Shown in pieces: positions 1-64,000 of a stretch of 64,000 bases of DNA. The translations under genes were made by a program, and so were the position numbers. Source of the stretch: Pseudomonas lutea (GTDB lineage Bacteria > Pseudomonadota > Gammaproteobacteria > Pseudomonadales > Pseudomonadaceae); the NCBI RefSeq assembly GCF_000759445.1, contig NZ_JRMB01000003.1:218501-282500 (forward strand), given 5' to 3'. Below the pieces are notes generated by a model. It was given only the letters and a program-made list of their open reading frames with translations, had not been told where the DNA came from and ran no database searches. The first letter of the stretch is position 1, and each line of letters begins with the position of its first letter.

Positions 1-839
1 GCGAAATTTCGGTGCAGAAGGAGCGTATCGGTCAGTTGAAGCAGCAGATCATTGGCCTCAACGACATGATCGCAACCAAGGTCAGCCTGGAAAAATCCTA
101 CACGGGCGAGATCACCGAGCTGAAGGACCTGCTGCGTCAGGGTTTCGTCGATAAACAGCGGCTGCTTGAGCAGGAGCGCAAGCTGGACATGCTCAAGTCT
201 GAGGTGGCGGACCATCAGTCAACCATCACCAAGACCCGTCTGCAGATCAACGAAACCGAGATGCAGATCGTTCAGACCAACCAGAAATTCAGTTCCGATG
301 TGGCCAAGGACCTGAGCGACGTGCAGGCCCAGGTATTCGATTTGCAGGAGAAAGCCAGCGCGCTCAAGGACAGGCTGTCGCGCATCGTGATTCGTGCGCC
401 CGAAGACGGCATGGTGCTGGACATGAAAGTCCACACCATCGGCGGGGTGGTCAGCGCGGGAACACCGCTGCTGGACATCGTGCCGGAGTCTTCGGACTTG
501 GTGGTCGAGGCGCATGTGTCGACCAATGACATTGACCGCATCACAATCGGCAAGCTCACCGACATTCGCTTCAGCGCGTTCAACGCGGCCACGACGCCGG
601 TGATTCAAGGCGAGGTCACGCGCATTTCGGCTGACCGGCTGACGGACGAGAAAACCAACGAGGGGTACTACCTTGTGCGCGTGAAGGTCACCGATGAAGG
701 CTTGAAGCGCTTGGGTGATCGCAAGCTGCAGCCCGGGATGCCCGCCGAGGTGCTGATCAATGCCGGCGAACGCACCATGCTGCAGTATCTGCTCAAGCCT
801 GCGCGCAACATGTTCGCCAAGTCGATGATCGAGGAATGA
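1..839 (+). CDS. HlyD-family type I secretion membrane-fusion (adaptor) protein, 5' end missing
   Basis: The reading frame is already open at base 3, so the gene starts upstream of the window; a GTG at 12 is internal. The visible part has a long coiled coil rich in Q, E and K (roughly the first 110 visible residues), then the beta-barrel and lipoyl-like region around RAPEDGMVLDM, and a C-terminus ending in a YLLKP motif typical of type I secretion adaptors. Such proteins bridge an inner-membrane ABC transporter to an outer-membrane TolC-like channel. The next gene overlaps its stop codon (ATGA) and encodes such a channel, so the two are translationally coupled; the ABC transporter and cargo are expected to the left, outside the window. 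It is distinct in sequence from LapC at 22.1 kb, so this is a second exporter. Family call secure, substrate unknown. Confidence 0.88.
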   Translation, partial: EISVQKERIGQLKQQIIGLNDMIATKVSLEKSYTGEITELKDLLRQGFVDKQRLLEQERKLDMLKSEVADHQSTITKTRLQINETEMQIVQTNQKFSSDVAKDLSDVQAQVFDLQEKASALKDRLSRIVIRAPEDGMVLDMKVHTIGGVVSAGTPLLDIVPESSDLVVEAHVSTNDIDRITIGKLTDIRFSAFNAATTPVIQGEVTRISADRLTDEKTNEGYYLVRVKVTDEGLKRLGDRKLQPGMPAEVLINAGERTMLQYLLKPARNMFAKSMIEE

Positions 840-2227
840 CAGTGGTACGTTTTCTTCCCGTTCTGCTGCTTGGTGTGTTCGCCCTCAAGGCTCAAGCGGT
901 GCAGCCCGCTGCCCCGCAACAGGTCAGCGCTTCAACCTACTCGCTCGACCTGATGACGCTTTACAAAGAGTCGAGGCTTGAAGACCCGCGCATCCTCTCC
1001 GCCTACGCGCACGCCCGGTCTGCCAAACAGCAGGAGCGTGAAGCGTTCGGTGGGTTGCTGCCGCAGGTGTCGGCGAACAGCAACATCAACCGGATTTTGC
1101 GCAAGGATGAGCAGACGCGGGACATCTACGACAACAAAAGCTATTCGCTGAACCTGAGCCAATTCATCTACAACAAGGAAGCGTGGGAGCGCTACCAGAA
1201 GGCCAAGAGCGTGACGTTGCAGAAAGCCTCGCAGTCCGAGGACTCCCAAGCTGAAGCCACGGTAGATCTGGCCAAGCGTTACTTCGCCGCGCTGGCCGCT
1301 GACGACGCGCTGGAACTGGTGGTCGCCGAGCGTCGTGCCACCCAGGGCAGTCTTGATCGCATCAATGCGCTGTATGCCAGGCAGATGGCCAAGATCACCG
1401 ACATGCTCGACCTCAAGGCCCGGGTCGACCTGTTGATTGCGCAGGAAATCGAAGCGCGCAATCAGGTGCGCCTGTCACGGGAAGGCTTGTCCGAGATTGT
1501 TGGCCGCCCGATTAATGATCGCTTGAGCCGCATTCGCAACGACATTGCCCTTGAAGCACCGACCCTGGCCCTTGATGCCTGGATCGCCCAGGCGCTCAAC
1601 AGCAACCCTCGGCTCAAGGCGTATGAGAGCAACCTGGCGGCGGCTGATGCAGCGATACGCGAAGGGAAGGGAGGGCATTACCCTTCGCTGAGTTTCAACC
1701 TCGGCGCTTCGCAGAGTGACGTCGGCTACGACAACACCCTGACGCCACGCAGTGACAGCTACGTCGCCACCATTGGCTTGAAAGTGCCCATCTACAGCGG
1801 CGGTTCGACCTCAGCACGGGTGAGTGGGCTGTATGACGAGCAATACGCCGCCGAGCAGGACCTGGAAGGTGTGCGCAGGCAGGTGGTGAAGGAAACCACC
1901 AACGCTTATCTCACGGCTCAGTCGGCCGTGGACAAGATCCGCGCCGGGCAGAACGCGCTGTCCTCCGCCAAGCAATCGAGCATCGCCGCGCAAAAGGCCT
2001 TTGCCTACGGTGTGGTCAACGCGGTTGATGTGCTGACGGCAGTGCAGAACGAATTCAAGGCGCGGGGCGAGCTGTTGAAGTCGCAGTACGACTTCATCAC
2101 CAACTTGTTCATCCTCAATCGCTGGGCAGGCAAGCTTTCGCAGGAAAGCGTTGCCAGCGTCAACGTGTGGCTCGGTGGCGACGACTCCGAAGCGCTAAAA
2201 GACCTGAACAATGCAGCGCCCAAGTAG
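836..2227 (+). CDS. TolC-family outer-membrane channel protein
   Basis: 463 residues with a cleavable signal peptide (hydrophobic stretch of residues 5-15 ending near AQA). Two internally similar halves rich in alternating hydrophobic, Q and A residues match the outer-membrane efflux (OEP/TolC) fold. The start ATG overlaps the stop of the HlyD-like gene by 4 bases, giving a coupled adaptor-channel pair. It should form the outer-membrane exit duct of the type I secretion machine whose ABC component lies off the left edge. It faces a glycosyltransferase gene that ends 11 bases away on the other strand; a short inverted repeat near 2237-2257 overlaps the end of that gene and might act as a shared terminator. 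Cargo cannot be inferred from the window. Confidence 0.9.
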   Translation: MTVVRFLPVLLLGVFALKAQAVQPAAPQQVSASTYSLDLMTLYKESRLEDPRILSAYAHARSAKQQEREAFGGLLPQVSANSNINRILRKDEQTRDIYDNKSYSLNLSQFIYNKEAWERYQKAKSVTLQKASQSEDSQAEATVDLAKRYFAALAADDALELVVAERRATQGSLDRINALYARQMAKITDMLDLKARVDLLIAQEIEARNQVRLSREGLSEIVGRPINDRLSRIRNDIALEAPTLALDAWIAQALNSNPRLKAYESNLAAADAAIREGKGGHYPSLSFNLGASQSDVGYDNTLTPRSDSYVATIGLKVPIYSGGSTSARVSGLYDEQYAAEQDLEGVRRQVVKETTNAYLTAQSAVDKIRAGQNALSSAKQSSIAAQKAFAYGVVNAVDVLTAVQNEFKARGELLKSQYDFITNLFILNRWAGKLSQESVASVNVWLGGDDSEALKDLNNAAPK

Positions 2228-2238
2228 CTGAAAACGAC

Positions 2239-3399
2239 TCACACTTGCGAGTGTGCCGCCAGCACCTTGCGGTACACCGCCAGCGTTTGCCGCGCGCATT
2301 CTTCCCATGTGAAGCGAAGCGCGCGCTCCAGGCCCAACTCGATGCGCTCTGCTCGGAGCGCATCGTTGCTCAAGACATCAAGCATGGCTCGCGAAATGCT
2401 CGCAGGGTCCAGCGGGTCGACCGCCCAGGCGGCATTGCCGGTGACTTCAGGCAACGAGGTTGTGTTGGACGCGATGACCGGGCACTTGGCAGCGAATGCT
2501 TCGATGACCGGCAGGCCAAAACCTTCATATAAAGAAGCGAAGACCAGCGCGCCGGCGCTTTGCAGCAGTGCGAAGACGTCGGACTGCGGCAGGTAACTCA
2601 GCCAGCGCCCTTCGCCGCGTTCTTCCAGTGCCTTGAGCTGCGGAATAAGCTCTTCGTTGGCCCAGCCGTCGCGACCCACAACGATCAGCGGGTGTTGCTT
2701 GCGTACCGCCTCGGGCAACAGGTTGAATGCCTCAAGCACCTTGGGCAGATTCTTACGAGGTTGCAGGGTGCCAATGAACAGGAAGAAACCGGGTTTCAGG
2801 CCGTGCTTTTCCAGTACTGCGTCGCGGGTCTGCTGAGGAATGCGCTCGAAGTAAATCGGGTCTACGCCCAGCGGCGTCACGCTGATCTTCTCGGGGGCGA
2901 TCCCCATGTGCGTGACCAGATCCTGTTTGCTGTGTTCGGAGATGGTGATCAGGTGATCAGCGCTGTGAACGCTTCTTGCGAAGAGCCAGCCTTTGAGGGT
3001 CTTGAGGTTTTGCCTGATCCATTCCGGGTGAATCAACGGAATGGCGTCCATGACCGTGGCAACCACAGGCACGCCCTTGATCCTCGGGATCTGATGATCG
3101 GTGGCGTGGACAATGTTGACGTCGCGGGCAATGGCGGCGGAGTTGGGCAGCGGCAGTTTGAGAACGCCGCTGGACAGCACCTGAATGCGGAAGTCGGTTG
3201 AGAGCGTCTTCGGTACGCCGCAGGCGAGTTTGGGCAAATGGCGACCGAACGCGTATGGCTTGATAGTGATGTCGGGTTCTTCGCTCGGCTTGAGCGCTTC
3301 CATCGCCTGCCACAGGGACCGCGTGTAGACGCCAATGCCATCCAGATGCCCGGCACGTTCACATCCAGCCCACACGGTGCAGCTAAAACCAATATCCAT
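2239..3399 (-). CDS. GT4-type (family 1) glycosyltransferase
   Basis: 386 residues with GT-B fold hallmarks: an N-terminal stretch with a glycine-rich DGIG segment, a GTLQPRKN donor-domain start in the middle, and the E-x7-E nucleotide-sugar motif (EGFGLPVIE, about residues 291-299). This family transfers a sugar from an activated donor, usually in assembly of LPS, exopolysaccharide or O-glycans, on the cytoplasmic side. The ATG at 3399 is preceded by GGAAC. It is a lone gene, convergent with the TolC-like gene and divergent from lapG across 82 bases. Neighbourhood to secretion and adhesion genes would fit a surface polysaccharide or adhesin-glycosylation role, but that is inference; donor and acceptor are unknown. 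Confidence 0.85.
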   Translation of the reverse strand: MDIGFSCTVWAGCERAGHLDGIGVYTRSLWQAMEALKPSEEPDITIKPYAFGRHLPKLACGVPKTLSTDFRIQVLSSGVLKLPLPNSAAIARDVNIVHATDHQIPRIKGVPVVATVMDAIPLIHPEWIRQNLKTLKGWLFARSVHSADHLITISEHSKQDLVTHMGIAPEKISVTPLGVDPIYFERIPQQTRDAVLEKHGLKPGFFLFIGTLQPRKNLPKVLEAFNLLPEAVRKQHPLIVVGRDGWANEELIPQLKALEERGEGRWLSYLPQSDVFALLQSAGALVFASLYEGFGLPVIEAFAAKCPVIASNTTSLPEVTGNAAWAVDPLDPASISRAMLDVLSNDALRAERIELGLERALRFTWEECARQTLAVYRKVLAAHSQV

Positions 3400-3481
3400 A
3401 CGCGTTCCAAACCCACCCGGCGACTCATGAAATGAAAGGCCGCGAGCCTATCATGAGTGGGCTTTTCGGGCATTTCCTTCC

Positions 3482-4264
3482 GTGCGTGATCTCATCGCGC
3501 CATTGCGTTTCCCGACCCAACCCCTCACCATCGCTTTCCGTTATCCATTGCCTGATGGACTAGACAAATTGGCGACACGCCCGGCTCAAAAGCGCCCTGG
3601 AATATGGCTGCTGCTGGCGCTTGCACTGACGTGCACGGCGTGTGTGAGCTATCTGCACGCGGATTGGGATTTTTCCCTGATCAGCCGGCGTGCCGAAGCG
3701 TTATATGGGCCGTTGGGGGCAGGGCGGCAGCGGATCGATGCCTGGCAGAACCTGCTGGCGACCGAGAAGCAGGTCAGCGAGCTGGACAAGCTGAAGGTCG
3801 TGAACCTGTTCTTCAACAAGCAGATGCGTTACGCCGAGGACATCGACCTGTGGCATGAGGTCGATTACTGGGCCACGCCGGTCGAGTCGCTGATCAAGGG
3901 GGCGGGGGATTGTGAGGATTACGCGATCGCCAAGTATTTCAGCCTGCGCCGCCTGGGCGTGCCGAGCGAGAAGCTGCTGATCACCTACGTCAAGGCGCTG
4001 CGCCTGAATCGCGCGCACATGGTGCTGACCTATTACTCGACCCCCAACGCGATGCCGTTGGTGCTCGACAGCCTGATCGATGACATCAAACCCGCCAGCG
4101 AACGCACGGACCTGTTGCCGGTGTATGCCTTCAACGCAGAAGGGCTTTGGTTGCCCGGCGCGCAGGGCAACAAGAAAGTGAGCGACACCAAGCGTCTGTC
4201 CCGTTGGCAGGACGTGCTGAAAAAAATGACCGCCGAAGGCTTCCCCGCCGAGCCCGAGAATTAG
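3482..4264 (+). CDS. lapG: LapG, periplasmic transglutaminase-like cysteine protease that releases LapA
   Basis: 260 residues from a GTG at 3482. The start is uncertain: no good ribosome-binding site precedes it, and the hydrophobic export segment begins only at residue 41 (WLLLALALTCTAC). The catalytic Cys-His-Asp triad of the DUF920/LapG family is seen at Cys144 (GAGDCEDYA), His179 (RAHMVL) and Asp196 (LVLDSL), with spacing close to the characterised P. fluorescens enzyme. LapG is a calcium-dependent protease that cuts the N-terminus of the LapA adhesin at a T-A-A-G site when not held by LapD. The LapA in this window carries that site at residues 107-110. lapD follows after 8 bases, so the protease and its inhibitor-receptor are co-expressed. 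Confidence 0.95.
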   Translation: MRDLIAPLRFPTQPLTIAFRYPLPDGLDKLATRPAQKRPGIWLLLALALTCTACVSYLHADWDFSLISRRAEALYGPLGAGRQRIDAWQNLLATEKQVSELDKLKVVNLFFNKQMRYAEDIDLWHEVDYWATPVESLIKGAGDCEDYAIAKYFSLRRLGVPSEKLLITYVKALRLNRAHMVLTYYSTPNAMPLVLDSLIDDIKPASERTDLLPVYAFNAEGLWLPGAQGNKKVSDTKRLSRWQDVLKKMTAEGFPAEPEN

Positions 4265-4272
4265 GAGTACTG

Positions 4273-6219
4273 ATGTCTCTGTTCAAACAGCTGTTGATCG
4301 CAATCTGTCTGTTTTTGGTGGTCGCGTTTGCGGGGAGTTTTGTCGTCAGCCTCGAAAGCTCGCGGGCGCAGTACGTCAATCAGTTGCGCTCGCACGCTCA
4401 GGACGCCGCCACGTCGCTGGCGTTGTCGCTGACGTCCAACATCGACGACCCGGCGATGGTCGAGTTGCTGGTGTCGTCGATCTTCGACAGCGGTTATTAC
4501 GCGAGCATCCGTGTGGTGGACTTGGCGAGCGGCGACGCGATTGTCGAGCGCAGTGCGACGCCGGACAACCAGGGCGTGCCGCAGTGGTTCATCGATGCGA
4601 TCGGGCTGGAGCCGGCGGGCGGCGAGGGGGTTGTCAGCCGGGGCTGGCAGCAGACTGCGCGGGTCGAGGTGGTGAGCCATCCGATGTTCGCGTTGGCCAA
4701 GTTGTGGCAGAGCGCGCTGGGCAGCCTGGGTTGGTTGCTGGTGTGCGGCGTGGTCAGTGCGATTCTGGGGGCGATGCTGTTGCGTCGTCAGCTTAAGCCG
4801 CTGGACTACATGGTGGCGCAATCCCAGGCGATTGGTCGTCGCGAGTTTCTGACGCTGCCCGAGCTGCCGCGCACGCCTGAGCTGCGGCGGGTGGTGCAGG
4901 CGATGAACCAGATGGTCGAGAAACTCAAGGCACTGTTTCAGGAGAGCACCGAGCGCAGTGAAAAGCTGCGCATCGAGTCGTATCAGGACAGCCTGACCGG
5001 GCTGTCGAACCGTCGTTATTTCGATATGCAGCTCAACGCGCACGTCAGCCATCTGGAGGACGGGCGCGCGGGGTATCTGATGCTGTTGCGGGTCAAGGAC
5101 CTGGCCGGGCTGAACCAGCGTCTGGGTGGCAAGCGGACCGACGCGTTGCTGGTGGCGGTGGCCGAGCAGCTGGTGCGTCACTGCGAGAAGTATCCCGAAA
5201 CCCGCAACCTGATCAGCCGCAGCCGTGGCGGTGAGTTTGCGGTGCTGGCGCCGGGCATGGTCCACCATGAGGCCGTGCAGTGGGTGCAGAATCTGGAGGC
5301 AGCGCTGCAGAGTCTTGAGGCCACTGGCGCTTCGGATGTTTCGCCGGTCGCGCACATGGGCCTGGCGCCGTACAGCCCGGGCGATGCCTCGCTGACCTTG
5401 CTGGCGTTGGCGGATCAGGCGTTGTCTCAGGCCGAAAGCGGCGGCGAGCAGTCTTGGTACTGCATCGAGCGCGGGGCGATTGGTGATCTGGGTGAGGATC
5501 AGCATGAGTGGCACAGGACGCTGGACCGGGCGCTGGCCCATGGGCGTTTTCAGCTGTTCTTTCAGCCGGTGGTGGCGTCTGGCGACGGGACGACCGTGTT
5601 GCATTACAAGGTGTTGTCGCGGCTGGTCGATGCGGACGGGGTGACGATTCCGGCGGGGCGTTTTCTGCCGTGGCTGGAGCGCTTTGGCTGGTCGAGCCGT
5701 CTGGATCTGCTGATGCTGCGGGAGGTGCTGGCGCATCTGGGTACTCACAATGAGCGGCTGGCGCTGAACCTGTCGGCGGCCACGCTTAACGATGCGGCGG
5801 CGATGAACGAAGTGTTCGCGGCGCTGCGTCAGCATCCCAAACTGGGCCCGCGCCTGACGCTGGAGATCGGCGAGGAGCAAGTGCCCGAGCAGGCGGTGCT
5901 GGAGAAGCTGACCCGACGCCTGCAAGAGGCCGGGTATTCGCTGGCGTTGCAGCGCTTTGGTGGGCGTTTCAGCATGATCGGCAACCTGGCGCATCTGGGG
6001 CTGGCGTATCTGAAGATCGATGGCGGTTACATTCGCGCGATTGATGAGGAAAGCCACAAGCGGTTGTTCATCGAAGCGGTCCAGCGCGCGGCGCACAGTA
6101 TTGACCTGCCGTTGATTGCGGAACGGGTCGAGACCGAAGGCGAGCGCCGGGTGATTGTCGAGATGGGGATTGAAGGGGTGCAAGGGCGGTTGTTTGGCGA
6201 TCCTGCGCCGTGGAAGTGA
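4273..6219 (+). CDS. lapD: LapD, c-di-GMP receptor with degenerate GGDEF and EAL domains
   Basis: 648 residues; the ATG at 4273 follows TAGGAG by 7 bases. Order: TM1 (about 5-24), periplasmic output domain (about 25-150), TM2 (about 152-172), HAMP, GGDEF-like (about 235-400) and EAL-like domain (about 415-648). The cyclase motif is degenerate (RGGEF) and the EAL signature reads KVL, so the protein should bind but not make or break c-di-GMP, as known for LapD. Trp125 in the output domain coincides with the LapG-contacting tryptophan described in P. fluorescens LapD. When cytoplasmic c-di-GMP binds the EAL-like domain, the signal passes through HAMP and the periplasmic domain captures LapG, keeping LapA on the surface. 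Co-transcribed with lapG. Confidence 0.96.
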   Translation: MSLFKQLLIAICLFLVVAFAGSFVVSLESSRAQYVNQLRSHAQDAATSLALSLTSNIDDPAMVELLVSSIFDSGYYASIRVVDLASGDAIVERSATPDNQGVPQWFIDAIGLEPAGGEGVVSRGWQQTARVEVVSHPMFALAKLWQSALGSLGWLLVCGVVSAILGAMLLRRQLKPLDYMVAQSQAIGRREFLTLPELPRTPELRRVVQAMNQMVEKLKALFQESTERSEKLRIESYQDSLTGLSNRRYFDMQLNAHVSHLEDGRAGYLMLLRVKDLAGLNQRLGGKRTDALLVAVAEQLVRHCEKYPETRNLISRSRGGEFAVLAPGMVHHEAVQWVQNLEAALQSLEATGASDVSPVAHMGLAPYSPGDASLTLLALADQALSQAESGGEQSWYCIERGAIGDLGEDQHEWHRTLDRALAHGRFQLFFQPVVASGDGTTVLHYKVLSRLVDADGVTIPAGRFLPWLERFGWSSRLDLLMLREVLAHLGTHNERLALNLSAATLNDAAAMNEVFAALRQHPKLGPRLTLEIGEEQVPEQAVLEKLTRRLQEAGYSLALQRFGGRFSMIGNLAHLGLAYLKIDGGYIRAIDEESHKRLFIEAVQRAAHSIDLPLIAERVETEGERRVIVEMGIEGVQGRLFGDPAPWK

Positions 6220-6635
6220 TGGGCTCAGAAATGCGTCTGCCGGTGAACTCAATGATGCTGGCTGACGCGCGATGTGTACGAGCGCGCTTGCCCGCGAATG
6301 CGGTGGATCAGTCACCCCTTTAGCGACTGACAGAACGCATTCGCCAGCAAGCCGGCTCCTACGGATTTGGGTGGGTTGATCAATAGGCGTTGTGTCAGGC
6401 GTGGGGGGCGGCGCCCCGAAAAACGCTTTCGCGAGCAAGCGCGCTCCTACGCCCTTCGGGCAGAAGCAGACCGCGATCCATGCCATCCTTTCGGGTATTG
6501 CCGACCAACAGGGGCCTGATCCAACGCGGACTGCCGGCGGTGCGTCGTCCACCATTGCGTTGGGTGGTCAAGCTTGGGTTTACATCGACACGCGACCCGC
6601 GTCGTTATTTCAAATCAAACAATGGAAGCGCACTT
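6220..6635. repeat. REP elements in the lapD-lipoprotein gap
   Basis: A 416-base non-coding gap. It contains three copies of the Pseudomonas REP motif of the type GTAGGAGC-x2-GCTTGC-x2-GCGAA: about 6276-6302 (forward), 6336-6363 (inverted, the pair forming a stem) and 6424-6452 (inverted). Between the second and third is a GC palindrome near 6403-6418. Such elements act as mRNA 3' stem-loops or gyrase/IHF sites. The last 180 bases should hold the promoter of the lipoprotein gene, but I see no clear -35/-10. Confidence 0.75.
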
Positions 6636-6956
6636 ATGAAGCTATGGACTGCAGCATTAATGATGGCAACCCTCTCAGGGTGCGGCACTATCAAGACCCT
6701 CAACGACGAGAAAGGGGCCGCGGACACATTGGCGCGACACAGCTCCAATTGCCAGTCCATCCCCCGTGCCTACAGCGGTGCGGTTTACCAGTTCTGCACC
6801 TTGAACGCTCCACCAGTTTCCGGCCCACACTGGTCTGCACCCACCATTGCATTGGACATGGCCCTTTCCGCGGTCGCCGATACCGTGCTGCTTCCCTATA
6901 CGGGGTATCAGCAATACCAGCAGGGCGACATCAAGGTCCGACGTAAGCAGTACTGA
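6636..6956 (+). CDS. YceK/YidQ-like small lipoprotein
   Basis: 106 residues. The N-terminus is a short lipoprotein signal with lipobox LSGC (Cys16), so the mature protein should be lipidated. The rest has two further Cys residues (about 33 and 48) and the pattern of a 'GAxY...D...S...DT...P' core (AYSGAVYQ, ALDMALSAVADTVLLPYT) seen in the YceK/YidQ family of unknown function. I chose the ATG at 6636, preceded by a GGAAG, because upstream in-frame starts would run through the REP region and bury the signal peptide. No operon partner. Function not established for the family. Confidence 0.75.
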   Translation: MKLWTAALMMATLSGCGTIKTLNDEKGAADTLARHSSNCQSIPRAYSGAVYQFCTLNAPPVSGPHWSAPTIALDMALSAVADTVLLPYTGYQQYQQGDIKVRRKQY

Positions 6957-7478
6957 TCGGTCTGCGCCGTCACTTGGGGCTGAAAGTTTTGTGAGCAAGC
7001 TCATTCTCATAGAACAAAAATTGATGGCGGTCATGCTGGCCTCTTCCCGGCTGAAGCCGGTCCCACCAAGAGTCGCGCCTGCATTCAGTAAAATGTGTGG
7101 TGATCAAACCGGCCTCTTCCCGGCTAAAGCCGGTCCCACTAAGGCACCGCATTCACATTGTGGGACCGGCTTTAGCCGGGCAGTTGATCTGGCCCTTGAT
7201 CTGCTTTTGATCTTCATACGCAAAAGGCTCGAACACCGCCAATCGCGACTTGGGTGCAGGCTGAACGCAGGGCCCACGGAGCGAGACCGGAGTGAAGGAA
7301 CCCTGAGGAACGAAGGGCCCAACCAGGAGCAAGCACCCTTGGTTACTTGGGGATGGTGCGACTTTCGACTTTTCTAAGTAACTCGCCGAAGGCGAAACCC
7401 GAGGCCGTTAGGCCGACGCGCGCTAATTTCGCGCGACAGCGCGTCGTTGCAAAACGGTGCGTACGAAAGGAGAGGCCT
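6957..7478. repeat. Second REP family plus degenerate dispersed Pseudomonas repeat
   Basis: A gap of about 520 bases. At about 7044-7067, 7113-7140 and 7160-7182 are three copies of a motif different from the first REP family: GTGGGACCGGCTT(C/T)AGCCGGGAAG, two in one orientation and one inverted. From about 7230 to 7450 follows GC-rich sequence that, read on the minus strand, has segments such as GGTTTCGCCTTCGGCGAGT and GGGCCCTTCGTTCC. I recall these from a dispersed intergenic element common in fluorescent pseudomonads. Small ORFs here lack homology I can recognise and I treat the region as non-coding. Confidence 0.6.
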
Positions 7479-7817
7479 TCAGATCAGCCGTTGTTCGTCG
7501 TCGTTGATCAGATCGCTCAGGCCGCCGAGTGTTTCCCGGGCCTGGGTACGGTCCATCAGTTTTGCCTGTGCGGCGGCGGGGAGGTCGGTGATGTTGAGGA
7601 TGCCTTTGCTCGTCAGGACCTGAATCAAGTCATCGAGTACCCGGATCATGTCCATGTCGCTGGACTTGAGCTGGATCAGGCTCTTCTCTACCACTTCATT
7701 GGCAAACCAGGCTTGCACCTGATGATCATCCGGCGGCAGTTGCTCGCTTGCTTCGGCGAAAGCCGTTGCTTCCACGCGAACTAGCGTTCCGTCGGCATCG
7801 CGCTGAACGTAAAACAT
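7479..7817 (-). CDS. Small conserved protein of unknown function next to lapA ('tryptophan synthase beta-like' in databases)
   Basis: 112 residues, acidic, no signal peptide or membrane segment: a predicted cytosolic helical protein. It begins MFYVQRDADG with an LRVEA-like stretch, followed by a leucine- and aspartate-rich helix (DMIRVLDDLIQVL) and a C-terminal ITDLP-AAQAKL segment. I recall this family from other Pseudomonas genomes, where it is often labelled as a tryptophan synthase beta-like protein, a misnomer because it is far too short and lacks the PLP-binding fold. It lies 83 bases downstream of lapA on the same strand, with an 11-bp hairpin between them, so it may be expressed by read-through from lapA. 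A role in adhesin biology is conceivable but unproven. Confidence 0.7.
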   Translation of the reverse strand: MFYVQRDADGTLVRVEATAFAEASEQLPPDDHQVQAWFANEVVEKSLIQLKSSDMDMIRVLDDLIQVLTSKGILNITDLPAAAQAKLMDRTQARETLGGLSDLINDDEQRLI

Positions 7818-7843
7818 GGCTCATTCCTCAGGGACTAACCGAA

Positions 7844-7870
7844 CTGGCGACCGTCAAAGACGGTCGCCAG
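7844..7870 (-). terminator. Perfect 11-bp hairpin between lapA and the 112-residue gene
   Basis: Bases 7844-7854 pair perfectly with 7860-7870 around a 5-base loop, 30 bases after the lapA stop. No T-run follows on the lapA strand, so it is not a classical intrinsic terminator. It may protect the lapA mRNA 3' end or reduce read-through into the next gene. Confidence 0.5.
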
Positions 7871-7900
7871 CACAGTACAACAGCTCTCGCGACGCAGCTA

Positions 7901-10900
7901 TCAGTGGTGATCGACTTTGATGGTCGGGTCCGCACCGCTCACCAGCGAGTTGACCATGGCATTGCTCCAGGTCACGCCTTCCACCTTGATGTGCACATCG
8001 GCCGTGGTCGCCGCGGCAGCCGCGGTGACGTTGGACGCGAACTGCCCGGTGGTGCTGACCTGCAGAATGGTGTCATGGCCATCGTTGCTGACTTGCAGGT
8101 ACTTGCTGAGGGTGTCGGTGTCTTCACCTTGCAGCAGGTCACGCAGGTCAATGCGGTCGCCAGCGTCCTTGTTGAAGTCCTTGATCACATCAAAGCCGCC
8201 GCTGTTGGTGTCGCCGGCTTTCCAGGTAAACGTGTCCGCACCGGCGCCGCCGAAGAGGATGTCGTTGCCTTTGCCGCCGACGAGCACGTCATTGCCACCC
8301 TGACCAAACAGGATGTCATTGCCATTGCCGCCCAGCAGGGTGTCATTGCCGTCCAGCGAGGTGGACGACTTGGCAGCCAGGTCAGCCACCTGATCGAGGT
8401 GGTTGGTCACGAACGAATGCAGCGTCTTGTCATCGATGGTCGACACATCGACGTGCAGCGTGTCCGCCGCGAACGCCTTCAGCGCCGTGGTGCCACCCTG
8501 TGTGTTGAAGGTGATCAGATCACCGAACAGGATGTCATTGCCGTCGCCACCGTTGAGGGTGTCGCTGCCCGGCGCGATGGCTTTCTGGTCGCCCAGTACC
8601 GCTTTTGCCAGGTCGTCGGCGTTGACGTTGTTCAACGAATGATGGTCGCTGTCGTAGCGATCAAGGGTGGCCGTCTTCACGCCCGAGCCCAGGCCGATCG
8701 CTTCGATGGTGGGCGACTGCTTCAACAGCAGCGCGTAGCCGGTGTCCGCGTCATCGATCACCTTCTGGCTGCCGTTCATCTCGGGAGACGTCAGGCTGTA
8801 TTCAAAACCGCCCTTGCCGTCGGCATGGCTGGAAAGCGTACCGACCTGTTGCTTGGTCCCGTCAGCCGCGTAGGTGAAGACGTTGCCTTTGGAGTCAATG
8901 GCTTCTTTGCCGTTGACGCTGAAGGTGTGCGCCTGTGTCCAGCTCGCCAGCGCCATCGCCACGGTGACATCGGAGCCATTCACGTTGCCCAGCACCGTGC
9001 TGGTGTTCTGGTAAACGTTAGGCTCGCCGTCGGTGATGAAATAGGTGCGGTTCTCACCCGTCGGGTTGCTGCTGTTCAAGCCGGCGAACCAGTTTGCGGT
9101 GGTCTTGAACGGGTCTTCGTAGTTGGTGGTACCGCCCGAGGTCATGCCGGCCAGCGCTGCGGTCAAGGTCTTCATGGCCGCGGCCTTGTCAGACATGTCC
9201 ACCGCCACCTGTGAGCGCACGTTGGTGTCGAAATCCACCAGCAGCACGTTGACCTTGCCGGCGTTGGCCGTCTGGGCACCGTTCGCCAGTTTCTCGAACA
9301 CCGACTGCAGCTGAGTCTTCGCCGTGTCGAGGTTTTTGCCCATGCTGCCCGAGCTGTCCACGATGAAGGCGATGTTGTAGCTCTTGCCCTGCACGATGGT
9401 CGTACCGCTGACGTCGCCGACGATAATGTCGCCACCCAGGGTGCCGTTCACCGGCGTCGGGTCGGTGCCAGCCAGACCTTCGATTGAAGTGTAAGTCTGC
9501 GCTTCGACGTTGACGGCGATCACCTTCGTGTCGGTGGCGCTCTTCACGCTGGTAGCCACGCCGTCCACGTCCGCTTCGGTTGCGGTGGCGGTGATGGTCA
9601 GGTTGAACTTGCCGTTGAAGCCAGGCGTGGTGATGCTCAGTGTCGACAGGTCGAACGTGCTGACATCGACCCCTTCGCTCACGTTCGTCACGGTGGCCGT
9701 GTGGCCAGCAGCGTCGGTCAGAGTCGAGCCCGCCGGCGCGCCGGTGGCCTTGATCACGTGCGTCTCGGAACCGTCGAGGCTGTCACCGAACATCACTTTG
9801 ACCGAGCTGAGCTTGATCGCGTTGCCTTCAGTGCCGTGGTTCAGTTCGTAGGCTGAGTAGTAACCCTCACCACTGCCGGCCGTGCCTTCTTGCAGCGACG
9901 AGATATTCGGGTTGGCAGCCTTCAGGTCATCGACCGACGCGTAAAGCGTCGTGTTGGTGCTGTCCAAAGCGACTGCCACAGAGCCGGATTTGGAGGCGTC
10001 CAACAGCGTGATGTTGTAGTTGCCCGGCCCGGCCTGGTTGTAGTGATAGACGTCCAGGGTGTAGTAGCCCGACGCGGTAGGTGTGAAGCCCGCGCCCGAA
10101 ATCTTGCTGCCCGCGCCCCATGTCGCGGTTGCCGCCGTCTGGCCGCCCACGGTGATGAGCAGACTGTCGTCCGCATTACCGCCGAAGGTGTAGGTGTGAC
10201 CGGCTTCCATGAAGATCAGGCCGGACAGCTTGGTCCCGGTGCCTGCGGCAATCGAGGAGTCCGCTGCACCTGTAGCGAAGCTGTGAGTGGTCGGCGCACC
10301 AGCGCTGTTGAAACCCGCCTTGAGGGCCGACTCGCTCGCGCCCTGACCATTGGTGCCCAAGTCCAGGGTGCCAACATACACATCCTTCGTCAGGCCGTGC
10401 GTCACGACTGCGCCTTCGCCCAGCGTGACCACTGGCTTATCGGCGACCGGCGAAATGCTGATCGTGCCAGTTGCTTTAACCGTGCTGGCCAGGCCCTGAT
10501 CATCGACTGCCTGATAGGTGAACTTGGTGATACCCGCCCAATCTGCGGCCGGCTTGAAGTACACCGTCGCAGCGTTGCCGATGGCGGCGATGTTGCTCAG
10601 GCTGGTCAGTGCGACCTTGCCCGCAGCATCGGCGTAGAACGTGCCGTGTGCAGCCATGTCGACCAGGTTGAAGTGGTCGATTTTGCTGTCTACGTCGGTC
10701 GCGCTGAGGTTCACCGCGATTGGCGCGTTGTCTTCGATGCCTTTGGCGGTGGTGGCATCGGCCACCGGTACATCGTTGACCGTCGTGATGTGAATCGTCG
10801 ACGTGGTGCTGGCGATGTTGTTGGTGGCGCTGCCGTCGTTGACGCTGATGTTGATGATGCGGTCGTCTTTGACAGGATCGTGAGACGTGCTGTCGTAGGT

Positions 10901-13900
10901 GATCGACGAAATCGCCGTCTGGTACTGCGCCGCAGTGCCCCCAGCGAACGTGATGACCTTGCCGGTCACAACGTTATTGGTCATGACGTCGGTCAGGGTG
11001 TACTTCAGGCCTGCGGTGTCACCGATGGCCAGCAGATCGCCCGCCTTGTAGTTGGTCAGCGTGACCGTAGCGCTTTGCAGGGTCGGGGTGTCAGCGTCAT
11101 TTAAGGTGAAGTCGGCCGCAATCTTGCCCGGACCTTTGCCCGGCGCGTTGACATCGCCGCCGACCAGGGTCTCGTTCCAGGTATTGCCGAAGTCTTTGCC
11201 ATTGCCAACATGCCCAATAACCGGCGCGTCGTTCACGGCAATCACGTTGATCTGGCTGTCGTGGACGACGGTCAGGTTCTTGCTGCCGTTGGCATCCGCG
11301 TCAGTCACCGCAATGGTCACGTTACGCGCCGCAGTGCTTGGGTTTTCACTGCTGTTGGCGTAGGTGATCGACTTGATCACGGCTTCGTAGTCGGCAATCG
11401 ACGCCTTGCCGGTCAGGTTGATGAAGATATGGCCATCAGCGTCGTTGCTGAGGCTGTATTTGATCCCCAGGCCTGTGTCGCCGTTGTTTGTGTCTTTGTA
11501 GTACTTGGAAACGATCAGGTCTTCAGCCTGAATGCCGGTCAGCGTGATCTTCGCGCTGGTCAGCTCTTTGCTGTCGACGTCGGTGATGCTGAAGTTCTTG
11601 ACGATTGGCGTCGCTGTGCCGTTTTCGGTGTACGTGATGCTGCCGAAGTTGACGACTGGCGCGTCGTTGACCGGCGCGACATTGATGGTGCCGTTGGCTG
11701 GTGTGCTGTCAGCCTTACCCTGGTTATCCACTGCGGTGTAAGTGAACGTGGCATCACCGCTCCAGTTGCTGTCCGGCTTGAAGTAGACGGTCGCGCTGTT
11801 GTTGGTCGCATTGATGAGGCTGCTGCCGTTCAGCACCTGAGTCGCTTGAGCATCGGCGTAGAACGTGCCGTGTGTGTCCTTGTTGCTGGCCAGGGTGAAG
11901 TGGTCGACGTTGCCATCGACGTCGGTGCCCGTCAGCTTGACGGCGATGACGCTGTCTTCGTTGCCGGTGGCCGTTGCAGGCTTGGTGACCGGAGCGTCGT
12001 TGACCGAGATCACATTGATCGCGCTGCCGTGGACGACGGTCAGGTTGTTGGTGCCGTTGGCATCTGCGTCGGTGACAGCAATGGTCACGCCGCGTGGCGT
12101 GGTGACCGGGTTGTTGCTGCTGTCGGCGTAGGTGATCGAATTGATCAGGGTTTCGTAATTGGCAACCGAAGCCTTGCCGGTCAGATCGATGTAGATAGTG
12201 CCGTCGGCGTCGTTGCTCAGCGTGTACTTGATGCCCAGGCTCGTATCGCCAGATGTGCCGTCTTTGTAGTACTGAGAGACGATCAGGTCTTCAGCCTTAA
12301 TGCCGGTCAGCGTGATCTTCGCGCTGGTCAGCTCGGTGCTGTCGACGTCGGTGATGCTGAAGTCTTTGACGATCGGCGTCGCCACACCGTTTTCGGTGTA
12401 GGTGATGCTGCCGAAGTTGACGACTGGCGCATCGTTGACCGGGGTGACGGTGATGCTGCCGGTTGCCGGGGTAGTGGACGCCAGGCCCTGATTATCGACA
12501 GCGGTGTAGGCGAATGGCGTGGTGCCATTCCAATTGGCGTCCGGCTTGAAGTAGATCGTCGCGCCATTGTTGGTGGCGGTGATGTCGTTCAAGTTGGCCA
12601 GCGGCTGAGTGCCGGCTGCGTCGGAGTAGAACGTGCCGTGGGCAGGCGTGTTGACCAGGCTGAAGTGGTCAATGGTGCCGTCGACGTCAGAGCCCGTCAG
12701 CTTGACGGCAATGACAGTGCCTTCGTCGCCCTGGCCCGATGCGGCCTGGACCAGCGGTGCATCGTTGACCGGGTTCACAATGACCTTCAGGGTCTCGACC
12801 GTGGTCGCCTTCAGATCGTTTGACTCTGTCGACGTCACGCTCACCTGCAAATTGATCGGGCCGTTGTAATCGCCCGGTGGGGTGATGGTCAGCTTGGTCA
12901 GGTCCCAATCCTTGAGCACAACGGTGCCGTCGCCATCCTTCTCGGAGGTGTAGCTGTGCGAGCCATCAGTCAGCACGGCGCCCACCGGGATGCGGGCGAC
13001 AGTGACAGGGCTCAGTTTTTCCGAGCCATCGGTGTCGACCAATGCAGTGCTCACGGTCAACTTGATGGCCGTGTCTTCGTTGCCTTGGGCGTTAGTGACG
13101 TTGACGATTGGCGCGTCTGCCACTGGCGTGACGTTGATCGTGCCGTTGGCCAGATCGCCGGCCGGCAGGTTCTGGTTGTCGACCGCGGTGTAGGTGAAAG
13201 TGTTTTCACCCGCCCAGTTGGCGTCCGGCTTGAAGTAGATCGTCGCGCCATTGTTGGTCGCGGCGATGTTGTTCAAGTCGGTCAACGGCTGGGTGCCGGC
13301 AGCGTCGGTGTAGAACGTGCCGTTGACAGGCGTTTTGACCAGGCTGAAGTGGTCAATGGTGCCGTCTACGTCAGAGCCCGTCAGTTTGACGGTGATCAGG
13401 GTGTCTTCATTACCCGTGGCCGAGGTGTTGCTGACCTCCGGCGCATCGTTGACCGCGATGACCGTGATCTGGCCGCTGTGGCTGCCGGACACGTTGTTGG
13501 TGCCGTGGGCGTCCGCGTCAGTCACCGAGATGGTCACGCCGCGTGGCGCAGTGACCGGGTTCTGGCTGGCGTCTGCATAAGTGATCGACTTGATCACGGC
13601 CTCGTAATCGGCAACCGAAGCCTTGCCGGTCAGGTCGATGAAGATACGCCCATCGGCATCGTTGCTCAGGCTGTATTTGATGCCCATGCCCGCGTCGCCA
13701 CTGGTGCCATCTTTGTAGTACTTGGAAACGATCAGGTCTTCGGCCTGAATGCCGGTCAGCGTGATCTTCGCGCTGGTCAGCTGGTCGCTGTCGACGTCAG
13801 TGATGCTGAAGTTCTTGACGATCGCCGTCGGCGTTGCCGCATCGTTTTCGGTGTAAGTGACGCTATCGAACTTGACGACCGGAGCGTTGTTGACGGCCAC

Positions 13901-16900
13901 CACTTCGATCTGGCCGTCGTGGGACCCGGTCTGGTTGTTGGTGCCGTTGGCATCCGCGTCCGTCACAGCGATGGTCACACCGCGTGGCGCAGTGACCGGG
14001 TTGTTGCTGTTGTCGGCGTAGGTGATCGACTTGATCAGGGTTTCGTAGCTGGCAACCGAAGCCTTGCCGGTCAGGTCGATGACGATGTTGCCGGCGGCGT
14101 CAGTACTCAGGGCATATTTGATGCCCAGCGAAGTGGTGCCGTCGGTGCCGCCCTTGTAGTACTTGGACACGATCAGGTCTTCAGCCTGAATACCGGTCAG
14201 CGTGATTTTTGCGCTGGTCAGCTGGCTGCTGTCGACGTCGGTGATGCTGAAGTTCTTGACGATGGCGGTCGGCGTGCCCGCTTTGTTTTCGGTGTAGCTG
14301 ATGCTGTCGAAGTTGACGACCGGGGCATCGTTGACCGCCACCATGTTGACCTGCCCGCTGTGGGCTCCGGTCAGGTTGTTGGTCCCGCTGGTATCACTGT
14401 CGACGTCGGTAACAGTAATGTTGACGCTGCGTGGGGTAAGGCTCGGGTTTTTGCTGTCGTCTGCGAAAGTGATCGACTTGATCAGGGTTTCGTAAGCGGC
14501 CACCGAAGCCCTGCCGGTCAGGTCGATAACGACATTGCCTTTGGCGTCGTTGCTCAGGCTGTAGGTGATGCCCAGGCCGGTGGCGCCCGTGTTATCGCCT
14601 TTGTAGTACTGGGACTCGACCAGGTCTTGCGCCTGAATGCCGGTCAGCGTGATCTTCGCGCTGCTCAGCTCTTTGCTGTCGACGTCGGTGATGCTGAAGT
14701 TGCTGGCGATTGCCATTGGCGCGCCGCTTTCGGTGTAGCTGATGCTGTCGAAGCTGACGACAGGGGCATCGTTCACAGGCGTGACGTTGACCGTCAGTGG
14801 CCTGGTCGTCGTTGCGGAGTCCTTGTTGGCGCCTTCGATCGACGTCGAGCTCACTAGCAGCGTGAACGAACCGTTGAAGTCTTTCGGCGGGGTGATGGTC
14901 AGCTTGGAAAGATCCCAGCCTGTGATCCAGACCTCGCTGTCGCCTGTGCTGATCGACGTGTAGCTGGTGGTGCCGTCAGTCAAGGTGGCGCCGATCGGAA
15001 TAGCGGAAACGACCAGTTGACCCAGCGACTCGGAGCCGTCGGTGTCGACCAGCGCGGTGCTCAGGTCCAGCTTGATCGCGGTGTCTTCAGCGCCTTGGGT
15101 GTTGGCCACGTTGACGATCGGGGCATCGGCCACTGGAGTGACGCTGATGTTTCCGGTTGCCGGTGTGCTGGCCAGGCCCTGGTTGTCGACAGCGGTGTAG
15201 GTGAAATCGCTGGTGACACCCGCCCAGTTTTCGGTCGGCTTGAAGTAAATCGTCGCGCTGTTGTTGGTGGCGGCGATGTTGCTGAGGTTGGTCAGCTCCT
15301 GAGTACCGGCTGCGTCAGCGTAAAACTTGCCGTTGCTGGCCATCGACAACAGGTTGAAGTGATTGATGGTGCCGTCTACGTCACTGCCGGTCAGCTTGAC
15401 GGCAATGGGCGTGTCTTCTTTACCGTTGCCTGCGGTGTTTTCCACCGTCGGAGCGTCGTTGACCGGAGTGATGCCGATCTGACCCGTGGCGCTGCCGGAC
15501 AGGTTATTGGTGCCATTGGCATCTACGTCGGTGACTTCAATCGTCACGCCACGCGGGGTGGTGATCGGATTGTCGCTGCTGTTGGCGTAGGTGATCGAGT
15601 TGATCAGCGTGGTGTAGTCGGCAATCGACGCGTTGCCGGTCAGATCAATCACGATATTGCCGTTGGCGTCGTTGCTCAGGCTGTAGCTGATGCCCAGCGT
15701 GGTGGTGCCACTGGTCCCACCGTTGGCATCGGTGTAGTACGGGGAAACGATCAGGTCTTCAGCCTGAATACCCGTCAGGGTGATTTTCGCGCTGCTCAGT
15801 TGGTTGCTGTCGACATCGCCGATCTGCAGGTTGCTGACCAGCGGCTGAGCCGCGCCGTTCTCGACGTAATCAGGGTTGGTGAAGCTGATGGTTGGCGCGT
15901 CGTTCACTGGCGTCACGGTGACGATCAACGGCAGCGTGGTGGTCGCCGAATCCTTGTTGGCGCCTTCAGTCGATGTCGAACTCACTTGCAGGGTGATCGA
16001 GCCGTTGAAGTTCAGTGGCGCCTGAAAGGTCAGGTTGTTCAGGTTCCAGCCGTCGATATAAACAGCACCATCGCCTGTGGCGATCGAGGTGTAGCTGTTG
16101 ACACCATCGGTCAGCACGCCACCGACCGGGATGCCGGACACCACGAGCGGGAACAGGGATTCAGAGCCGTCGGTGTCGACCAGCGCAGTGCTCAGATTCA
16201 GCTTGATCGGCGTGTCTTCAGCGCCCTGGGCGTTGATGACGTTGACAGTCGGGGCATCGGCCACTGGCGTGACGTTGATGACGCCGTTTGCGGGCGTGCC
16301 GGCTGCCAGGCCCTGATTGTCGACTGCGGTATAGGTGAAGTTGGTGTCGCCCGCCCAGTTGGCGTTCGGCTTGAAGTAGATCGTTGCGCTGTTGGCGGTG
16401 GCGGCGATGTTGCTGAGGTCGGTCAGCGCCTGAGTACCGGCAGCGTCGGCGTAGAAAGTGCCGTTGGCGGCCAGGCTCACCAGGTTGAAGTGATCGATGG
16501 TGCCGTCGACGTCAGCGCCGGACAGGTTGACGGCGATGGTGGTGTCTTCATCGCCCTGGCCTGCAGCCGCGTTCACGGTCGGCGCATCGTTGACCGACAC
16601 GACGTGCACGATGCCGGTGACCGGCACGGAGTCGTTCTGGCCATCGTTGACAGTGATGGTGATCGTACGATCAACGACGCTTGGGTCTTCGCTGCTGTTC
16701 TGGAAGGTGATCGACTTGATTACGGCTTCGTATTCGGCAGCAGTGGCTGCGCCGGTCAGGGTCAGAACAATCTGGCCATTGACGGTGGCGGTGCTGACCG
16801 TAATGTTCGCATTCGGGCTGCCCACCACCAGCGTGTCAGTGTCCTGAGGGTTGGTCAGGGTGACGCGCGCGCTTTGCAGGTTCGGGCTGTCGGCATCGGT

Positions 16901-18184
16901 GATGGTCAACTGGTCGGCGATCGATACGCCAGCCTGGCCTTCGGTGAAGGTGGTTTCGCTGTTGACGCCGTTGCCGTTGCCATTGCCGTCGACGACTGGC
17001 AGGGAGTCGTTGTCGATGATGGTGGTGGTGACGCTGCCATTGGTGCTGCTGGCGACGACATTCTCGAAGTTGCCGCCAGTGATCGCGCCGATGGCCACGG
17101 TGACGTTTTCAACGCCTTCCGGGATGGTGTCATTCAGCGTGTTCAGATCAAACGTGACGCTGCTGCTGTTGGCCGGGATCTTCACGCTGACCACTTGCGT
17201 GTAGTCACTGCCGTCGGTCGCGGTGCCGCTGTAAGTCAGGTTGATCGTGACTTCGGTCTGCGCCGGGTTGCTCAGGGTGATGGTGTAGGTGGCGGGCTGG
17301 CCTTCAACCACTGACTGGCTGCCGGTGATGCTGGCAATGGTGGTGTCGATGGTGTCGGTGATGGTGGTCACCGCCGGAGTCGGGTCGGTCGTCACTACCA
17401 GACCGCCACCGCCGGTGGTGCCGGTGATGGTGGTGCTGATGACGGACGGGTCGATGTACGGCGTGTTGGTGTTCGGCACCTGAACGGTGGTGGTGCCCGA
17501 GGTGTCACCCGCCCGGATAATGATGCTTGCGCCGTTGGACAGGTTAACTGTCAGGTCGCTCAGCGGTGCTTGCGTGACGTTCGCGGTGAACACCAGCGCG
17601 CCGCCATTTTCGGTCAGCGTCGGGGTGGCGCTCAGCGACAGCGTGCCGGTCGGTGCTGGCGCCACGCCGTTGCCGTTGCCGTTGCCGTTATCGATGGCCA
17701 GGCCATTCACCAGCGTTGGTGGAGGCGTGGTGGTCGTTCCCAGGCCGTTGGTCGGGAAGCCGATGGTCGGGTCTACCGAGCCCGCGGTCTCGGTCAACAT
17801 CACCACGCTGTGGCCGCCGCCGGCGTTGCCGCCATCACCGGGCGCTGCCTGCGGGCCGGCCGCAGTGGCTTCGAGGTCTTTGGTCGGGTCGGCGCCAGCC
17901 GCAATGGCTTGCTGCAGTTCCGCAACGGACGGTGCCGCCTGGGCAGTGGCTTCGGCGAGGTTAGTGGTCGACGTCGGTGCGTCGGCGCTCCACTGGCTGT
18001 CACGGCCCATGTCCAATTGACGGCCATCAGGAAGCTGCAGCGTGACCGCGCCTCCCGGGCCTGTCAGGACCTGCTCGCCGGTGAACAGCCGGTCACCCTC
18101 GATCAGCACACGACGAATCCCTTCCGGGGAAACTGCGACTACCTGGCCAACAATGCTTTTGACGATGGCAACAACACTGCTCAT
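7901..18184 (-). CDS. lapA: LapA-type giant repeat adhesin (type I secreted, LapG-cleavable)
   Basis: 3427 residues. Order: N-terminal retention module (1-106); LapG site TAAG at 107-110 in the context DLEATAAGPQA; Ser/Thr-rich and Calx-beta-like segments to about 393; 17 tandem cadherin/VCBS-like repeats (about 394-2580) of three kinds; a PA14-like carbohydrate-binding segment (about 2582-2745); another repeat-like unit; a von Willebrand A domain (about 2934-3178) with an intact metal site (DSSGS); RTX nonapeptides (GGxGND) around 3205 and 3278-3325; and a C-terminal type I secretion signal. Start ATG with GGAGAG 10 bases upstream. It should be exported by the divergent LapEBC, stay anchored by its N-terminus and mediate attachment. 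LapA of P. fluorescens Pf0-1 (about 5200 aa) and P. putida (about 8700 aa) are longer. The antisense strand has long open frames that are composition artefacts. Confidence 0.95.
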   Translation of the reverse strand: MSSVVAIVKSIVGQVVAVSPEGIRRVLIEGDRLFTGEQVLTGPGGAVTLQLPDGRQLDMGRDSQWSADAPTSTTNLAEATAQAAPSVAELQQAIAAGADPTKDLEATAAGPQAAPGDGGNAGGGHSVVMLTETAGSVDPTIGFPTNGLGTTTTPPPTLVNGLAIDNGNGNGNGVAPAPTGTLSLSATPTLTENGGALVFTANVTQAPLSDLTVNLSNGASIIIRAGDTSGTTTVQVPNTNTPYIDPSVISTTITGTTGGGGLVVTTDPTPAVTTITDTIDTTIASITGSQSVVEGQPATYTITLSNPAQTEVTINLTYSGTATDGSDYTQVVSVKIPANSSSVTFDLNTLNDTIPEGVENVTVAIGAITGGNFENVVASSTNGSVTTTIIDNDSLPVVDGNGNGNGVNSETTFTEGQAGVSIADQLTITDADSPNLQSARVTLTNPQDTDTLVVGSPNANITVSTATVNGQIVLTLTGAATAAEYEAVIKSITFQNSSEDPSVVDRTITITVNDGQNDSVPVTGIVHVVSVNDAPTVNAAAGQGDEDTTIAVNLSGADVDGTIDHFNLVSLAANGTFYADAAGTQALTDLSNIAATANSATIYFKPNANWAGDTNFTYTAVDNQGLAAGTPANGVINVTPVADAPTVNVINAQGAEDTPIKLNLSTALVDTDGSESLFPLVVSGIPVGGVLTDGVNSYTSIATGDGAVYIDGWNLNNLTFQAPLNFNGSITLQVSSTSTEGANKDSATTTLPLIVTVTPVNDAPTISFTNPDYVENGAAQPLVSNLQIGDVDSNQLSSAKITLTGIQAEDLIVSPYYTDANGGTSGTTTLGISYSLSNDANGNIVIDLTGNASIADYTTLINSITYANSSDNPITTPRGVTIEVTDVDANGTNNLSGSATGQIGITPVNDAPTVENTAGNGKEDTPIAVKLTGSDVDGTINHFNLLSMASNGKFYADAAGTQELTNLSNIAATNNSATIYFKPTENWAGVTSDFTYTAVDNQGLASTPATGNISVTPVADAPIVNVANTQGAEDTAIKLDLSTALVDTDGSESLGQLVVSAIPIGATLTDGTTSYTSISTGDSEVWITGWDLSKLTITPPKDFNGSFTLLVSSTSIEGANKDSATTTRPLTVNVTPVNDAPVVSFDSISYTESGAPMAIASNFSITDVDSKELSSAKITLTGIQAQDLVESQYYKGDNTGATGLGITYSLSNDAKGNVVIDLTGRASVAAYETLIKSITFADDSKNPSLTPRSVNITVTDVDSDTSGTNNLTGAHSGQVNMVAVNDAPVVNFDSISYTENKAGTPTAIVKNFSITDVDSSQLTSAKITLTGIQAEDLIVSKYYKGGTDGTTSLGIKYALSTDAAGNIVIDLTGKASVASYETLIKSITYADNSNNPVTAPRGVTIAVTDADANGTNNQTGSHDGQIEVVAVNNAPVVKFDSVTYTENDAATPTAIVKNFSITDVDSDQLTSAKITLTGIQAEDLIVSKYYKDGTSGDAGMGIKYSLSNDADGRIFIDLTGKASVADYEAVIKSITYADASQNPVTAPRGVTISVTDADAHGTNNVSGSHSGQITVIAVNDAPEVSNTSATGNEDTLITVKLTGSDVDGTIDHFSLVKTPVNGTFYTDAAGTQPLTDLNNIAATNNGATIYFKPDANWAGENTFTYTAVDNQNLPAGDLANGTINVTPVADAPIVNVTNAQGNEDTAIKLTVSTALVDTDGSEKLSPVTVARIPVGAVLTDGSHSYTSEKDGDGTVVLKDWDLTKLTITPPGDYNGPINLQVSVTSTESNDLKATTVETLKVIVNPVNDAPLVQAASGQGDEGTVIAVKLTGSDVDGTIDHFSLVNTPAHGTFYSDAAGTQPLANLNDITATNNGATIYFKPDANWNGTTPFAYTAVDNQGLASTTPATGSITVTPVNDAPVVNFGSITYTENGVATPIVKDFSITDVDSTELTSAKITLTGIKAEDLIVSQYYKDGTSGDTSLGIKYTLSNDADGTIYIDLTGKASVANYETLINSITYADSSNNPVTTPRGVTIAVTDADANGTNNLTVVHGSAINVISVNDAPVTKPATATGNEDSVIAVKLTGTDVDGNVDHFTLASNKDTHGTFYADAQATQVLNGSSLINATNNSATVYFKPDSNWSGDATFTYTAVDNQGKADSTPANGTINVAPVNDAPVVNFGSITYTENGTATPIVKNFSITDVDSKELTSAKITLTGIQAEDLIVSKYYKDTNNGDTGLGIKYSLSNDADGHIFINLTGKASIADYEAVIKSITYANSSENPSTAARNVTIAVTDADANGSKNLTVVHDSQINVIAVNDAPVIGHVGNGKDFGNTWNETLVGGDVNAPGKGPGKIAADFTLNDADTPTLQSATVTLTNYKAGDLLAIGDTAGLKYTLTDVMTNNVVTGKVITFAGGTAAQYQTAISSITYDSTSHDPVKDDRIINISVNDGSATNNIASTTSTIHITTVNDVPVADATTAKGIEDNAPIAVNLSATDVDSKIDHFNLVDMAAHGTFYADAAGKVALTSLSNIAAIGNAATVYFKPAADWAGITKFTYQAVDDQGLASTVKATGTISISPVADKPVVTLGEGAVVTHGLTKDVYVGTLDLGTNGQGASESALKAGFNSAGAPTTHSFATGAADSSIAAGTGTKLSGLIFMEAGHTYTFGGNADDSLLITVGGQTAATATWGAGSKISGAGFTPTASGYYTLDVYHYNQAGPGNYNITLLDASKSGSVAVALDSTNTTLYASVDDLKAANPNISSLQEGTAGSGEGYYSAYELNHGTEGNAIKLSSVKVMFGDSLDGSETHVIKATGAPAGSTLTDAAGHTATVTNVSEGVDVSTFDLSTLSITTPGFNGKFNLTITATATEADVDGVATSVKSATDTKVIAVNVEAQTYTSIEGLAGTDPTPVNGTLGGDIIVGDVSGTTIVQGKSYNIAFIVDSSGSMGKNLDTAKTQLQSVFEKLANGAQTANAGKVNVLLVDFDTNVRSQVAVDMSDKAAAMKTLTAALAGMTSGGTTNYEDPFKTTANWFAGLNSSNPTGENRTYFITDGEPNVYQNTSTVLGNVNGSDVTVAMALASWTQAHTFSVNGKEAIDSKGNVFTYAADGTKQQVGTLSSHADGKGGFEYSLTSPEMNGSQKVIDDADTGYALLLKQSPTIEAIGLGSGVKTATLDRYDSDHHSLNNVNADDLAKAVLGDQKAIAPGSDTLNGGDGNDILFGDLITFNTQGGTTALKAFAADTLHVDVSTIDDKTLHSFVTNHLDQVADLAAKSSTSLDGNDTLLGGNGNDILFGQGGNDVLVGGKGNDILFGGAGADTFTWKAGDTNSGGFDVIKDFNKDAGDRIDLRDLLQGEDTDTLSKYLQVSNDGHDTILQVSTTGQFASNVTAAAAATTADVHIKVEGVTWSNAMVNSLVSGADPTIKVDHH
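10445..17005 (-). repeat. Seventeen-unit internal repeat array of the adhesin (types A, B and C)
   Basis: Reading the protein N to C there are 17 units, nearly all joined by a V-N/A-D-A-P linker. Type A (about 145 aa, core SITDVDS-LTSAKITLTGIQAEDL) occurs 8 times; type B (about 110 aa, core VDGTIDHF...FYADAAGTQ) 6 times; type C (about 118 aa, core STALVDTDGSE) 3 times. Order: A B C A B C A A A B C B A B A A B. The first and the sixteenth unit are divergent A-type. Many A copies share long near-identical DNA, for example around 11520, 12290, 13738, 14178, 14630 and 15758, which favours recombination between copies. Confidence 0.85.
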
Positions 18185-18584
18185 GGGGGTGACTCTCCGA
18201 GATTACCGTTCAGTTGGTATCCATCATGCCGACCGGCTTAACTATCGCCGCTTCATACTGGAATACGTATAGATTCGCATTTGTTTCGATACCAGATAAC
18301 AAGTTAGGGAACTTTCTAAGTTGCTCGTAATCTGGCGTCAATTTATTAACAGCAGGTCGGCACAGGAATTAACTTTCTGCCAAAGTATTGACCTATTCGG
18401 CGACATCCTAAACAATCGCATCCGTAATGTCACATTGATATTTGATGAGATCGCGTATTTCTGCAGTGTGATCCCCAGCGCCCTTCAGAACACTCTCGAA
18501 ACGATCACTTCAATGGCCATTTTTACGATGCGGCAGTGTGTATTGCTGCATTTTGAACAAGTACGTTCTCGGGAAATCACCAAA
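18185..18584. promoter_or_regulatory. Divergent lapA/lapE control region
   Basis: Four hundred AT-richer bases separate the starts of lapA (minus) and lapE (plus). No coding frame here is convincing: an in-frame extension of lapE to 18321 lacks family similarity and would bury the signal peptide. The region holds a 13/14 match to the FleQ box at 18337-18350 and a weaker one at 18379-18392. Promoter elements could not be fixed by eye. Confidence 0.65.
18337..18350. promoter_or_regulatory. Candidate FleQ-binding site
   Basis: The 14-mer GTCAATTTATTAAC differs at one base from GTCAATTTATTGAC, the reverse complement of the FleQ consensus GTCAATAAATTGAC described in P. aeruginosa. FleQ is a c-di-GMP-responsive regulator known to control lapA in other pseudomonads. 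Position midway between divergent adhesin and exporter genes fits joint control. Confidence 0.65.
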
Positions 18585-19934
18585 ATGCGTAAGCACCTCT
18601 TCACTGCTGTACCCCTTATCCTTTGCGCCGGCTTCGTTCAGGCCCAGACCCTGCAGTCCGCCATGCAAAAAGCCATGGACGAACATCCCGAGGTGCAGGC
18701 CGGCATTAATGCCCGCATTGCCCAGGATTACGCGCTGCGCGCTGCAAGAGGCGGCTACCTGCCGCGTGTCGACGTGACGGCGGGCTACGGCCGTGCCGGT
18801 TCCGATACGCCAAGCACCCGCGCGTCGACCGGCCGTCACGATTACCAGACGCTGGACCGCGGCGAGGCGCAAATCCGTCTTCAACAGATGCTGTTTGATG
18901 GCTTTGCAACAAGTAACGAAGTTGCGCGTCAACAAGCTACCGCCAATTCCCGGGCGTATTCGCTGTTGAATACAACCGAACGTACCGCGTTGACAGTTGC
19001 ACAGGTCTATCTGGATGTATTGACCCAACGTGAAATGGTTCGGCTGGCCGAAGAAAACCTGAAGAGCCACGAACGTATTTACGACCAAATCAAGTTGCGC
19101 ACTTCCCGTGGTGTTGGCCGTATGGCGGACATGGACCAGGCCGATGCCCGTCTGGCACAGGCGCGCAACAACCTGATTACCGAACAAACCAACCTGGCCG
19201 ACGCACAAACCAATTACTTGAGTGCCGTTGGTCTGGAAGCTGACCAACTTGAAGCGCCGTCGCCATTCGCCATGATGCCTGCCGATTTGAACGAAGCTCG
19301 CCGCCAGATGCTGGAAAACAGCCCGGTGCTGCGCTCGGCCGAAGCCGACATCGTTGCCGCGGAAAAGCAGTACACCTCGGCCCAGTCAAATTACTACCCA
19401 CGTTTCGATGCAGAACTGGGCCGCAATGCCGATAACAACATTGGCGGCGACGAAGGCCACAACAATGGCTGGGAAGCCATGGTGCGCATGCGCTTCAACC
19501 TGTACGCAGGTGGTAGCAACAAAGCTGACCTGCAATCCAAGTCGTATCTGTCGAGCCAGGCACTGGATATCCGCAACAACGCGCTGCGTCAGTTGAACGA
19601 AGAACTGGGCCTGGCCTGGAACGCCTACAACAACGCCAACGCCCAGGTGCCGATCGCTCAGCAGTACGTCGAGCGTGCCGCGAGCGTGCGTACCTCATAC
19701 CAGCAGCAATTCAGTCTGGGAGAGCGTACCCTGCTCGACCTTCTCGACAGCGAGAACGAGTTGTTCACCGCGCAACAGCGTCTGGTGCAACTGAAGAACC
19801 TGCAGACGTACACCCAATACCGCATCAAGGCGGACATGGGCACGCTGCTGAAAAGCCAGGGCGTTGTGGCGCCGATGGCATCGGTTGTGCAGAACGATGT
19901 GAAACCGACAGTTCAGCTGCCGGGCATGAACTGA
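18585..19934 (+). CDS. lapE: LapE, TolC-family outer-membrane component of the LapA exporter
   Basis: 449 residues from the ATG at 18585, which places a classical signal peptide first (MRKHLFTAV..., cleavage near VQA). Two OEP repeats typical of TolC follow (for example LDVLTQREMVRLAEENL and the matching helix near the C-terminus). A weak GGGA lies 13 bases upstream. It forms the outer-membrane pore through which LapA passes and in which its N-terminal plug is retained. lapB starts 46 bases downstream, giving a lapE-lapB-lapC operon. Assigned as LapE by its place between lapA and lapB and by the intact Lap system. Confidence 0.92.
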   Translation: MRKHLFTAVPLILCAGFVQAQTLQSAMQKAMDEHPEVQAGINARIAQDYALRAARGGYLPRVDVTAGYGRAGSDTPSTRASTGRHDYQTLDRGEAQIRLQQMLFDGFATSNEVARQQATANSRAYSLLNTTERTALTVAQVYLDVLTQREMVRLAEENLKSHERIYDQIKLRTSRGVGRMADMDQADARLAQARNNLITEQTNLADAQTNYLSAVGLEADQLEAPSPFAMMPADLNEARRQMLENSPVLRSAEADIVAAEKQYTSAQSNYYPRFDAELGRNADNNIGGDEGHNNGWEAMVRMRFNLYAGGSNKADLQSKSYLSSQALDIRNNALRQLNEELGLAWNAYNNANAQVPIAQQYVERAASVRTSYQQQFSLGERTLLDLLDSENELFTAQQRLVQLKNLQTYTQYRIKADMGTLLKSQGVVAPMASVVQNDVKPTVQLPGMN

Positions 19935-19980
19935 TTCTTGACGGAGTCAGCTTCTTTTAACTGTTAAAGAGAGTGTCAGC

Positions 19981-22134
19981 GTGGACTTGGAATTACCTTC
20001 GGCTCAATTAGGTCATGATCCACGCAGCCAGCACGACGACCCCTTACTCGATGGGCTGTTGACACTCTGTGCCTTGCACCACAAGCCGGCGAGCCGGGCG
20101 ATGCTGACCACCGGTCTGCCATTGCCCGAGCAACGCCTGAGCCCGGATTTGCTGCCTCGCGCCGCTGCCCGGGCCGGCTTGCAGGGACGCTTGCTGCAAC
20201 GCAAGCTCACCCAGATTCCCGAAATCGCTTTGCCAGCCCTGCTCCTTTTGAAAGAAGGGCGCTCTGCCGTGCTGCTGGGTTGGGAGGGCGAATCGGCCCG
20301 CCTGCTGATCAGCGAAAGCAACGGTGGTGAAGTGCTGATCGAAACTCAGGCCCTGATGCAGGACTACAGCGGCCGGGTGTTTTTCGCACAACCGCAACAC
20401 AAATTTGACGTGACCCAGGGCTCGCTGATCCCACGCGCTCGTTCCTGGTTCAAAGACACCCTCAAGCTGTCGCGCTGGCTTTACGTCGACGCGATCGCCG
20501 CCAGCTTCGTGATCAACCTGATTGCGCTGGCCACCCCTCTGTTCGTGATGAACGTCTATGACCGCGTCGTGCCCAACCAGGCCACCGCAACCCTGTGGGT
20601 GCTGGCGACCGGTATCTGCGGCGCTTTCATTTTCGATCTGTTGCTCAAGGGCCTGCGCAGTTTGTGCTTGGACCTGGCCGGCAAGAAAACCGACTTGATC
20701 ATCTCCGCCACGCTGTTCGAGCGCATCGTCGGCATGGCGATGAAGTTTCGCCCGGCGCGAGTCGGCAGTTACGCCCAGAACATCCATGAGTTTCAGGGCA
20801 TGCGCGACTTTCTCACGTCGCTGACCCTGACCAGCCTCATCGACCTGCCGTTCACGCTGATCATCCTGTTGGTGATCGCGCTGCTGGGCGGGCACCTGGT
20901 GTGGATTCCGATCATTGCCTTCCCGCTGGCACTGGGGATTGGTCACTTCCTGCAAAAGCCGCTGACGTCCACCCTTGAGCGCACCATGGCGCTGGGTGCC
21001 GAGCGTCAGTCGAGCCTGATCGAAACCCTCGCTGGCCTCGACGCGGTGAAGGTCAACAACGCCGAAAGCGAGCGTCAGTATCAGTGGGAACACACCATCG
21101 GTACGCTCAGCCGCCTCGAATTGCGCGTCAAGGTGCTTTCCGGTCTGGCCATGAACATCACGTTGCTGATTCAGCAACTGGCGGGTGTGGCGATGATCTG
21201 CTTCGGCGTCTACATGATCATGGACGGCGTCCTCAGCATGGGCGGCCTCGTGGCGTGCTACATGCTCAGCGGCCGTGCGCTGGGCCCGCTGGCGCAATTG
21301 TCCGGCCTGCTGACGCGTTATCAGCAAGCCAAAGTGACCATGGTTTCTGTGGACCAGATGATGGAGTTGCCGCAAGAGCGCAACTTCGACGAGCGCCCGC
21401 TCAGCCGTCAGGTTCTGCAAGGCGCGATGGAGTTCCGCAACCTCGAATTCACCTACCCGAACCAGCAGAACCTTGCGCTGCGCAACATCAATCTGGTGAT
21501 CCGCCCTGGCGAGAAGGTCGGCATCATCGGCCGCAGCGGCTCGGGCAAGAGCTCGCTGGCCAAGCTCTTGGTGGGCTTGTATCAGCCGGACGAAGGCTCG
21601 TTGCTGGTCGACGGCGTGGACATTCGTCAGATCGACGTCAGCGAGGTGCGTCACAACATCGGTTACGTCGCTCAGGACATTCAGTTGCTGTCCGGTACCT
21701 TGCGCGACAACCTGATTTCCGGTGCGCGCTATGTCGACGACGAGATGGTGCTGCAGGCCGCCGAACTGGCCGGCGTGCATGAATTCGCCAGCCTGCATCC
21801 ACAAGGTTATGAACTGCAGGTCGGTGAGCGCGGGCAAAACCTCTCGGGGGGGCAGCGGCAGAACGTCGCCCTTGCGCGCGCCTTGTTGCTCGATCCGCCG
21901 ATCCTGTTGCTCGACGAACCGACCAGCGCCATGGACAACACCGGCGAAGAACGCCTGAAGCAGCGTCTGCATGGCGTTGTGGAGAAAAAGACCGTGATTC
22001 TTGTGACACACCGAGCCTCGTTGCTCAGCCTGGTTGATCGCCTGATAGTCATTGACCGCGGCCAGATCGTGGCAGACGGCCCGAAAGCCGCCGTTATGGA
22101 AGCGTTGAAGAAGGGGCAGATCAGTGTTGCTTAA
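19981..22134 (+). CDS. lapB: LapB, type I secretion ABC transporter for LapA
   Basis: 717 residues from a GTG at 19981. Three parts: an N-terminal C39-peptidase-like domain (about 1-135), a six-helix membrane domain (about 160-440) and an ATP-binding domain with Walker A (GRSGSGKSS), signature (LSGGQRQN), Walker B and DEPT. At the place where active C39 peptidases carry the catalytic cysteine this protein reads LLDGLL, so the domain is probably a non-cleaving substrate-docking domain, as in RTX exporters. It energises export of LapA through LapC and LapE. The gene overlaps lapC by 11 bases. Confidence 0.94.
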   Translation: MDLELPSAQLGHDPRSQHDDPLLDGLLTLCALHHKPASRAMLTTGLPLPEQRLSPDLLPRAAARAGLQGRLLQRKLTQIPEIALPALLLLKEGRSAVLLGWEGESARLLISESNGGEVLIETQALMQDYSGRVFFAQPQHKFDVTQGSLIPRARSWFKDTLKLSRWLYVDAIAASFVINLIALATPLFVMNVYDRVVPNQATATLWVLATGICGAFIFDLLLKGLRSLCLDLAGKKTDLIISATLFERIVGMAMKFRPARVGSYAQNIHEFQGMRDFLTSLTLTSLIDLPFTLIILLVIALLGGHLVWIPIIAFPLALGIGHFLQKPLTSTLERTMALGAERQSSLIETLAGLDAVKVNNAESERQYQWEHTIGTLSRLELRVKVLSGLAMNITLLIQQLAGVAMICFGVYMIMDGVLSMGGLVACYMLSGRALGPLAQLSGLLTRYQQAKVTMVSVDQMMELPQERNFDERPLSRQVLQGAMEFRNLEFTYPNQQNLALRNINLVIRPGEKVGIIGRSGSGKSSLAKLLVGLYQPDEGSLLVDGVDIRQIDVSEVRHNIGYVAQDIQLLSGTLRDNLISGARYVDDEMVLQAAELAGVHEFASLHPQGYELQVGERGQNLSGGQRQNVALARALLLDPPILLLDEPTSAMDNTGEERLKQRLHGVVEKKTVILVTHRASLLSLVDRLIVIDRGQIVADGPKAAVMEALKKGQISVA

Positions 22135-23497
22135 ATCAGGTCCAAATTCCGGTGGCGGCATCTTCGGCTACTTCAAAGGCTCGCCTTCGCTGGAAGGCCA
22201 GGCGCTCCCCGAAGTCAAAAAGGCTCTGGTGGACGACGCCCCGCGCATTGTCCGGCTGACCATCTGGGCAGTGATCCTGTTCTTTGTGTTTCTGATCGTT
22301 TGGGCCAATTACGCCGTGATCGATGAAGTGACGAAGGGCGAGGGCAAGGCCATCCCTTCGACCAAGATTCAGAAAATCCAGAACCTGGAAGGCGGCATCG
22401 TCGCGCAGATCTACGCCCATGACGGCGAAATCGTTGATGCCGGCGCACCGTTGATCCGTCTGGACGATACCCGTTTCGCTTCCAACGTGGGCGAGACCGA
22501 GGCCGACCGTCTGGCGATGCAGCTGCGCGTCGAGCGTCTGAGCGCCGAGGTTGACGATCGTCCGCTGAACATCAGCGCCGAGGCGCGCAAGTTGGTGCCC
22601 AATCAGGCCTCCAACGAAGAGTCGCTGTACAAGAGCCGTCGCCAGCAACTGGTGGATGAAATCGGTGGTTTGCAGCAGCAGTTGATTCAGCGTCAGCAAG
22701 AGCTTCGCGAATTCGGCTCCAAGCAGGAGCAATACCGCAGCAGCCTCGGCTTGTTGCGCCAGGAAATCGGTATGTCCGAGCCGTTGGTGGCGCAGGGCGC
22801 GGTCTCGCCGGTGGACATTCTGCGGCTCAAGCGTTCGGAAGTGGAAACCCGCGGCCAGCTGGACGGCACCACACTGGCGATCCCGCGTGCACAAGCGGCC
22901 ATTGCCGAAGTGCAGCGCAAGATCGACGAAACCCGTGGCAAATTCCGCAGTGATGCCCTGACTCAGTTGAACGAAGCCCGTACCAATCTGGCCAAGGCGC
23001 AGTCGACCGCGAAGGGGCTTGAGGACCGGGTCAACCGGACAATGGTGACCTCACCGGTGCGTGGCGTGGTCAAGCAGATGCTGGTCAATACCGTTGGCGG
23101 TGTGATTCAGCCGGGCAGCGACATCGCCGAAATCGTCCCGCTGGATGACACCCTGCTGGTTGAAGCGCGTATTCGTCCACAGGACATTGCCTTTCTGCAC
23201 CCGGGGCAGGAAGCAATGATCAAGTTCACGGCCTACGACTACACCATTTATGGTGGCCTTAAAGGCAAGCTGGAACAGATCGGCGCCGACACGATTCAGG
23301 ACGAAGAGAAGAAGAACACCTTCTACGTAATCAAGCTGCGCACCGACCGCAGCCACCTGGGCACTGACGAGCACCCGCTGCTGATCATCCCCGGCATGGT
23401 CGCTTCGGTGGACATCATCACCGGCAAGAAAAGCATCCTGAGCTACCTGCTCAAGCCAGTCTTGAAAGCCCGCGCCGAGGCACTGCACGAGCGTTGA
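22124..23497 (+). CDS. lapC: LapC, HlyD-family membrane-fusion protein of the LapA exporter
   Basis: 457 residues from a GTG at 22124 that overlaps the end of lapB; AAGGGG lies just upstream. One N-terminal membrane helix (about 43-62) follows a short cytoplasmic tail, then a lipoyl-like half (EGGIVAQIYAHDGEIVDAG), a long coiled coil (about 150-300), the second lipoyl half and a beta-barrel ending in YLLKP. It joins LapB to LapE across the periplasm. The last gene of the lap operon; a block of REP elements follows the stop and may stabilise the transcript. Confidence 0.94.
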   Translation: MLLKSGPNSGGGIFGYFKGSPSLEGQALPEVKKALVDDAPRIVRLTIWAVILFFVFLIVWANYAVIDEVTKGEGKAIPSTKIQKIQNLEGGIVAQIYAHDGEIVDAGAPLIRLDDTRFASNVGETEADRLAMQLRVERLSAEVDDRPLNISAEARKLVPNQASNEESLYKSRRQQLVDEIGGLQQQLIQRQQELREFGSKQEQYRSSLGLLRQEIGMSEPLVAQGAVSPVDILRLKRSEVETRGQLDGTTLAIPRAQAAIAEVQRKIDETRGKFRSDALTQLNEARTNLAKAQSTAKGLEDRVNRTMVTSPVRGVVKQMLVNTVGGVIQPGSDIAEIVPLDDTLLVEARIRPQDIAFLHPGQEAMIKFTAYDYTIYGGLKGKLEQIGADTIQDEEKKNTFYVIKLRTDRSHLGTDEHPLLIIPGMVASVDIITGKKSILSYLLKPVLKARAEALHER

Positions 23498-23900
23498 TGG
23501 CGGTTCGTTGACTCAAAGGGACATGCTTTGCTACGGGTGGGACCGGCTTCAGCCGGGAAGGCGCGGGGTGTGATACTGCAAATTCAGGGGGTTCATACGG
23601 GCCCCTTCCCGGCTGAAGCCGGTCCCACAAAAAGTGACGCGGCGCGCCTGCCGGTGCGGCAGGCTTGAGTTCCCGGGGTCATAAACACAGATCCGACTGC
23701 CCACCGCGCACTACCAGTGGGACCGGCTTCAGCCGGGAAGGCGTAATAAGACGCGCCACCATTTCCCGCGTTTGCTATCAATCCTCACCAGTCGACCGCC
23801 TTCGGATCTCAAGCTTTAATGGATCCCTGGAGCTTCGCCAGCAGAAAGGCGGTTTTTACGGTGACCATCGAGCCTCGCCCAGCACAAAGCCGTTTTAACG
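23498..23900. repeat. Second-family REP cluster and first DUF2845-tail copy
   Basis: Three copies of the GTGGGACCGGCTTCAGCCGGGAAG motif lie at about 23537-23562, 23603-23628 (inverted) and 23716-23742. They are followed by a diverged copy (from about 23760) of the sequence that forms the 3' end of the DUF2845 gene at 24715. No gene is seen. The copy is about 345 bases from the next one. Confidence 0.7.
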
Positions 23901-24714
23901 GGGACCATGAAACTTCGCCGGCAGAAAGCCGTTTTTACGGTGACCCCGGGGCCTCGCCGAACACAAATCTGTAGGAGCCGGCTTGCTGGCGAATCGGGTT
24001 GCCCAGTCTCCGCAGCATTGAATGCCCCACCCGGTTCGCCAGCAAGCCGGCTCCTACAGAGGTTTCAAGGCCCGGTGCCACTGAGCAGCAGTGACGTGGG
24101 CAATCACTTCCCGCGTTTGCTATCAATCCTCACCAAACGCCCGCCTTCGGATCTCAAAAGTTACGGGGACCAAGAAACTTCGCCGAGCACAAAGCCGTTT
24201 TAACGGGGACCATGAAACTTCGCCGGCAGAAAGCCGTTTTTACGGTGACCCCGGGGCCTCGCCGAACACAAATCTGTAGGAGCCGGCTTGCTGGCGAATC
24301 GGGTTACCCAGTCTCCGCAGCATTGAATGCCCCACCCGGTTCGCCAGCAAGCCGGCTCCTACAGAGGCTTCAAGGCCCGGTGCCCCTGAGCAGCAGTGGG
24401 GTGGGCAATCACTTCCCGCGTTTGCTATCAATCCTCACCAGTCGACCGCCTTCGGATCTCAAAAGTTACGGGGACCAAGAAACTTCGCCGAGCACTAAGC
24501 TGTTTTAACGGCGACCATGGAACCTCGCCGAACACAAAGCCGTTTTTACGGTGACCCCGGGGCCTCGCCGAACACAAATCTGTAGGAGCCGGCTTGCTGG
24601 CGAATCGGGTTGCCCAGTCTCCGCAGCATTGAATGCCCCACCCGGTTCGCCAGCAAGCCGGCTCCTACAGAGGTTTCAAGGCCCGGTGCCCCTGAGCAGC
24701 AGTGGCGTGCGCGG
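23901..24714. repeat. Tandem ~305-bp repeat (about three units), each with a REP pair and a copy of the DUF2845 gene 3' end
   Basis: The segment CGCGTTTGCTATCAATCCTC begins at 24112 and again at 24417, and in the real gene (one base changed) at 24723: spacings of 305 and 306 bases. Each unit has, in order, an AGCCGTTTTTACGGTGACC segment, an inverted REP pair (about 23968-24060, 24273-24365 and 24580-24672), a short spacer, and the reverse complement of the last codons of the DUF2845 gene. Units are nearly identical, which implies recent duplication. Two 98-codon frames (23907-24203 and 24212-24508) only reflect the repeat. Confidence 0.85.
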
Positions 24715-25035
24715 TCACTTTCCGCGTTTGCTATCGATCCTCACTAGTCGGCCGCCTTCAAACCTCAGGTACTGGTACATCCCGTTGCTGGGGCCGTAGA
24801 TCCATTCCTGGACCTGTACCTGGTCCACCTGGCGGTAGTGATTCACGGTTTCCTTGTAGCCGATGATGTCCTGGCTGACGGGCTGGCCGCATTTCTGCTG
24901 CACTTCAAACATACGGTCACCCACGCTGATCAGCTGGCTGCCGCACCGCAGCGTGTCCGCCAGGGCCGCGCCGCTTAATGCGGTCAGCACCAGGATCAGC
25001 GTCATGCCTGCCTTTGCGTTCTTCAAAAGTCTCAC
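24715..25035 (-). CDS. DUF2845-family small secreted protein
   Basis: 106 residues from a GTG at 25035 that overlaps the stop of the upstream DUF748 gene (GTGA), so they are coupled; an internal ATG at residue 11 would also leave a signal peptide. Residues 11-26 form the signal sequence (LALTALSGAALA-like, cleavage before DTLRC). The mature part has two cysteines (DTLRCGSQLIS and VQQKCGQP) and a W-x-YGP segment typical of DUF2845, a periplasmic family of unknown function. Its last ~17 codons have been duplicated three times in the downstream repeat array. Confidence 0.8.
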   Translation of the reverse strand: MRLLKNAKAGMTLILVLTALSGAALADTLRCGSQLISVGDRMFEVQQKCGQPVSQDIIGYKETVNHYRQVDQVQVQEWIYGPSNGMYQYLRFEGGRLVRIDSKRGK

Positions 25036-27989
25036 TCGCTGTCGAGGTGAAGGGGTGTGACAACGCGGCCATCTTTTTCTGGCTGGCCGAGGCGGGTGTC
25101 GATGAAGTACACCCGCTCATCCGCCAGTTGTCCCTTGTCCACCAGATAATCCTTGATGCTTCCGGCGCGCGACTGCCCAAGCTGACGCAGCAGCAACGCG
25201 CTCGAACTCCAGGAGGTGAGCACGGCGTCACGCAGTTTGTTCTGGCGTTCCTCCTTGCCCAGCTCTACCCACTGCGCCGGTGGTTGCTGCTTCAGACGAG
25301 TGCGGTAAATGCCCTCAAGCATCGGCGCCTTTTCATCTTCCGGTACCGTCAGGTCACTGGGCTGTGCCGGGACCTTGTCGCCTCGGCGCTGAAGAATCTT
25401 GTAGTAGGTGCTCTGGTATTCGCGTTCCAGCCGTTGCCGGGCGATCAGCGGCCCATCGCTCGTCTCGGCGGCAGCGCCTTCAATCTCCAGACGCAACGCC
25501 GGACGCGCTTTCAACCCCGCGGCCAGCTTGTCCAGCGATGCCATCGCCTCGGGGCTGAGTTCATCAGCGCCCGGTGCGAAGGCAACCGTGCCGAGGTCTT
25601 CGGAGCCGCCACCGTTGATCAACCCGCCAATGAACTTGAACGGCGACGCCGCTGCTTTCACCAACAGGTTGCGCAGGGTTTGCCAGACGATCGGCATCAC
25701 GCTGAACTGCGGGTTGTTCAGATCGCCGGTCACCGGCAGCTCAATGGAAATTTTGCCATCGGTGTCTTTAAGCAGCGCGATGGCCAGCTTCAGCGGCAAA
25801 TTCACGGCGTCCGGGCTATCCACCTTCTCGCCGAGTTGCAGTTGCTCGACCACGACTTTGTTCTCGGCCTTGAGCTGGCCCTTGGTGATCAGGTAATGCA
25901 GGTCGAGATTCAGGCGCCCCTTGCGGATTCGATAACCGGCGAACTTGCCGGAGTAGGGCGTCAACGTCGTCAGTTCGACACGCTTGAAGCTCGTGGCGAT
26001 GTCCAGGCTGGCCATCGGGTTGAAGGGGTTCAGCGCGCCTTTGATTGTTACTGGCGCATAGCGATCAACCTTGCCGGTGATGTCGACCGACGCGGGCTTG
26101 TCCTGGCGGTTATCCAGCGTGCCGATCTTGCCGTTGAGCTGCTGAACGGCCGTGGCGAAGTTGGGCGTGAGGCTGAAGTCGGCGAAGTTGGCCGAGCCGT
26201 TGCTGATATTGACCTCGCCGATGCGGATACCCATCGGTTTTTCAGTACTGGCGGTGGCCTTGGTTTTCGCCGGGGCCGGCGACTTGTCAGCGGGTTGGGG
26301 CACCAGCAAGTCATCGATGTTGGTCGAACGATCGTCGGCAATCATGAATCGCGCATATGGCTGGTCCAGGCTCACGGATGCGATGTTCAGGCTATCGCCA
26401 AGCACGAAGTTCAGTCCGTCTACGTTCAGCCGTTGCCACTTCACGAAGTCCCGCGACTTCAACGTGTCGAGGGTGTGCAGCTGATCGACCTGCGCTTTAC
26501 CTGTGATGCCCAGCGCCAAGGGCTCTGTGCTTTTCAAGTCAATCGCCAGATCGGAATTGAGCATGCCGCTGCGCACTTCCAGACGAATGAACGGCGTGAC
26601 GTAGGACTGCGCGACGCGCAAATCGATATCGCGGGTGGTGACATTGAGGTTGGCCCGAACCGGTGCCAGATTGACTTCGCCCTCGGCCGTCAGCTTGCCC
26701 TGCTTGCCCACGGCGGTGTCGAGCTTGAGCTTGAAGGGCGACTGATTGAGGCTGTCGAAGCCGGTGAGATCAACATTCAGTGGGCCCACGTCGATGGCGA
26801 CCGGCTCCTTCGGCACCTTATCCGCGAGATGAATGCGGTAGTCGCGCAATTGCGTATCGCGCAGCAGCACTTGCCAGGGTTTGCTCGCCGTGGTGGGTTT
26901 GCTTTGGGCGGTGGTTTCGCTTCCCGTGGCGGTGGCAGGTTGATTTTTGTCAGCCTCGGCTTTTTTTGCCTGCGCCTTGGAGGGCTGGCTGGCGAACAGT
27001 TTCTGCCAGTCCAGCTCGCCGTCCGACTCTCGGGTCGCCCAGGTTTCCAGGCCTTCGCTGCGAATCTTGCCTACGGTGACACGCTGTTTGGCCAGGTCGA
27101 TGGAGGTTTCGCTTACGCTCAGTTTCTTCAGGCGCGCCAACGGTCTGCCGTCCGGCGCGTCAATGGCGAATGGGGCAACGCTCAGCGAGGTGTTGTCCAG
27201 CAGCAGCTCGGTTTCTTTGGCCAGACTGAGTGTGTAGTGGGTATTGAAATTCAGCACGCCGTCCTTGAGCACCAGCGGCAGGGCGTCGCGCACGTAAGGC
27301 CACCAGACTTTCATCTTGCCGTCGGTGACTTTGAGTGTGCCCTCCGAGGCAATGGGCACCAGGCTGATGCGCCCGACCCAGTCGATCTGACCGCCCTCGG
27401 GGCCTGCTGCGACCAGGGTCATGTCGGCGTTGTCTTCAGGCAGCGTGCTGAGGTTTTTCAGCTCGAAGTTCAACGCGTCGTAGAGGAACTCAATGGGCTC
27501 GCTGGGGCGCAGGTCCTGGAAATGCACGTAACCGTCGGCCAGCTTGATTTCGCCGATGCGCAACGGAAAGGGCTTGCTCGGGGGCTCGTCGGCTTTGGCG
27601 GGTTCGCTGGCGGGCAGCTTGAACAGGCCGGCAAGGTTGAGCGTGCCGTCTTTGGCAAACAGCAGTTCGGTTTTGGGTTTATCAAGTTCGACGGCCTTGA
27701 GGTGCAGCGCCTTGGTCCACAGGCTGTCGATTTGCAGATTGGCGTAGAGCCGTGCAAAACCGAGCTGTTCCTTGCCTGGCGCCCCGACGTTCAGGCCCCA
27801 GAGGGTGACTTCGAGGCTGTACGGGTTGAGCTCAAGCCGGTCGAGACGGGCCGGCACCGTGGCATAGTTTGCCAACTGCTGATTGACGATTCGCAGTGCA
27901 ACGCCTGGAAGGATCAAAAACCCCAGCACGCTGTAAAGGGCGAAAAGGGCCAGCAGTGCGCCGAGGGCGCGTTTCAATCCTTTGGGCAT
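25032..27989 (-). CDS. DUF748 (AsmA-like) envelope protein
   Basis: 985 residues from the ATG at 27989; an in-frame GTG at 28034 is possible, and neither has a convincing ribosome-binding site. One N-terminal membrane helix (about 6-29) is followed by a very long periplasmic part with repeated beta-rich segments of the AsmA/DUF748 type (for example RLELNPYSLEVTLWGLNV and two later similar stretches) and low-complexity linkers around 325-360 and 560-580. Near the C-terminus is an OmpA-like fragment (ELSPEAMASLDKLAAGLKARP). AsmA-like proteins are thought to help lipid traffic or outer-membrane homeostasis; the role of this member is not established. Co-transcribed with the DUF2845 gene. Confidence 0.82.
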   Translation of the reverse strand: MPKGLKRALGALLALFALYSVLGFLILPGVALRIVNQQLANYATVPARLDRLELNPYSLEVTLWGLNVGAPGKEQLGFARLYANLQIDSLWTKALHLKAVELDKPKTELLFAKDGTLNLAGLFKLPASEPAKADEPPSKPFPLRIGEIKLADGYVHFQDLRPSEPIEFLYDALNFELKNLSTLPEDNADMTLVAAGPEGGQIDWVGRISLVPIASEGTLKVTDGKMKVWWPYVRDALPLVLKDGVLNFNTHYTLSLAKETELLLDNTSLSVAPFAIDAPDGRPLARLKKLSVSETSIDLAKQRVTVGKIRSEGLETWATRESDGELDWQKLFASQPSKAQAKKAEADKNQPATATGSETTAQSKPTTASKPWQVLLRDTQLRDYRIHLADKVPKEPVAIDVGPLNVDLTGFDSLNQSPFKLKLDTAVGKQGKLTAEGEVNLAPVRANLNVTTRDIDLRVAQSYVTPFIRLEVRSGMLNSDLAIDLKSTEPLALGITGKAQVDQLHTLDTLKSRDFVKWQRLNVDGLNFVLGDSLNIASVSLDQPYARFMIADDRSTNIDDLLVPQPADKSPAPAKTKATASTEKPMGIRIGEVNISNGSANFADFSLTPNFATAVQQLNGKIGTLDNRQDKPASVDITGKVDRYAPVTIKGALNPFNPMASLDIATSFKRVELTTLTPYSGKFAGYRIRKGRLNLDLHYLITKGQLKAENKVVVEQLQLGEKVDSPDAVNLPLKLAIALLKDTDGKISIELPVTGDLNNPQFSVMPIVWQTLRNLLVKAAASPFKFIGGLINGGGSEDLGTVAFAPGADELSPEAMASLDKLAAGLKARPALRLEIEGAAAETSDGPLIARQRLEREYQSTYYKILQRRGDKVPAQPSDLTVPEDEKAPMLEGIYRTRLKQQPPAQWVELGKEERQNKLRDAVLTSWSSSALLLRQLGQSRAGSIKDYLVDKGQLADERVYFIDTRLGQPEKDGRVVTPLHLDSE

Positions 27990-28100
27990 GTAAGTCGCCG
28001 ACTCGCTCGATGGGAGGTGCTTGGAGTATGGCACGCCAATCTGGTTCCAAGGCCAGTTGCCTCAGTCGCTGTGGGAAACTTCCTTAACTCTCAAAATGCT

Positions 28101-29117
28101 TCAGAGCTGCAAGATCAACGTCTTAAGTGGCGGCTGTTGGTCGTGCGACGGAAAGTCGGCGCCCGGGGTCAGCACTTGGCAGTCACGCACCGGGCGGCCA
28201 CTTTTGCTTGCACACCGCAGCACCTGGTCGCGCCAGTCATCCATGCTGACTTTTGCCAGGTTGTTGCAGCAGATCAGCACGCCGTTTTCGGCGGTTGTCA
28301 GCAAGGCTGGCTTGAGCAGGCTTTGGTAATCACGCAACAGATCGACCGTGCCGAAGGCGCTTTTGGCCCAGGCCGGAGGGTCAAGCAGGACCAGGTCATA
28401 TTGGCGCTGCTCGAGGCGCACGTAAGGGGGCAGTTTATGGCCGCGACGGGAGGCGATGGGCAGACCGGCGAGTTGGCGAATGGCCGGGAAGTAGTCCGAC
28501 TGCACGAACTGCATCGTTGGCAGCTGCGGATTGAGCAGGCCGTTCTCTCGCCCGACCGCCAGGTTGCCTTCGGCGAAATCCAGATTGCACACCTCGCTCG
28601 CGCCGCCTGCCGCTGCGCTCAGACCAACGCCGCAGGTGTAGGCGAACAGATTGAGCACGCTCTTGCCGGCGGCATGCTGCTTGACCCAGCCCCGTGCGTT
28701 GCGCAGGTCGAGAAACAGCAGCGGATCCTGACCGGCGTGGCGCCCGCGAACGCGGTAATTCAAACCCCACTCATGACCTACCAGATCCGCCAGCGCGGCG
28801 TCTTCGGCTTTGTACACGGGATCGGTCCGGTCAACCCGCGAGTTGCCTTGGGAGCGGTCGTTGTAGACCAGCAGCAAATCAAGGCCAAGCCGCGCATTGA
28901 CGGCAGCGTGCAGCGCGAGCAGGGAGTCGCGGTCCAGTGTGGTGTGGAAGCTCTGGACCAGCAATTGCGGGCCGTAACGATCGACCGTCAGGCCGCTCGC
29001 GCCTTCCTGGCTGCCATGAAACAGCCGATAACAGTCGGTGCCCTGGGCGTGCAGCTCTGCGATCAGGGATTGACGATTATCGAGGACGACGCTGAGCGCC
29101 TGAATCAACGAAGACAT
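28101..29117 (-). CDS. Class I SAM-dependent methyltransferase, RlmI/RlmK-like
   Basis: 338 residues. An N-terminal segment (HGSQEGASGLTVDRYG) resembles the EEHI/PUA-linked region of RlmI-type rRNA cytosine methyltransferases. The Rossmann domain follows with motif I (LNLFAYTCGVGL), an acidic residue after beta 2 (EVCNLDF), and motif IV LLDPPAWAK. Members of this COG1092 group methylate C5 of a cytosine in 23S rRNA; specificity here is inferred only from family. ATG at 29117. It is a single gene with no evident partner, facing away from mgtA. Confidence 0.8.
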   Translation of the reverse strand: MSSLIQALSVVLDNRQSLIAELHAQGTDCYRLFHGSQEGASGLTVDRYGPQLLVQSFHTTLDRDSLLALHAAVNARLGLDLLLVYNDRSQGNSRVDRTDPVYKAEDAALADLVGHEWGLNYRVRGRHAGQDPLLFLDLRNARGWVKQHAAGKSVLNLFAYTCGVGLSAAAGGASEVCNLDFAEGNLAVGRENGLLNPQLPTMQFVQSDYFPAIRQLAGLPIASRRGHKLPPYVRLEQRQYDLVLLDPPAWAKSAFGTVDLLRDYQSLLKPALLTTAENGVLICCNNLAKVSMDDWRDQVLRCASKSGRPVRDCQVLTPGADFPSHDQQPPLKTLILQL

Positions 29118-29162
29118 GCACGGCCTTGGAGCAGGAATAGGGCGTGCGAGTTTATCAGCTAG

Positions 29163-29520
29163 GCCAATACCGGTGTTCGACCCGTTTGGCCAGCGCGCTC
29201 GTTGTTAACCGCACCATTGAGGCAGTCCGGACTGCCGCCTTCGCCAGCGAGCCGGCTCCTACAGGTTTTGTTTAACCTGCGCAGTCCTCAATGCCCCGCC
29301 GATCATTTGTAGGAGCGCGCTTGCCCGCGAACGCGTCATTTCATTCACCCGATACTCGCGTGGACCACCAAATTCCCCCATCCACCGCACACGCACTGTA
29401 GGAGCCGGCTTGCTGGCGAAAGCGCCCGTTCAGGCAGCCTATTTGCCGACTGATACACCGCATTCCCGGGCAAGCGCGTTCCTGCAAAGGGTGTCTGACG
29501 TCGGTTCCTGAACCTCTCCT
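29163..29520. repeat. REP elements upstream of mgtA
   Basis: Four first-family REP motifs lie at about 29240-29270, 29308-29335, 29396-29422 and 29460-29492, in alternating orientation. No gene is supported in this stretch. Confidence 0.75.
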
Positions 29521-29969
29521 GAAGGCAACGGCTTTATCCCCCGCATGGCGCATGCTGGCGATTTACTCTCATACAACCCGGGCGTATTCTTCGCCCGTTT
29601 TCAACCAATGCGGAGACCCACAGTGGGTACTTGTTCGAGTGACAGACGTCAGCCGGTGATAGAGACCGGCCAATCCTCGGCTCGATAACGCGCAGTTTTT
29701 CCGCTGCCGCTATCTCGCCGACCACGTGAGAAGCGGCAGTGCCCGCAGCCTCTGTCCAGAGCCTGCGCTGTTGCCCTTTCCCTGACGCCCAAACCTGCGT
29801 GATGACCGACGCGTCTGCCGTTCGTCTGCGCATCGGACGCGCGCGGCCTCTGGTCGTGCGTGGCCGCCTGCGGGGCCTGCTTGTAACGAGCATGGCCCGA
29901 AGGTCGGCCGTACCTGCTCAAGGTTCCTGTGCTTTAGCTCCAGCAGCCTTCAGTCCAGGGGACACAGCC
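29521..29969 (+). promoter_or_regulatory. Long structured leader region of mgtA
   Basis: About 450 bases with several potential hairpins, among them GGGCGtattcttCGCCC near 29580 and CCGGTgatagagACCGG near 29655. It contains short open frames, for example from the ATG at 29609 (11 codons). The frame of mgtA stays open upstream for 77 codons to 29739, but the extra sequence is arginine-rich and unlike the family. I found no match to the M-box consensus I can recall. A magnesium-sensing leader is plausible but unproven. Confidence 0.45.
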
Positions 29970-32699
29970 ATGAAATACACCCTCCTGAAAGAATTCCTCG
30001 CAGACCTCCTGCGCTCGCGCACCCTCGGCAGGCACTTCCGTCGCCTGGCGACCCTCGACAGCGTGGCCGAAACCACCGTCAGCCGCGAAGTCCCGCCCAC
30101 ACTTGCGCAAACCCTGACCCGGGGCGCCAGCAGCGATGTGCCCGAATTGCTCGCGCGCCTGAACAGTCACCCCGACGGCCTCAGCGAAACCGAAGCGCAG
30201 GATTTGCGCGCTCGGCATGGCCTCAACGAGGTCGAGCACGAACAGCCGCAGCCTTGGTGGGTGCACCTGTGGCACTGCTACAAAAACCCGTTCAACCTGC
30301 TGCTGACGCTGCTGGCGTTTATCTCGTGGCTGACCGAAGACATGAAAGCCGCCACGGTGATTTTCTCCATGGTGGTGTTGTCCACGCTGCTGCGCTTCTG
30401 GCAGGAGGCCCGCTCCAATCAGGCAGCGGACGCGCTCAAGGCAATGGTCAGCAACACGGCGACCGTCATGCGCCGCGCCGACAGCACAGCCTCCGGCGAC
30501 GCAAGGCAGAAACGCATCGAGCTGCCCATCAAGCAATTGGTGCCGGGCGATCTGATCGTGTTGTCCGCTGGCGACATGATCCCAGCGGACTGCCGCGTGC
30601 TCATCGCCAAGGACCTGTTCGTCAGCCAGGCTGCCATGACAGGCGAATCCATGCCGGTTGAAAAATTCGCCCGGCGTCAGGATGTGGATACCGGCAACCC
30701 GCTGGACCTGGAGAACATCCTGTTCATGGGCACCAACGTGGTGTCTGGCGCGGCGACCGGGGTCATCCTCGCCACCGGTAATCACACGTATTTTGGCGCC
30801 CTGGCGCAGCGGGTCAGTGCCACCGACCGCGCGCCGACCTCGTTCCAGGCCGGGGTCAACAAGGTCAGCTGGCTGCTGATCCGCTTCATGTTCGTGATGG
30901 CGCCGCTGGTGCTGTTCATCAACGGCTTTACCAAGGGCGACTGGATGGAAGCCTTGCTGTTCGCGCTGTCCATTGCCGTGGGATTGACCCCTGAAATGCT
31001 GCCCATGATCGTCACCTCGACCCTGGCAAAAGGCGCGGTCTTCCTGTCGCGCAAGAAAGTCATCGTCAAGCGTCTCGACGCCATTCAGAACTTCGGTGCC
31101 ATGGACGTGCTGTGCACCGACAAGACCGGCACCTTGACCCAGGACAAGATTTTCCTGGCCCGCCATGTTGACGTGTGGGGCGATGAATCCGACGACGTTC
31201 TGGAAATGGCCTACCTCAACAGCTACTACCAGACCGGGCTGAAAAACCTGCTGGATGTTGCCGTGCTGGAGCACGTCGAAATTCACCGGGCGCTGCAAGT
31301 GGGCACTGCATTCAGCAAGGTCGACGAGGTCCCGTTCGACTTCAATCGTCGGCGCATGTCCGTGGTGGTACAGCAGCAGGGCGAGGCGCACGTGTTGATC
31401 TGCAAAGGTGCGCTGGAAGAGGTGTTGAGCGTGTGCAACCGCGTGCGCCACGGTGATGCCGAAGAAGCGCTGACCCCTGAATTGCTGGAGCGCATCGTGC
31501 AGGTCACTGCCGCGTTCAACGAAGAAGGCCTGCGCGTGGTGGCTGTGGCGGCGCGCGCCATGGAAGCAGGGCGCGATGTTTACGGCCTGGCCGACGAAAG
31601 CGACCTGACCCTCATCGGTTACGTGGCGTTTCTCGATCCACCCAAGGAAAGCACCGCGCCGGCCTTGAAGGCGTTGGCCGAGCATGGTGTCGCGGTGAAG
31701 GTCTTGACCGGCGACAACGAACGCGTTACTGCCAAGATCTGCCGAGAGGTCGGCCTGGAACGTCAAGGCCTGCTGTTGGGCGGCGACATCGAACGCATGA
31801 GCGATGCCGAACTCGCGGTTGCCGTCGAGACCACCAACGTGTTTGCCAAACTGACGCCTTCCCACAAAGAGCGCATCGTGCGGCTGCTCAAAGCTAACGG
31901 CCACGTGGTGGGGTTCATGGGCGACGGGATCAACGACGCGCCCGCGCTGCGTACCGCCGACATCGGTATTTCCGTGGACAGCGCGGTGGATATCGCCAAG
32001 GAAGCGGCGGACATCATCTTGCTGGAGAAAAGCCTGATGGTGCTGGAGGAGGGCGTGCTGGAAGGCCGGCGGACCTTCGCCAACATGCTCAAGTACATCA
32101 AGATGACGGCCAGTTCAAACTTCGGCAACGTGTTCTCGGTGCTGGTGGCCAGTGCGTTCATCCCGTTCCTGCCGATGCTGCCCATGCACCTGCTGGTGCA
32201 GAACCTGCTGTACGACATTTCGCAGATTGCCATCCCGTTCGATAACGTCGACGAGGAACTGCTGAAGAAGCCGCAGCGCTGGCAGCCCGCCGACGTAGGA
32301 CGCTTCATGCTGTTTTTCGGGCCTATCAGCTCGATCTTCGACATCACCACTTTTGCGGTCATGTGGTACGTGTTCGGCGCCAATACACCAGAGCACCAGA
32401 CCCTGTTCCAGTCCGGCTGGTTTGTGGTGGGTCTGCTGACACAAACGCTGATCGTACACATGATCCGCACGCCGAAGATCCCGTTCCTGCAGAGCCGTGC
32501 AGCGATGCCGCTGATGATAATGACCGGGGTGATCATGGCGGTGGGCATCTTCCTGCCGATGGGCCCGCTGGCGCACTACTTCAAACTGCAGGCGTTGCCA
32601 CCGCTGTACTTCGTCATCTTGCCGGTCATTCTGATTGCGTACGTGGCGCTGACCCAGGCAGTAAAAGGGTTTTATGTGCGCAAGTTTGGCTGGCAGTGA
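29970..32699 (+). CDS. mgtA: MgtA, P-type Mg2+-importing ATPase (P3B)
   Basis: 909 residues from the ATG at 29970, preceded by GGGGA at good distance; E. coli MgtA is of similar length. P-type ATPase hallmarks are seen: actuator TGES, the phosphorylated Asp384 in DKTGT, the nucleotide-domain segments, the GDGINDAPAL hinge, and about ten membrane helices. MgtA imports Mg2+ (or Ni2+) down its gradient at the cost of ATP when magnesium is scarce. It stands alone behind a long leader. Enzyme identity is firm; regulation is inferred from the leader and from the known behaviour of mgtA genes. Confidence 0.93.
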   Translation: MKYTLLKEFLADLLRSRTLGRHFRRLATLDSVAETTVSREVPPTLAQTLTRGASSDVPELLARLNSHPDGLSETEAQDLRARHGLNEVEHEQPQPWWVHLWHCYKNPFNLLLTLLAFISWLTEDMKAATVIFSMVVLSTLLRFWQEARSNQAADALKAMVSNTATVMRRADSTASGDARQKRIELPIKQLVPGDLIVLSAGDMIPADCRVLIAKDLFVSQAAMTGESMPVEKFARRQDVDTGNPLDLENILFMGTNVVSGAATGVILATGNHTYFGALAQRVSATDRAPTSFQAGVNKVSWLLIRFMFVMAPLVLFINGFTKGDWMEALLFALSIAVGLTPEMLPMIVTSTLAKGAVFLSRKKVIVKRLDAIQNFGAMDVLCTDKTGTLTQDKIFLARHVDVWGDESDDVLEMAYLNSYYQTGLKNLLDVAVLEHVEIHRALQVGTAFSKVDEVPFDFNRRRMSVVVQQQGEAHVLICKGALEEVLSVCNRVRHGDAEEALTPELLERIVQVTAAFNEEGLRVVAVAARAMEAGRDVYGLADESDLTLIGYVAFLDPPKESTAPALKALAEHGVAVKVLTGDNERVTAKICREVGLERQGLLLGGDIERMSDAELAVAVETTNVFAKLTPSHKERIVRLLKANGHVVGFMGDGINDAPALRTADIGISVDSAVDIAKEAADIILLEKSLMVLEEGVLEGRRTFANMLKYIKMTASSNFGNVFSVLVASAFIPFLPMLPMHLLVQNLLYDISQIAIPFDNVDEELLKKPQRWQPADVGRFMLFFGPISSIFDITTFAVMWYVFGANTPEHQTLFQSGWFVVGLLTQTLIVHMIRTPKIPFLQSRAAMPLMIMTGVIMAVGIFLPMGPLAHYFKLQALPPLYFVILPVILIAYVALTQAVKGFYVRKFGWQ

Positions 32700-32920
32700 C
32701 GGGTCTGCGCCTCTGCTTGGGGCATGTCGGACGGATGTGACAAGGCGGCGCGCAATGTGTAGGAGCGCGCTTGCCCGCGAAGGCGTTGTGTCAATTTGCC
32801 CACGAACATCTGGAAGGACGCATTCGCGGGCAAGCGCGCTCCTACAGTTCGTGCTTTGACTGCGATTGGGGCGGTGTCAGGGGGCGACGGCGAAATTGAT
32901 CGCCGTCGCATCGGCCTTCG
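32700..32920. repeat. Inverted REP pair between mgtA and the thiolase gene
   Basis: At 32757-32785 and 32820-32848 two first-family REP motifs face each other, about 35 bases apart, able to form a long stem-loop between two convergent genes. It may serve as a bidirectional terminator or 3' stabiliser. Confidence 0.8.
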
Positions 32921-34099
32921 TTAACGCGCCAGCGCCAACGCCACGCCCTGTCCACCGCCAATGCACAGCGTCGCCAAGCCCTTTTTCGCGTCGCGCTTGA
33001 TCATCTCGTGCAGCAACGTCACCAGCACGCGGCAGCCCGATGCGCCGATCGGGTGGCCGATGGCAATGGCACCACCGTTGACGTTCACCTTGTCCATGTC
33101 CCAACCCAACTCCTTGCCCACCGACAGGGATTGCGCAGCGAACGCCTCGTTGGCTTCGATCAGGTCCAGCTCTTCCAGCGACCAGCCGGCCTTGTCCAGG
33201 CAGCGGCGGGTTGCGCTCACCGGGCCAATGCCCATGATCGCCGGGTCTACGCCGGCGTTGGCGTAGGCGGCAATGCGTGCCAGCACCGGCAAACCCAGCG
33301 CCTCGGCCTTGTTGGCGCTCATCAGAATGACCGCCGCTGCGCCGTCGTTGAGTGACGACGCATTCCCGGCCGTTACCGAGCCCTCTTTCTTGAAGGCCGG
33401 CTTGAGCTTGGCGAGCGATTCAGCGGTTGTGCCAGCGCGTGGCTGCTCGTCGGTCGCGAAGGACAGCGGATCGCCTTTGCGCTGAGGGATCAGAATCGGC
33501 GTGATCTCGTCGACAAAACGCCCGGCCTCAATGGCCGCAGCGGCCTTCTGCTGAGAAGCGGCGGCAAACGCGTCCTGCGCCTCGCGGCTGATCTGGTATT
33601 TCTCGGCGAGGTTCTCTGCCGTGATGCCCATGTGGTAGTCGTTGAAAGCATCCCACAAGCCGTCGCTGATCATCGTGTCGATCATGGTTGCGTGGCCCAT
33701 GCGCAGACCCGTGCGCGCGCCCGGCAGAACATAGTTGGCCAGGCTCATGTTCTCCTGCCCGCCGGCGATGATCACCTCTGCATCGCCGCAACGGATCGCC
33801 TGGGTCGCCAGGTGCAGTGCTTTGAGGCCCGAGCCACAGACTTTATTCAGCGTCATGGCCGGCACAGCGAACGGCAAGCCCGCCTTGATAGCGGCCTGGC
33901 GTGCGGGGTTTTGCCCGGCGCCGGCTGTCAGCACCTGGCCCATGATGACTTCATCAACCTGCGCACCGTCCAGGCCAGTCTGCGCCAGGAGTTGGCGAAT
34001 GACCGCCGCGCCCAGTTCCACTGCAGGAATATTCGCCAGCGAACCCTGGAAACTGCCCACGGCGGTGCGAGTGGCGGCAACGATTACGACGTCTTGCAT
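32921..34099 (-). CDS. Acetyl-CoA C-acetyltransferase (thiolase II)
   Basis: 392 residues from the ATG at 34099, chosen because it gives the family start ([12 protein letters not shown]) and follows AGGA; a longer frame exists but is unsupported. Catalytic residues of thiolases are present: Cys88 (NKVCGSGL), His349 (GHPIGASG) and Cys379 (CIGGGQG). It condenses two acetyl-CoA to acetoacetyl-CoA or the reverse, in short-chain fatty acid, ketone-body or PHB-type metabolism. No linked pathway genes are seen, so the direction in vivo is open. Confidence 0.9.
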
Positions 34100-34437
34100 G
34101 GTGCTAATCCTCAGCAATGGGGAAGCTGCGCCGGCCTGCGTTTGAAGAGGCATAAAAGAGAGGGCGGGCAGCGGAATCAAGGGGTGCATGGTTGCATGAA
34201 TGACGATGGTAATTTAAGCCCTTTGTCGGCAGGACGACCGAATAGAGGTCGGACCGAGTCTGCGGTCAAACCTGCTCTTGAGCTTCTCCTTCCAGTCGTG
34301 CGGCTGTCCTACGGAAACATACGACAAAACGTGTCTCGGCTTCCCACGGGAATCGGGGATGGGGCTGATTTCCGCCTCAGTTCAAGGCATGGACAATCGC
34401 CGGCCATCCCATAGCTGACCTTTCAGGAGCCACTCTT
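34100..34437. other. Divergent gap between the thiolase and the small membrane-protein gene
   Basis: About 340 bases with no gene I can support. It must carry the promoters of both flanking genes. AGGAG lies 8 bases before the TTG start at 34438. I could not pick -10/-35 boxes with confidence. Confidence 0.4.
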
Positions 34438-35007
34438 TTGCCGAACCCCAACCATGGCGACCAAAGCGGCGACCATAGCCTGAACGTAGGCGTCGGTGAT
34501 TTTCGTGGCGCCAACGTCAATATCAGCAACAGCGAGCGGCCCACGTTCACACCCGAGCAGCTGTACATCGAGCGTCACCCGGCATTCGGTGGCCGCAGTC
34601 TGGACAGCAGCAGCGTTTCCAGTTTCGGCTACATCACCGGAGCCGCCAGCCTGATCGGGTTGTACTTCACGGTATTCCAGCCGCCCCTGGGCGGTCAGAG
34701 CTCGTGGTCGACGTTCTTCATGTTTTCATTCGTCGTCGCGGTCATGGCTGTTGCAATGTCGGCGGTGCTGCGTCGGCGAAAGTTTGACCATTTTTTCGGA
34801 TCGCGACATTACCTTGAGATGAGTCAAAACGGCCGCTTGGCTGTCAATCGCCTGACCGCGCAATGCCCCTGGTGCGGGTCGTTGATGCACTTGCGTCACG
34901 TCGGCCCCAAGGAAGGGCCCCGAGAAGACCTGTTTTTGTGTGAGCGCAATCCACGCCAGCACACCATTCAGCTTGACCCGACGGCGCTGCCGGATCTCGA
35001 GGACTGA
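34438..35007 (+). CDS. Predicted two-helix membrane protein with a C-terminal Cys-x2-Cys motif
   Basis: 189 residues from a TTG with AGGAG 8 bases upstream; no better start exists. The N-terminus (about 1-35) is Asn/Gly-rich and polar (NPNHGDQSGDHSLN, then GDFRGANVNIS), two hydrophobic helices follow (about 65-82 and 90-110), then a basic loop and a C-terminal domain with CPWCGSLMH and a later LCERN that may form a zinc ribbon (Cys142, Cys145 and one Cys near 168). I do not recognise the family. The gene ends 26 bases before a terminator shared with pgi. Confidence 0.6.
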   Translation: MPNPNHGDQSGDHSLNVGVGDFRGANVNISNSERPTFTPEQLYIERHPAFGGRSLDSSSVSSFGYITGAASLIGLYFTVFQPPLGGQSSWSTFFMFSFVVAVMAVAMSAVLRRRKFDHFFGSRHYLEMSQNGRLAVNRLTAQCPWCGSLMHLRHVGPKEGPREDLFLCERNPRQHTIQLDPTALPDLED

Positions 35008-35033
35008 GCCGAATCACTAAAGCCCATATGTAC

Positions 35034-35066
35034 AAAACCCGCTGCCTCTTGCGAGGAGCGGGTTTT
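35034..35066. terminator. Bidirectional intrinsic terminator between the membrane-protein gene and pgi
   Basis: A 10-bp stem, AAAACCCGCT (35034-35043) with AGCGGGTTTT (35057-35066), is flanked by A and T runs so that it works for both convergent genes. Confidence 0.85.
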
Positions 35067-35103
35067 GTTTGCCTCAGGTGGGTTACCTACAGCAAGCCAG
35101 GTA

Positions 35104-36768
35104 TCAGCCGCGGTGACGACCGCGGAAGTAATTGATCAGGCCTTGAGTCGAAGCGTCTTCGGCATTGGTCTCTTCGGTGCCGACAAGTCGGCTGTAAACG
35201 TTTTTGCCCAGTTCCTTACCCAGTTCCACACCCCATTGGTCGAAGGCGTTTGTGCCCCAGATAACGCTTTGCACGAACACCTTGTGTTCGTACATCGCGA
35301 CCAGCGCGCCCAGACGGCGAGGGCTGATGCGCTCGACGACAATGGTGTTGCTCGGGCGATTGCCTGGGATGACTTTGTGCGGCGCGACGCGCTTCACTTC
35401 GTCTTCCGCGACGCCCTTGGCGCGCAGCTCGGCCTCGGCCTCGGAGCGGGTCTTGCCCTGCATCAATGCCTGGCTCTGCGAGAGGCAGTTGGCATACAGC
35501 CACTGGTGGTGGTCGGACACCGGGTTGAAGCTGACGATCGGCACAATGAAGTCAGCCGGGATCATCTGGGTGCCCTGGTGCAGCAACTGGTGGTACGCAT
35601 GCTGACCGTTTGCCCCCACGCCGCCCCAGATCACCGGGCCCGTGTCGGTTTTGACCGGCACGCCGTCCTGGCGAACGCTTTTGCCGTTGGATTCCATGTC
35701 CAGCTGCTGCAGGTGCTTGGTGATATTGCGCAAGTAGTGGTCGTACGGCAGGATCGCGTGGCTTTGCGCCCCCCAGAAATTGCCGTACCAGACACCCAGC
35801 AGGCCCAGCAGAACCGGCATGTTTTCTTCAAATTCGGCGTTCTGGAAATGCTGGTCCATGGTGTAGGCGCCGGACAGCAGCTCCTTGAAGTTGGACATGC
35901 CGATCGCCAGGGCGATAGGCAGACCGATTGCCGACCACAGCGAATAACGGCCGCCGACCCAGTCCCACATCGGGAAGATGTTTTCTTCACGGATACCAAA
36001 CGCCACTGCGGCGGCATTGTTGCTCGATACAGCGATGAAGTGGCGATACAGCTCTGCCTCCGAACCACCTTGCGCCAGATACCAGGCGCGGGCCGCCGTG
36101 GCGTTCTTCAGCGTTTCCAAGGTGGTAAAGGTCTTCGACGAAACGATGAACAGCGTGGTCTCGGCGCGCAGTTTTTGCGTCAGCTCGTGCAGCTCAGTGC
36201 CGTCGATGTTCGCCAGATAATGGCAGCGAACGCCTTTCTGCGCGTAGGACAGCAGCGCTTCGGACACCAGCTCAGGGCCCAGGAAAGAGCCGCCAATACC
36301 GATGTTCACCACGTCGGTGATCGGCTTTTCGGTGTAGCCGCGCCACAGCCCATCGTGGATGCGCCCGACCAGGTCAGTGATCTGATTGAGCACTTTGTGG
36401 ACTTCCGGCATCACGTTGACGCCGTTGACCAGCAGCTTGTCGCCGACCGGACGACGCAGCGCGGTGTGCAGCGCTGGTCGGCCTTCGGAGGCGTTGACCA
36501 ACTCGCCGTCGTACTGCGCCTTGATGGCTTCTTTCAAGCCGACTTCATTGGCCAGATCGACCAACAGCTGTCGGGTTTCGGCCGTGATGAGGTTTTTTGA
36601 GTAGTCGAGGAACAGCCCGGCACTGCTGAGGGTGAATTCGTCGAAACGCTTGGGGTCTGCGTTGAACGCCTCGCGCATGCTGAAATTCTGCATCGCTTTG
36701 CGGTGATCGTTGAGCGCCTGCCAGGCGGGCAGAGTCGTAACGTCATGAGGAGTGCGGTAGTACGCCAT
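35104..36768 (-). CDS. pgi: Glucose-6-phosphate isomerase
   Basis: 554 residues, the usual length for bacterial PGI. Family signatures are present, including the phosphate-binding [12 protein letters not shown] and a C-terminal segment with WGVELGK. It interconverts glucose-6-phosphate and fructose-6-phosphate in the cytosol; in pseudomonads it serves the cyclic Entner-Doudoroff route and exopolysaccharide precursor supply. It is transcribed in the same direction as the upstream panBC and pcnB genes but lies 342 bases past panC, so it likely has its own promoter. Confidence 0.95.
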
Positions 36769-37110
36769 CGCTGCGGGTTTCCTTGTACTTGAACTGCTCT
36801 TTTGGACACTGAAAAGCAGGATTGGACATGAATTCGTGGGTGCATCGGAGACTAGTCCCCGGCAACGCCGATGTCTGCGCCTTGCTTTACCTTTGCTCGG
36901 TACTTTTTCTCACAGGGTAATTGCCGGTGTGACACGAACTGTATCGGTATGGCATTGCAGGTAAGTCGAAAGTTCATCGCCAGCGCCCGTAACTCGCTGG
37001 CTGGGCTGCAACCGTGGCACGGCGCAATGAGCATAGGCGCAGATGGTCATCCGATCACGTGACTTTTGCTTCATTCAGGAACGGATGCTACCTGGCGCCG
37101 CAGGGGCTGG
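36769..37110 (-). other. panC-pgi gap without panD
   Basis: These 342 bases are too short for panD (about 381 bases with stop), contain no frame resembling the PanD GSC-I-D processing site, and hold only short unsupported ORFs. In P. aeruginosa panD lies exactly here. The gap likely holds the pgi promoter; I see no firm boxes. Confidence 0.6.
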
Positions 37111-37962
37111 TTACTCCTTGACCAGATGCAGGTTGTCGATCAAGCGAGTCTTGCCCAGAAACGCAGCGCCCAGCACGACCAGATCCTGGTCCTCCGAGGT
37201 CGCAGGGCGCAGGCTGACGGCGTTGCGAATCTCAAGATAGTCCGGACGAAAACCCGCCGCTTCGAGTGCCTTCACGCCGTCGCTCAGCAGTTGGTCATGG
37301 TTCTGGTCGCCGCTTCGCAAGGCGTCGCCGATCTGCTTGATCACACGGTACAGGGCAGGCGCCGCAGCGCGTTGGTCTTCGCTCAGGTAGCCATTGCGTG
37401 ACGACAGGGCCAGGCCGTCGGCGGCACGCACGGTGGGTTCGCCGATGATCTGAATGGGCATGTTCAGGTCGCGCACCAATGCGTTGACGACCGCCAGTTG
37501 TTGAAAGTCTTTCTGGCCGAAAATTGCGATGTCCGGCTGGACCATGTTGAACAGCTTGCTGACCACCGTAGAGACACCGTCGAAGTGGCCGGGTCGGCTG
37601 CCGCCGCACAGGCCCTCGGAAACCACCGGTACGCGAACGATGGTCTGATCGGCCATGCCGTGCGGGTACATCTCATCGACGGTCGGCGTGAACAGCAGAT
37701 GGCAACCGGCCTGGAGTAGCTGCTCCTGATCGGCCGCCAGCGTGCGCGGGTAAGAAGCCAGGTCTTCGCTGGGGCCAAATTGCAGCGGATTGACGAAGAT
37801 GCTGGCGATCACGAAATCGGCACGCTGCACCGCTTTGGTCACCAGCGCGATGTGGCCACTGTGCAGGTTGCCCATCGTGGGCACCAGGGCAATGCGCTTG
37901 CCTTCACTGCGCGCGCGGGCAACGGCGGCGCGCAGTTCGCGAACGGTTTTGACTGTGTTCAT
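37111..37962 (-). CDS. panC: Pantothenate synthetase
   Basis: 283 residues from the ATG at 37962; a longer frame to 38409 runs through panB and is spurious. Signatures: [10 protein letters not shown] (ATP/HIGH-type motif), QFGPSEDL, and the GQKDFQQL segment. The enzyme joins D-pantoate and beta-alanine with ATP to make pantothenate for CoA. Its start overlaps the panB stop by 4 bases (ATGA), so the pair is coupled. Confidence 0.95.
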
Positions 37963-38759
37963 GCCGAGAATCCGTGTTCTGGGGCGGGGAAGCTGAGGTC
38001 TTTGACCGCACGAACATACGCGCTGATCGCTGACTGAATGTCCGGCTGGCCGGTCATGAAATTCTTCACGAACTTGGGTACACGGCCGGTGATCGACAAC
38101 CCGAGCATGTCGTGCAGGACAAGCACCTGGCCATCCGTGTCGATGCCGGCGCCAATACCGATGACCGGAATCTTCACGGCGTGGGTGATTTCCTGGGCCA
38201 ACTCGGTGGGCACACACTCCAGCAAAATCATCGCCGCGCCCGCTTGTTCCAGCGTGATGGCATCGGCACGCATCTGCCGTGCCTGCGCTTCCTGACGGCC
38301 CTGCACTTTGTAACCGCCGAGCACGTTTACCGCCTGAGGCGTCAGCCCCATGTGCGCGCACACCGGAACGCCGCGCTCGGCCAGCAGCCGGATTGAATCC
38401 GCCAGCCACGCCGCGCCCTCGATCTTGACCATGTGCGCCCCGGCCTGCATGAGCATGGCGCTGTTGGCGAAGGTCTGGTCAGGGGTGGCGTACGACATGA
38501 ACGGCAAGTCGACAAGAATAAGAGCGCCCTGATTGCCGCGTTTGACGCCAGCCACGTGGTACGCCATCTCGGCGGTGGTCACCGGCAAGGTGCTGTCATG
38601 GCCTTGAAGGACCATGCCCAGCGAGTCGCCGACCAGCAGGACTTCAACACCTGCCTGGCTGGCGGTATGGGCAAAAGTTGCGTCGTAGCAGGTCAGCATG
38701 GTGATTTTTTCACCTTTCTGCTTCAGGGCCAGCAGGGACGTAACGGTGATGTCGGGCAT
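37959..38759 (-). CDS. panB: 3-methyl-2-oxobutanoate hydroxymethyltransferase
   Basis: 266 residues with PanB signatures: VGDSLGMV (metal and substrate binding), MVKIEGA, and the conserved AHMGLTPQ segment. It adds a hydroxymethyl group from methylene-tetrahydrofolate to ketoisovalerate, the first committed step to pantothenate. Together with folK (folate synthesis) directly upstream this links folate and CoA supply; panC is translationally coupled downstream. Confidence 0.95.
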
Positions 38760-38969
38760 GGAAAGTCCTCATTCAGGCGCTGTGAATACTGCGGCGAGCA
38801 ACGCGTGATTCATCTTGGGAAGCAGGCACATCGTCGTTTCGCGATGTTTGCAACGGCCTGTTCCGCGCCTTGTGGCCGGTCGCCCGGCTTTGGGACGCTT
38901 ATCTTCGTGAGGAGGGGGCGCGAAGTCAATTCCAGGTGTGACGGCTGCACGTGGGCACCCGCCATTGCT

Positions 38970-39452
38970 CTAGCTCGGCAATCGCTCAAGGCCTTCGAAC
39001 GGGCATCCGGCCAGCAAATCATCCAGCCGACGGCCATCGGCAAAGGTCAGACCGGGCGCCAGTTCGGCGAGCGGATACAGCACGAACGCGCGCTCCTGCA
39101 TTTGATAGTGCGGCACCTTCAAGCGTGGTTCGTCGATGAGGCGGTTGCCGAACAACAGGATGTCGAGGTCCAGCGTGCGCGGCCCCCAGCGTTCCTGCCG
39201 CTCGCGGCCCTGCTGATTCTCGATGGCCTGCAACGCATCGAGGAGCGCCAGCGGGGGAAGCGATGTGTCGAGGGCCGCAACGGCGTTGGTATAGCGCGGC
39301 TGACCCGGCAGCAGCGAGTCGCTGGCATAGAAGGAAGACACTCCTGACAGGCTGCTTTGCGCCAGCCGGGCCATTGCCTTGAGCGCGTCGCGCAGTTGCT
39401 CTTCTGGATCGGCCAGATTACTGCCCAGGCCGATATAAACGCGCTCGATCAT
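38970..39452 (-). CDS. folK: 2-amino-4-hydroxy-6-hydroxymethyldihydropteridine pyrophosphokinase
   Basis: 160 residues. HPPK signatures are seen: GLGSNL at the N-terminus and the RTLDLDILL segment (residues about 92-100) that binds Mg-ATP. It transfers pyrophosphate to the pterin in folate synthesis. It begins 6 bases after pcnB ends, so the two are co-transcribed, an arrangement common in gammaproteobacteria; panB follows 210 bases on. Confidence 0.94.
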   Translation of the reverse strand: MIERVYIGLGSNLADPEEQLRDALKAMARLAQSSLSGVSSFYASDSLLPGQPRYTNAVAALDTSLPPLALLDALQAIENQQGRERQERWGPRTLDLDILLFGNRLIDEPRLKVPHYQMQERAFVLYPLAELAPGLTFADGRRLDDLLAGCPFEGLERLPS

Positions 39453-39458
39453 CAGCTC

Positions 39459-40856
39459 TTATTCCGAACCGTCGACGCCAGCGCGTTTGCGCTTTCCGCT
39501 GCTGCTGCGACGGCGTTTGCGCGGCCCCTGACCAGTGGCATCAGGCTTGCTGCCCAGGTCGCGAATCATGTCGCGGCGACCCGAATCGTTGGCGTCCTGA
39601 TATTCGGTCCACCACTCACCGAGTCCGTCGGTTTCTTCTCCGGCGGATTCGCGCAGCAACAGGAAGTCATAACCGGCGCGGAAACGCGGGTTTTCAAGCA
39701 GCAGGTCAGCGCGCTTGCCGGAGCGACGTGGCAGACGCTCCTGCATGTCCCAGATCTCGCGGATCGGCAGCGTGAACCGTTTTGGGATCGCGATACGCTG
39801 ACATTGTTCGGTGATCAATTCGTGCGCCGCTTCCTGCATGGCGGGAATCGGCGGCATGCCGCGTTCCTGCAGACGCAGCACGCGAGCGGGCAGGGCGGGC
39901 CACAGCAAAGCGGCAAACAGGAAAGCCGGTGTGACCGGTTTGTTCTGTTTAATGCGCAGGTCAGTATTGGCCAGCGCCTCGCTGATCAGCGTGTGGGTGT
40001 AAGTGGGGTTGTATTCCAGCGCCTTGGAACTGGCCGGGAACAGCGGCTCGAACAGTTCGAGATCCACAAGCATTTCGAACGTGGCTTCCGCGTACCCCGA
40101 GAGAAACAGCTTCAGCACCTCCTCAAACAGACGTGCAGAGGGGATGTCGCGCAGCATTGGCGCGAGCGGACGAATCGGCGTTGCGCTGTGTTTTTCGATG
40201 CCGAAATCCAGCTTGGCGGCAAACCGCACGGCCCGCAGCATGCGTACCGGGTCTTCCTTGTAACGCTGTTGCGGGTCGCCGATCAGGCGGATCAGGCGAT
40301 TGCGGATGTCGTGGACGCCGTTGGCGTAGTCGAGCACGCGCTCGGTGACCGGGTCGTAGTAAAGCGCGTTGATGGTGAAGTCCCGGCGCTGGGCGTCGTC
40401 TTCCAGCGTGCCGTACACGTTGTCACGCAGGATGCGCCCGCTCTCGTTGCGTGATGACTGGTTGCTGTCTTCATCTTCGTCGTCAATCGGATGATTGGCG
40501 CGGAACGTAGCGACTTCGATGATTTCACGTCCGAAATGGATGTGTACCAGCTTGAAGCGACGGCCGATGATGCGGGCGTTGCGGAACTCGGCGCGGATTT
40601 GCTCTGGCGTGGCGCTGGTGGCAACGTCGAAATCCTTGGGAGTGATGCCAAGCATCATGTCGCGGACGCAGCCGCCAACCAGATACGCTTGATAGCCCGC
40701 GGTCTGCAAGCGCTCGACGATGTTCACCGCATAGCGGCTGAATTGATTGCGTTGCAACGAATGCTGGCTGCTGCTGAGCACCTCAGGCGTTGTGCGCACG
40801 TGTTGCTGCGGCTTGCGCAGTGGGGAACGGAATGACTGGAACAGCTTCTTCAGCAT
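39459..40856 (-). CDS. pcnB: Poly(A) polymerase I
   Basis: 465 residues when started at the ATG at 40856 (MLKKLFQSFRSP); a frame open to 40928 has no support. The nucleotidyltransferase core has GGCVRDMMLG and the metal-binding DFD at 75-77, an RNA-binding domain follows, and the tail is strongly basic (RKRRRSSSGKRKR), which distinguishes poly(A) polymerase from CCA-adding enzyme. It adds 3' A tails that promote RNA decay. It sits downstream of the crcZ RNA gene and directly before folK. Confidence 0.93.
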   Translation of the reverse strand: MLKKLFQSFRSPLRKPQQHVRTTPEVLSSSQHSLQRNQFSRYAVNIVERLQTAGYQAYLVGGCVRDMMLGITPKDFDVATSATPEQIRAEFRNARIIGRRFKLVHIHFGREIIEVATFRANHPIDDEDEDSNQSSRNESGRILRDNVYGTLEDDAQRRDFTINALYYDPVTERVLDYANGVHDIRNRLIRLIGDPQQRYKEDPVRMLRAVRFAAKLDFGIEKHSATPIRPLAPMLRDIPSARLFEEVLKLFLSGYAEATFEMLVDLELFEPLFPASSKALEYNPTYTHTLISEALANTDLRIKQNKPVTPAFLFAALLWPALPARVLRLQERGMPPIPAMQEAAHELITEQCQRIAIPKRFTLPIREIWDMQERLPRRSGKRADLLLENPRFRAGYDFLLLRESAGEETDGLGEWWTEYQDANDSGRRDMIRDLGSKPDATGQGPRKRRRSSSGKRKRAGVDGSE

Positions 40857-41063
40857 GGGATGCACTGTTTGAAGGAATATTCGGCCAATTTCGAAGAGTG
40901 ACCGCACGATGGGCGGGGATTCTAGCATTTAGTCGGGGGATGGTGTAGGAGGCAGCGCATCGGACGGGTGAGCGCCTTGACTGCAAGGGGGCAGCGGCGG
41001 GAAATCGGCTATCAACAGCGGGTGCGAGGTGCGGCGGGCGGGGATTAAAACGCGGATGCTACT

Positions 41064-41426
41064 GGGGGAGCCGAAGCTCCCCCAAAGTGCGTGCTCTTAT
41101 TTTTATTGTCTGATGGGCTTTTTATTTTTGTTGACCGCCCATTCACGGCTTTCGCCAGTGAACTCTCCCAATCGGGAGTCAAGAGCAAACGGATTGCTTT
41201 GGTCGCTGTGCGGCAGTGATCTCTCGATCCAACCAGTTCAGGCTCTACCTAAGGGTAGTTTTTGTTGTTCTCGGCCTGGTTGCGGGACAAGTCCCAAATG
41301 CAACGCCTCTCCAAAAGAATCAGTTAGCTGCGCCTCCGCCGTGTTGTTTTTGTTATGCGTGAGTCGATTCGTCTTGTTTTTATTATGTTGGTTTTGCGGG
41401 TGACTGATTTTTGTTGTTCTTGTACG
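41064..41426 (-). ncRNA. crcZ: CrcZ small RNA, antagonist of Hfq/Crc catabolite repression
   Basis: The cbrB-pcnB gap is where CrcZ is known in Pseudomonas. On the minus strand it has six A-rich CA motifs of the AAnAAnAA kind that bind Hfq/Crc (near 41090-41110, 41120-41133, 41259-41270, 41342-41356, 41373-41390 and 41405-41420). A sigma-54 promoter gives a predicted 5' end near 41426, and a stem (41064-41071 with 41076-41083) gives the 3' end. The length of about 363 bases is close to P. putida CrcZ. CrcZ titrates Hfq/Crc and so relieves repression when CbrAB is active. The 3' stem lacks a U-run, so the end is approximate. Confidence 0.92.
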
Positions 41427-41435
41427 AATACCTAT

Positions 41436-41451
41436 AGCAGTACCTGTGCCA
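41436..41451 (-). promoter_or_regulatory. Sigma-54 promoter of crcZ
   Basis: Read on the minus strand: TGGCAC, five bases, then CTGCT, with the -24 GG and -12 GC separated by exactly 10 bases, the strict sigma-54 spacing. It points into crcZ and fits control by the bacterial enhancer-binding protein CbrB encoded just upstream. Confidence 0.85.
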
Positions 41452-41521
41452 ACTTTCGCAAACCTGGCTGCAAGCCTTTGAAATCAAGGGTGTGGCAAAT
41501 TGACGCTATTTTCCGCCGGCG

Positions 41522-41560
41522 AAAAAAAACCGGGGAGTCGTTACCGTATGCCCCGGTTTT
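41522..41560 (-). terminator. Intrinsic terminator after cbrB
   Basis: On the minus strand a 10-bp stem (AAAACCGGGG, 41560-41551, with CCCCGGTTTT, 41535-41526) is followed by a run of eight T residues. It separates the cbrB transcript from crcZ. Confidence 0.85.
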
Positions 41561-41609
41561 GTTACGTCCTGTTCCTGCGCGGTAACAGTTTTTTCACATC
41601 GTCTGTAAC
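41540..41609. promoter_or_regulatory. Candidate CbrB upstream activating half-sites
   Basis: Four half-sites GTTAC (41540-41544 and 41561-41565) and GTAAC (41582-41586 and 41605-41609) are spaced 21, 21 and 23 bases apart, that is, on about the same DNA face. The central pair reads TGTTAC-N16-GTAACA. They lie about 90-170 bases upstream of the crcZ promoter, the normal range for an enhancer-binding protein. I recall TGTTAC/GTAACA-type sites for CbrB. Confidence 0.65.
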
Positions 41610-41640
41610 CCGCGTGCCAGAGCCTTGCGCATGCCCAGCC

Positions 41641-43080
41641 TCAGGTCTCGCTCGCCACGCCGGTCTTGCGGCGGGGGATGCCCAGCCGTTGGCGACGCTC
41701 CCACAGGCACTTGCGACTGACGCCCAGCTTGCGTGCCAGTTCGGTTTCGGTCATGTGGTCCTGATGCTCCAGAACGAAATGCTGGAAATAATCTTCAAGC
41801 GATAGATCTTCAGTCGGCTCGCCGGCAGTGGAGCTCGACGAGCCCGCCGTTTGTGGTGCAAGGCCGATAAACTCGTTTACATCGAGATCGCTCAGCTCGA
41901 TGTCGATGCCCAACAGTTCAGCAGAGATCTCCGGGCTTTCGCACAGGATTACCGCGCGCTCCACAGCGTTCTCCAGCTCTCGTACGTTGCCAGGCCACGA
42001 ATATTGCCGAATCGCCAGTTCCGCATCCGGGGCGAAGCGCAGGTCAGTCCGCCCGGCTTTTGCGCTCTGCCGTGCAAGAAACGCGGTTGCGATTTCGTTC
42101 ACGTCCGCGCCGCGTTCACGCAACGCAGGCAGCTTGAGGGCGATAACGTGCAGACGGTAGTACAAGTCCTCACGGAACTGGCCGACTTTGGCCAGGCTCT
42201 TGAGGTCGCGGTGGGTCGCTGCGATCAGCCGCACATCGACTTTTTGCGACTGTACCGAGCCCACCCGGCGTATCTCGCCTTCCTGGAGCACGCGCAGCAA
42301 TCGCGCCTGCGCTTCGAGCGGCAGTTCGCCAATTTCGTCCAGAAAGAGCGTCCCGCCGTCCGCAGCCTCGACGAGGCCGGCACGCCCGGCACTGGCGCCG
42401 GTGAACGCGCCTTTTTCATGGCCAAACAGTTCGGATTCGATAAGCGATTCAGGAATCGCCGCACAGTTTACCGAAATCATCGGTGCCTTGGCGCGCCGCG
42501 AAAGGTTATGCAACGCACGAGCGACCAATTCCTTGCCCGTGCCGGACTCGCCCTGAATCAACACATTGGAGTCAGTCGGCGCGACTTTACGGATCTTGCT
42601 GTACATGTCCTGCATGGGCGGGCAGGAGCCGATGATGCCTATCTCGCCATTGCTGTTGTCAGGGCCGGCCTTGTCGCCGGTCGCAACCTTGCTCGTGGCC
42701 GCGCGCTCGGCCTGCATGCTCTGCAGGGTCTGGCGATCGCGCAGGATGCGCGAGACAGCCTGAAGCATTTCGTCGTGGTCGAAGGGTTTGGCGATGTAAT
42801 CAACCGCGCCCATTTTCATCGAATCCACTGCCGAGCGCAGGCTGGCGTAGCTGGTCATGATCAGCACCGGCTTGCCCTGACCCAGCTTGATCAGCTCGGT
42901 GCCGGGTGCGCCGGGCAGGCGCAAATCGCTGACGATCAGGTCAAACGAGGGAATACTGAAACGTTCCTGAGCTTCCTGCACGGACCCGGCTTCGCTGACT
43001 TGGTATTGGTTGCGTTCCAGCAGCCTGCGCAGGGCGGAGCGGATAATGGTTTCGTCTTCAACGATCAAAATGTGGGGCAT
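41641..43080 (-). CDS. cbrB: CbrB, NtrC-family sigma-54 response regulator
   Basis: 479 residues. Receiver domain with phospho-acceptor Asp52 (VSDLRLP) and Lys in AKPF; AAA+ domain with Walker A (GESGTGKE), the sigma-54-contacting GAFTGA loop and Walker B ([10 protein letters not shown]); Fis-type helix-turn-helix at the C-terminus ([21 protein letters not shown]). CbrB is phosphorylated by CbrA and activates crcZ and genes for amino-acid use, setting carbon-nitrogen balance. It starts 22 bases after cbrA ends. A candidate CrcZ promoter and its target half-sites lie directly downstream. Confidence 0.95.
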
Positions 43081-43102
43081 TGATTCGGTTCTCTCGACGG
43101 TC

Positions 43103-46057
43103 TCAGTTCACGGCGGACGTCGCTTCGACGTGGCGCGGTAAGGTCACCCTGATACGGGTCCCGCGTTGGTGCTCGGGGTCAGCCGGGCTGTCGATGGTGA
43201 TTTGTCCATAATGCTCTTCAACGATGGAATAGACCAGTGCAAGCCCCAGTCCTGTTCCTTCGCCCGGATCCTTGGTAGTGAAGAAGGGTTCGAACAGACG
43301 ATCCATAATGGCCTTTGGAATGCCGCTGCCTTCGTCTTCAACGATCAGGTCCACGGTGTGTTCGGAGGCTTCGCTTTTGACCCGCACTGCGCTGCCGGCG
43401 GGTGACGCGTCACGTGCGTTCGAGAGCAGGTTGATGAGGACCTGGGCGAGCCGCTGCGGGTCACCCTCCACCCAGTGGTTCGGGTTGCACAGATTATAGA
43501 ATTGCACCTCGAAATTGCGCCGGTTCAGCGCGAGCAGACCAATGGCATCCTGTGCCACCTCTGCCAGGCATACCGGCTCATCGGCGTGTTGATGCCCGCC
43601 TGCATGGGCGAAGCTCATCAGCGACTGCACGATGCGCGATACGCGCTTGGTCTGTTCGATGATCTGGCTGCTGATTTCGGTCAGCTCGCTGTCTTCCTCG
43701 CGCTCTTCGCGCAGGTTTTGCGCCAGGCAGGCGATACCGGTGATCGGATTGCCGATTTCGTGGGCAACCCCCGCAGCCAGCCGACCAATGCTGGCGAGGC
43801 GTTCAGAGTGCACGAGTTTGTCCTCGAGCATCTGCGTGTCGGTCAGGTCCTCAACCAGAATCACCAGGCCGCTGTTGCCGGGCGCCAGGGGTTCGTCGAT
43901 CGCTGCTTTGTGCAAGTTGAGCCAGCGCGTCTGGCCGTCAAGCGCCAGCCGCTGCTTGTGTAAATGCTCGTCCGGTACGTTGATGAAGCCGAGCAGCAGT
44001 TGCTTCCAGGGATCAACGATGGTTTCGAGCCGCGACCCGACCACGCGCTGAGCACCGATGCCGGTCAGTTCTTCCATGGCCTTGTTCCACATCAGGATTT
44101 CCTGATCCTTGGCCAGCGAACACACGCCCATCGGCAGTTCCTGCAAGGTCTGCCGATGGTAGCGACGCAAGGCGTCGAGCTCGGCAGCGAGACCGGTGAG
44201 GCGGGAGTGGTAATCCTCCAGGCGGCTCTCGATGAAATGAATGTCCTCGGTGACGTAGTTCTCGCTGCCGGACTTATACGGCAGGAAGGTCTCGACCATG
44301 TCCTGCGCGACGCTCGGCCCCATCAGGCCGGAGAGGTTCGCTTCGATGCGGTCGCGCAGACGCCTTAGGGCATAAGGCCGGCGCTCGTCGAACGGCAGGT
44401 ACAGATCGCGCAGGGCTTGTTCGACCTCCTTCTGTGCAGCCTTTGCGCCCAAGGGCTTGGCCAACTGCGTGGCGAACTCTTGCGGGGAGGCGGCGTGCAA
44501 TTCGCGCCGCTGCGGACGACGAACGTTATCCACAGCGCAGGCTTCGGCCGCACTGGCTTCCTCGGGACTGGGGTTGCTGAACAGGGAAATCAGAGTGAAC
44601 ACCAGCACGTTCGCGGCCAGCGAGGCGATTGCAGCCATGTGCCAACTGGTGTCGTCGAGCACGTAGATCATGTTCAGCAGCGGGATGTAGAAACCCTGGA
44701 AGTTACCGATCAGTGGCAACAACATGCTGATGGTCCAGACCACGATGCCCGCGATCAGCCCGGCCATGAAGCCGCGGCGATTGGCGGCCGGCCAGTACAG
44801 TACCGACAACACCCCGGGCAGGAATTGCAGGGTCGCTACAAACGCGACGATACCCAGGTTCGCCAGATTTTGTTTGGCGCCGAGCAGGAGGTAGAAGCCG
44901 AAGCCGGCCATGATGATCGCGACAATCAGCCCGCGCCGGGTCCATTTCAGCCAGCGATAGATATTGCCTTCGGCAGGCGGCTGGTAGAGCGGCAGTACCA
45001 GATGGTTCAGCGCCATGCCGGACAGCGCCAGCGTGGTGACAATGATCAGCCCGCTGGCGGCGGACAGCCCGCCAACATAGCCGAGCAGGGCCAGGGTTTT
45101 GCTGTGCGCGGCGATGCCGATGCCAAGGGTGAAGTATTCAGGGCTGGTGGTGGCGCCCAGTTTCAGGCCGGCCCAAAGCACCAGCGGTACCGCCAGACTC
45201 ATCAGCAGCAGGAACAGTGGCAGGCCCCAGCTGGCGCTGACCAGTGAGCGCGGGTTGAGGTTCTCGGTGAAGGTCATGTGATACATGTGCGGCATTACGA
45301 TGGCGGAGGCGAAAAACACCAGCAGCAGCGTCCGCCACGGACCTTCCTGCAGTGGGGTGTGCAGGGCCGCCAGCGCGCTCTGGTTCTGCAGCAACCATTG
45401 TTCGAGGCTCTGCGGCCCATCGAATACACCGTATAGCGCGTAAAGACCGATGCCGCCGATGGCGACCAGCTTGATCACCGACTCAAAAGCGATGGCGAAC
45501 ACCAGCCCTTCATGTTTCTCACGCGTGGCGATATGGCGCGAGCCGAAGAAGATGGTGAACAGCGTGATCAGCACACAGAACGCAAACGCTACGTAGTTGC
45601 GCACGGGTTCGCGGGTCAGAATGCCGATGGAGTCGGCAACCGCCTGGATTTGCAGCGCCAGCAGCGGCAAAACGCCGATCAGCATGAAGATTGTGGTGAG
45701 CGCGCCCGCCCAGGTGCTGCGAAACCGGAAGGCGAAAAGGTCGGCCAGCGAGGAGAGTTGATAGGTGCGGGTGATCTTGAGAATGGGGTACAGCAGGACG
45801 GGAGCCAACAGAAATGCGCCGGATACCCCAAGGTAACTCGACAGGAAACCGTATCCGTACTCGTAAGCCAGGCCCACCGTGCCGTAGAACGCCCAGGCAC
45901 TGGCGTAAACGCCCAGCGACAGCGTGTATGTCAACGGGTGACGAATGATCCAGCGCGGGATCAGTCCACGTTCGCTGATCCAGGCGACTCCGAACAGGAC
46001 CGTCAGGTAGGCGGCACTGACCAGAATCATCTGGGTCAGGCTAAAGCTCATCGGCAT
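43103..46057 (-). CDS. cbrA: CbrA, sensor histidine kinase with a sodium/solute symporter-like N-terminus
   Basis: 984 residues. About 500 N-terminal residues form 12 or more hydrophobic helices of the SLC5/SSS transporter type, then a STAC-like linker, a PAS domain, and a kinase core with H-box ([22 protein letters not shown]), N-box and G-box ([11 protein letters not shown]). The start at 46057 or the ATG at 46051 overlaps cbrX by 17 or 11 bases, so translation is coupled. CbrA senses carbon status, possibly by transporting histidine, and phosphorylates CbrB. Confidence 0.95.
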
Positions 46058-46217
46058 CTCGTTGGCTCTGCAGAATGAAGGTCACTACGATCAGGATTAA
46101 CCACAGCATGTACGGCCTGTACCAGGCGCCTGTCGCGTCTATCCACCAGTCCATGATGGCCGGGGAAAACAGATAGATGCCCACCACCAGCAGCAGGACC
46201 AATCGATAAATGTACAT
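46041..46217 (-). CDS. cbrX: CbrX, small membrane protein coupled to cbrA
   Basis: 58 residues from the ATG at 46217, which follows GGGAGG by 5 bases; a longer frame to 46286 is not needed. Two hydrophobic segments (about 5-18 and 33-50) predict a small integral membrane protein. A small gene of this kind, cbrX, is described directly upstream of and overlapping cbrA in P. putida, where it aids cbrA expression. Its stop lies inside the cbrA start region. Its own molecular role is not established. Confidence 0.82.
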   Translation of the reverse strand: MYIYRLVLLLVVGIYLFSPAIMDWWIDATGAWYRPYMLWLILIVVTFILQSQRDADEL

Positions 46218-46338
46218 TTGGCCTCCCAGGTTGAACGACCAGTAGATGACGGAGCGGCATGGTAACGGATGGCGATGGGGCTGCAAGCGACGTTTCGGCC
46301 AGCGTTGTGCTGCATAAATATGGACCGCTCGGCAGCGC

Positions 46339-47226
46339 TCAGTCTATTCGTGCTTCCTCGATGGCGCCCAGGCGGGGTATGGAATCGGCATCCCAGTGCG
46401 AAATCGCGTGCTCCAGCACCTCTCGCGGGGAGGCGTAGGCCAGTTCTCCCGGTACCCACTGGCCCAAAGCCCGCAGCCCCCGGAGCAGCAGCGGAGTGGC
46501 CTGATCGGACGGCAGTGGGGGAGAGCGATAGGACTTACCCAGCTTGTGACCGTCTGGCTGGGTGATCAGTGGCACATGAAGATAGCGCGACTGCGGCAGG
46601 CCGAGCAGTTCCTGCAAGTACAACTGGCGCGGCGTGGAATCAAGCAAATCGGCGCCTCTTACGATGTCGGTCACGCCTTGCCAGCCGTCATCAAGGACAA
46701 CCGCCAGCTGATAGGCGTAAAAGCCATCCCGGCGGCGAATGATGAAGTCGCCCGAATCGCGCCCCAAATGCTGGCGAAACTCGCCCTGTACTCGGTCTTC
46801 GAACCGATACTCAAGTTCAGGCACGCGAATCCGGATCGCCGCGTTGTCGGGTGAGTGCCCGGCATCACGACAGAATCCCGGATAAATGCCGTTGTAGTTT
46901 TCCAGCTGCTTGCGCGAACACGTGCAGGCGTAGGCAAGCCCGTGGCTGAACCAGCGATTGATGATGTCCTGGTAGGCGTGGTGCCGGTCGCTCTGCCTGA
47001 CCACTTCGCCGTCCCACTCAAAGCCATAGGCTTCGAGCGTCTTGAGAATACCTGCCTGCGCACCCGGCACCTCGCGGGGAGGGTCGAGGTCCTCCATGCG
47101 CATCAGCCATTTGCCACCGGCAGAGCGGGCATCGAGGTACGAGGCCAGCGCCGCGACCAGCGAGCCGAAGTGAAGGTACCCGCTGGGGGTTGGCGCAAAG
47201 CGCCCTATATAAGAAGGGGTTTTCAT
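46339..47226 (-). CDS. gluQ: Glutamyl-Q tRNA(Asp) synthetase
   Basis: 295 residues, the catalytic half of a glutamyl-tRNA synthetase without the anticodon-binding part. The N-terminal HIGH-like motif (PTPSGYLHFGS) and the KMSKS-like GHKLGKSY are present, as is a zinc-binding cluster (CTC near residue 100, then Y and C). It charges glutamate onto the queuosine of tRNA(Asp). dksA lies immediately upstream in the same direction, an arrangement typical of Pseudomonas and E. coli. Confidence 0.94.
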   Translation of the reverse strand: MKTPSYIGRFAPTPSGYLHFGSLVAALASYLDARSAGGKWLMRMEDLDPPREVPGAQAGILKTLEAYGFEWDGEVVRQSDRHHAYQDIINRWFSHGLAYACTCSRKQLENYNGIYPGFCRDAGHSPDNAAIRIRVPELEYRFEDRVQGEFRQHLGRDSGDFIIRRRDGFYAYQLAVVLDDGWQGVTDIVRGADLLDSTPRQLYLQELLGLPQSRYLHVPLITQPDGHKLGKSYRSPPLPSDQATPLLLRGLRALGQWVPGELAYASPREVLEHAISHWDADSIPRLGAIEEARID

Positions 47227-47357
47227 GGGCGCTGATGGTACTGGAAATAAAACGTACTAAATACCGGACGACCTGGCCGGCAGTGTGGGAAAACGCGACG
47301 CAGCTGATCGGCGGTTTCGTGGGCTATCCGGGCATCAAAGGCAGGTGCCGAAAACAG

Positions 47358-47381
47358 AAAAGGACGCCGAAGCGTCCTTTT
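47358..47381 (-). terminator. Intrinsic terminator after dksA
   Basis: A 10-bp stem (AAAAGGACGC, 47358-47367, with GCGTCCTTTT, 47372-47381) closes a CGAA tetraloop. On the dksA strand the T run comes after the stem, 17 bases past the dksA stop. gluQ therefore needs read-through or its own promoter. Confidence 0.85.
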
Positions 47382-47397
47382 CATGGGAGCAACAGGA

Positions 47398-47841
47398 TCA
47401 TTTACCGACCTGTTTTTCCTTGATTTCAGCGAGACTCTTGCAGTCTACGCACATGTCGGCCGTTGGACGGGCCTCAAGGCGCTTGATGCCGATCTCGACA
47501 CCGCAGGATTCGCACCAGCCGTAGTCTTCGTCGAGGATCAGTTGCAGCGTCTTGTCGATCTTCTTGATCAGCTTGCGCTCACGGTCTCGGGCGCGCAGCT
47601 CCAAAGCGAATTCTTCTTCCTGGCTTGCACGGTCAGCAGGGTCAGGAAAGTTGGCCGCTTCATCCTTCATGTGATCAACCGTGCGGTCGACTTCCTGCAT
47701 CAAGTCCTGTTTCCATTTGGTCAGGATCTTGGTGAAGTGATCTCGCATGGGTTTGCCCATGTATTCCTCACCCTTTGTCGCAACGTAGGGTTCGAAATTA
47801 CTGATTGCCGGGTTGCTCTTTTGCTTTTCTTCGGTGGGCAT
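47398..47841 (-). CDS. dksA: DksA, RNA polymerase-binding transcription factor
   Basis: 147 residues from the ATG at 47841, the usual length; an upstream in-frame ATG would add 6 residues. The coiled-coil tip holds the acidic residues Asp67 and Asp70 (FPDPADRASQ) that reach the polymerase active site, and the zinc finger is Cys110, Cys113, Cys131 and Cys134. DksA works with (p)ppGpp in the stringent response to repress rRNA and activate amino-acid genes. Confidence 0.96.
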   Translation of the reverse strand: MPTEEKQKSNPAISNFEPYVATKGEEYMGKPMRDHFTKILTKWKQDLMQEVDRTVDHMKDEAANFPDPADRASQEEEFALELRARDRERKLIKKIDKTLQLILDEDYGWCESCGVEIGIKRLEARPTADMCVDCKSLAEIKEKQVGK

Positions 47842-48191
47842 GAACGGACCGCCTCTCACTCTTCTAAGCCATTACACAGGTTAAGATCCATCGCCGACAC
47901 CTGCCGGCCCTGCGGCTGCAAGCGGGCGAACTTACCAGATCGAATCGGAGCGCGCTACTCCCGGTTGTCGAGCATGGCCTGCAGCACGCACGTGAGCTAT
48001 GACCACAGCTCAGGCGCGCGGTTTTATATTATTTTGCAGTGCGCTGAGTCTAGCGCCTGTAGGGCAAAGGCCCGTATTTCTGGACTGTCGGCTGCACCTC
48101 GCTTCCTGCAACGTGATAAACGCTGTAGCCCGCTGGGGCGGATGAGTAGAATCGGCCGCCTGACTTGCCACCCCTCACCAAAGGAAGGCCA
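47842..48191. promoter_or_regulatory. Divergent dksA/aminotransferase gap
   Basis: 350 bases with no supported gene. It must hold the promoters of dksA (minus) and the aminotransferase (plus). AAGGAAGG precedes the plus-strand start. No clear box or hairpin could be chosen. Confidence 0.45.
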
Positions 48192-49364
48192 ATGCCACAG
48201 CCCTACAGTGCGCGCAGCCGCGCTATCGAACCCTTTCATGTCATGGCGCTGTTGGCGCGGGCCAATGAGCTGCAGGCGGCGGGGCATGACGTCATTCACC
48301 TTGAGATCGGCGAGCCGGACTTCACCACCGCCGAACCGATCATAAAGGCTGGTCAGGCGGCATTGGCAGCGGGCAAAACGCGTTACACGGCCGCACGCGG
48401 CCTGCCGGAATTGCGCGAGGCCATCGCCGGGTTCTATGCACAACGCTACGGCGTGCATGTCGATCCGGGTCGTATCCTGATTACGCCCGGCGGCTCAGGC
48501 GCGTTACTGCTGGCAGCCAGCTTGCTGGTCGATCCCGGTAAGCATTGGTTGCTGGCCGATCCGGGCTATCCCTGCAATCGACACTTTTTGCGCCTTGTGG
48601 AGGGCGCTGCGCAGTTGGTGCCTGTAGGGCCAGAGGTCCGCTACCAGCTGACCGCTGATCTGGTTGCTCAACACTGGAATGAGGACAGCGTGGGTGCATT
48701 GGTGGCTTCTCCGGCCAATCCGACCGGCACGTTGCTGCACCGTGACGAGCTTGCTGCGCTTGCCGCGTCACTCAAAGCTCGGGATGGCCATCTCGTCGTT
48801 GACGAGATCTACCATGGCCTGACTTATGGCACAGAGGCCAGCACGGTACTGGAAGTCGATGACGACGCTTTCGTCCTCAACAGCTTTTCCAAATATTTCG
48901 GCATGACCGGCTGGCGGCTTGGCTGGCTGGTGGCACCCGAGGCGGCGGTCGCTGATCTTGAGAAGCTGGCGCAGAACCTCTACATCAGCGCGCCAAGCAT
49001 GGCCCAAACCGCTGCGCTTGCCTGTTTCGAGCCCCAGACCCTCGCGATCCTGGAGCAGCGTCGGGCAGAGTTTGCTCGCCGTCGCGACTTTCTTTTGCCT
49101 GCGCTGCGTCATTTGGGTTTCAACATTGCTGTGGAGCCAGAAGGTGCTTTCTATCTATACGCGGACATCAGCACCTTCGGCGGCGATGCTTTTGCGTTTT
49201 GCCATCACTTTCTGGAAGCAGAGCACGTTGCATTTACGCCCGGACTGGACTTTGGCCGCTATCGAGCAGGTCATCATGTGCGCTTTGCCTATACCCAGAA
49301 CCTTTCGCGGCTTGAGGAGGCGGTCACTCGCATAGCCCGTGGTCTTCGGAGTTGGCAGGGCTGA
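48192..49364 (+). CDS. Pyridoxal-phosphate aminotransferase, class I/II
   Basis: 390 residues from the ATG at 48192, preceded by AAGGAAGG. Fold-type I signatures: the N-terminal [10 protein letters not shown], the glycine-rich [15 protein letters not shown], and the PLP-lysine in [15 protein letters not shown] homologous gene lies beside dksA in P. aeruginosa. Such enzymes use aspartate, aromatic or branched-chain amino acids; the substrate cannot be named from sequence. Overlaps sfsA by one base (TGATG). Confidence 0.88.
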
Positions 49365-50107
49365 TGCGATTTTCCCCAGCGCTGGAAGAAGGCCGGCTCA
49401 TACAACGCTACAAGCGCTTTCTCGCCGACATCGAGACAGCCGATGGCGAGCGGCTGACAATTCATTGCCCCAACACGGGTTCGATGTTCAATTGCATGAT
49501 GCCGGGCGGGCGCGTCTGGTTCAGTCGCTCCAATGATCCCAAGCGCAAGCTGCCAGGAACGTGGGAGATCACCGAGACACCTCAGGGTCGGCTCGCGTGT
49601 GTCAACACTGCGCGGGCCAATCGTCTGGTGGAAGAAGCGCTGATGGCAGGTGTGATTGCCGAGTTGGCAGGGTTCACGGCGCTGAAGCGAGAGGTGGCTT
49701 ACGGTCAGGAAAACAGCCGTGTCGACTTCCGCCTGGATTACCCGGACGGCCCGCTTTATCTCGAAGTCAAAAGCGTAACGCTGGGCTTCGATGACACCCG
49801 CGTGGCTGCGTTTCCTGATGCAGTGACTCAACGCGGCGCCCGACATCTACGCGAGCTGGCGTCGCTGGCCAGAGAGGGCGTGCGCGCCGTTCTGCTCTAT
49901 TGCGTGAACCTGACGGGCATTGATGCCGTGCGGCCTGCCGCAGAAATCGACGCGGCGTATGCCAGCGCGCTGGTCGAGGCCGTGGCAGCGGGGGTCGAAG
50001 TCCTGGCGTACGGCGTGAAACTCACCGCGGATGAAGTCTGCATAGATCGCAGCCTGGAGATTCATCTCACAGAGTCTCGCCCCATTAGTCCCGTGCCGCT
50101 GGGTTGA
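49364..50107 (+). CDS. sfsA: SfsA, sugar fermentation stimulation protein homologue
   Basis: 247 residues from the ATG at 49364, which overlaps the aminotransferase stop. SfsA motifs are present: HCPNTGSM near the N-terminus, RVDF and the nuclease-like YLEVKSVTL in the middle. The family has an OB-like and a nuclease-like domain and binds DNA; its role remains unclear although E. coli sfsA affects maltose use. Coupling to the aminotransferase is seen in Pseudomonas. Confidence 0.92.
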
Positions 50108-50414
50108 TCCAGATGCCCCGAGCGTCTTCTGCGCACTCGATGGCCCTCAGGGATTTGCCCTCGCAAGGGCCTGCGACGCACTCGCCGTTCTCTATCAGGA
50201 AGAGGGCGCCGTGGGTAGCGCATTGGATAAGGCTGGCGCTGGCGTCGAGGAATTCATCAGCCTGCCATTCCAGCGGAACGCCTCGATGCGGGCATCGATT
50301 GGCGTACACATAAACCTGACCTGCTCGCCTCACGGCCAGAACTTTGAGCGCATCAACGTCAAATCCGATGCTTTTGCCTTCAATCAGCGCAGCGCTGTCG
50401 CACAGGTACTTCAA
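50085..50414 (-). CDS. Small Rieske [2Fe-2S] protein
   Basis: 109 residues from a TTG at 50414, chosen because AGGAGG lies 5 bases upstream and the family begins at this point (MKYLC-type); upstream in-frame ATG starts have no such site. The Rieske ligands are CPHRG and CATHG (C-x-H and C-x2-H type). It should carry electrons in the cytosol, probably to an unknown oxygenase or as a small redox protein. The gene's 3' end overlaps the end of sfsA by 23 bases on the other strand. Confidence 0.82.
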
Positions 50415-50746
50415 CCTAGCCTCCTTTGCGCAAGACGCTCGAATGCAAATACTCAACGAATGCCCGGCTTAGCAGGCTGCGCATTCTGCCAGCACCCAAA
50501 CCCGCCAGTCGATAACGGAACGGAGTCAATGGTAGGCCGGTTGACCCACTTCGCCGTCGTTTCCCGATATCAGCGGCATTAGTCAGTTCTGCCGACACAA
50601 AAGCTCACATTTTGACGTTCGTGCAGGCAACGTCCTTCGGACATTTCTTGTAATCAAGTAGGGCTGCTCCTTAACGTCTTTTATGCCGTTCAGGCGAGTG
50701 CGCTCTCGATTATTGTCGCGCCAAACCAAAGGTATGGAGACGCGAA
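50415..50746. other. Gap upstream of deoC
   Basis: 332 bases that hold divergent promoters for the Rieske gene (minus) and deoC (plus). The deoC start has TATGGAG 8 bases upstream. I see no further feature. Confidence 0.4.
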
Positions 50747-51526
50747 ATGAACAAGATGAGTGAAGTCAGCGACGCGGGCGAAGTCGATGAGGCGCTGGCA
50801 CAGCAGGTAATTGGCATCCTGGAGCTGGCTTCACTGAATGCCGACGACACGCCGCAGAGGATCATCGCTCTGTGTCAGCGAGCGCTGACGCCGGTCGGTC
50901 ATGTTGCAGCGATCTGTGTGCTGCCCAGGTTCGCCGGGCTCGCTCGCCGCACACTCGACAGCCTTTGCGCACGCGATATCAAGGTTGTGGCCGCGGTCAA
51001 TTTTCCTGGCGGCTCGCCTTCTGTCAGCTCAGCCGACATGGAAGCTCATGCGGCGATCGTCGCGGGTGCTGACGAAATCGATGTGGTCTATCCGTTTCAC
51101 GCGCTGCTGGGTGGGGACAAGCAGGTGGGTGCAGACATCGTGAATGCCTGCCGGGTCAGGTGCGGCAATAACGGCGTGTTGACCGTAACGTTGGAGACCG
51201 GGGTGCTGCGCGATCCGCAGGTCATCCACGGGGCGAGTTGCGTTGCGATTGAGGAGGGCGCGAACTTCTTGAAAACCAGCACCGGCAAACAGGCCGTCAA
51301 TCCGACTGCACAGGCCAGCCGAATTCTGATCGCGGCCATTGCCGAATCGGGTGCGCATGTCGGGCTCAATGTCTCGGGAAATGTCCGTACGCTCAACGAA
51401 GCGCGGGTACACATGGATCTTGTAAGAGCACGCTTTGGGCTGCGATGGCTTGAACAGGGACGACTGCGGCTAGGGTCAACCAGCCTTCTGGATGATCTGC
51501 TGGTGCATCTGGGTGTGAGCGCTTGA
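50747..51526 (+). CDS. deoC: DeoC-like deoxyribose-phosphate aldolase with an altered active site
   Basis: 259 residues, the same length as E. coli DERA and clearly of that subfamily. The Schiff-base lysine is kept at Lys176 (NFLKTSTGK) and the acid Asp at 112 (ADEIDVV). The second active-site lysine (E. coli Lys201, in VGFKPAGGVRT) is Asn208 here (VGLNVSGNVRT), with a further Gly-to-Asn change at 212. In E. coli that lysine sets the reactivity of the Schiff-base residue. The fold should be kept but normal aldolase activity is doubtful. It cleaves deoxyribose-5-phosphate in the normal family reaction. No deo operon partners are seen. Confidence 0.85.
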   Translation: MNKMSEVSDAGEVDEALAQQVIGILELASLNADDTPQRIIALCQRALTPVGHVAAICVLPRFAGLARRTLDSLCARDIKVVAAVNFPGGSPSVSSADMEAHAAIVAGADEIDVVYPFHALLGGDKQVGADIVNACRVRCGNNGVLTVTLETGVLRDPQVIHGASCVAIEEGANFLKTSTGKQAVNPTAQASRILIAAIAESGAHVGLNVSGNVRTLNEARVHMDLVRARFGLRWLEQGRLRLGSTSLLDDLLVHLGVSA

Positions 51527-51554
51527 AACCGGAAGAGGAGTCACCCATACAGGC

Positions 51555-51668
51555 AAAAAAAGACCCGGCAAGAGCCGGGTCAAAAACCGTGATTAGCCTG
51601 ATGAGGAGATAATCTGAGCGTCCGAACCAAGGAGCCATTCAGGTTATCGGCCAGTCTCGCGACCGGAT
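51555..51668 (-). ncRNA. prrF: PrrF-type iron-responsive small RNA
   Basis: On the minus strand, starting near 51668, a ~114-base RNA begins close to CGGTCGCGAGA, then carries the PrrF core CAGATTATCTCCTCATCAGG followed by CTAATCACGG, and ends in a GACCCGGC/GCCGGGTC hairpin with a seven-base U run (stem 51562-51569 with 51574-51581). The core and hairpin match the PrrF RNAs I recall from P. aeruginosa. PrrF lowers expression of iron-rich proteins when iron is short, like E. coli RyhB. Its promoter overlaps a Fur box. It points toward deoC, convergent with it. Confidence 0.93.
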
Positions 51669-51670
51669 GT

Positions 51671-51702
51671 GATAATCATAGTGATTCTCATTTGTAAGTC
51701 AA
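51671..51702 (-). promoter_or_regulatory. Fur box and sigma-70 promoter of prrF
   Basis: Minus strand: -35 TTGACT (51697-51702), 16-base spacer, -10 TATGAT (51675-51680). Bases 51671-51689 match the 19-base Fur consensus GATAATGATAATCATTATC at 15 positions and overlap the -10. Fur-Fe would shut the promoter; iron loss opens it. Confidence 0.88.
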
Positions 51703-51749
51703 CACTGTCGCTCAACTATTTATTGCCACCGGCCCAAAGCTCATGCGGG

Positions 51750-52010
51750 CTATGCACCAATGCCGTCCAGTTTTTGGTCCAGCGAGGTTTTGCGCCCTGC
51801 TGGCAGGTCGCACCAGTGACGGTCGAGCAGGGCGCCTTCCAAGGAGTAGAGCAGGACTTTAGAGGGGCGAAATCCTCTGATTTTGACGGCCATATACGCT
51901 TGGATCGCTCCAAGCCGGCGCAGGTCGGCAGCGTTGTGAATGCCCGCAGCGTGAAGCCATTGAACCGAGGTCTTCCCCAGGTTCTTCATGCATTGAAGAT
52001 CATCGTCCAT
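51750..52010 (-). CDS. TfoX C-terminal-domain protein
   Basis: 86 residues from the ATG at 52010, with AAGGA about 8 bases upstream. The sequence has the short helix-hairpin-helix pattern of the TfoX C-terminal domain (NLGKTSVQWLHAAGIHNAADLRRLGAIQAY...). In TfoX/Sxy this domain is linked to a competence regulator domain that is absent here, so the standalone protein has no known role. Single gene; 48 bases separate its stop from the -35 of prrF. Confidence 0.7.
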   Translation of the reverse strand: MDDDLQCMKNLGKTSVQWLHAAGIHNAADLRRLGAIQAYMAVKIRGFRPSKVLLYSLEGALLDRHWCDLPAGRKTSLDQKLDGIGA

Positions 52011-52229
52011 GAGTCGTTGTCCTTATGAAACTCCGTGTATTGACTGCTCCCTAGGTTCGGCACAGACCGGAAAGGCGAACCATGCCCTTGAGCGTAGTAG
52101 AGGAATGTCACGGGCGCGGCCGTTCGCTCGCCAATTGCGCGCTGCGCCGCTGAATGGTAGGGACAAGAATCGGAAAGACGCGCAAGCCCGGCATGGAAAT
52201 TCATGCAGGGCGCAGAAAGGTGTCGATGG

Positions 52230-52574
52230 TTAGCGGGTGCGATAACGCAGGCGGGTACCGAAGTTCACGGACATGAGAATCTCGTCTGCACTCAATTCCG
52301 GAGGAAAGTAGGCACCCGATATCTGGGCGTGGGCGATGCTGGCGCCTTCCAGCTTTGTCGTTCGAAAATCTACGCCGCGCAGATCTGCCGACCTGAAATA
52401 GGCGTCGCTGAAGTCAATCCCGTCAGCATTGATTTCGCGTAGATCCAGGCCACGAAAGTCCCCCGCCGAAAGATCGACAGGACCTTGCGCGGGCCGTTCG
52501 AGATTGAATGCGGTCACGTCGTCTTTTCGCAGCAACGCAAAAAGGGGTGAGTCGAGCTGCTTGGGCTGGTTCAT
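52230..52574 (-). CDS. Pentapeptide-repeat protein
   Basis: 114 residues; AAGGAGG precedes the ATG at 52574 by 7 bases. The middle has a short pentapeptide-like run (FRGLDLREINADGIDFSDAY, then FRSADLRGVDFRTTKLEGAS) that should fold as a few coils of a right-handed beta-helix. Such short proteins are of unknown function, although some long relatives bind DNA gyrase. It has no operon partner. Confidence 0.8.
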   Translation of the reverse strand: MNQPKQLDSPLFALLRKDDVTAFNLERPAQGPVDLSAGDFRGLDLREINADGIDFSDAYFRSADLRGVDFRTTKLEGASIAHAQISGAYFPPELSADEILMSVNFGTRLRYRTR

Positions 52575-52675
52575 CGGACGCCTCCTTGTTGGAATTCTGA
52601 CGCCACTATAATGCCACCAGTGAGGAGCCGTGAAGCGATATCCATCACGACTCGACCACTGGTGAGCCTACCCTC

Positions 52676-54211
52676 TTAGAGGCCTGGCAAATGCTGACGA
52701 ATGTCAGCGACCAGTTTGTCGAGATCGCCACTGACGTTGGTTTCGACGTGTCTGCTGCGCAAGATTTCATCAGCCGTCAGAGGCTCACGACTGGCCAGTT
52801 GGGCTTCGATGACTTCCATGGTTGCGTCGGATGGGTCCTGATTTTGCGCGCGACGTTGGGCCAGCCAACCTTCGATCACGGCTTTTGGCGCTGCGCAGTC
52901 AATGATCAGGAAAGGAGCTCCCAGTGCCTCGGCAACCTGCGCGGTCGTTTGACGCTGATTGAGTTTCAAATAGGTGGCGTCGATCACCACCGGCAGCCCG
53001 GCGCTGAGGACGATGCCCGCCAGCTCGTTCAGGCGTTCGTAAGTGGAGGCACTCACGTCGGTGGAATACAGATCGGCACTGTGCGCAAACAGGCGTTTGC
53101 GTTCCACATCGGACCGCAGACGAATGGCCCCGAGCGCTTCGACCAGTCGCAGGGCGACCTGACTTTTGCCGACAGCGGAAACACCGTGCGTGATCGCCAG
53201 GAAGTTCGATGGAATAGCGCTGTAGCTCTCGGCCAGGTTTGCGTAGTTACGATACTGGCGCAGCGTCGCGGCACGCTGTACCTGGTCGGCATCGGCGTTC
53301 AGGCTGAACAGTGCAACCTTGGCGCGCACCAGTGCCCGGTACGCTTTGTAAAAATTGAGCAACTGAAGGCCTGCGTAGTCGCCGGTCAGTTCCAGGTACT
53401 GGCTGACCAGCCGACGGGAAAGGCTTTTCAGACCGCGATCCTCAAGGTCCATGGCCAGAAACGCGATGTCCGCATACACATCGGTCATGCGGAACGGCTC
53501 GTTGAACTCGATGCAGTCGAAGATCACCACCTTGCCGTTGATCAAAGTAGCGTTGCCCAGATGGATATCGCCGTGGCATTCGCGGATGAAGCCGTCCAGC
53601 TTGCGCTGATTCATCAAAGGCTTGAGGCGTTCGAAGCTGGTTTTAGCCCATGCCTCCAGTGCTTCCAGCTGAATCAGGTCAGATTTTTCATTGAGGAATG
53701 GCAGAATCTGTTCAAAGTTCTGCGTGACCGGTGCCATGGCACTGTCAGCGCTACCCAGCGGATTCTCCATCGGAACCTTGGGCGACTTCAGGTGAAACTC
53801 CGCGATCTGACGCGCCATGTCGTCGATGTGAGCGGTCGTCAATTCGCCCTTGGCTTGCAGAGTGCTGAGCAGTCCATCCTGCGGGAACTGGCGCATTTTC
53901 AGCACGTACTCTATTGCTTCGCCTTCACCATTCAACTGGGGAGCGTCGATGCTGCCGGTGATGGGGAGCACTTCCAGGTAAAGATCGTCCGTCAGGCGCT
54001 GGTTTAGCATCAGTTCCTGCTCACAAAAATGTTTGCGCGCCTTCAGGGTGGTGAAATCCAGGAAACCGAAATTGACCGGCTTCTTCATCTTATAGACGTA
54101 TGGGCCGGTGAGCAGGACCCAGGAAATATGCGTCTCGATGACCTGAGACTGTTCCACCGGATGTGGGAACAGGGCAGGGTTTTGCAGCGCGGCTATCAGT
54201 GTCTGGCTCAC
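52676..54211 (-). CDS. Fused APH-type kinase and P-loop ATP-binding protein
   Basis: 511 residues from a GTG at 54211 (V-S-Q-T-L-I-A-A), with AAGGA upstream; a frame to 54280 adds 23 residues without family support. N-terminal half is aminoglycoside-phosphotransferase-like (YKMKKPVNFGFLDFT, ... ECHGDIHLGNATLI catalytic loop, then FDCIEFN). C-terminal half has a P-loop (THGVSAVGKSQVALRL) of the AAA_33/zeta-toxin-like kind. Such two-domain proteins are common in proteobacteria; the substrate is unknown and I would not call it a resistance gene. It is divergent from mrcB. Confidence 0.82.
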   Translation of the reverse strand: MSQTLIAALQNPALFPHPVEQSQVIETHISWVLLTGPYVYKMKKPVNFGFLDFTTLKARKHFCEQELMLNQRLTDDLYLEVLPITGSIDAPQLNGEGEAIEYVLKMRQFPQDGLLSTLQAKGELTTAHIDDMARQIAEFHLKSPKVPMENPLGSADSAMAPVTQNFEQILPFLNEKSDLIQLEALEAWAKTSFERLKPLMNQRKLDGFIRECHGDIHLGNATLINGKVVIFDCIEFNEPFRMTDVYADIAFLAMDLEDRGLKSLSRRLVSQYLELTGDYAGLQLLNFYKAYRALVRAKVALFSLNADADQVQRAATLRQYRNYANLAESYSAIPSNFLAITHGVSAVGKSQVALRLVEALGAIRLRSDVERKRLFAHSADLYSTDVSASTYERLNELAGIVLSAGLPVVIDATYLKLNQRQTTAQVAEALGAPFLIIDCAAPKAVIEGWLAQRRAQNQDPSDATMEVIEAQLASREPLTADEILRSRHVETNVSGDLDKLVADIRQHLPGL

Positions 54212-54342
54212 GGACGATCCTTGAATGTTGGTAAGTCGGTAGTCGTAGCGAAAGGTGGCCATTATGGCCGCTGAGGACATTGCTGCAAACCGCTTATAGG
54301 GTGGTCTGTCGGGCCCATTGAAAGTGCGTATAATCCGCCGCC

Positions 54343-56664
54343 ATGACCCGATCCCGCACCCCGAAAAAATCCCCCAAACCCACCAACAGCCGGCTGCGCA
54401 GCCTGTTGGGCTGGGCCCTGAAACTCAGTCTCGTCGGGCTGGTGATCCTTGGCTGCTTCGCCGTTTACCTGGACTCCATCGTTCAGGAGAAATTCTCCGG
54501 CAAGCGCTGGACCATCCCGGCCAAAGTCTACGCACGACCGTTGGAGCTCTTCGTTGGGCAAAAGCTGTCACGCGACGACTTTCTTCTGGAGCTCGATGCA
54601 CTGGGCTACCGCCGCGAGGGCGTAGCCAACGGTCCCGGCGCTGCGTCGGTGAACGGCAATACCGTAGACCTCAACACCCGTGGCTTCCAGTTTTACGAAG
54701 GTGCTGATCCGGCGCAGCAGATTCGCGTGCGCTTCTCCGGCGATTACGTGGCGGAGCTGGCCGCGGCCAATGGCGCCAAGCTTGCCGTTGCGCGTCTCGA
54801 GCCGCTGATGATTGGCGGCCTGTATCCGAAGAACCTCGAAGACCGCATCCTGATCAAGCTCGACCAGGCGCCTCCTTATTTGCTCGACACGCTCGTCACG
54901 GTTGAAGATCGGGATTTCTACCATCATTTCGGCGTATCCCCGAAGGGCATCGTACGGGCTTTCTGGATCAACGCATCTGCCGGTCAGATGCGTCAGGGCG
55001 GGTCGACGCTGACTCAGCAATTGGTCAAGAACTTTTACCTGACCAATGAGCGCAGCATCACGCGCAAGCTGACAGAAGCGATGATGGCTGTACTGCTGGA
55101 AATCCATTACAGCAAGCAGGAAATCCTTGAGGCCTACCTCAACGAAGTGTTCGTCGGGCAGGACGGGCAGCGCGCAGTTCACGGCTTTGGCCTGGCGAGT
55201 CAGTACTTCTTCAGCCAGCCGTTGTCTGAGCTGAAACTGCATCAAGTCGCTTTGTTGGTCGGTCTGGTCAAGGGGCCTTCCTATTACAATCCCCGTCGCA
55301 ACCCGGATCGTGCGCTGGAGCGGCGCAATCTGGTCCTCGACCTGCTGGAGCAGCAGGGCGTGGCGACAGCGGAAGTCGTAGCGGCAGCGAAGAAAATGCC
55401 GTTGGGTGTGACCAAAACCGGCTCGCTGGCTGACAGTTCGTTCCCGGATTTCCTCGATCTGGTCAAACGCCAATTGCGTCAGGATTACCGTGACGAAGAC
55501 TTGACCGAAGAAGGGCTGCGGATCTTCACCAGCTTCGACCCGATTCTGCAGATGAAATCCGAAGCAGCGGTGCGCGAAAGCTTCGCCAAAATATCGGGCC
55601 GCAAAGGCGCCGACGAGATGGAAACGGCCATGGTCGTGACCAATCCGGAAACCGGCGAAGTCCAGGCACTGATTGGCAGCCGTCAGGCCGGGTTCGCCGG
55701 TTTCAATCGGGCGCTGGATGCCGTTCGCCCGATCGGCTCGTTGGTAAAGCCGGCCATTTACCTGACCGCTCTTGAACGTCCGCAGCAGTATTCGCTGACC
55801 AGTTGGATTCCGGACGAGCCCTTTCAGGTGAAAGGCGCCGACGGCCAGATCTGGAAGCCCCAGAACTACGACCACAAAGCCCACGGCAATATTTTCCTGT
55901 ATCAGGGGCTGGCGCATTCCTACAACCTGTCCAGTGCGAAACTGGGACTGGACCTGGGCATTCCGAACGTATTCAAGACACTCACCAAGCTGGGTGTGAC
56001 CCGCGAGTGGCCTGCCTTCCCGTCGATGTTGCTGGGCGCCGGCGCGCTCACCCCGATCGAAGTCGCAACCATGTACCAGACCATTGCCAGCGGTGGCTTC
56101 AACACGCCGCTGCGGGGGATTCGCAGTGTTCTGACTGCCGAAGGTGAGCCGCTCAAGCGTTATCCGTTCCAGATTCAGCAACGTTTCGACCCTGGCTCGA
56201 TCTATCTTCTGCAGAACGCCATGCAGCGGGTGATGCGAGAAGGCACGGGTAAGTCGGTGTACAACGTCCTGCCAGCGACGCTGAATCTGGCGGGCAAGTC
56301 GGGGACTACCAACGATTCACGCGACAGTTGGTTTGCCGGATTCAGCCAGGATTTGCTGGCGATCGTGTGGATGGGCCGCGACGACAACGGCAAGACGCCT
56401 TTCACCGGTGCTACCGGTGCTTTGCAGATATGGACCAGCTTCATGAAAAAGGCCGATCCCCTTCCGCTGGACATGGCCATGCCCGACAACGTGGTGCAAG
56501 CCTGGGTCAACGCCAGCACGGGACAAGGCACTGACGCGAGCTGCCCGAATGCCGTACAGATGCCGTATATTCGCGGCAGTGAGCCGCAACCCGGTCCGAC
56601 CTGCGGCGGGCCTGCAGCGCCTGCCGATTCGGTGATGGATTGGGTCAAGGGCTGGTTGAATTAA
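54343..56664 (+). CDS. mrcB: Penicillin-binding protein 1B (bifunctional transglycosylase-transpeptidase)
   Basis: 773 residues. A short basic cytoplasmic tail, one membrane helix (about 22-44), a UB2H-like domain (about 60-150), a GT51 transglycosylase with catalytic Glu188 (VEDRDFYHHFG), and a transpeptidase with Ser466-x-x-Lys469 (GSLVKP), SYN and Lys652-Ser-Gly. It makes peptidoglycan in the periplasm, probably activated by an LpoB-like lipoprotein. The next gene is a TPR lipoprotein. Confidence 0.95.
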   Translation: MTRSRTPKKSPKPTNSRLRSLLGWALKLSLVGLVILGCFAVYLDSIVQEKFSGKRWTIPAKVYARPLELFVGQKLSRDDFLLELDALGYRREGVANGPGAASVNGNTVDLNTRGFQFYEGADPAQQIRVRFSGDYVAELAAANGAKLAVARLEPLMIGGLYPKNLEDRILIKLDQAPPYLLDTLVTVEDRDFYHHFGVSPKGIVRAFWINASAGQMRQGGSTLTQQLVKNFYLTNERSITRKLTEAMMAVLLEIHYSKQEILEAYLNEVFVGQDGQRAVHGFGLASQYFFSQPLSELKLHQVALLVGLVKGPSYYNPRRNPDRALERRNLVLDLLEQQGVATAEVVAAAKKMPLGVTKTGSLADSSFPDFLDLVKRQLRQDYRDEDLTEEGLRIFTSFDPILQMKSEAAVRESFAKISGRKGADEMETAMVVTNPETGEVQALIGSRQAGFAGFNRALDAVRPIGSLVKPAIYLTALERPQQYSLTSWIPDEPFQVKGADGQIWKPQNYDHKAHGNIFLYQGLAHSYNLSSAKLGLDLGIPNVFKTLTKLGVTREWPAFPSMLLGAGALTPIEVATMYQTIASGGFNTPLRGIRSVLTAEGEPLKRYPFQIQQRFDPGSIYLLQNAMQRVMREGTGKSVYNVLPATLNLAGKSGTTNDSRDSWFAGFSQDLLAIVWMGRDDNGKTPFTGATGALQIWTSFMKKADPLPLDMAMPDNVVQAWVNASTGQGTDASCPNAVQMPYIRGSEPQPGPTCGGPAAPADSVMDWVKGWLN

Positions 56665-56695
56665 GCCTTATCGAATCAAGCAAAGAGGATGTGAC

Positions 56696-57451
56696 GTGAA
56701 CAAGTGGTGGATTCCGGCTGTAACGGCTCTGGCTTTGCTCAACGGCTGCGCGTCCCAGACGCGCAGCGCTATTCCGGTGGTCGACTCAGGGTCGCGCGTT
56801 TCCAACGGCGAGCGTGTGTCTTCAAACCGTAACAACACCTACCGAGCGCCGGTTCAGACGCCGTCGCAGTCGCAGGCCATTCAGGAAGATTCCGGTGTGA
56901 CGGTGATGGTGCCTGGTGGCGCCAACGCGAGCGGTGCGCCTATCTCTACCTTCGTGCCGCCAGCCTCGGCCCCGATCAGCACGGCCCCGATCGATACCTC
57001 GCCGGTCAGCCCGGCGCCGGCCAACAATACCTACACGCCGCCGGCCGCCACCGGTAGCACCTACAACATGCCTGCCTCGGCACCAACGGGCATTCCGTCG
57101 GCGTCCAGTGGCGGGCTGTCGGAAGATGAGCAGCTCGACGGCCCGGTGCTGGCCTTGCTGACCACCGCCCAGCAGCAACAGTCCGGTGGCGATCTCAATG
57201 GTGCAGCTTCGAGCCTTGAGCGCGCGCAGCGTGTCGCCCCCCGCGAGCCGCAGGTCTTGTATCGACTGGCGCAAGTGCGGTTGGCGCAGGGGGATGCGCC
57301 CCAGGCTGAGCAGCTGGCGCGTCGTGGCCTTACCTATGCAAACGGTCGCGCCAGCCTTCAAGCCAGCCTCTGGGGTCTGATCGCTCAGTCACGTGAAAAA
57401 CAGGGTGACGCTGCCGGCGCAGCACTGGCTCGGCAGAAAGCCAATGGATAA
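56696..57451 (+). CDS. TPR-domain lipoprotein next to mrcB
   Basis: 251 residues from a GTG at 56696 (GAGGAT upstream). Signal with lipobox LNGC (Cys18), a long Pro/Ala/Ser-rich linker (about 40-140), then tetratricopeptide-like helices (LTTAQQQQSGGDLNGAASSLERAQRVAP ... LAQGDAPQAEQLARRG). The place just after mrcB and the architecture resemble the P. aeruginosa activator of PBP1b, LpoP; that assignment is inference. Overlaps the next gene by 8 bases. Confidence 0.75.
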   Translation: MNKWWIPAVTALALLNGCASQTRSAIPVVDSGSRVSNGERVSSNRNNTYRAPVQTPSQSQAIQEDSGVTVMVPGGANASGAPISTFVPPASAPISTAPIDTSPVSPAPANNTYTPPAATGSTYNMPASAPTGIPSASSGGLSEDEQLDGPVLALLTTAQQQQSGGDLNGAASSLERAQRVAPREPQVLYRLAQVRLAQGDAPQAEQLARRGLTYANGRASLQASLWGLIAQSREKQGDAAGAALARQKANG

Positions 57452-57773
57452 ACGCCTGCCGACCATCGCAGATCAATTACTGTTGATCGAGCGCGAATTG
57501 CGAGTACTGGGATGGTGGAAAGAAGTGCCCCCCAGCGACGAAGCGCTGTCGAGCCGTGAGCCTTTTTGCGTCGACACGCTGGATTTCGACCAGTGGCTGC
57601 AATGGATCTTTCTGCCGCGCATGAAGACCATTCTTGAGCAGGACCTGACCTTGCCCACAGCATCGGGCATTCTTGAAATGGCGCAGATGGTCTACGCCGG
57701 CAATGCTCGAGAAACCGCCACTCTGCTGGGGCTGCTGAGGGACTTTGACCGGCTTATCACCGAGTCTGCCTGA
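57444..57773 (+). CDS. YqcC-family protein
   Basis: 109 residues from the ATG at 57444, overlapping the TPR lipoprotein stop. Conserved W and F residues (GWWKEVPPSDEAL, PFCVDTLDFDQWLQWIFLPRM) match the DUF446/YqcC family, of unknown function. Cytosolic, all helical by eye. Ends three bases before the convergent DUF4124 gene. Confidence 0.82.
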   Translation: MDKRLPTIADQLLLIERELRVLGWWKEVPPSDEALSSREPFCVDTLDFDQWLQWIFLPRMKTILEQDLTLPTASGILEMAQMVYAGNARETATLLGLLRDFDRLITESA

Positions 57774-57776
57774 GCC

Positions 57777-58205
57777 TCAGTTGCACTGATCGTCGAGGTA
57801 CTGCTTGACCTCGGCGATGCGGCCCTGGCGTTCTTCTTCGGTAAAGCGCCTGAACTCCCCGTTCACTTCCTGTCGTACCCGCGGGTTGTTTTGCAACTGC
57901 GCGAGGTTGGTGCGCTGTTCCTCACAAATCTCTTTACGCTTGGCCTCTTGGGCCGCGACCTGCTTCCTCACTTTGGCATCAACCGCTTCCTGCTCCCGCG
58001 CGCCTTCCTGATTCTGTGGCGGCGGGGCAGGGGATGCGCTGACCGGTTTGCCAGTATCGATTTCCTCCGCTGTCTGCCCGGCAGGAGGCTGCGCGTCAAA
58101 ATGCGTCACTCCCTGGGCGTCGACCCATTTATATACCTGCGCTGCCTGGCTGGTGGTCTGACCCAGGGCAAGTGTCAGCGTCGCTGCAAGAATCATCCAG
58201 CGCAT
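57777..58205 (-). CDS. DUF4124-domain secreted protein
   Basis: 142 residues with a signal peptide (cleavage near SQA-AQ). A DUF4124 domain (VYKWVDAQGVTHFDAQPP) is followed by a Pro-rich linker and a Lys/Glu/Arg-rich helix (roughly 72-125). Role unknown; such proteins are periplasmic. It is divergent from the ilv operon. Confidence 0.8.
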   Translation of the reverse strand: MRWMILAATLTLALGQTTSQAAQVYKWVDAQGVTHFDAQPPAGQTAEEIDTGKPVSASPAPPPQNQEGAREQEAVDAKVRKQVAAQEAKRKEICEEQRTNLAQLQNNPRVRQEVNGEFRRFTEEERQGRIAEVKQYLDDQCN

Positions 58206-58616
58206 TCCCGGTTCCTTACGTCTGTGGCAATGGCCGGAAACCTATCACAAGCGCGGCGCAACGACCTCATTCGGTGCCTTTTAACGAGCCGCGGACGAAG
58301 AAAGCGCATCGATGACTTGACTTGAGGGGGGCGAATCCGAACAATCCAAAGTTCGCTGTAGAGGGACTGCCAGAAGCAGACCGTCTCGGTAGATCATGAG
58401 GCGCACACCCGCGCCGACCCGTAACACCCGCAACGCGTTACCTCGCGCTGGGTGGGAAGACCCCGAAACACGTACAGGGGCGATCCCAATACTTGCTCAG
58501 TCAGTGCTGACGTAGTCGGCGACCACCGTCGCTCATGCTCTGCTTTGCAGTAAACCTATTAAGACCCGTCTCCTCGCTTGTGTGGACGGTATTCTGGCGT
58601 TTTAGAGGTGAACAAC
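58206..58616 (+). promoter_or_regulatory. Leader and promoter region of ilvIHC
   Basis: 411 bases. A small open frame of 34 codons starts at the ATG at 58533 and overlaps the ilvI start, ending after it; it has eight Leu or Val among the first 19 codons, but no clear RBS and could be chance. AGAGGTGA precedes the ilvI GTG. No intrinsic terminator is seen inside the region, so attenuation is not supported. Confidence 0.4.
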
Positions 58617-60341
58617 GTGGAGCTTTTATCTGGCGCTGAAATGGTCGTCCGCTTTTTGCGTGACGAAGGCGTAGAGCACATCTACGGGTACCCCGGCGGT
58701 GCCCTCCTGCATATATATGACGCGCTGTTCAAAGAACCGGCTGTGAGCCACATCCTCGTTCGTCACGAACAGGCCGCAACTCACATGGCTGACGGCTACG
58801 CCCGCGCCACCGGCAAGGCAGGTGTTGTGCTGGTGACTTCCGGTCCAGGCGCAACAAACGCCATCACCGGTATTGCGACCGCCTACATGGATTCGATTCC
58901 GATGGTGGTGCTGTCCGGCCAGGTCCCGAGCAATATGGTCGGTACCGACGCGTTCCAGGAAACCGACATGATCGGTATCTCCCGGCCAATCGTGAAGCAC
59001 AGCTTCATGATCAAGCATCCATCGGAAATCCCGGAAGTCCTGAAAAAGGCGTTCTACCTGGCGCAGTCCGGCCGTCCTGGTCCTGTCGTTGTCGATATCC
59101 CGAAAGACATGACCAATCCGGCTGAGAAATTCGAATATATCTTTCCCAAGAAAGCCAAGCTGCGTTCCTACAGCCCGGCGGTGCGCGGCCACTCGGGCCA
59201 GATCCGCAAGGCGGTGGAAATGCTGGTCGCCGCCAAGCGTCCGGTCATCTACGCGGGCGGCGGTGTGATCATGGGCAACGGTTCGGCGCAGTTGACCGAA
59301 CTGGCGCAGCAATTGAATGCGCCCGTCACCAACACGCTGATGGGGTTGGGCGCCTACCCGGGCACTGATCGCCAATTCGTCGGCATGTTGGGCATGCACG
59401 GCAGCTACACGGCAAACCTTGCGATGCACCACGCTGACGTGATCCTCGCGGTAGGGGCTCGTTTTGATGATCGCGTGATCAATGGCCCGGCCAAGTTCTG
59501 CCCCAACGCAAAAATCATTCACGTGGACATCGATCCTGCGTCGATCTCCAAGACCATCAAGGCCGACGTGCCCATCGTCGGCCCGGTCGAAAGCGTGCTG
59601 ACCGAGATGTTTGCTACCCTCAAAGAGCTCGCTGAAAGCCCGAACAAGGACTCTGTGGCGACCTGGTGGAAGCAGATTGATGAATGGCGCGCCGGCGGCG
59701 AACTGTTCCCGTACAACCGCGGCGACGGCAGCGTCATCAAGCCGCAGACGGTAATCGAAACACTGTGCGAGGTGACCAACGGTGATGCCTACGTGACGTC
59801 CGACGTGGGGCAGCACCAGATGTTCGCGGCCCAGTATTACCGCTTCAACAAACCCAATCGCTGGATCAACTCCGGCGGTCTCGGCACGATGGGCTTTGGC
59901 TTGCCGGCTGCGATGGGCGTTGCGCTGAGTTTTCCGAATGACAACGTCGCCTGCGTCACGGGCGAGGGCAGCATTCAGATGAACATCCAGGAGCTGTCGA
60001 CGTGTCTGCAGTACAACCTGCCGGTCAAGATTATCCTGCTCAACAACGGTGTGCTCGGCATGGTCCGCCAATGGCAGGACATGAGCTACAGCGGCCGTCA
60101 CTCGCACTCCTACATGGAGTCGCTCCCTGACTTCGTAAAGTTGGTCGAAGCGTACGGGCATGTGGGCATGCGCATCACCGACCTGAAGGATTTGAAGCCG
60201 ATGATGGAAGAAGCGTTCGCCATGAAAGATCGCCTGGTGTTTCTTGATATCAAGGTCGACGTCGGCGAGCACGTCTACCCGATGCAGATCCGAGACGGGT
60301 CCATGCGTGACATGTGGCTGAGCAAGACGGAGCGGACATAA
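58617..60341 (+). CDS. ilvI: Acetolactate synthase large subunit
   Basis: 574 residues from the GTG at 58617 (AGAGGTGA 5 bases upstream). ThDP enzyme with catalytic Glu51 ([14 protein letters not shown]), a central FAD-like domain, and the C-terminal Mg-ThDP motif, read here GEGSIQMN rather than the usual GDGS, as I recall for pseudomonads. It condenses pyruvate with pyruvate or 2-oxobutanoate, the first shared step of valine, leucine and isoleucine synthesis. ilvH follows after 2 bases. Confidence 0.95.
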
Positions 60342-60343
60342 CC

Positions 60344-61898
<1,555 letters not shown>

Positions 61899-61922
61899 GA
61901 TCACAGATCAGGTTCCTGCATG

Positions 61923-61952
61923 AAAAAACGCGGCCCTCGGGTCGCGTTTTTT
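61923..61952 (+). terminator. Intrinsic terminator of ilvIHC
   Basis: Stem AAAAAACGCG (61923-61932) with CGCGTTTTTT (61943-61952), a 10-base loop and a T run, 25 bases after the ilvC stop. Confidence 0.88.
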
Positions 61953-62045
61953 CGTTGTGAGGACTCATCTGGTATAAAGCTGCATCGTTTGTCGGCCCAA
62001 GGCCACAAGCATTTGTCGAAATTCTTTAGCTGCAAGGTATTGTCC

Positions 62046-62894
62046 ATGAGCGAACGTTCCGAAGAGCCGAACAAGGCATCTGACGCCGAAAGCCTGCTAC
62101 CCATCGATGAACATATTGAAGAGGGCCATGACGCCGAAGGGCGCAAGGTTCGCCATCGCGGCATTTATCTGCTGCCTAATCTCTTCACGACGGCCAATCT
62201 GTTTGCCGGTTTCTACGCGATCATCAGCGCAATGAGTGCGCAAAGTGCGATGAGTGCCGGTGATCAGCTAGGTGCCAGCAAATACTTCGCGTTCTCCGCG
62301 ATCGCTATTTTCGTGGCAATGGTGCTCGACGGGCTTGATGGCCGAGTCGCGCGAATGACCAATACCCAGAGCGCATTCGGCGCCGAGTACGATTCGCTGT
62401 CCGACATGGTCGCGTTTGGCGTGGCGCCCGCGTTGCTGGCATTCGGCTGGGCACTCGGGGACATGGGCAAAGTCGGCTGGATGGTCGCGTTCATCTACGT
62501 CGCAGGCGCTGCATTGCGTCTGGCCCGCTTCAATACCCAGGTTGGCAAGGCTGATAAGCGTTACTTCATCGGGCTGGCCAGTCCGGCCGCCGCTGGCGTG
62601 GTGGCGGGCACCGTTTGGGCGTTCAGTGATTACGGGATTCAGGGGTCCAAGCTGTCCTTTCTGGTCGCGCTGTTGGTCGCCGCAGCCGGGATGCTGATGG
62701 TCAGCAACATCAAGTACAACAGCTTCAAGGAGCTGGACCTCAAAGGGCGTGTGCCTTTTGTGGCAATCCTCGCCGTGGTCCTGGTGTTCGCCGTGGTGTT
62801 CAGCGACCCGCCGCGCATTTTGCTGCTTATCTTCCTCGGCTACGCAGCGTCCGGTCCTATTCAATACCTGCTGCGTCTGCGTCGCCAGAGGTAG
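62046..62894 (+). CDS. pssA: CDP-diacylglycerol-serine O-phosphatidyltransferase
   Basis: 282 residues from the ATG at 62046; a longer frame to 61920 would pass through the ilvC terminator. About seven membrane helices. The CDP-alcohol phosphatidyltransferase signature D-G-x2-A-R-x8-G-x3-D-x3-D is met in DGLDGRVAR-...-AEYDSLSD. It makes phosphatidylserine, the precursor of phosphatidylethanolamine, in the inner membrane. Confidence 0.94.
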
Positions 62895-62918
62895 TTCATC
62901 CACCTCCATTTACCGCAT

Positions 62919-62961
62919 ACTCCGTAGCTATAGATGCTTCAGTTCTCTATAGCTGCGGAGT
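62919..62961 (+). promoter_or_regulatory. Inverted repeat that buries the msrP ribosome-binding site
   Basis: Bases 62919-62934 pair with 62946-62961 over 16 bp (one G-U) around an 11-base loop. The GGAG at 62957-62960 lies in the right arm, 5 bases before the msrP ATG at 62966, so folding would hide the ribosome-binding site. No T run follows, so it is not a normal terminator. It could be a translational switch or a DNA operator palindrome. Confidence 0.7.
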
Positions 62962-62965
62962 CATC

Positions 62966-63979
62966 ATGATCATCAAAATACCTTCCAGATCCGATTGCAA
63001 AGAATCGGACGTCACTCCCGAATCCTTTTATCTGTCACGTCGAGCATTGCTCGGCAGTTCCCTTGCAGGATTGGCCGTTAGCGCAATCCCTGGCTGGGCA
63101 AATGCTGAGGAAGCCTCGCGTTACGCCGACGTCGAAGCCGGCGCTGCGCCTGAGTGGTTCAAAGGCAAATTGCCTACAACCAAGTGGCAAGCCGTCACCG
63201 TCCAGGGTGAGACGATCACACCATTCAAGGATGCAACGCACTACAACAATTTCTATGAGTTCGGCACTGATAAAGGTGACCCGGCGCAAAACGCGGGCTC
63301 CTTGAAGACGGAGCCGTGGAGCGTTGTCATCGACGGCGAGGTAGCCAAGCCAGGGCGTTATGCACTGGAAGACTTCATGAAGCCTTATCAGTTGGAGGAG
63401 CGTATCTATCGTCTGCGCTGCGTAGAGGCGTGGTCGATGGTGATCCCATGGCTCGGATTTCCGATCTCTGAACTGCTCAAACAAGTTGAGCCGACTGCCA
63501 ATGCGAAATACATCCGCTTCGAAACGCTGCAGGATCCGAAGACTATGCCCGGTCAGCGCTCAGGCTTTGCGTTAATCGATTGGCCCTATGTTGAAGGGCT
63601 GCGCCTGGACGAAGCGATGAATCCTCTCGCAATCCTGGCAGTGGGTATGTATGGGCGAGAGCTGCCCAACCAGAACGGCGCGCCGCTGCGTCTGGTGGTC
63701 CCGTGGAAATACGGTTTCAAGAGTGTGAAGTCGATTGTGCGCATAAGCCTGACCAGCGAGCAGCCGAAGACTACCTGGCAAAGCATCGCGTCGAGCGAGT
63801 ACGGTTTTTATGCCAACGTTAACCCGACGGTAGACCATCCCCGGTGGACCCAGGCTCATGAGCGGCGGCTTCCGAGCGGCCTGTTCAGTCCGAACATCCG
63901 CCAGACCGAGATGTTCAATGGGTACGGAGAGCAGGTTGCCTCTCTTTATACCGGGCTCGACCTACGGAAAAACTATTGA
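62966..63979 (+). CDS. msrP: MsrP, periplasmic molybdopterin methionine sulfoxide reductase
   Basis: 337 residues. A twin-arginine signal (SRRALLGSS at residues 24-32) targets the folded cofactor protein to the periplasm. The molybdopterin Cys is at 152 ([11 protein letters not shown]), and the sulfite-oxidase-like fold continues with [12 protein letters not shown]. With the haem membrane protein MsrQ it repairs methionine sulfoxide on envelope proteins. Its stop overlaps the msrQ start (TGATG). Confidence 0.95.
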
Positions 63980-64000
63980 TGCGTTTCATGTACTGGCGGG
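63979..64000 (+). CDS. msrQ: MsrQ, first residues only
   Basis: Only M-R-F-M-Y-W-R is in the window. The ATG overlaps the msrP stop, as expected for the msrPQ operon, so the gene runs past the right edge. Identity is inferred from context. Confidence 0.7.

Follow-up and report, generated by a model that had tools for sequence, protein, structure and literature searches.

A hairpin over the msrP ribosome-binding site in Pseudomonas that may insulate translation from pssA read-through

The pssA-msrP junction and its inverted repeat

The window, the 64,000-nucleotide stretch of Pseudomonas lutea DNA analysed here, carries msrP near its end (62966..63979, + strand), encoding the catalytic subunit of the periplasmic protein-methionine-sulfoxide reductase (NCBIfam NF003767, 486.3 bits). 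The gene upstream is pssA (62046..62894, + strand), encoding CDP-diacylglycerol-serine O-phosphatidyltransferase (TIGR00473, 117.6 bits against a cut-off of 107). The msrP stop codon overlaps the next ATG in TGATG at 63977-63981, close to the end of the window, and this suggests that msrP is translationally coupled to the next reading frame, probably msrQ. Upstream of pssA, an intrinsic-terminator-like hairpin with 16 pairs in the fold and a T run follows ilvC at about 61920-61957; pssA and msrP are therefore likely a unit separate from ilvC, and could share transcripts starting past that hairpin. The scan of the window, which is not exhaustive since it also missed the ilvC hairpin with its T run, listed no terminator-like site between pssA and msrP and no sigma-70 promoter at the repeat described below. 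We presume that pssA is the source of read-through transcription into msrP.

An inverted repeat lies between the two genes on the + strand. Its left arm (ACTCCGTAGCTATAGA, 62919..62934) begins 25 nt beyond the pssA stop codon (62892-62894) and is separated by an 11-nt loop (62935..62945) from the right arm (TCTATAGCTGCGGAGT, 62946..62961). The right arm contains GGAG at 62957..62960, the Shine-Dalgarno (SD) sequence of msrP, five bases from the ATG at 62966, just as the initial annotation had placed it. Complementarity of the arms is 94%, with Watson-Crick matches at 15 of 16 positions; the sole exception, T62925/G62955, pairs as a U-G wobble in the sense transcript, so that the word perfect in the initial annotation is a slight overstatement. 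In RNA form, the computed fold is a 16-pair stem that buries the msrP GGAG. The stretch 62895-63010 folds at -35.3 kcal/mol (z = -6.04), a value reached by none of 200 shuffles, and the stem by itself has -26.1 kcal/mol. Opening the msrP initiation region costs 21.2 kcal/mol, the highest among 27 gene starts scored across the window, which have a median of 6.7 and a runner-up at 15.4 and were chosen by a simple rule, i.e., an open reading frame of at least 600 bases with an SD word; the start scoring 15.4 (47737) is probably no true gene start. A scan for 16-nt arms with at most one mismatch and loops of 3-20 found comparable repeats at the msrP hairpin and at one other place in the 64 kb (7124-7175, in three registers), and none in five dinucleotide-shuffled versions of the window. 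The inverted repeat over the msrP ribosome-binding site, first noticed in the initial annotation, is a real feature.

The other repeat, at 7124-7175, is a long inverted repeat of the CCCGGCTAAAGCCGGTCCCAC type that folds at -47.9 kcal/mol and presumably resembles the Pseudomonas REP-type palindrome pairs. A repeat-element origin was rejected for the msrP hairpin, as a 76-base stretch over it has a single copy in its own genome at E <= 0.001. In one other Pseudomonas genome (G184), contig 19 holds at 6039-6099 a second stretch like the msrP upstream region (85% over 61 bases), perhaps belonging to a second msrP copy. An intrinsic terminator at the repeat was likewise rejected: the right arm is followed by CATCATGATC and no T run, and the scan did not list the site.

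Conservation of the pairing

Upstream regions of msrP were gathered by DNA similarity (L001-L031) and by searching with the MsrP protein. These gave 106 distinct Pseudomonas-type sequences, 23 via DNA similarity to this region, which favour kept hairpins, and 83 via the protein. Many of the contigs stop about 2 kb or less from msrP, as would be seen if an rRNA operon were nearby; part of a 16S rRNA gene lies inside one msrP locus (L114, 1-345), and another holds a partial match to that gene below the gathering score (L055, 3689-3741).

The nine-pair lower stem was paired in 98.1% of cells among 42 aligned sequences, compared to 91.8% in shuffles, and both sides had changed in 29 cells, compared to 8.1 in shuffles; none of 500 shuffles was as high in either measure. 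When the pairing partners were slid, at most 47.9% of cells in these sequences were paired. The number of pairs with both sides changed (4) and the number of pair types (11) were no better than in shuffles (135 and 145 of 500 as high, respectively). The full set of 106 sequences comprised 35 distinct arm pairs, and pairing was intact in 937 of its 954 lower-stem cells (shuffle maximum 890); the compensatory changes that the initial annotation had proposed to look for across pseudomonads are thus present. Wobbles were asymmetric in the sense strand, with 68 G-U combinations and 8 A-C combinations. The GGAG was invariant in the 42 aligned sequences and lay 5 or 6 nt from the ATG, whereas the distance from the pssA stop codon to the ATG varied from 49 to 79 across Pseudomonas-type loci. 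The upper stem and loop vary among lineages, and the stems of different families are unrelated.

Because the arms covary and the wobbles favour the sense RNA, the repeat probably acts as RNA and not as a DNA operator. A translational role of this RNA is likely, since the msrP ribosome-binding site lies within the right arm and compensatory changes preserve the pairing. The initial annotation had compared the repeat to a translational on/off hairpin, for example a thermosensor. Covariation agrees with the translational role in RNA, but the thermosensor was rejected as too stable: the opening cost of 21.2 kcal/mol at 37 C is still 18.2 kcal/mol at 50 C. Rfam searches of the window stretch (E up to 5) and of 12 relatives (E up to 0.5) likewise returned nothing that overlaps the hairpin.

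A promoter-like motif over the left arm and its recurrence with the hairpin

Two blocks near the left arm are conserved in relatives without any need of pairing, namely TGTAATTT ahead of the arm and GTCTA at its top. The GTCTA block faces a variable partner side, and in the inner part of the stem conserved left bases stand opposite variable right ones. The spacing of the blocks matches that of promoters for extracytoplasmic-function (ECF) sigma factors, and in relatives the left arm sits in the -35/-10 spacer and overlaps the -10-like block. In the window, the position aligned to the -35-like block (62905..62911, + strand), which reads TGTAATTT in many relatives, is degenerate (TCCATTT), and the position aligned to the -10-like GTCTAT of relatives (62927..62932, + strand) reads GCTATA.

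A loose pattern, [GT][GTA]AA[CT]-N16/17-[GAC]TC[TA][AC], was written after the explored loci had been viewed. Among Pseudomonas-type loci it occurred in 72 of 114, against a shuffle mean of 2.7; other loci gave 30 of 78 (mean 1.8) when pssA lay upstream and 6 of 46 (mean 0.8) when it did not. The pattern was then applied unchanged to a held-out set, for which 60 loci were fetched outside the window's genus and, after 4 duplicates were dropped, 56 were used. Of the 45 held-out loci that have pssA upstream, 23 contained it, whereas 100 shuffles gave a mean of 1.16 and a maximum of 5; it was also present in 1 of the 11 loci lacking pssA. Control stretches at the pssA loci of the explored and held-out sets contained it in 2/78 and 0/45 (-300..-190) and in 0/78 and 1/45 (-220..-110). 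The exact form TGTAAY-N17-GTCTA does not occur in the window's own genome.

The hairpin does not follow the motif everywhere. GTC[TA] is absent from -48..-22 in ten of the 106 Pseudomonas-type sequences, that of the window among them, and most of these ten keep a strong hairpin, which shows the hairpin to be independent of that motif; among the 96 counted as having it, at least two (L209 and L250) have the motif off its aligned place. In L261 the TCTA block of the putative -10 has been lost naturally and the stem is intact. The closest relatives of the window read GCTATAG at the -10-like site, and L206 and L209 read CCTATAAG. The window's lineage has lost the promoter consensus and kept a very strong hairpin; as judged from these sequences, the promoter may have changed type there, or the hairpin may have another use.

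Because the motif lies over the left arm, the transcript predicted from it would start in the loop, at about 62939 in the window (7 nt past the -10-like 5-mer), and would lack the left arm. Where GTC[TA] is present at -48..-22 (96 of the 106 Pseudomonas-type loci), the median cost of opening the initiation region was 15.8 kcal/mol in the long RNA and 5.2 kcal/mol in the short one. RNAs of the window starting at 62927 or later required at most 7.5 kcal/mol, and 4.0 kcal/mol when starting at 62939, compared to 21.2 kcal/mol for the long RNA. Three loci of Pseudomonadaceae with no pssA found upstream (L056, L071 and L302) had ordinary opening costs (4.8, 8.3 and 5.4, respectively). No mapped msrP transcript start in Pseudomonas was found in the open-access literature.

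Outside Pseudomonas, a hairpin test was applied to each locus by shuffling the upstream part alone 50 times (p <= 0.06). Loci were dropped if they duplicated another over the 60 (or 80) bases preceding the start codon, contained N or had fewer than 110 bases upstream. L128 was left out for having no start call, and the held-out fetch, drawn from the matches listed, left out Pseudomonas and a few other places with a near-complete N-terminus (e.g., G803, G822, G873 and G903). In the pooled counts, the test was passed by 29 of the 81 loci that have pssA 40 nt or more upstream and lack a terminator, by 3 of 27 with a terminator, by none of 15 with pssA nearer and by 5 of 56 with no pssA. The difference between 29/81 and 8/98 (Fisher p 5.0e-6; 0.011 against terminator loci and 0.0002 against loci without pssA) is overstated in its independence, as related species and loci make these p values optimistic. 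The remaining 52 of the 81 eligible loci failed the test, and one of the three passing terminator loci (L152) has a poor terminator candidate. Among pssA loci less than 75% alike, the test was passed by 26 of the 73 that lack a terminator and by 3 of the 24 that have one; in the held-out set alone, 9 of 30 without a terminator passed, as did 0 of 12 with one, 0 of 3 with pssA nearer and 1 of 11 without pssA.

These counts rest on a corrected terminator check, in which the hairpins of L171, which passes the hairpin test, and L347, with a T run or T-rich tail, are terminators. The earlier check ended 15 bases before the start codon and gave pooled counts of 30/83 and 7/96. With it, the held-out comparison was 9/31 against 1/25 (p 0.015); held-out loci compared to those without pssA alone (9/31 against 1/11, p 0.18) and the explored set compared to terminator loci (21/52 against 2/14, p 0.06) gave no significant difference. 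Intrinsic-terminator-like hairpins between pssA and msrP were seen in other genera at L153, L164, L177, L134, L192 and L171; at L081, with no pssA found upstream, a terminator was recognised by eye only.

At the 22 loci with both hairpin and motif, among which near-duplicates such as L079/L313 and L312/L317 were kept, 246 of 298 pairing partners of the initiation region lay between the -35 and the end of the -10, including all 14 at L335 and all 13 at L354. At the same loci, 294 of 298 partners lay upstream of the predicted start, in part owing to the way the test was constructed. A class-level sample (L271-L297, 27 loci), not pooled with the other counts, had no pssA found upstream of any locus (0/27), the promoter motif at 3 loci and a passed hairpin test at 3. 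The layout recurs outside Pseudomonas with unrelated stems and a kept SD position. We give an even chance to a reading in which the hairpin arose repeatedly, in unrelated sequences, at pssA-msrP junctions of Gammaproteobacteria as an alternative to a terminator.

Proposed mechanism, rival readings and known systems

We consider it rather probable that the RNA hairpin insulates translation of msrP from pssA read-through, and that the transcript of an ECF-type promoter belonging to msrP escapes it. A transcript from pssA would carry both arms, fold and bury the msrP SD. The ECF-type promoter would overlap the left arm with its spacer and -10, so that its own transcript, beginning in the loop and lacking that arm, would be translatable, and synthesis of MsrP would require its own stress promoter to fire. 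The hairpin, its covariation in RNA, the two-block motif of the relatives and the excess of such hairpins downstream of a terminator-less pssA come from computation; for this mechanism we infer the promoter identity of the motif, the transcript start, the sigma factor, the read-through and the size of the difference in translation.

A regulated translational switch, in which the main msrP transcript would start ahead of the left arm and a small RNA, a protein or heat would open the hairpin, is possible but unlikely. It would account for a conserved pairing that covers GGAG, and for the very strong stem that the window's lineage keeps despite degenerate promoter-like blocks. However, the stability of the stem between 37 C and 50 C is far from that of a thermometer, and the lineage-variable upper stem and loop, together with stems unrelated among families, ill suit a single trans-acting partner; the promoter motif over the left arm in relatives also speaks against it. 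RNA thermometers such as ROSE and FourU hold the SD in a stem ahead of a stress gene, as the msrP hairpin does, but the msrP stem is far more stable and had no Rfam match.

A DNA operator, i.e., an inverted repeat bound by a dimeric regulator over the promoter, would fit the inverted symmetry that overlaps the putative promoter and the conserved GTCTATTGGTGCATCAG block. The initial annotation had taken a transcript start within the stem as a sign of such an operator, and in relatives a promoter motif does lie there, yet a DNA palindrome has no strand preference that would yield 68 G-U against 8 A-C combinations. Stems that are unrelated across families while their position at the SD is kept, and an inner part that pairs conserved left bases with variable right ones, further argue against an operator, which we consider quite improbable. 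The wobble asymmetry and the unrelated stems fit silencing of read-through RNA with escape of the promoter's own transcript. To the same low degree we credit a 3' stabiliser or a decay or processing stem of the pssA mRNA that covers the msrP start by accident. Such a stem is suggested by its start 25 nt past the pssA stop, and the ordinary opening costs at L056, L071 and L302 are predicted equally by it and by insulation of msrP, but the stem keeps its place relative to msrP, with GGAG 5 or 6 nt from the ATG, while the stop-to-ATG distance varies. Chance or a neutral relic, e.g., the remains of a repeat element, is scarcely credible given conservation, recurrence and a covariation that already contradicts it, and with no second genome copy at E <= 0.001 no repeat family can be named.

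Searches of the open-access literature (msrP/msrPQ/PA4691/PA4692, Pseudomonas; hairpin mechanism) found no report of such a hairpin for msrP. As far as searched, its setting at a bacterial stress-repair gene and the pairing of the ribosome-binding site with a promoter spacer are new, as are the repeated origin and the terminators in the hairpin's place at other loci. If insulation from read-through is correct, an inducible gene would be kept silent behind an always-on neighbour without a terminator, stress promoters and their start points could be spotted from sequence alone, and msrP mRNA levels may misreport MsrP protein. The excerpts available of one study report up-regulation of MsrQP homologues in cystic fibrosis airways (PMC6110831).

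An ECF sigma factor is known to drive an msrP homologue in the ECF16/SigF system (with NrsF, DUF1109), as BcrS-bcrXQP of Brucella, whose promoter is given in the available part of that account as (T/C)GTAAC-N17-CGAA, with a Brucella -35 of TGTAAC and -10 of GCGAAA (PMC8315932). The -35 and the 17-nt spacing are like the motif of the window's relatives, but the -10 is CGAA there and GTCTA in the msrP relatives; in the window neither block of the ECF16/SigF consensus is kept. That part of the ECF16/BcrS account contains no mention of a hairpin (PMC8315932). NrsF was not found in a search of the window's own genome and is patchy in the genus (12 of 59 genomes), and ECF16 with NrsF was rejected as the sigma system. 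The AlgU/sigma-E consensus is given, in the portion of its source consulted, as GAACTT-N16/17-TCtgA (PMC10651043), and when compared by eye with the Pseudomonas msrP motif (GTAATT-N17-TCTAT), which departs from that consensus, the spacing fits and the hexamers match in part. A widely held factor such as AlgU appears to be a better candidate than ECF16, because NrsF occurs in 12 of 59 genomes while the motif occurs in 72 of 114 Pseudomonas-type loci. No regulation data on AlgU/sigma-E control of Pseudomonas msrP were found in the open-access literature.

Protection from read-through by a hairpin is known from the transposases of IS10 and IS50, in which RNA read into the element from outside forms a hairpin that masks the ribosome-binding site. 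The msrP case shares the hidden ribosome-binding site in the read-through RNA, but IS10 and IS50 are mobile elements and msrP is a chromosomal gene.

The closest mechanism, to judge from the parts of the sources consulted, is that of phage T4 gene e. In long transcripts of gene e (early ones), soc, 49 and I-TevI the SD and/or AUG lies in a stem; gene e and I-TevI are also transcribed from a late promoter close upstream, and this RNA lacks the stem's 5' part (PMC3014915; PMC2988022); a 100-fold effect of the gene e hairpin is reported (PMC3014915). In our computed folds the SD or start codon of msrP is likewise paired in the long transcript, and the msrP hairpin would work like that of gene e, an assignment that hinges on the transcript start, here a predicted one. 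The T4 hairpins were shown experimentally, while the msrP case is computed only. The T4 examples are late phage genes with phage late promoters, whereas msrP is a chromosomal stress-repair gene with an ECF-like motif whose spacer contains the left arm. If insulation of msrP is correct, the T4 gene e principle would extend to a widespread chromosomal stress gene.
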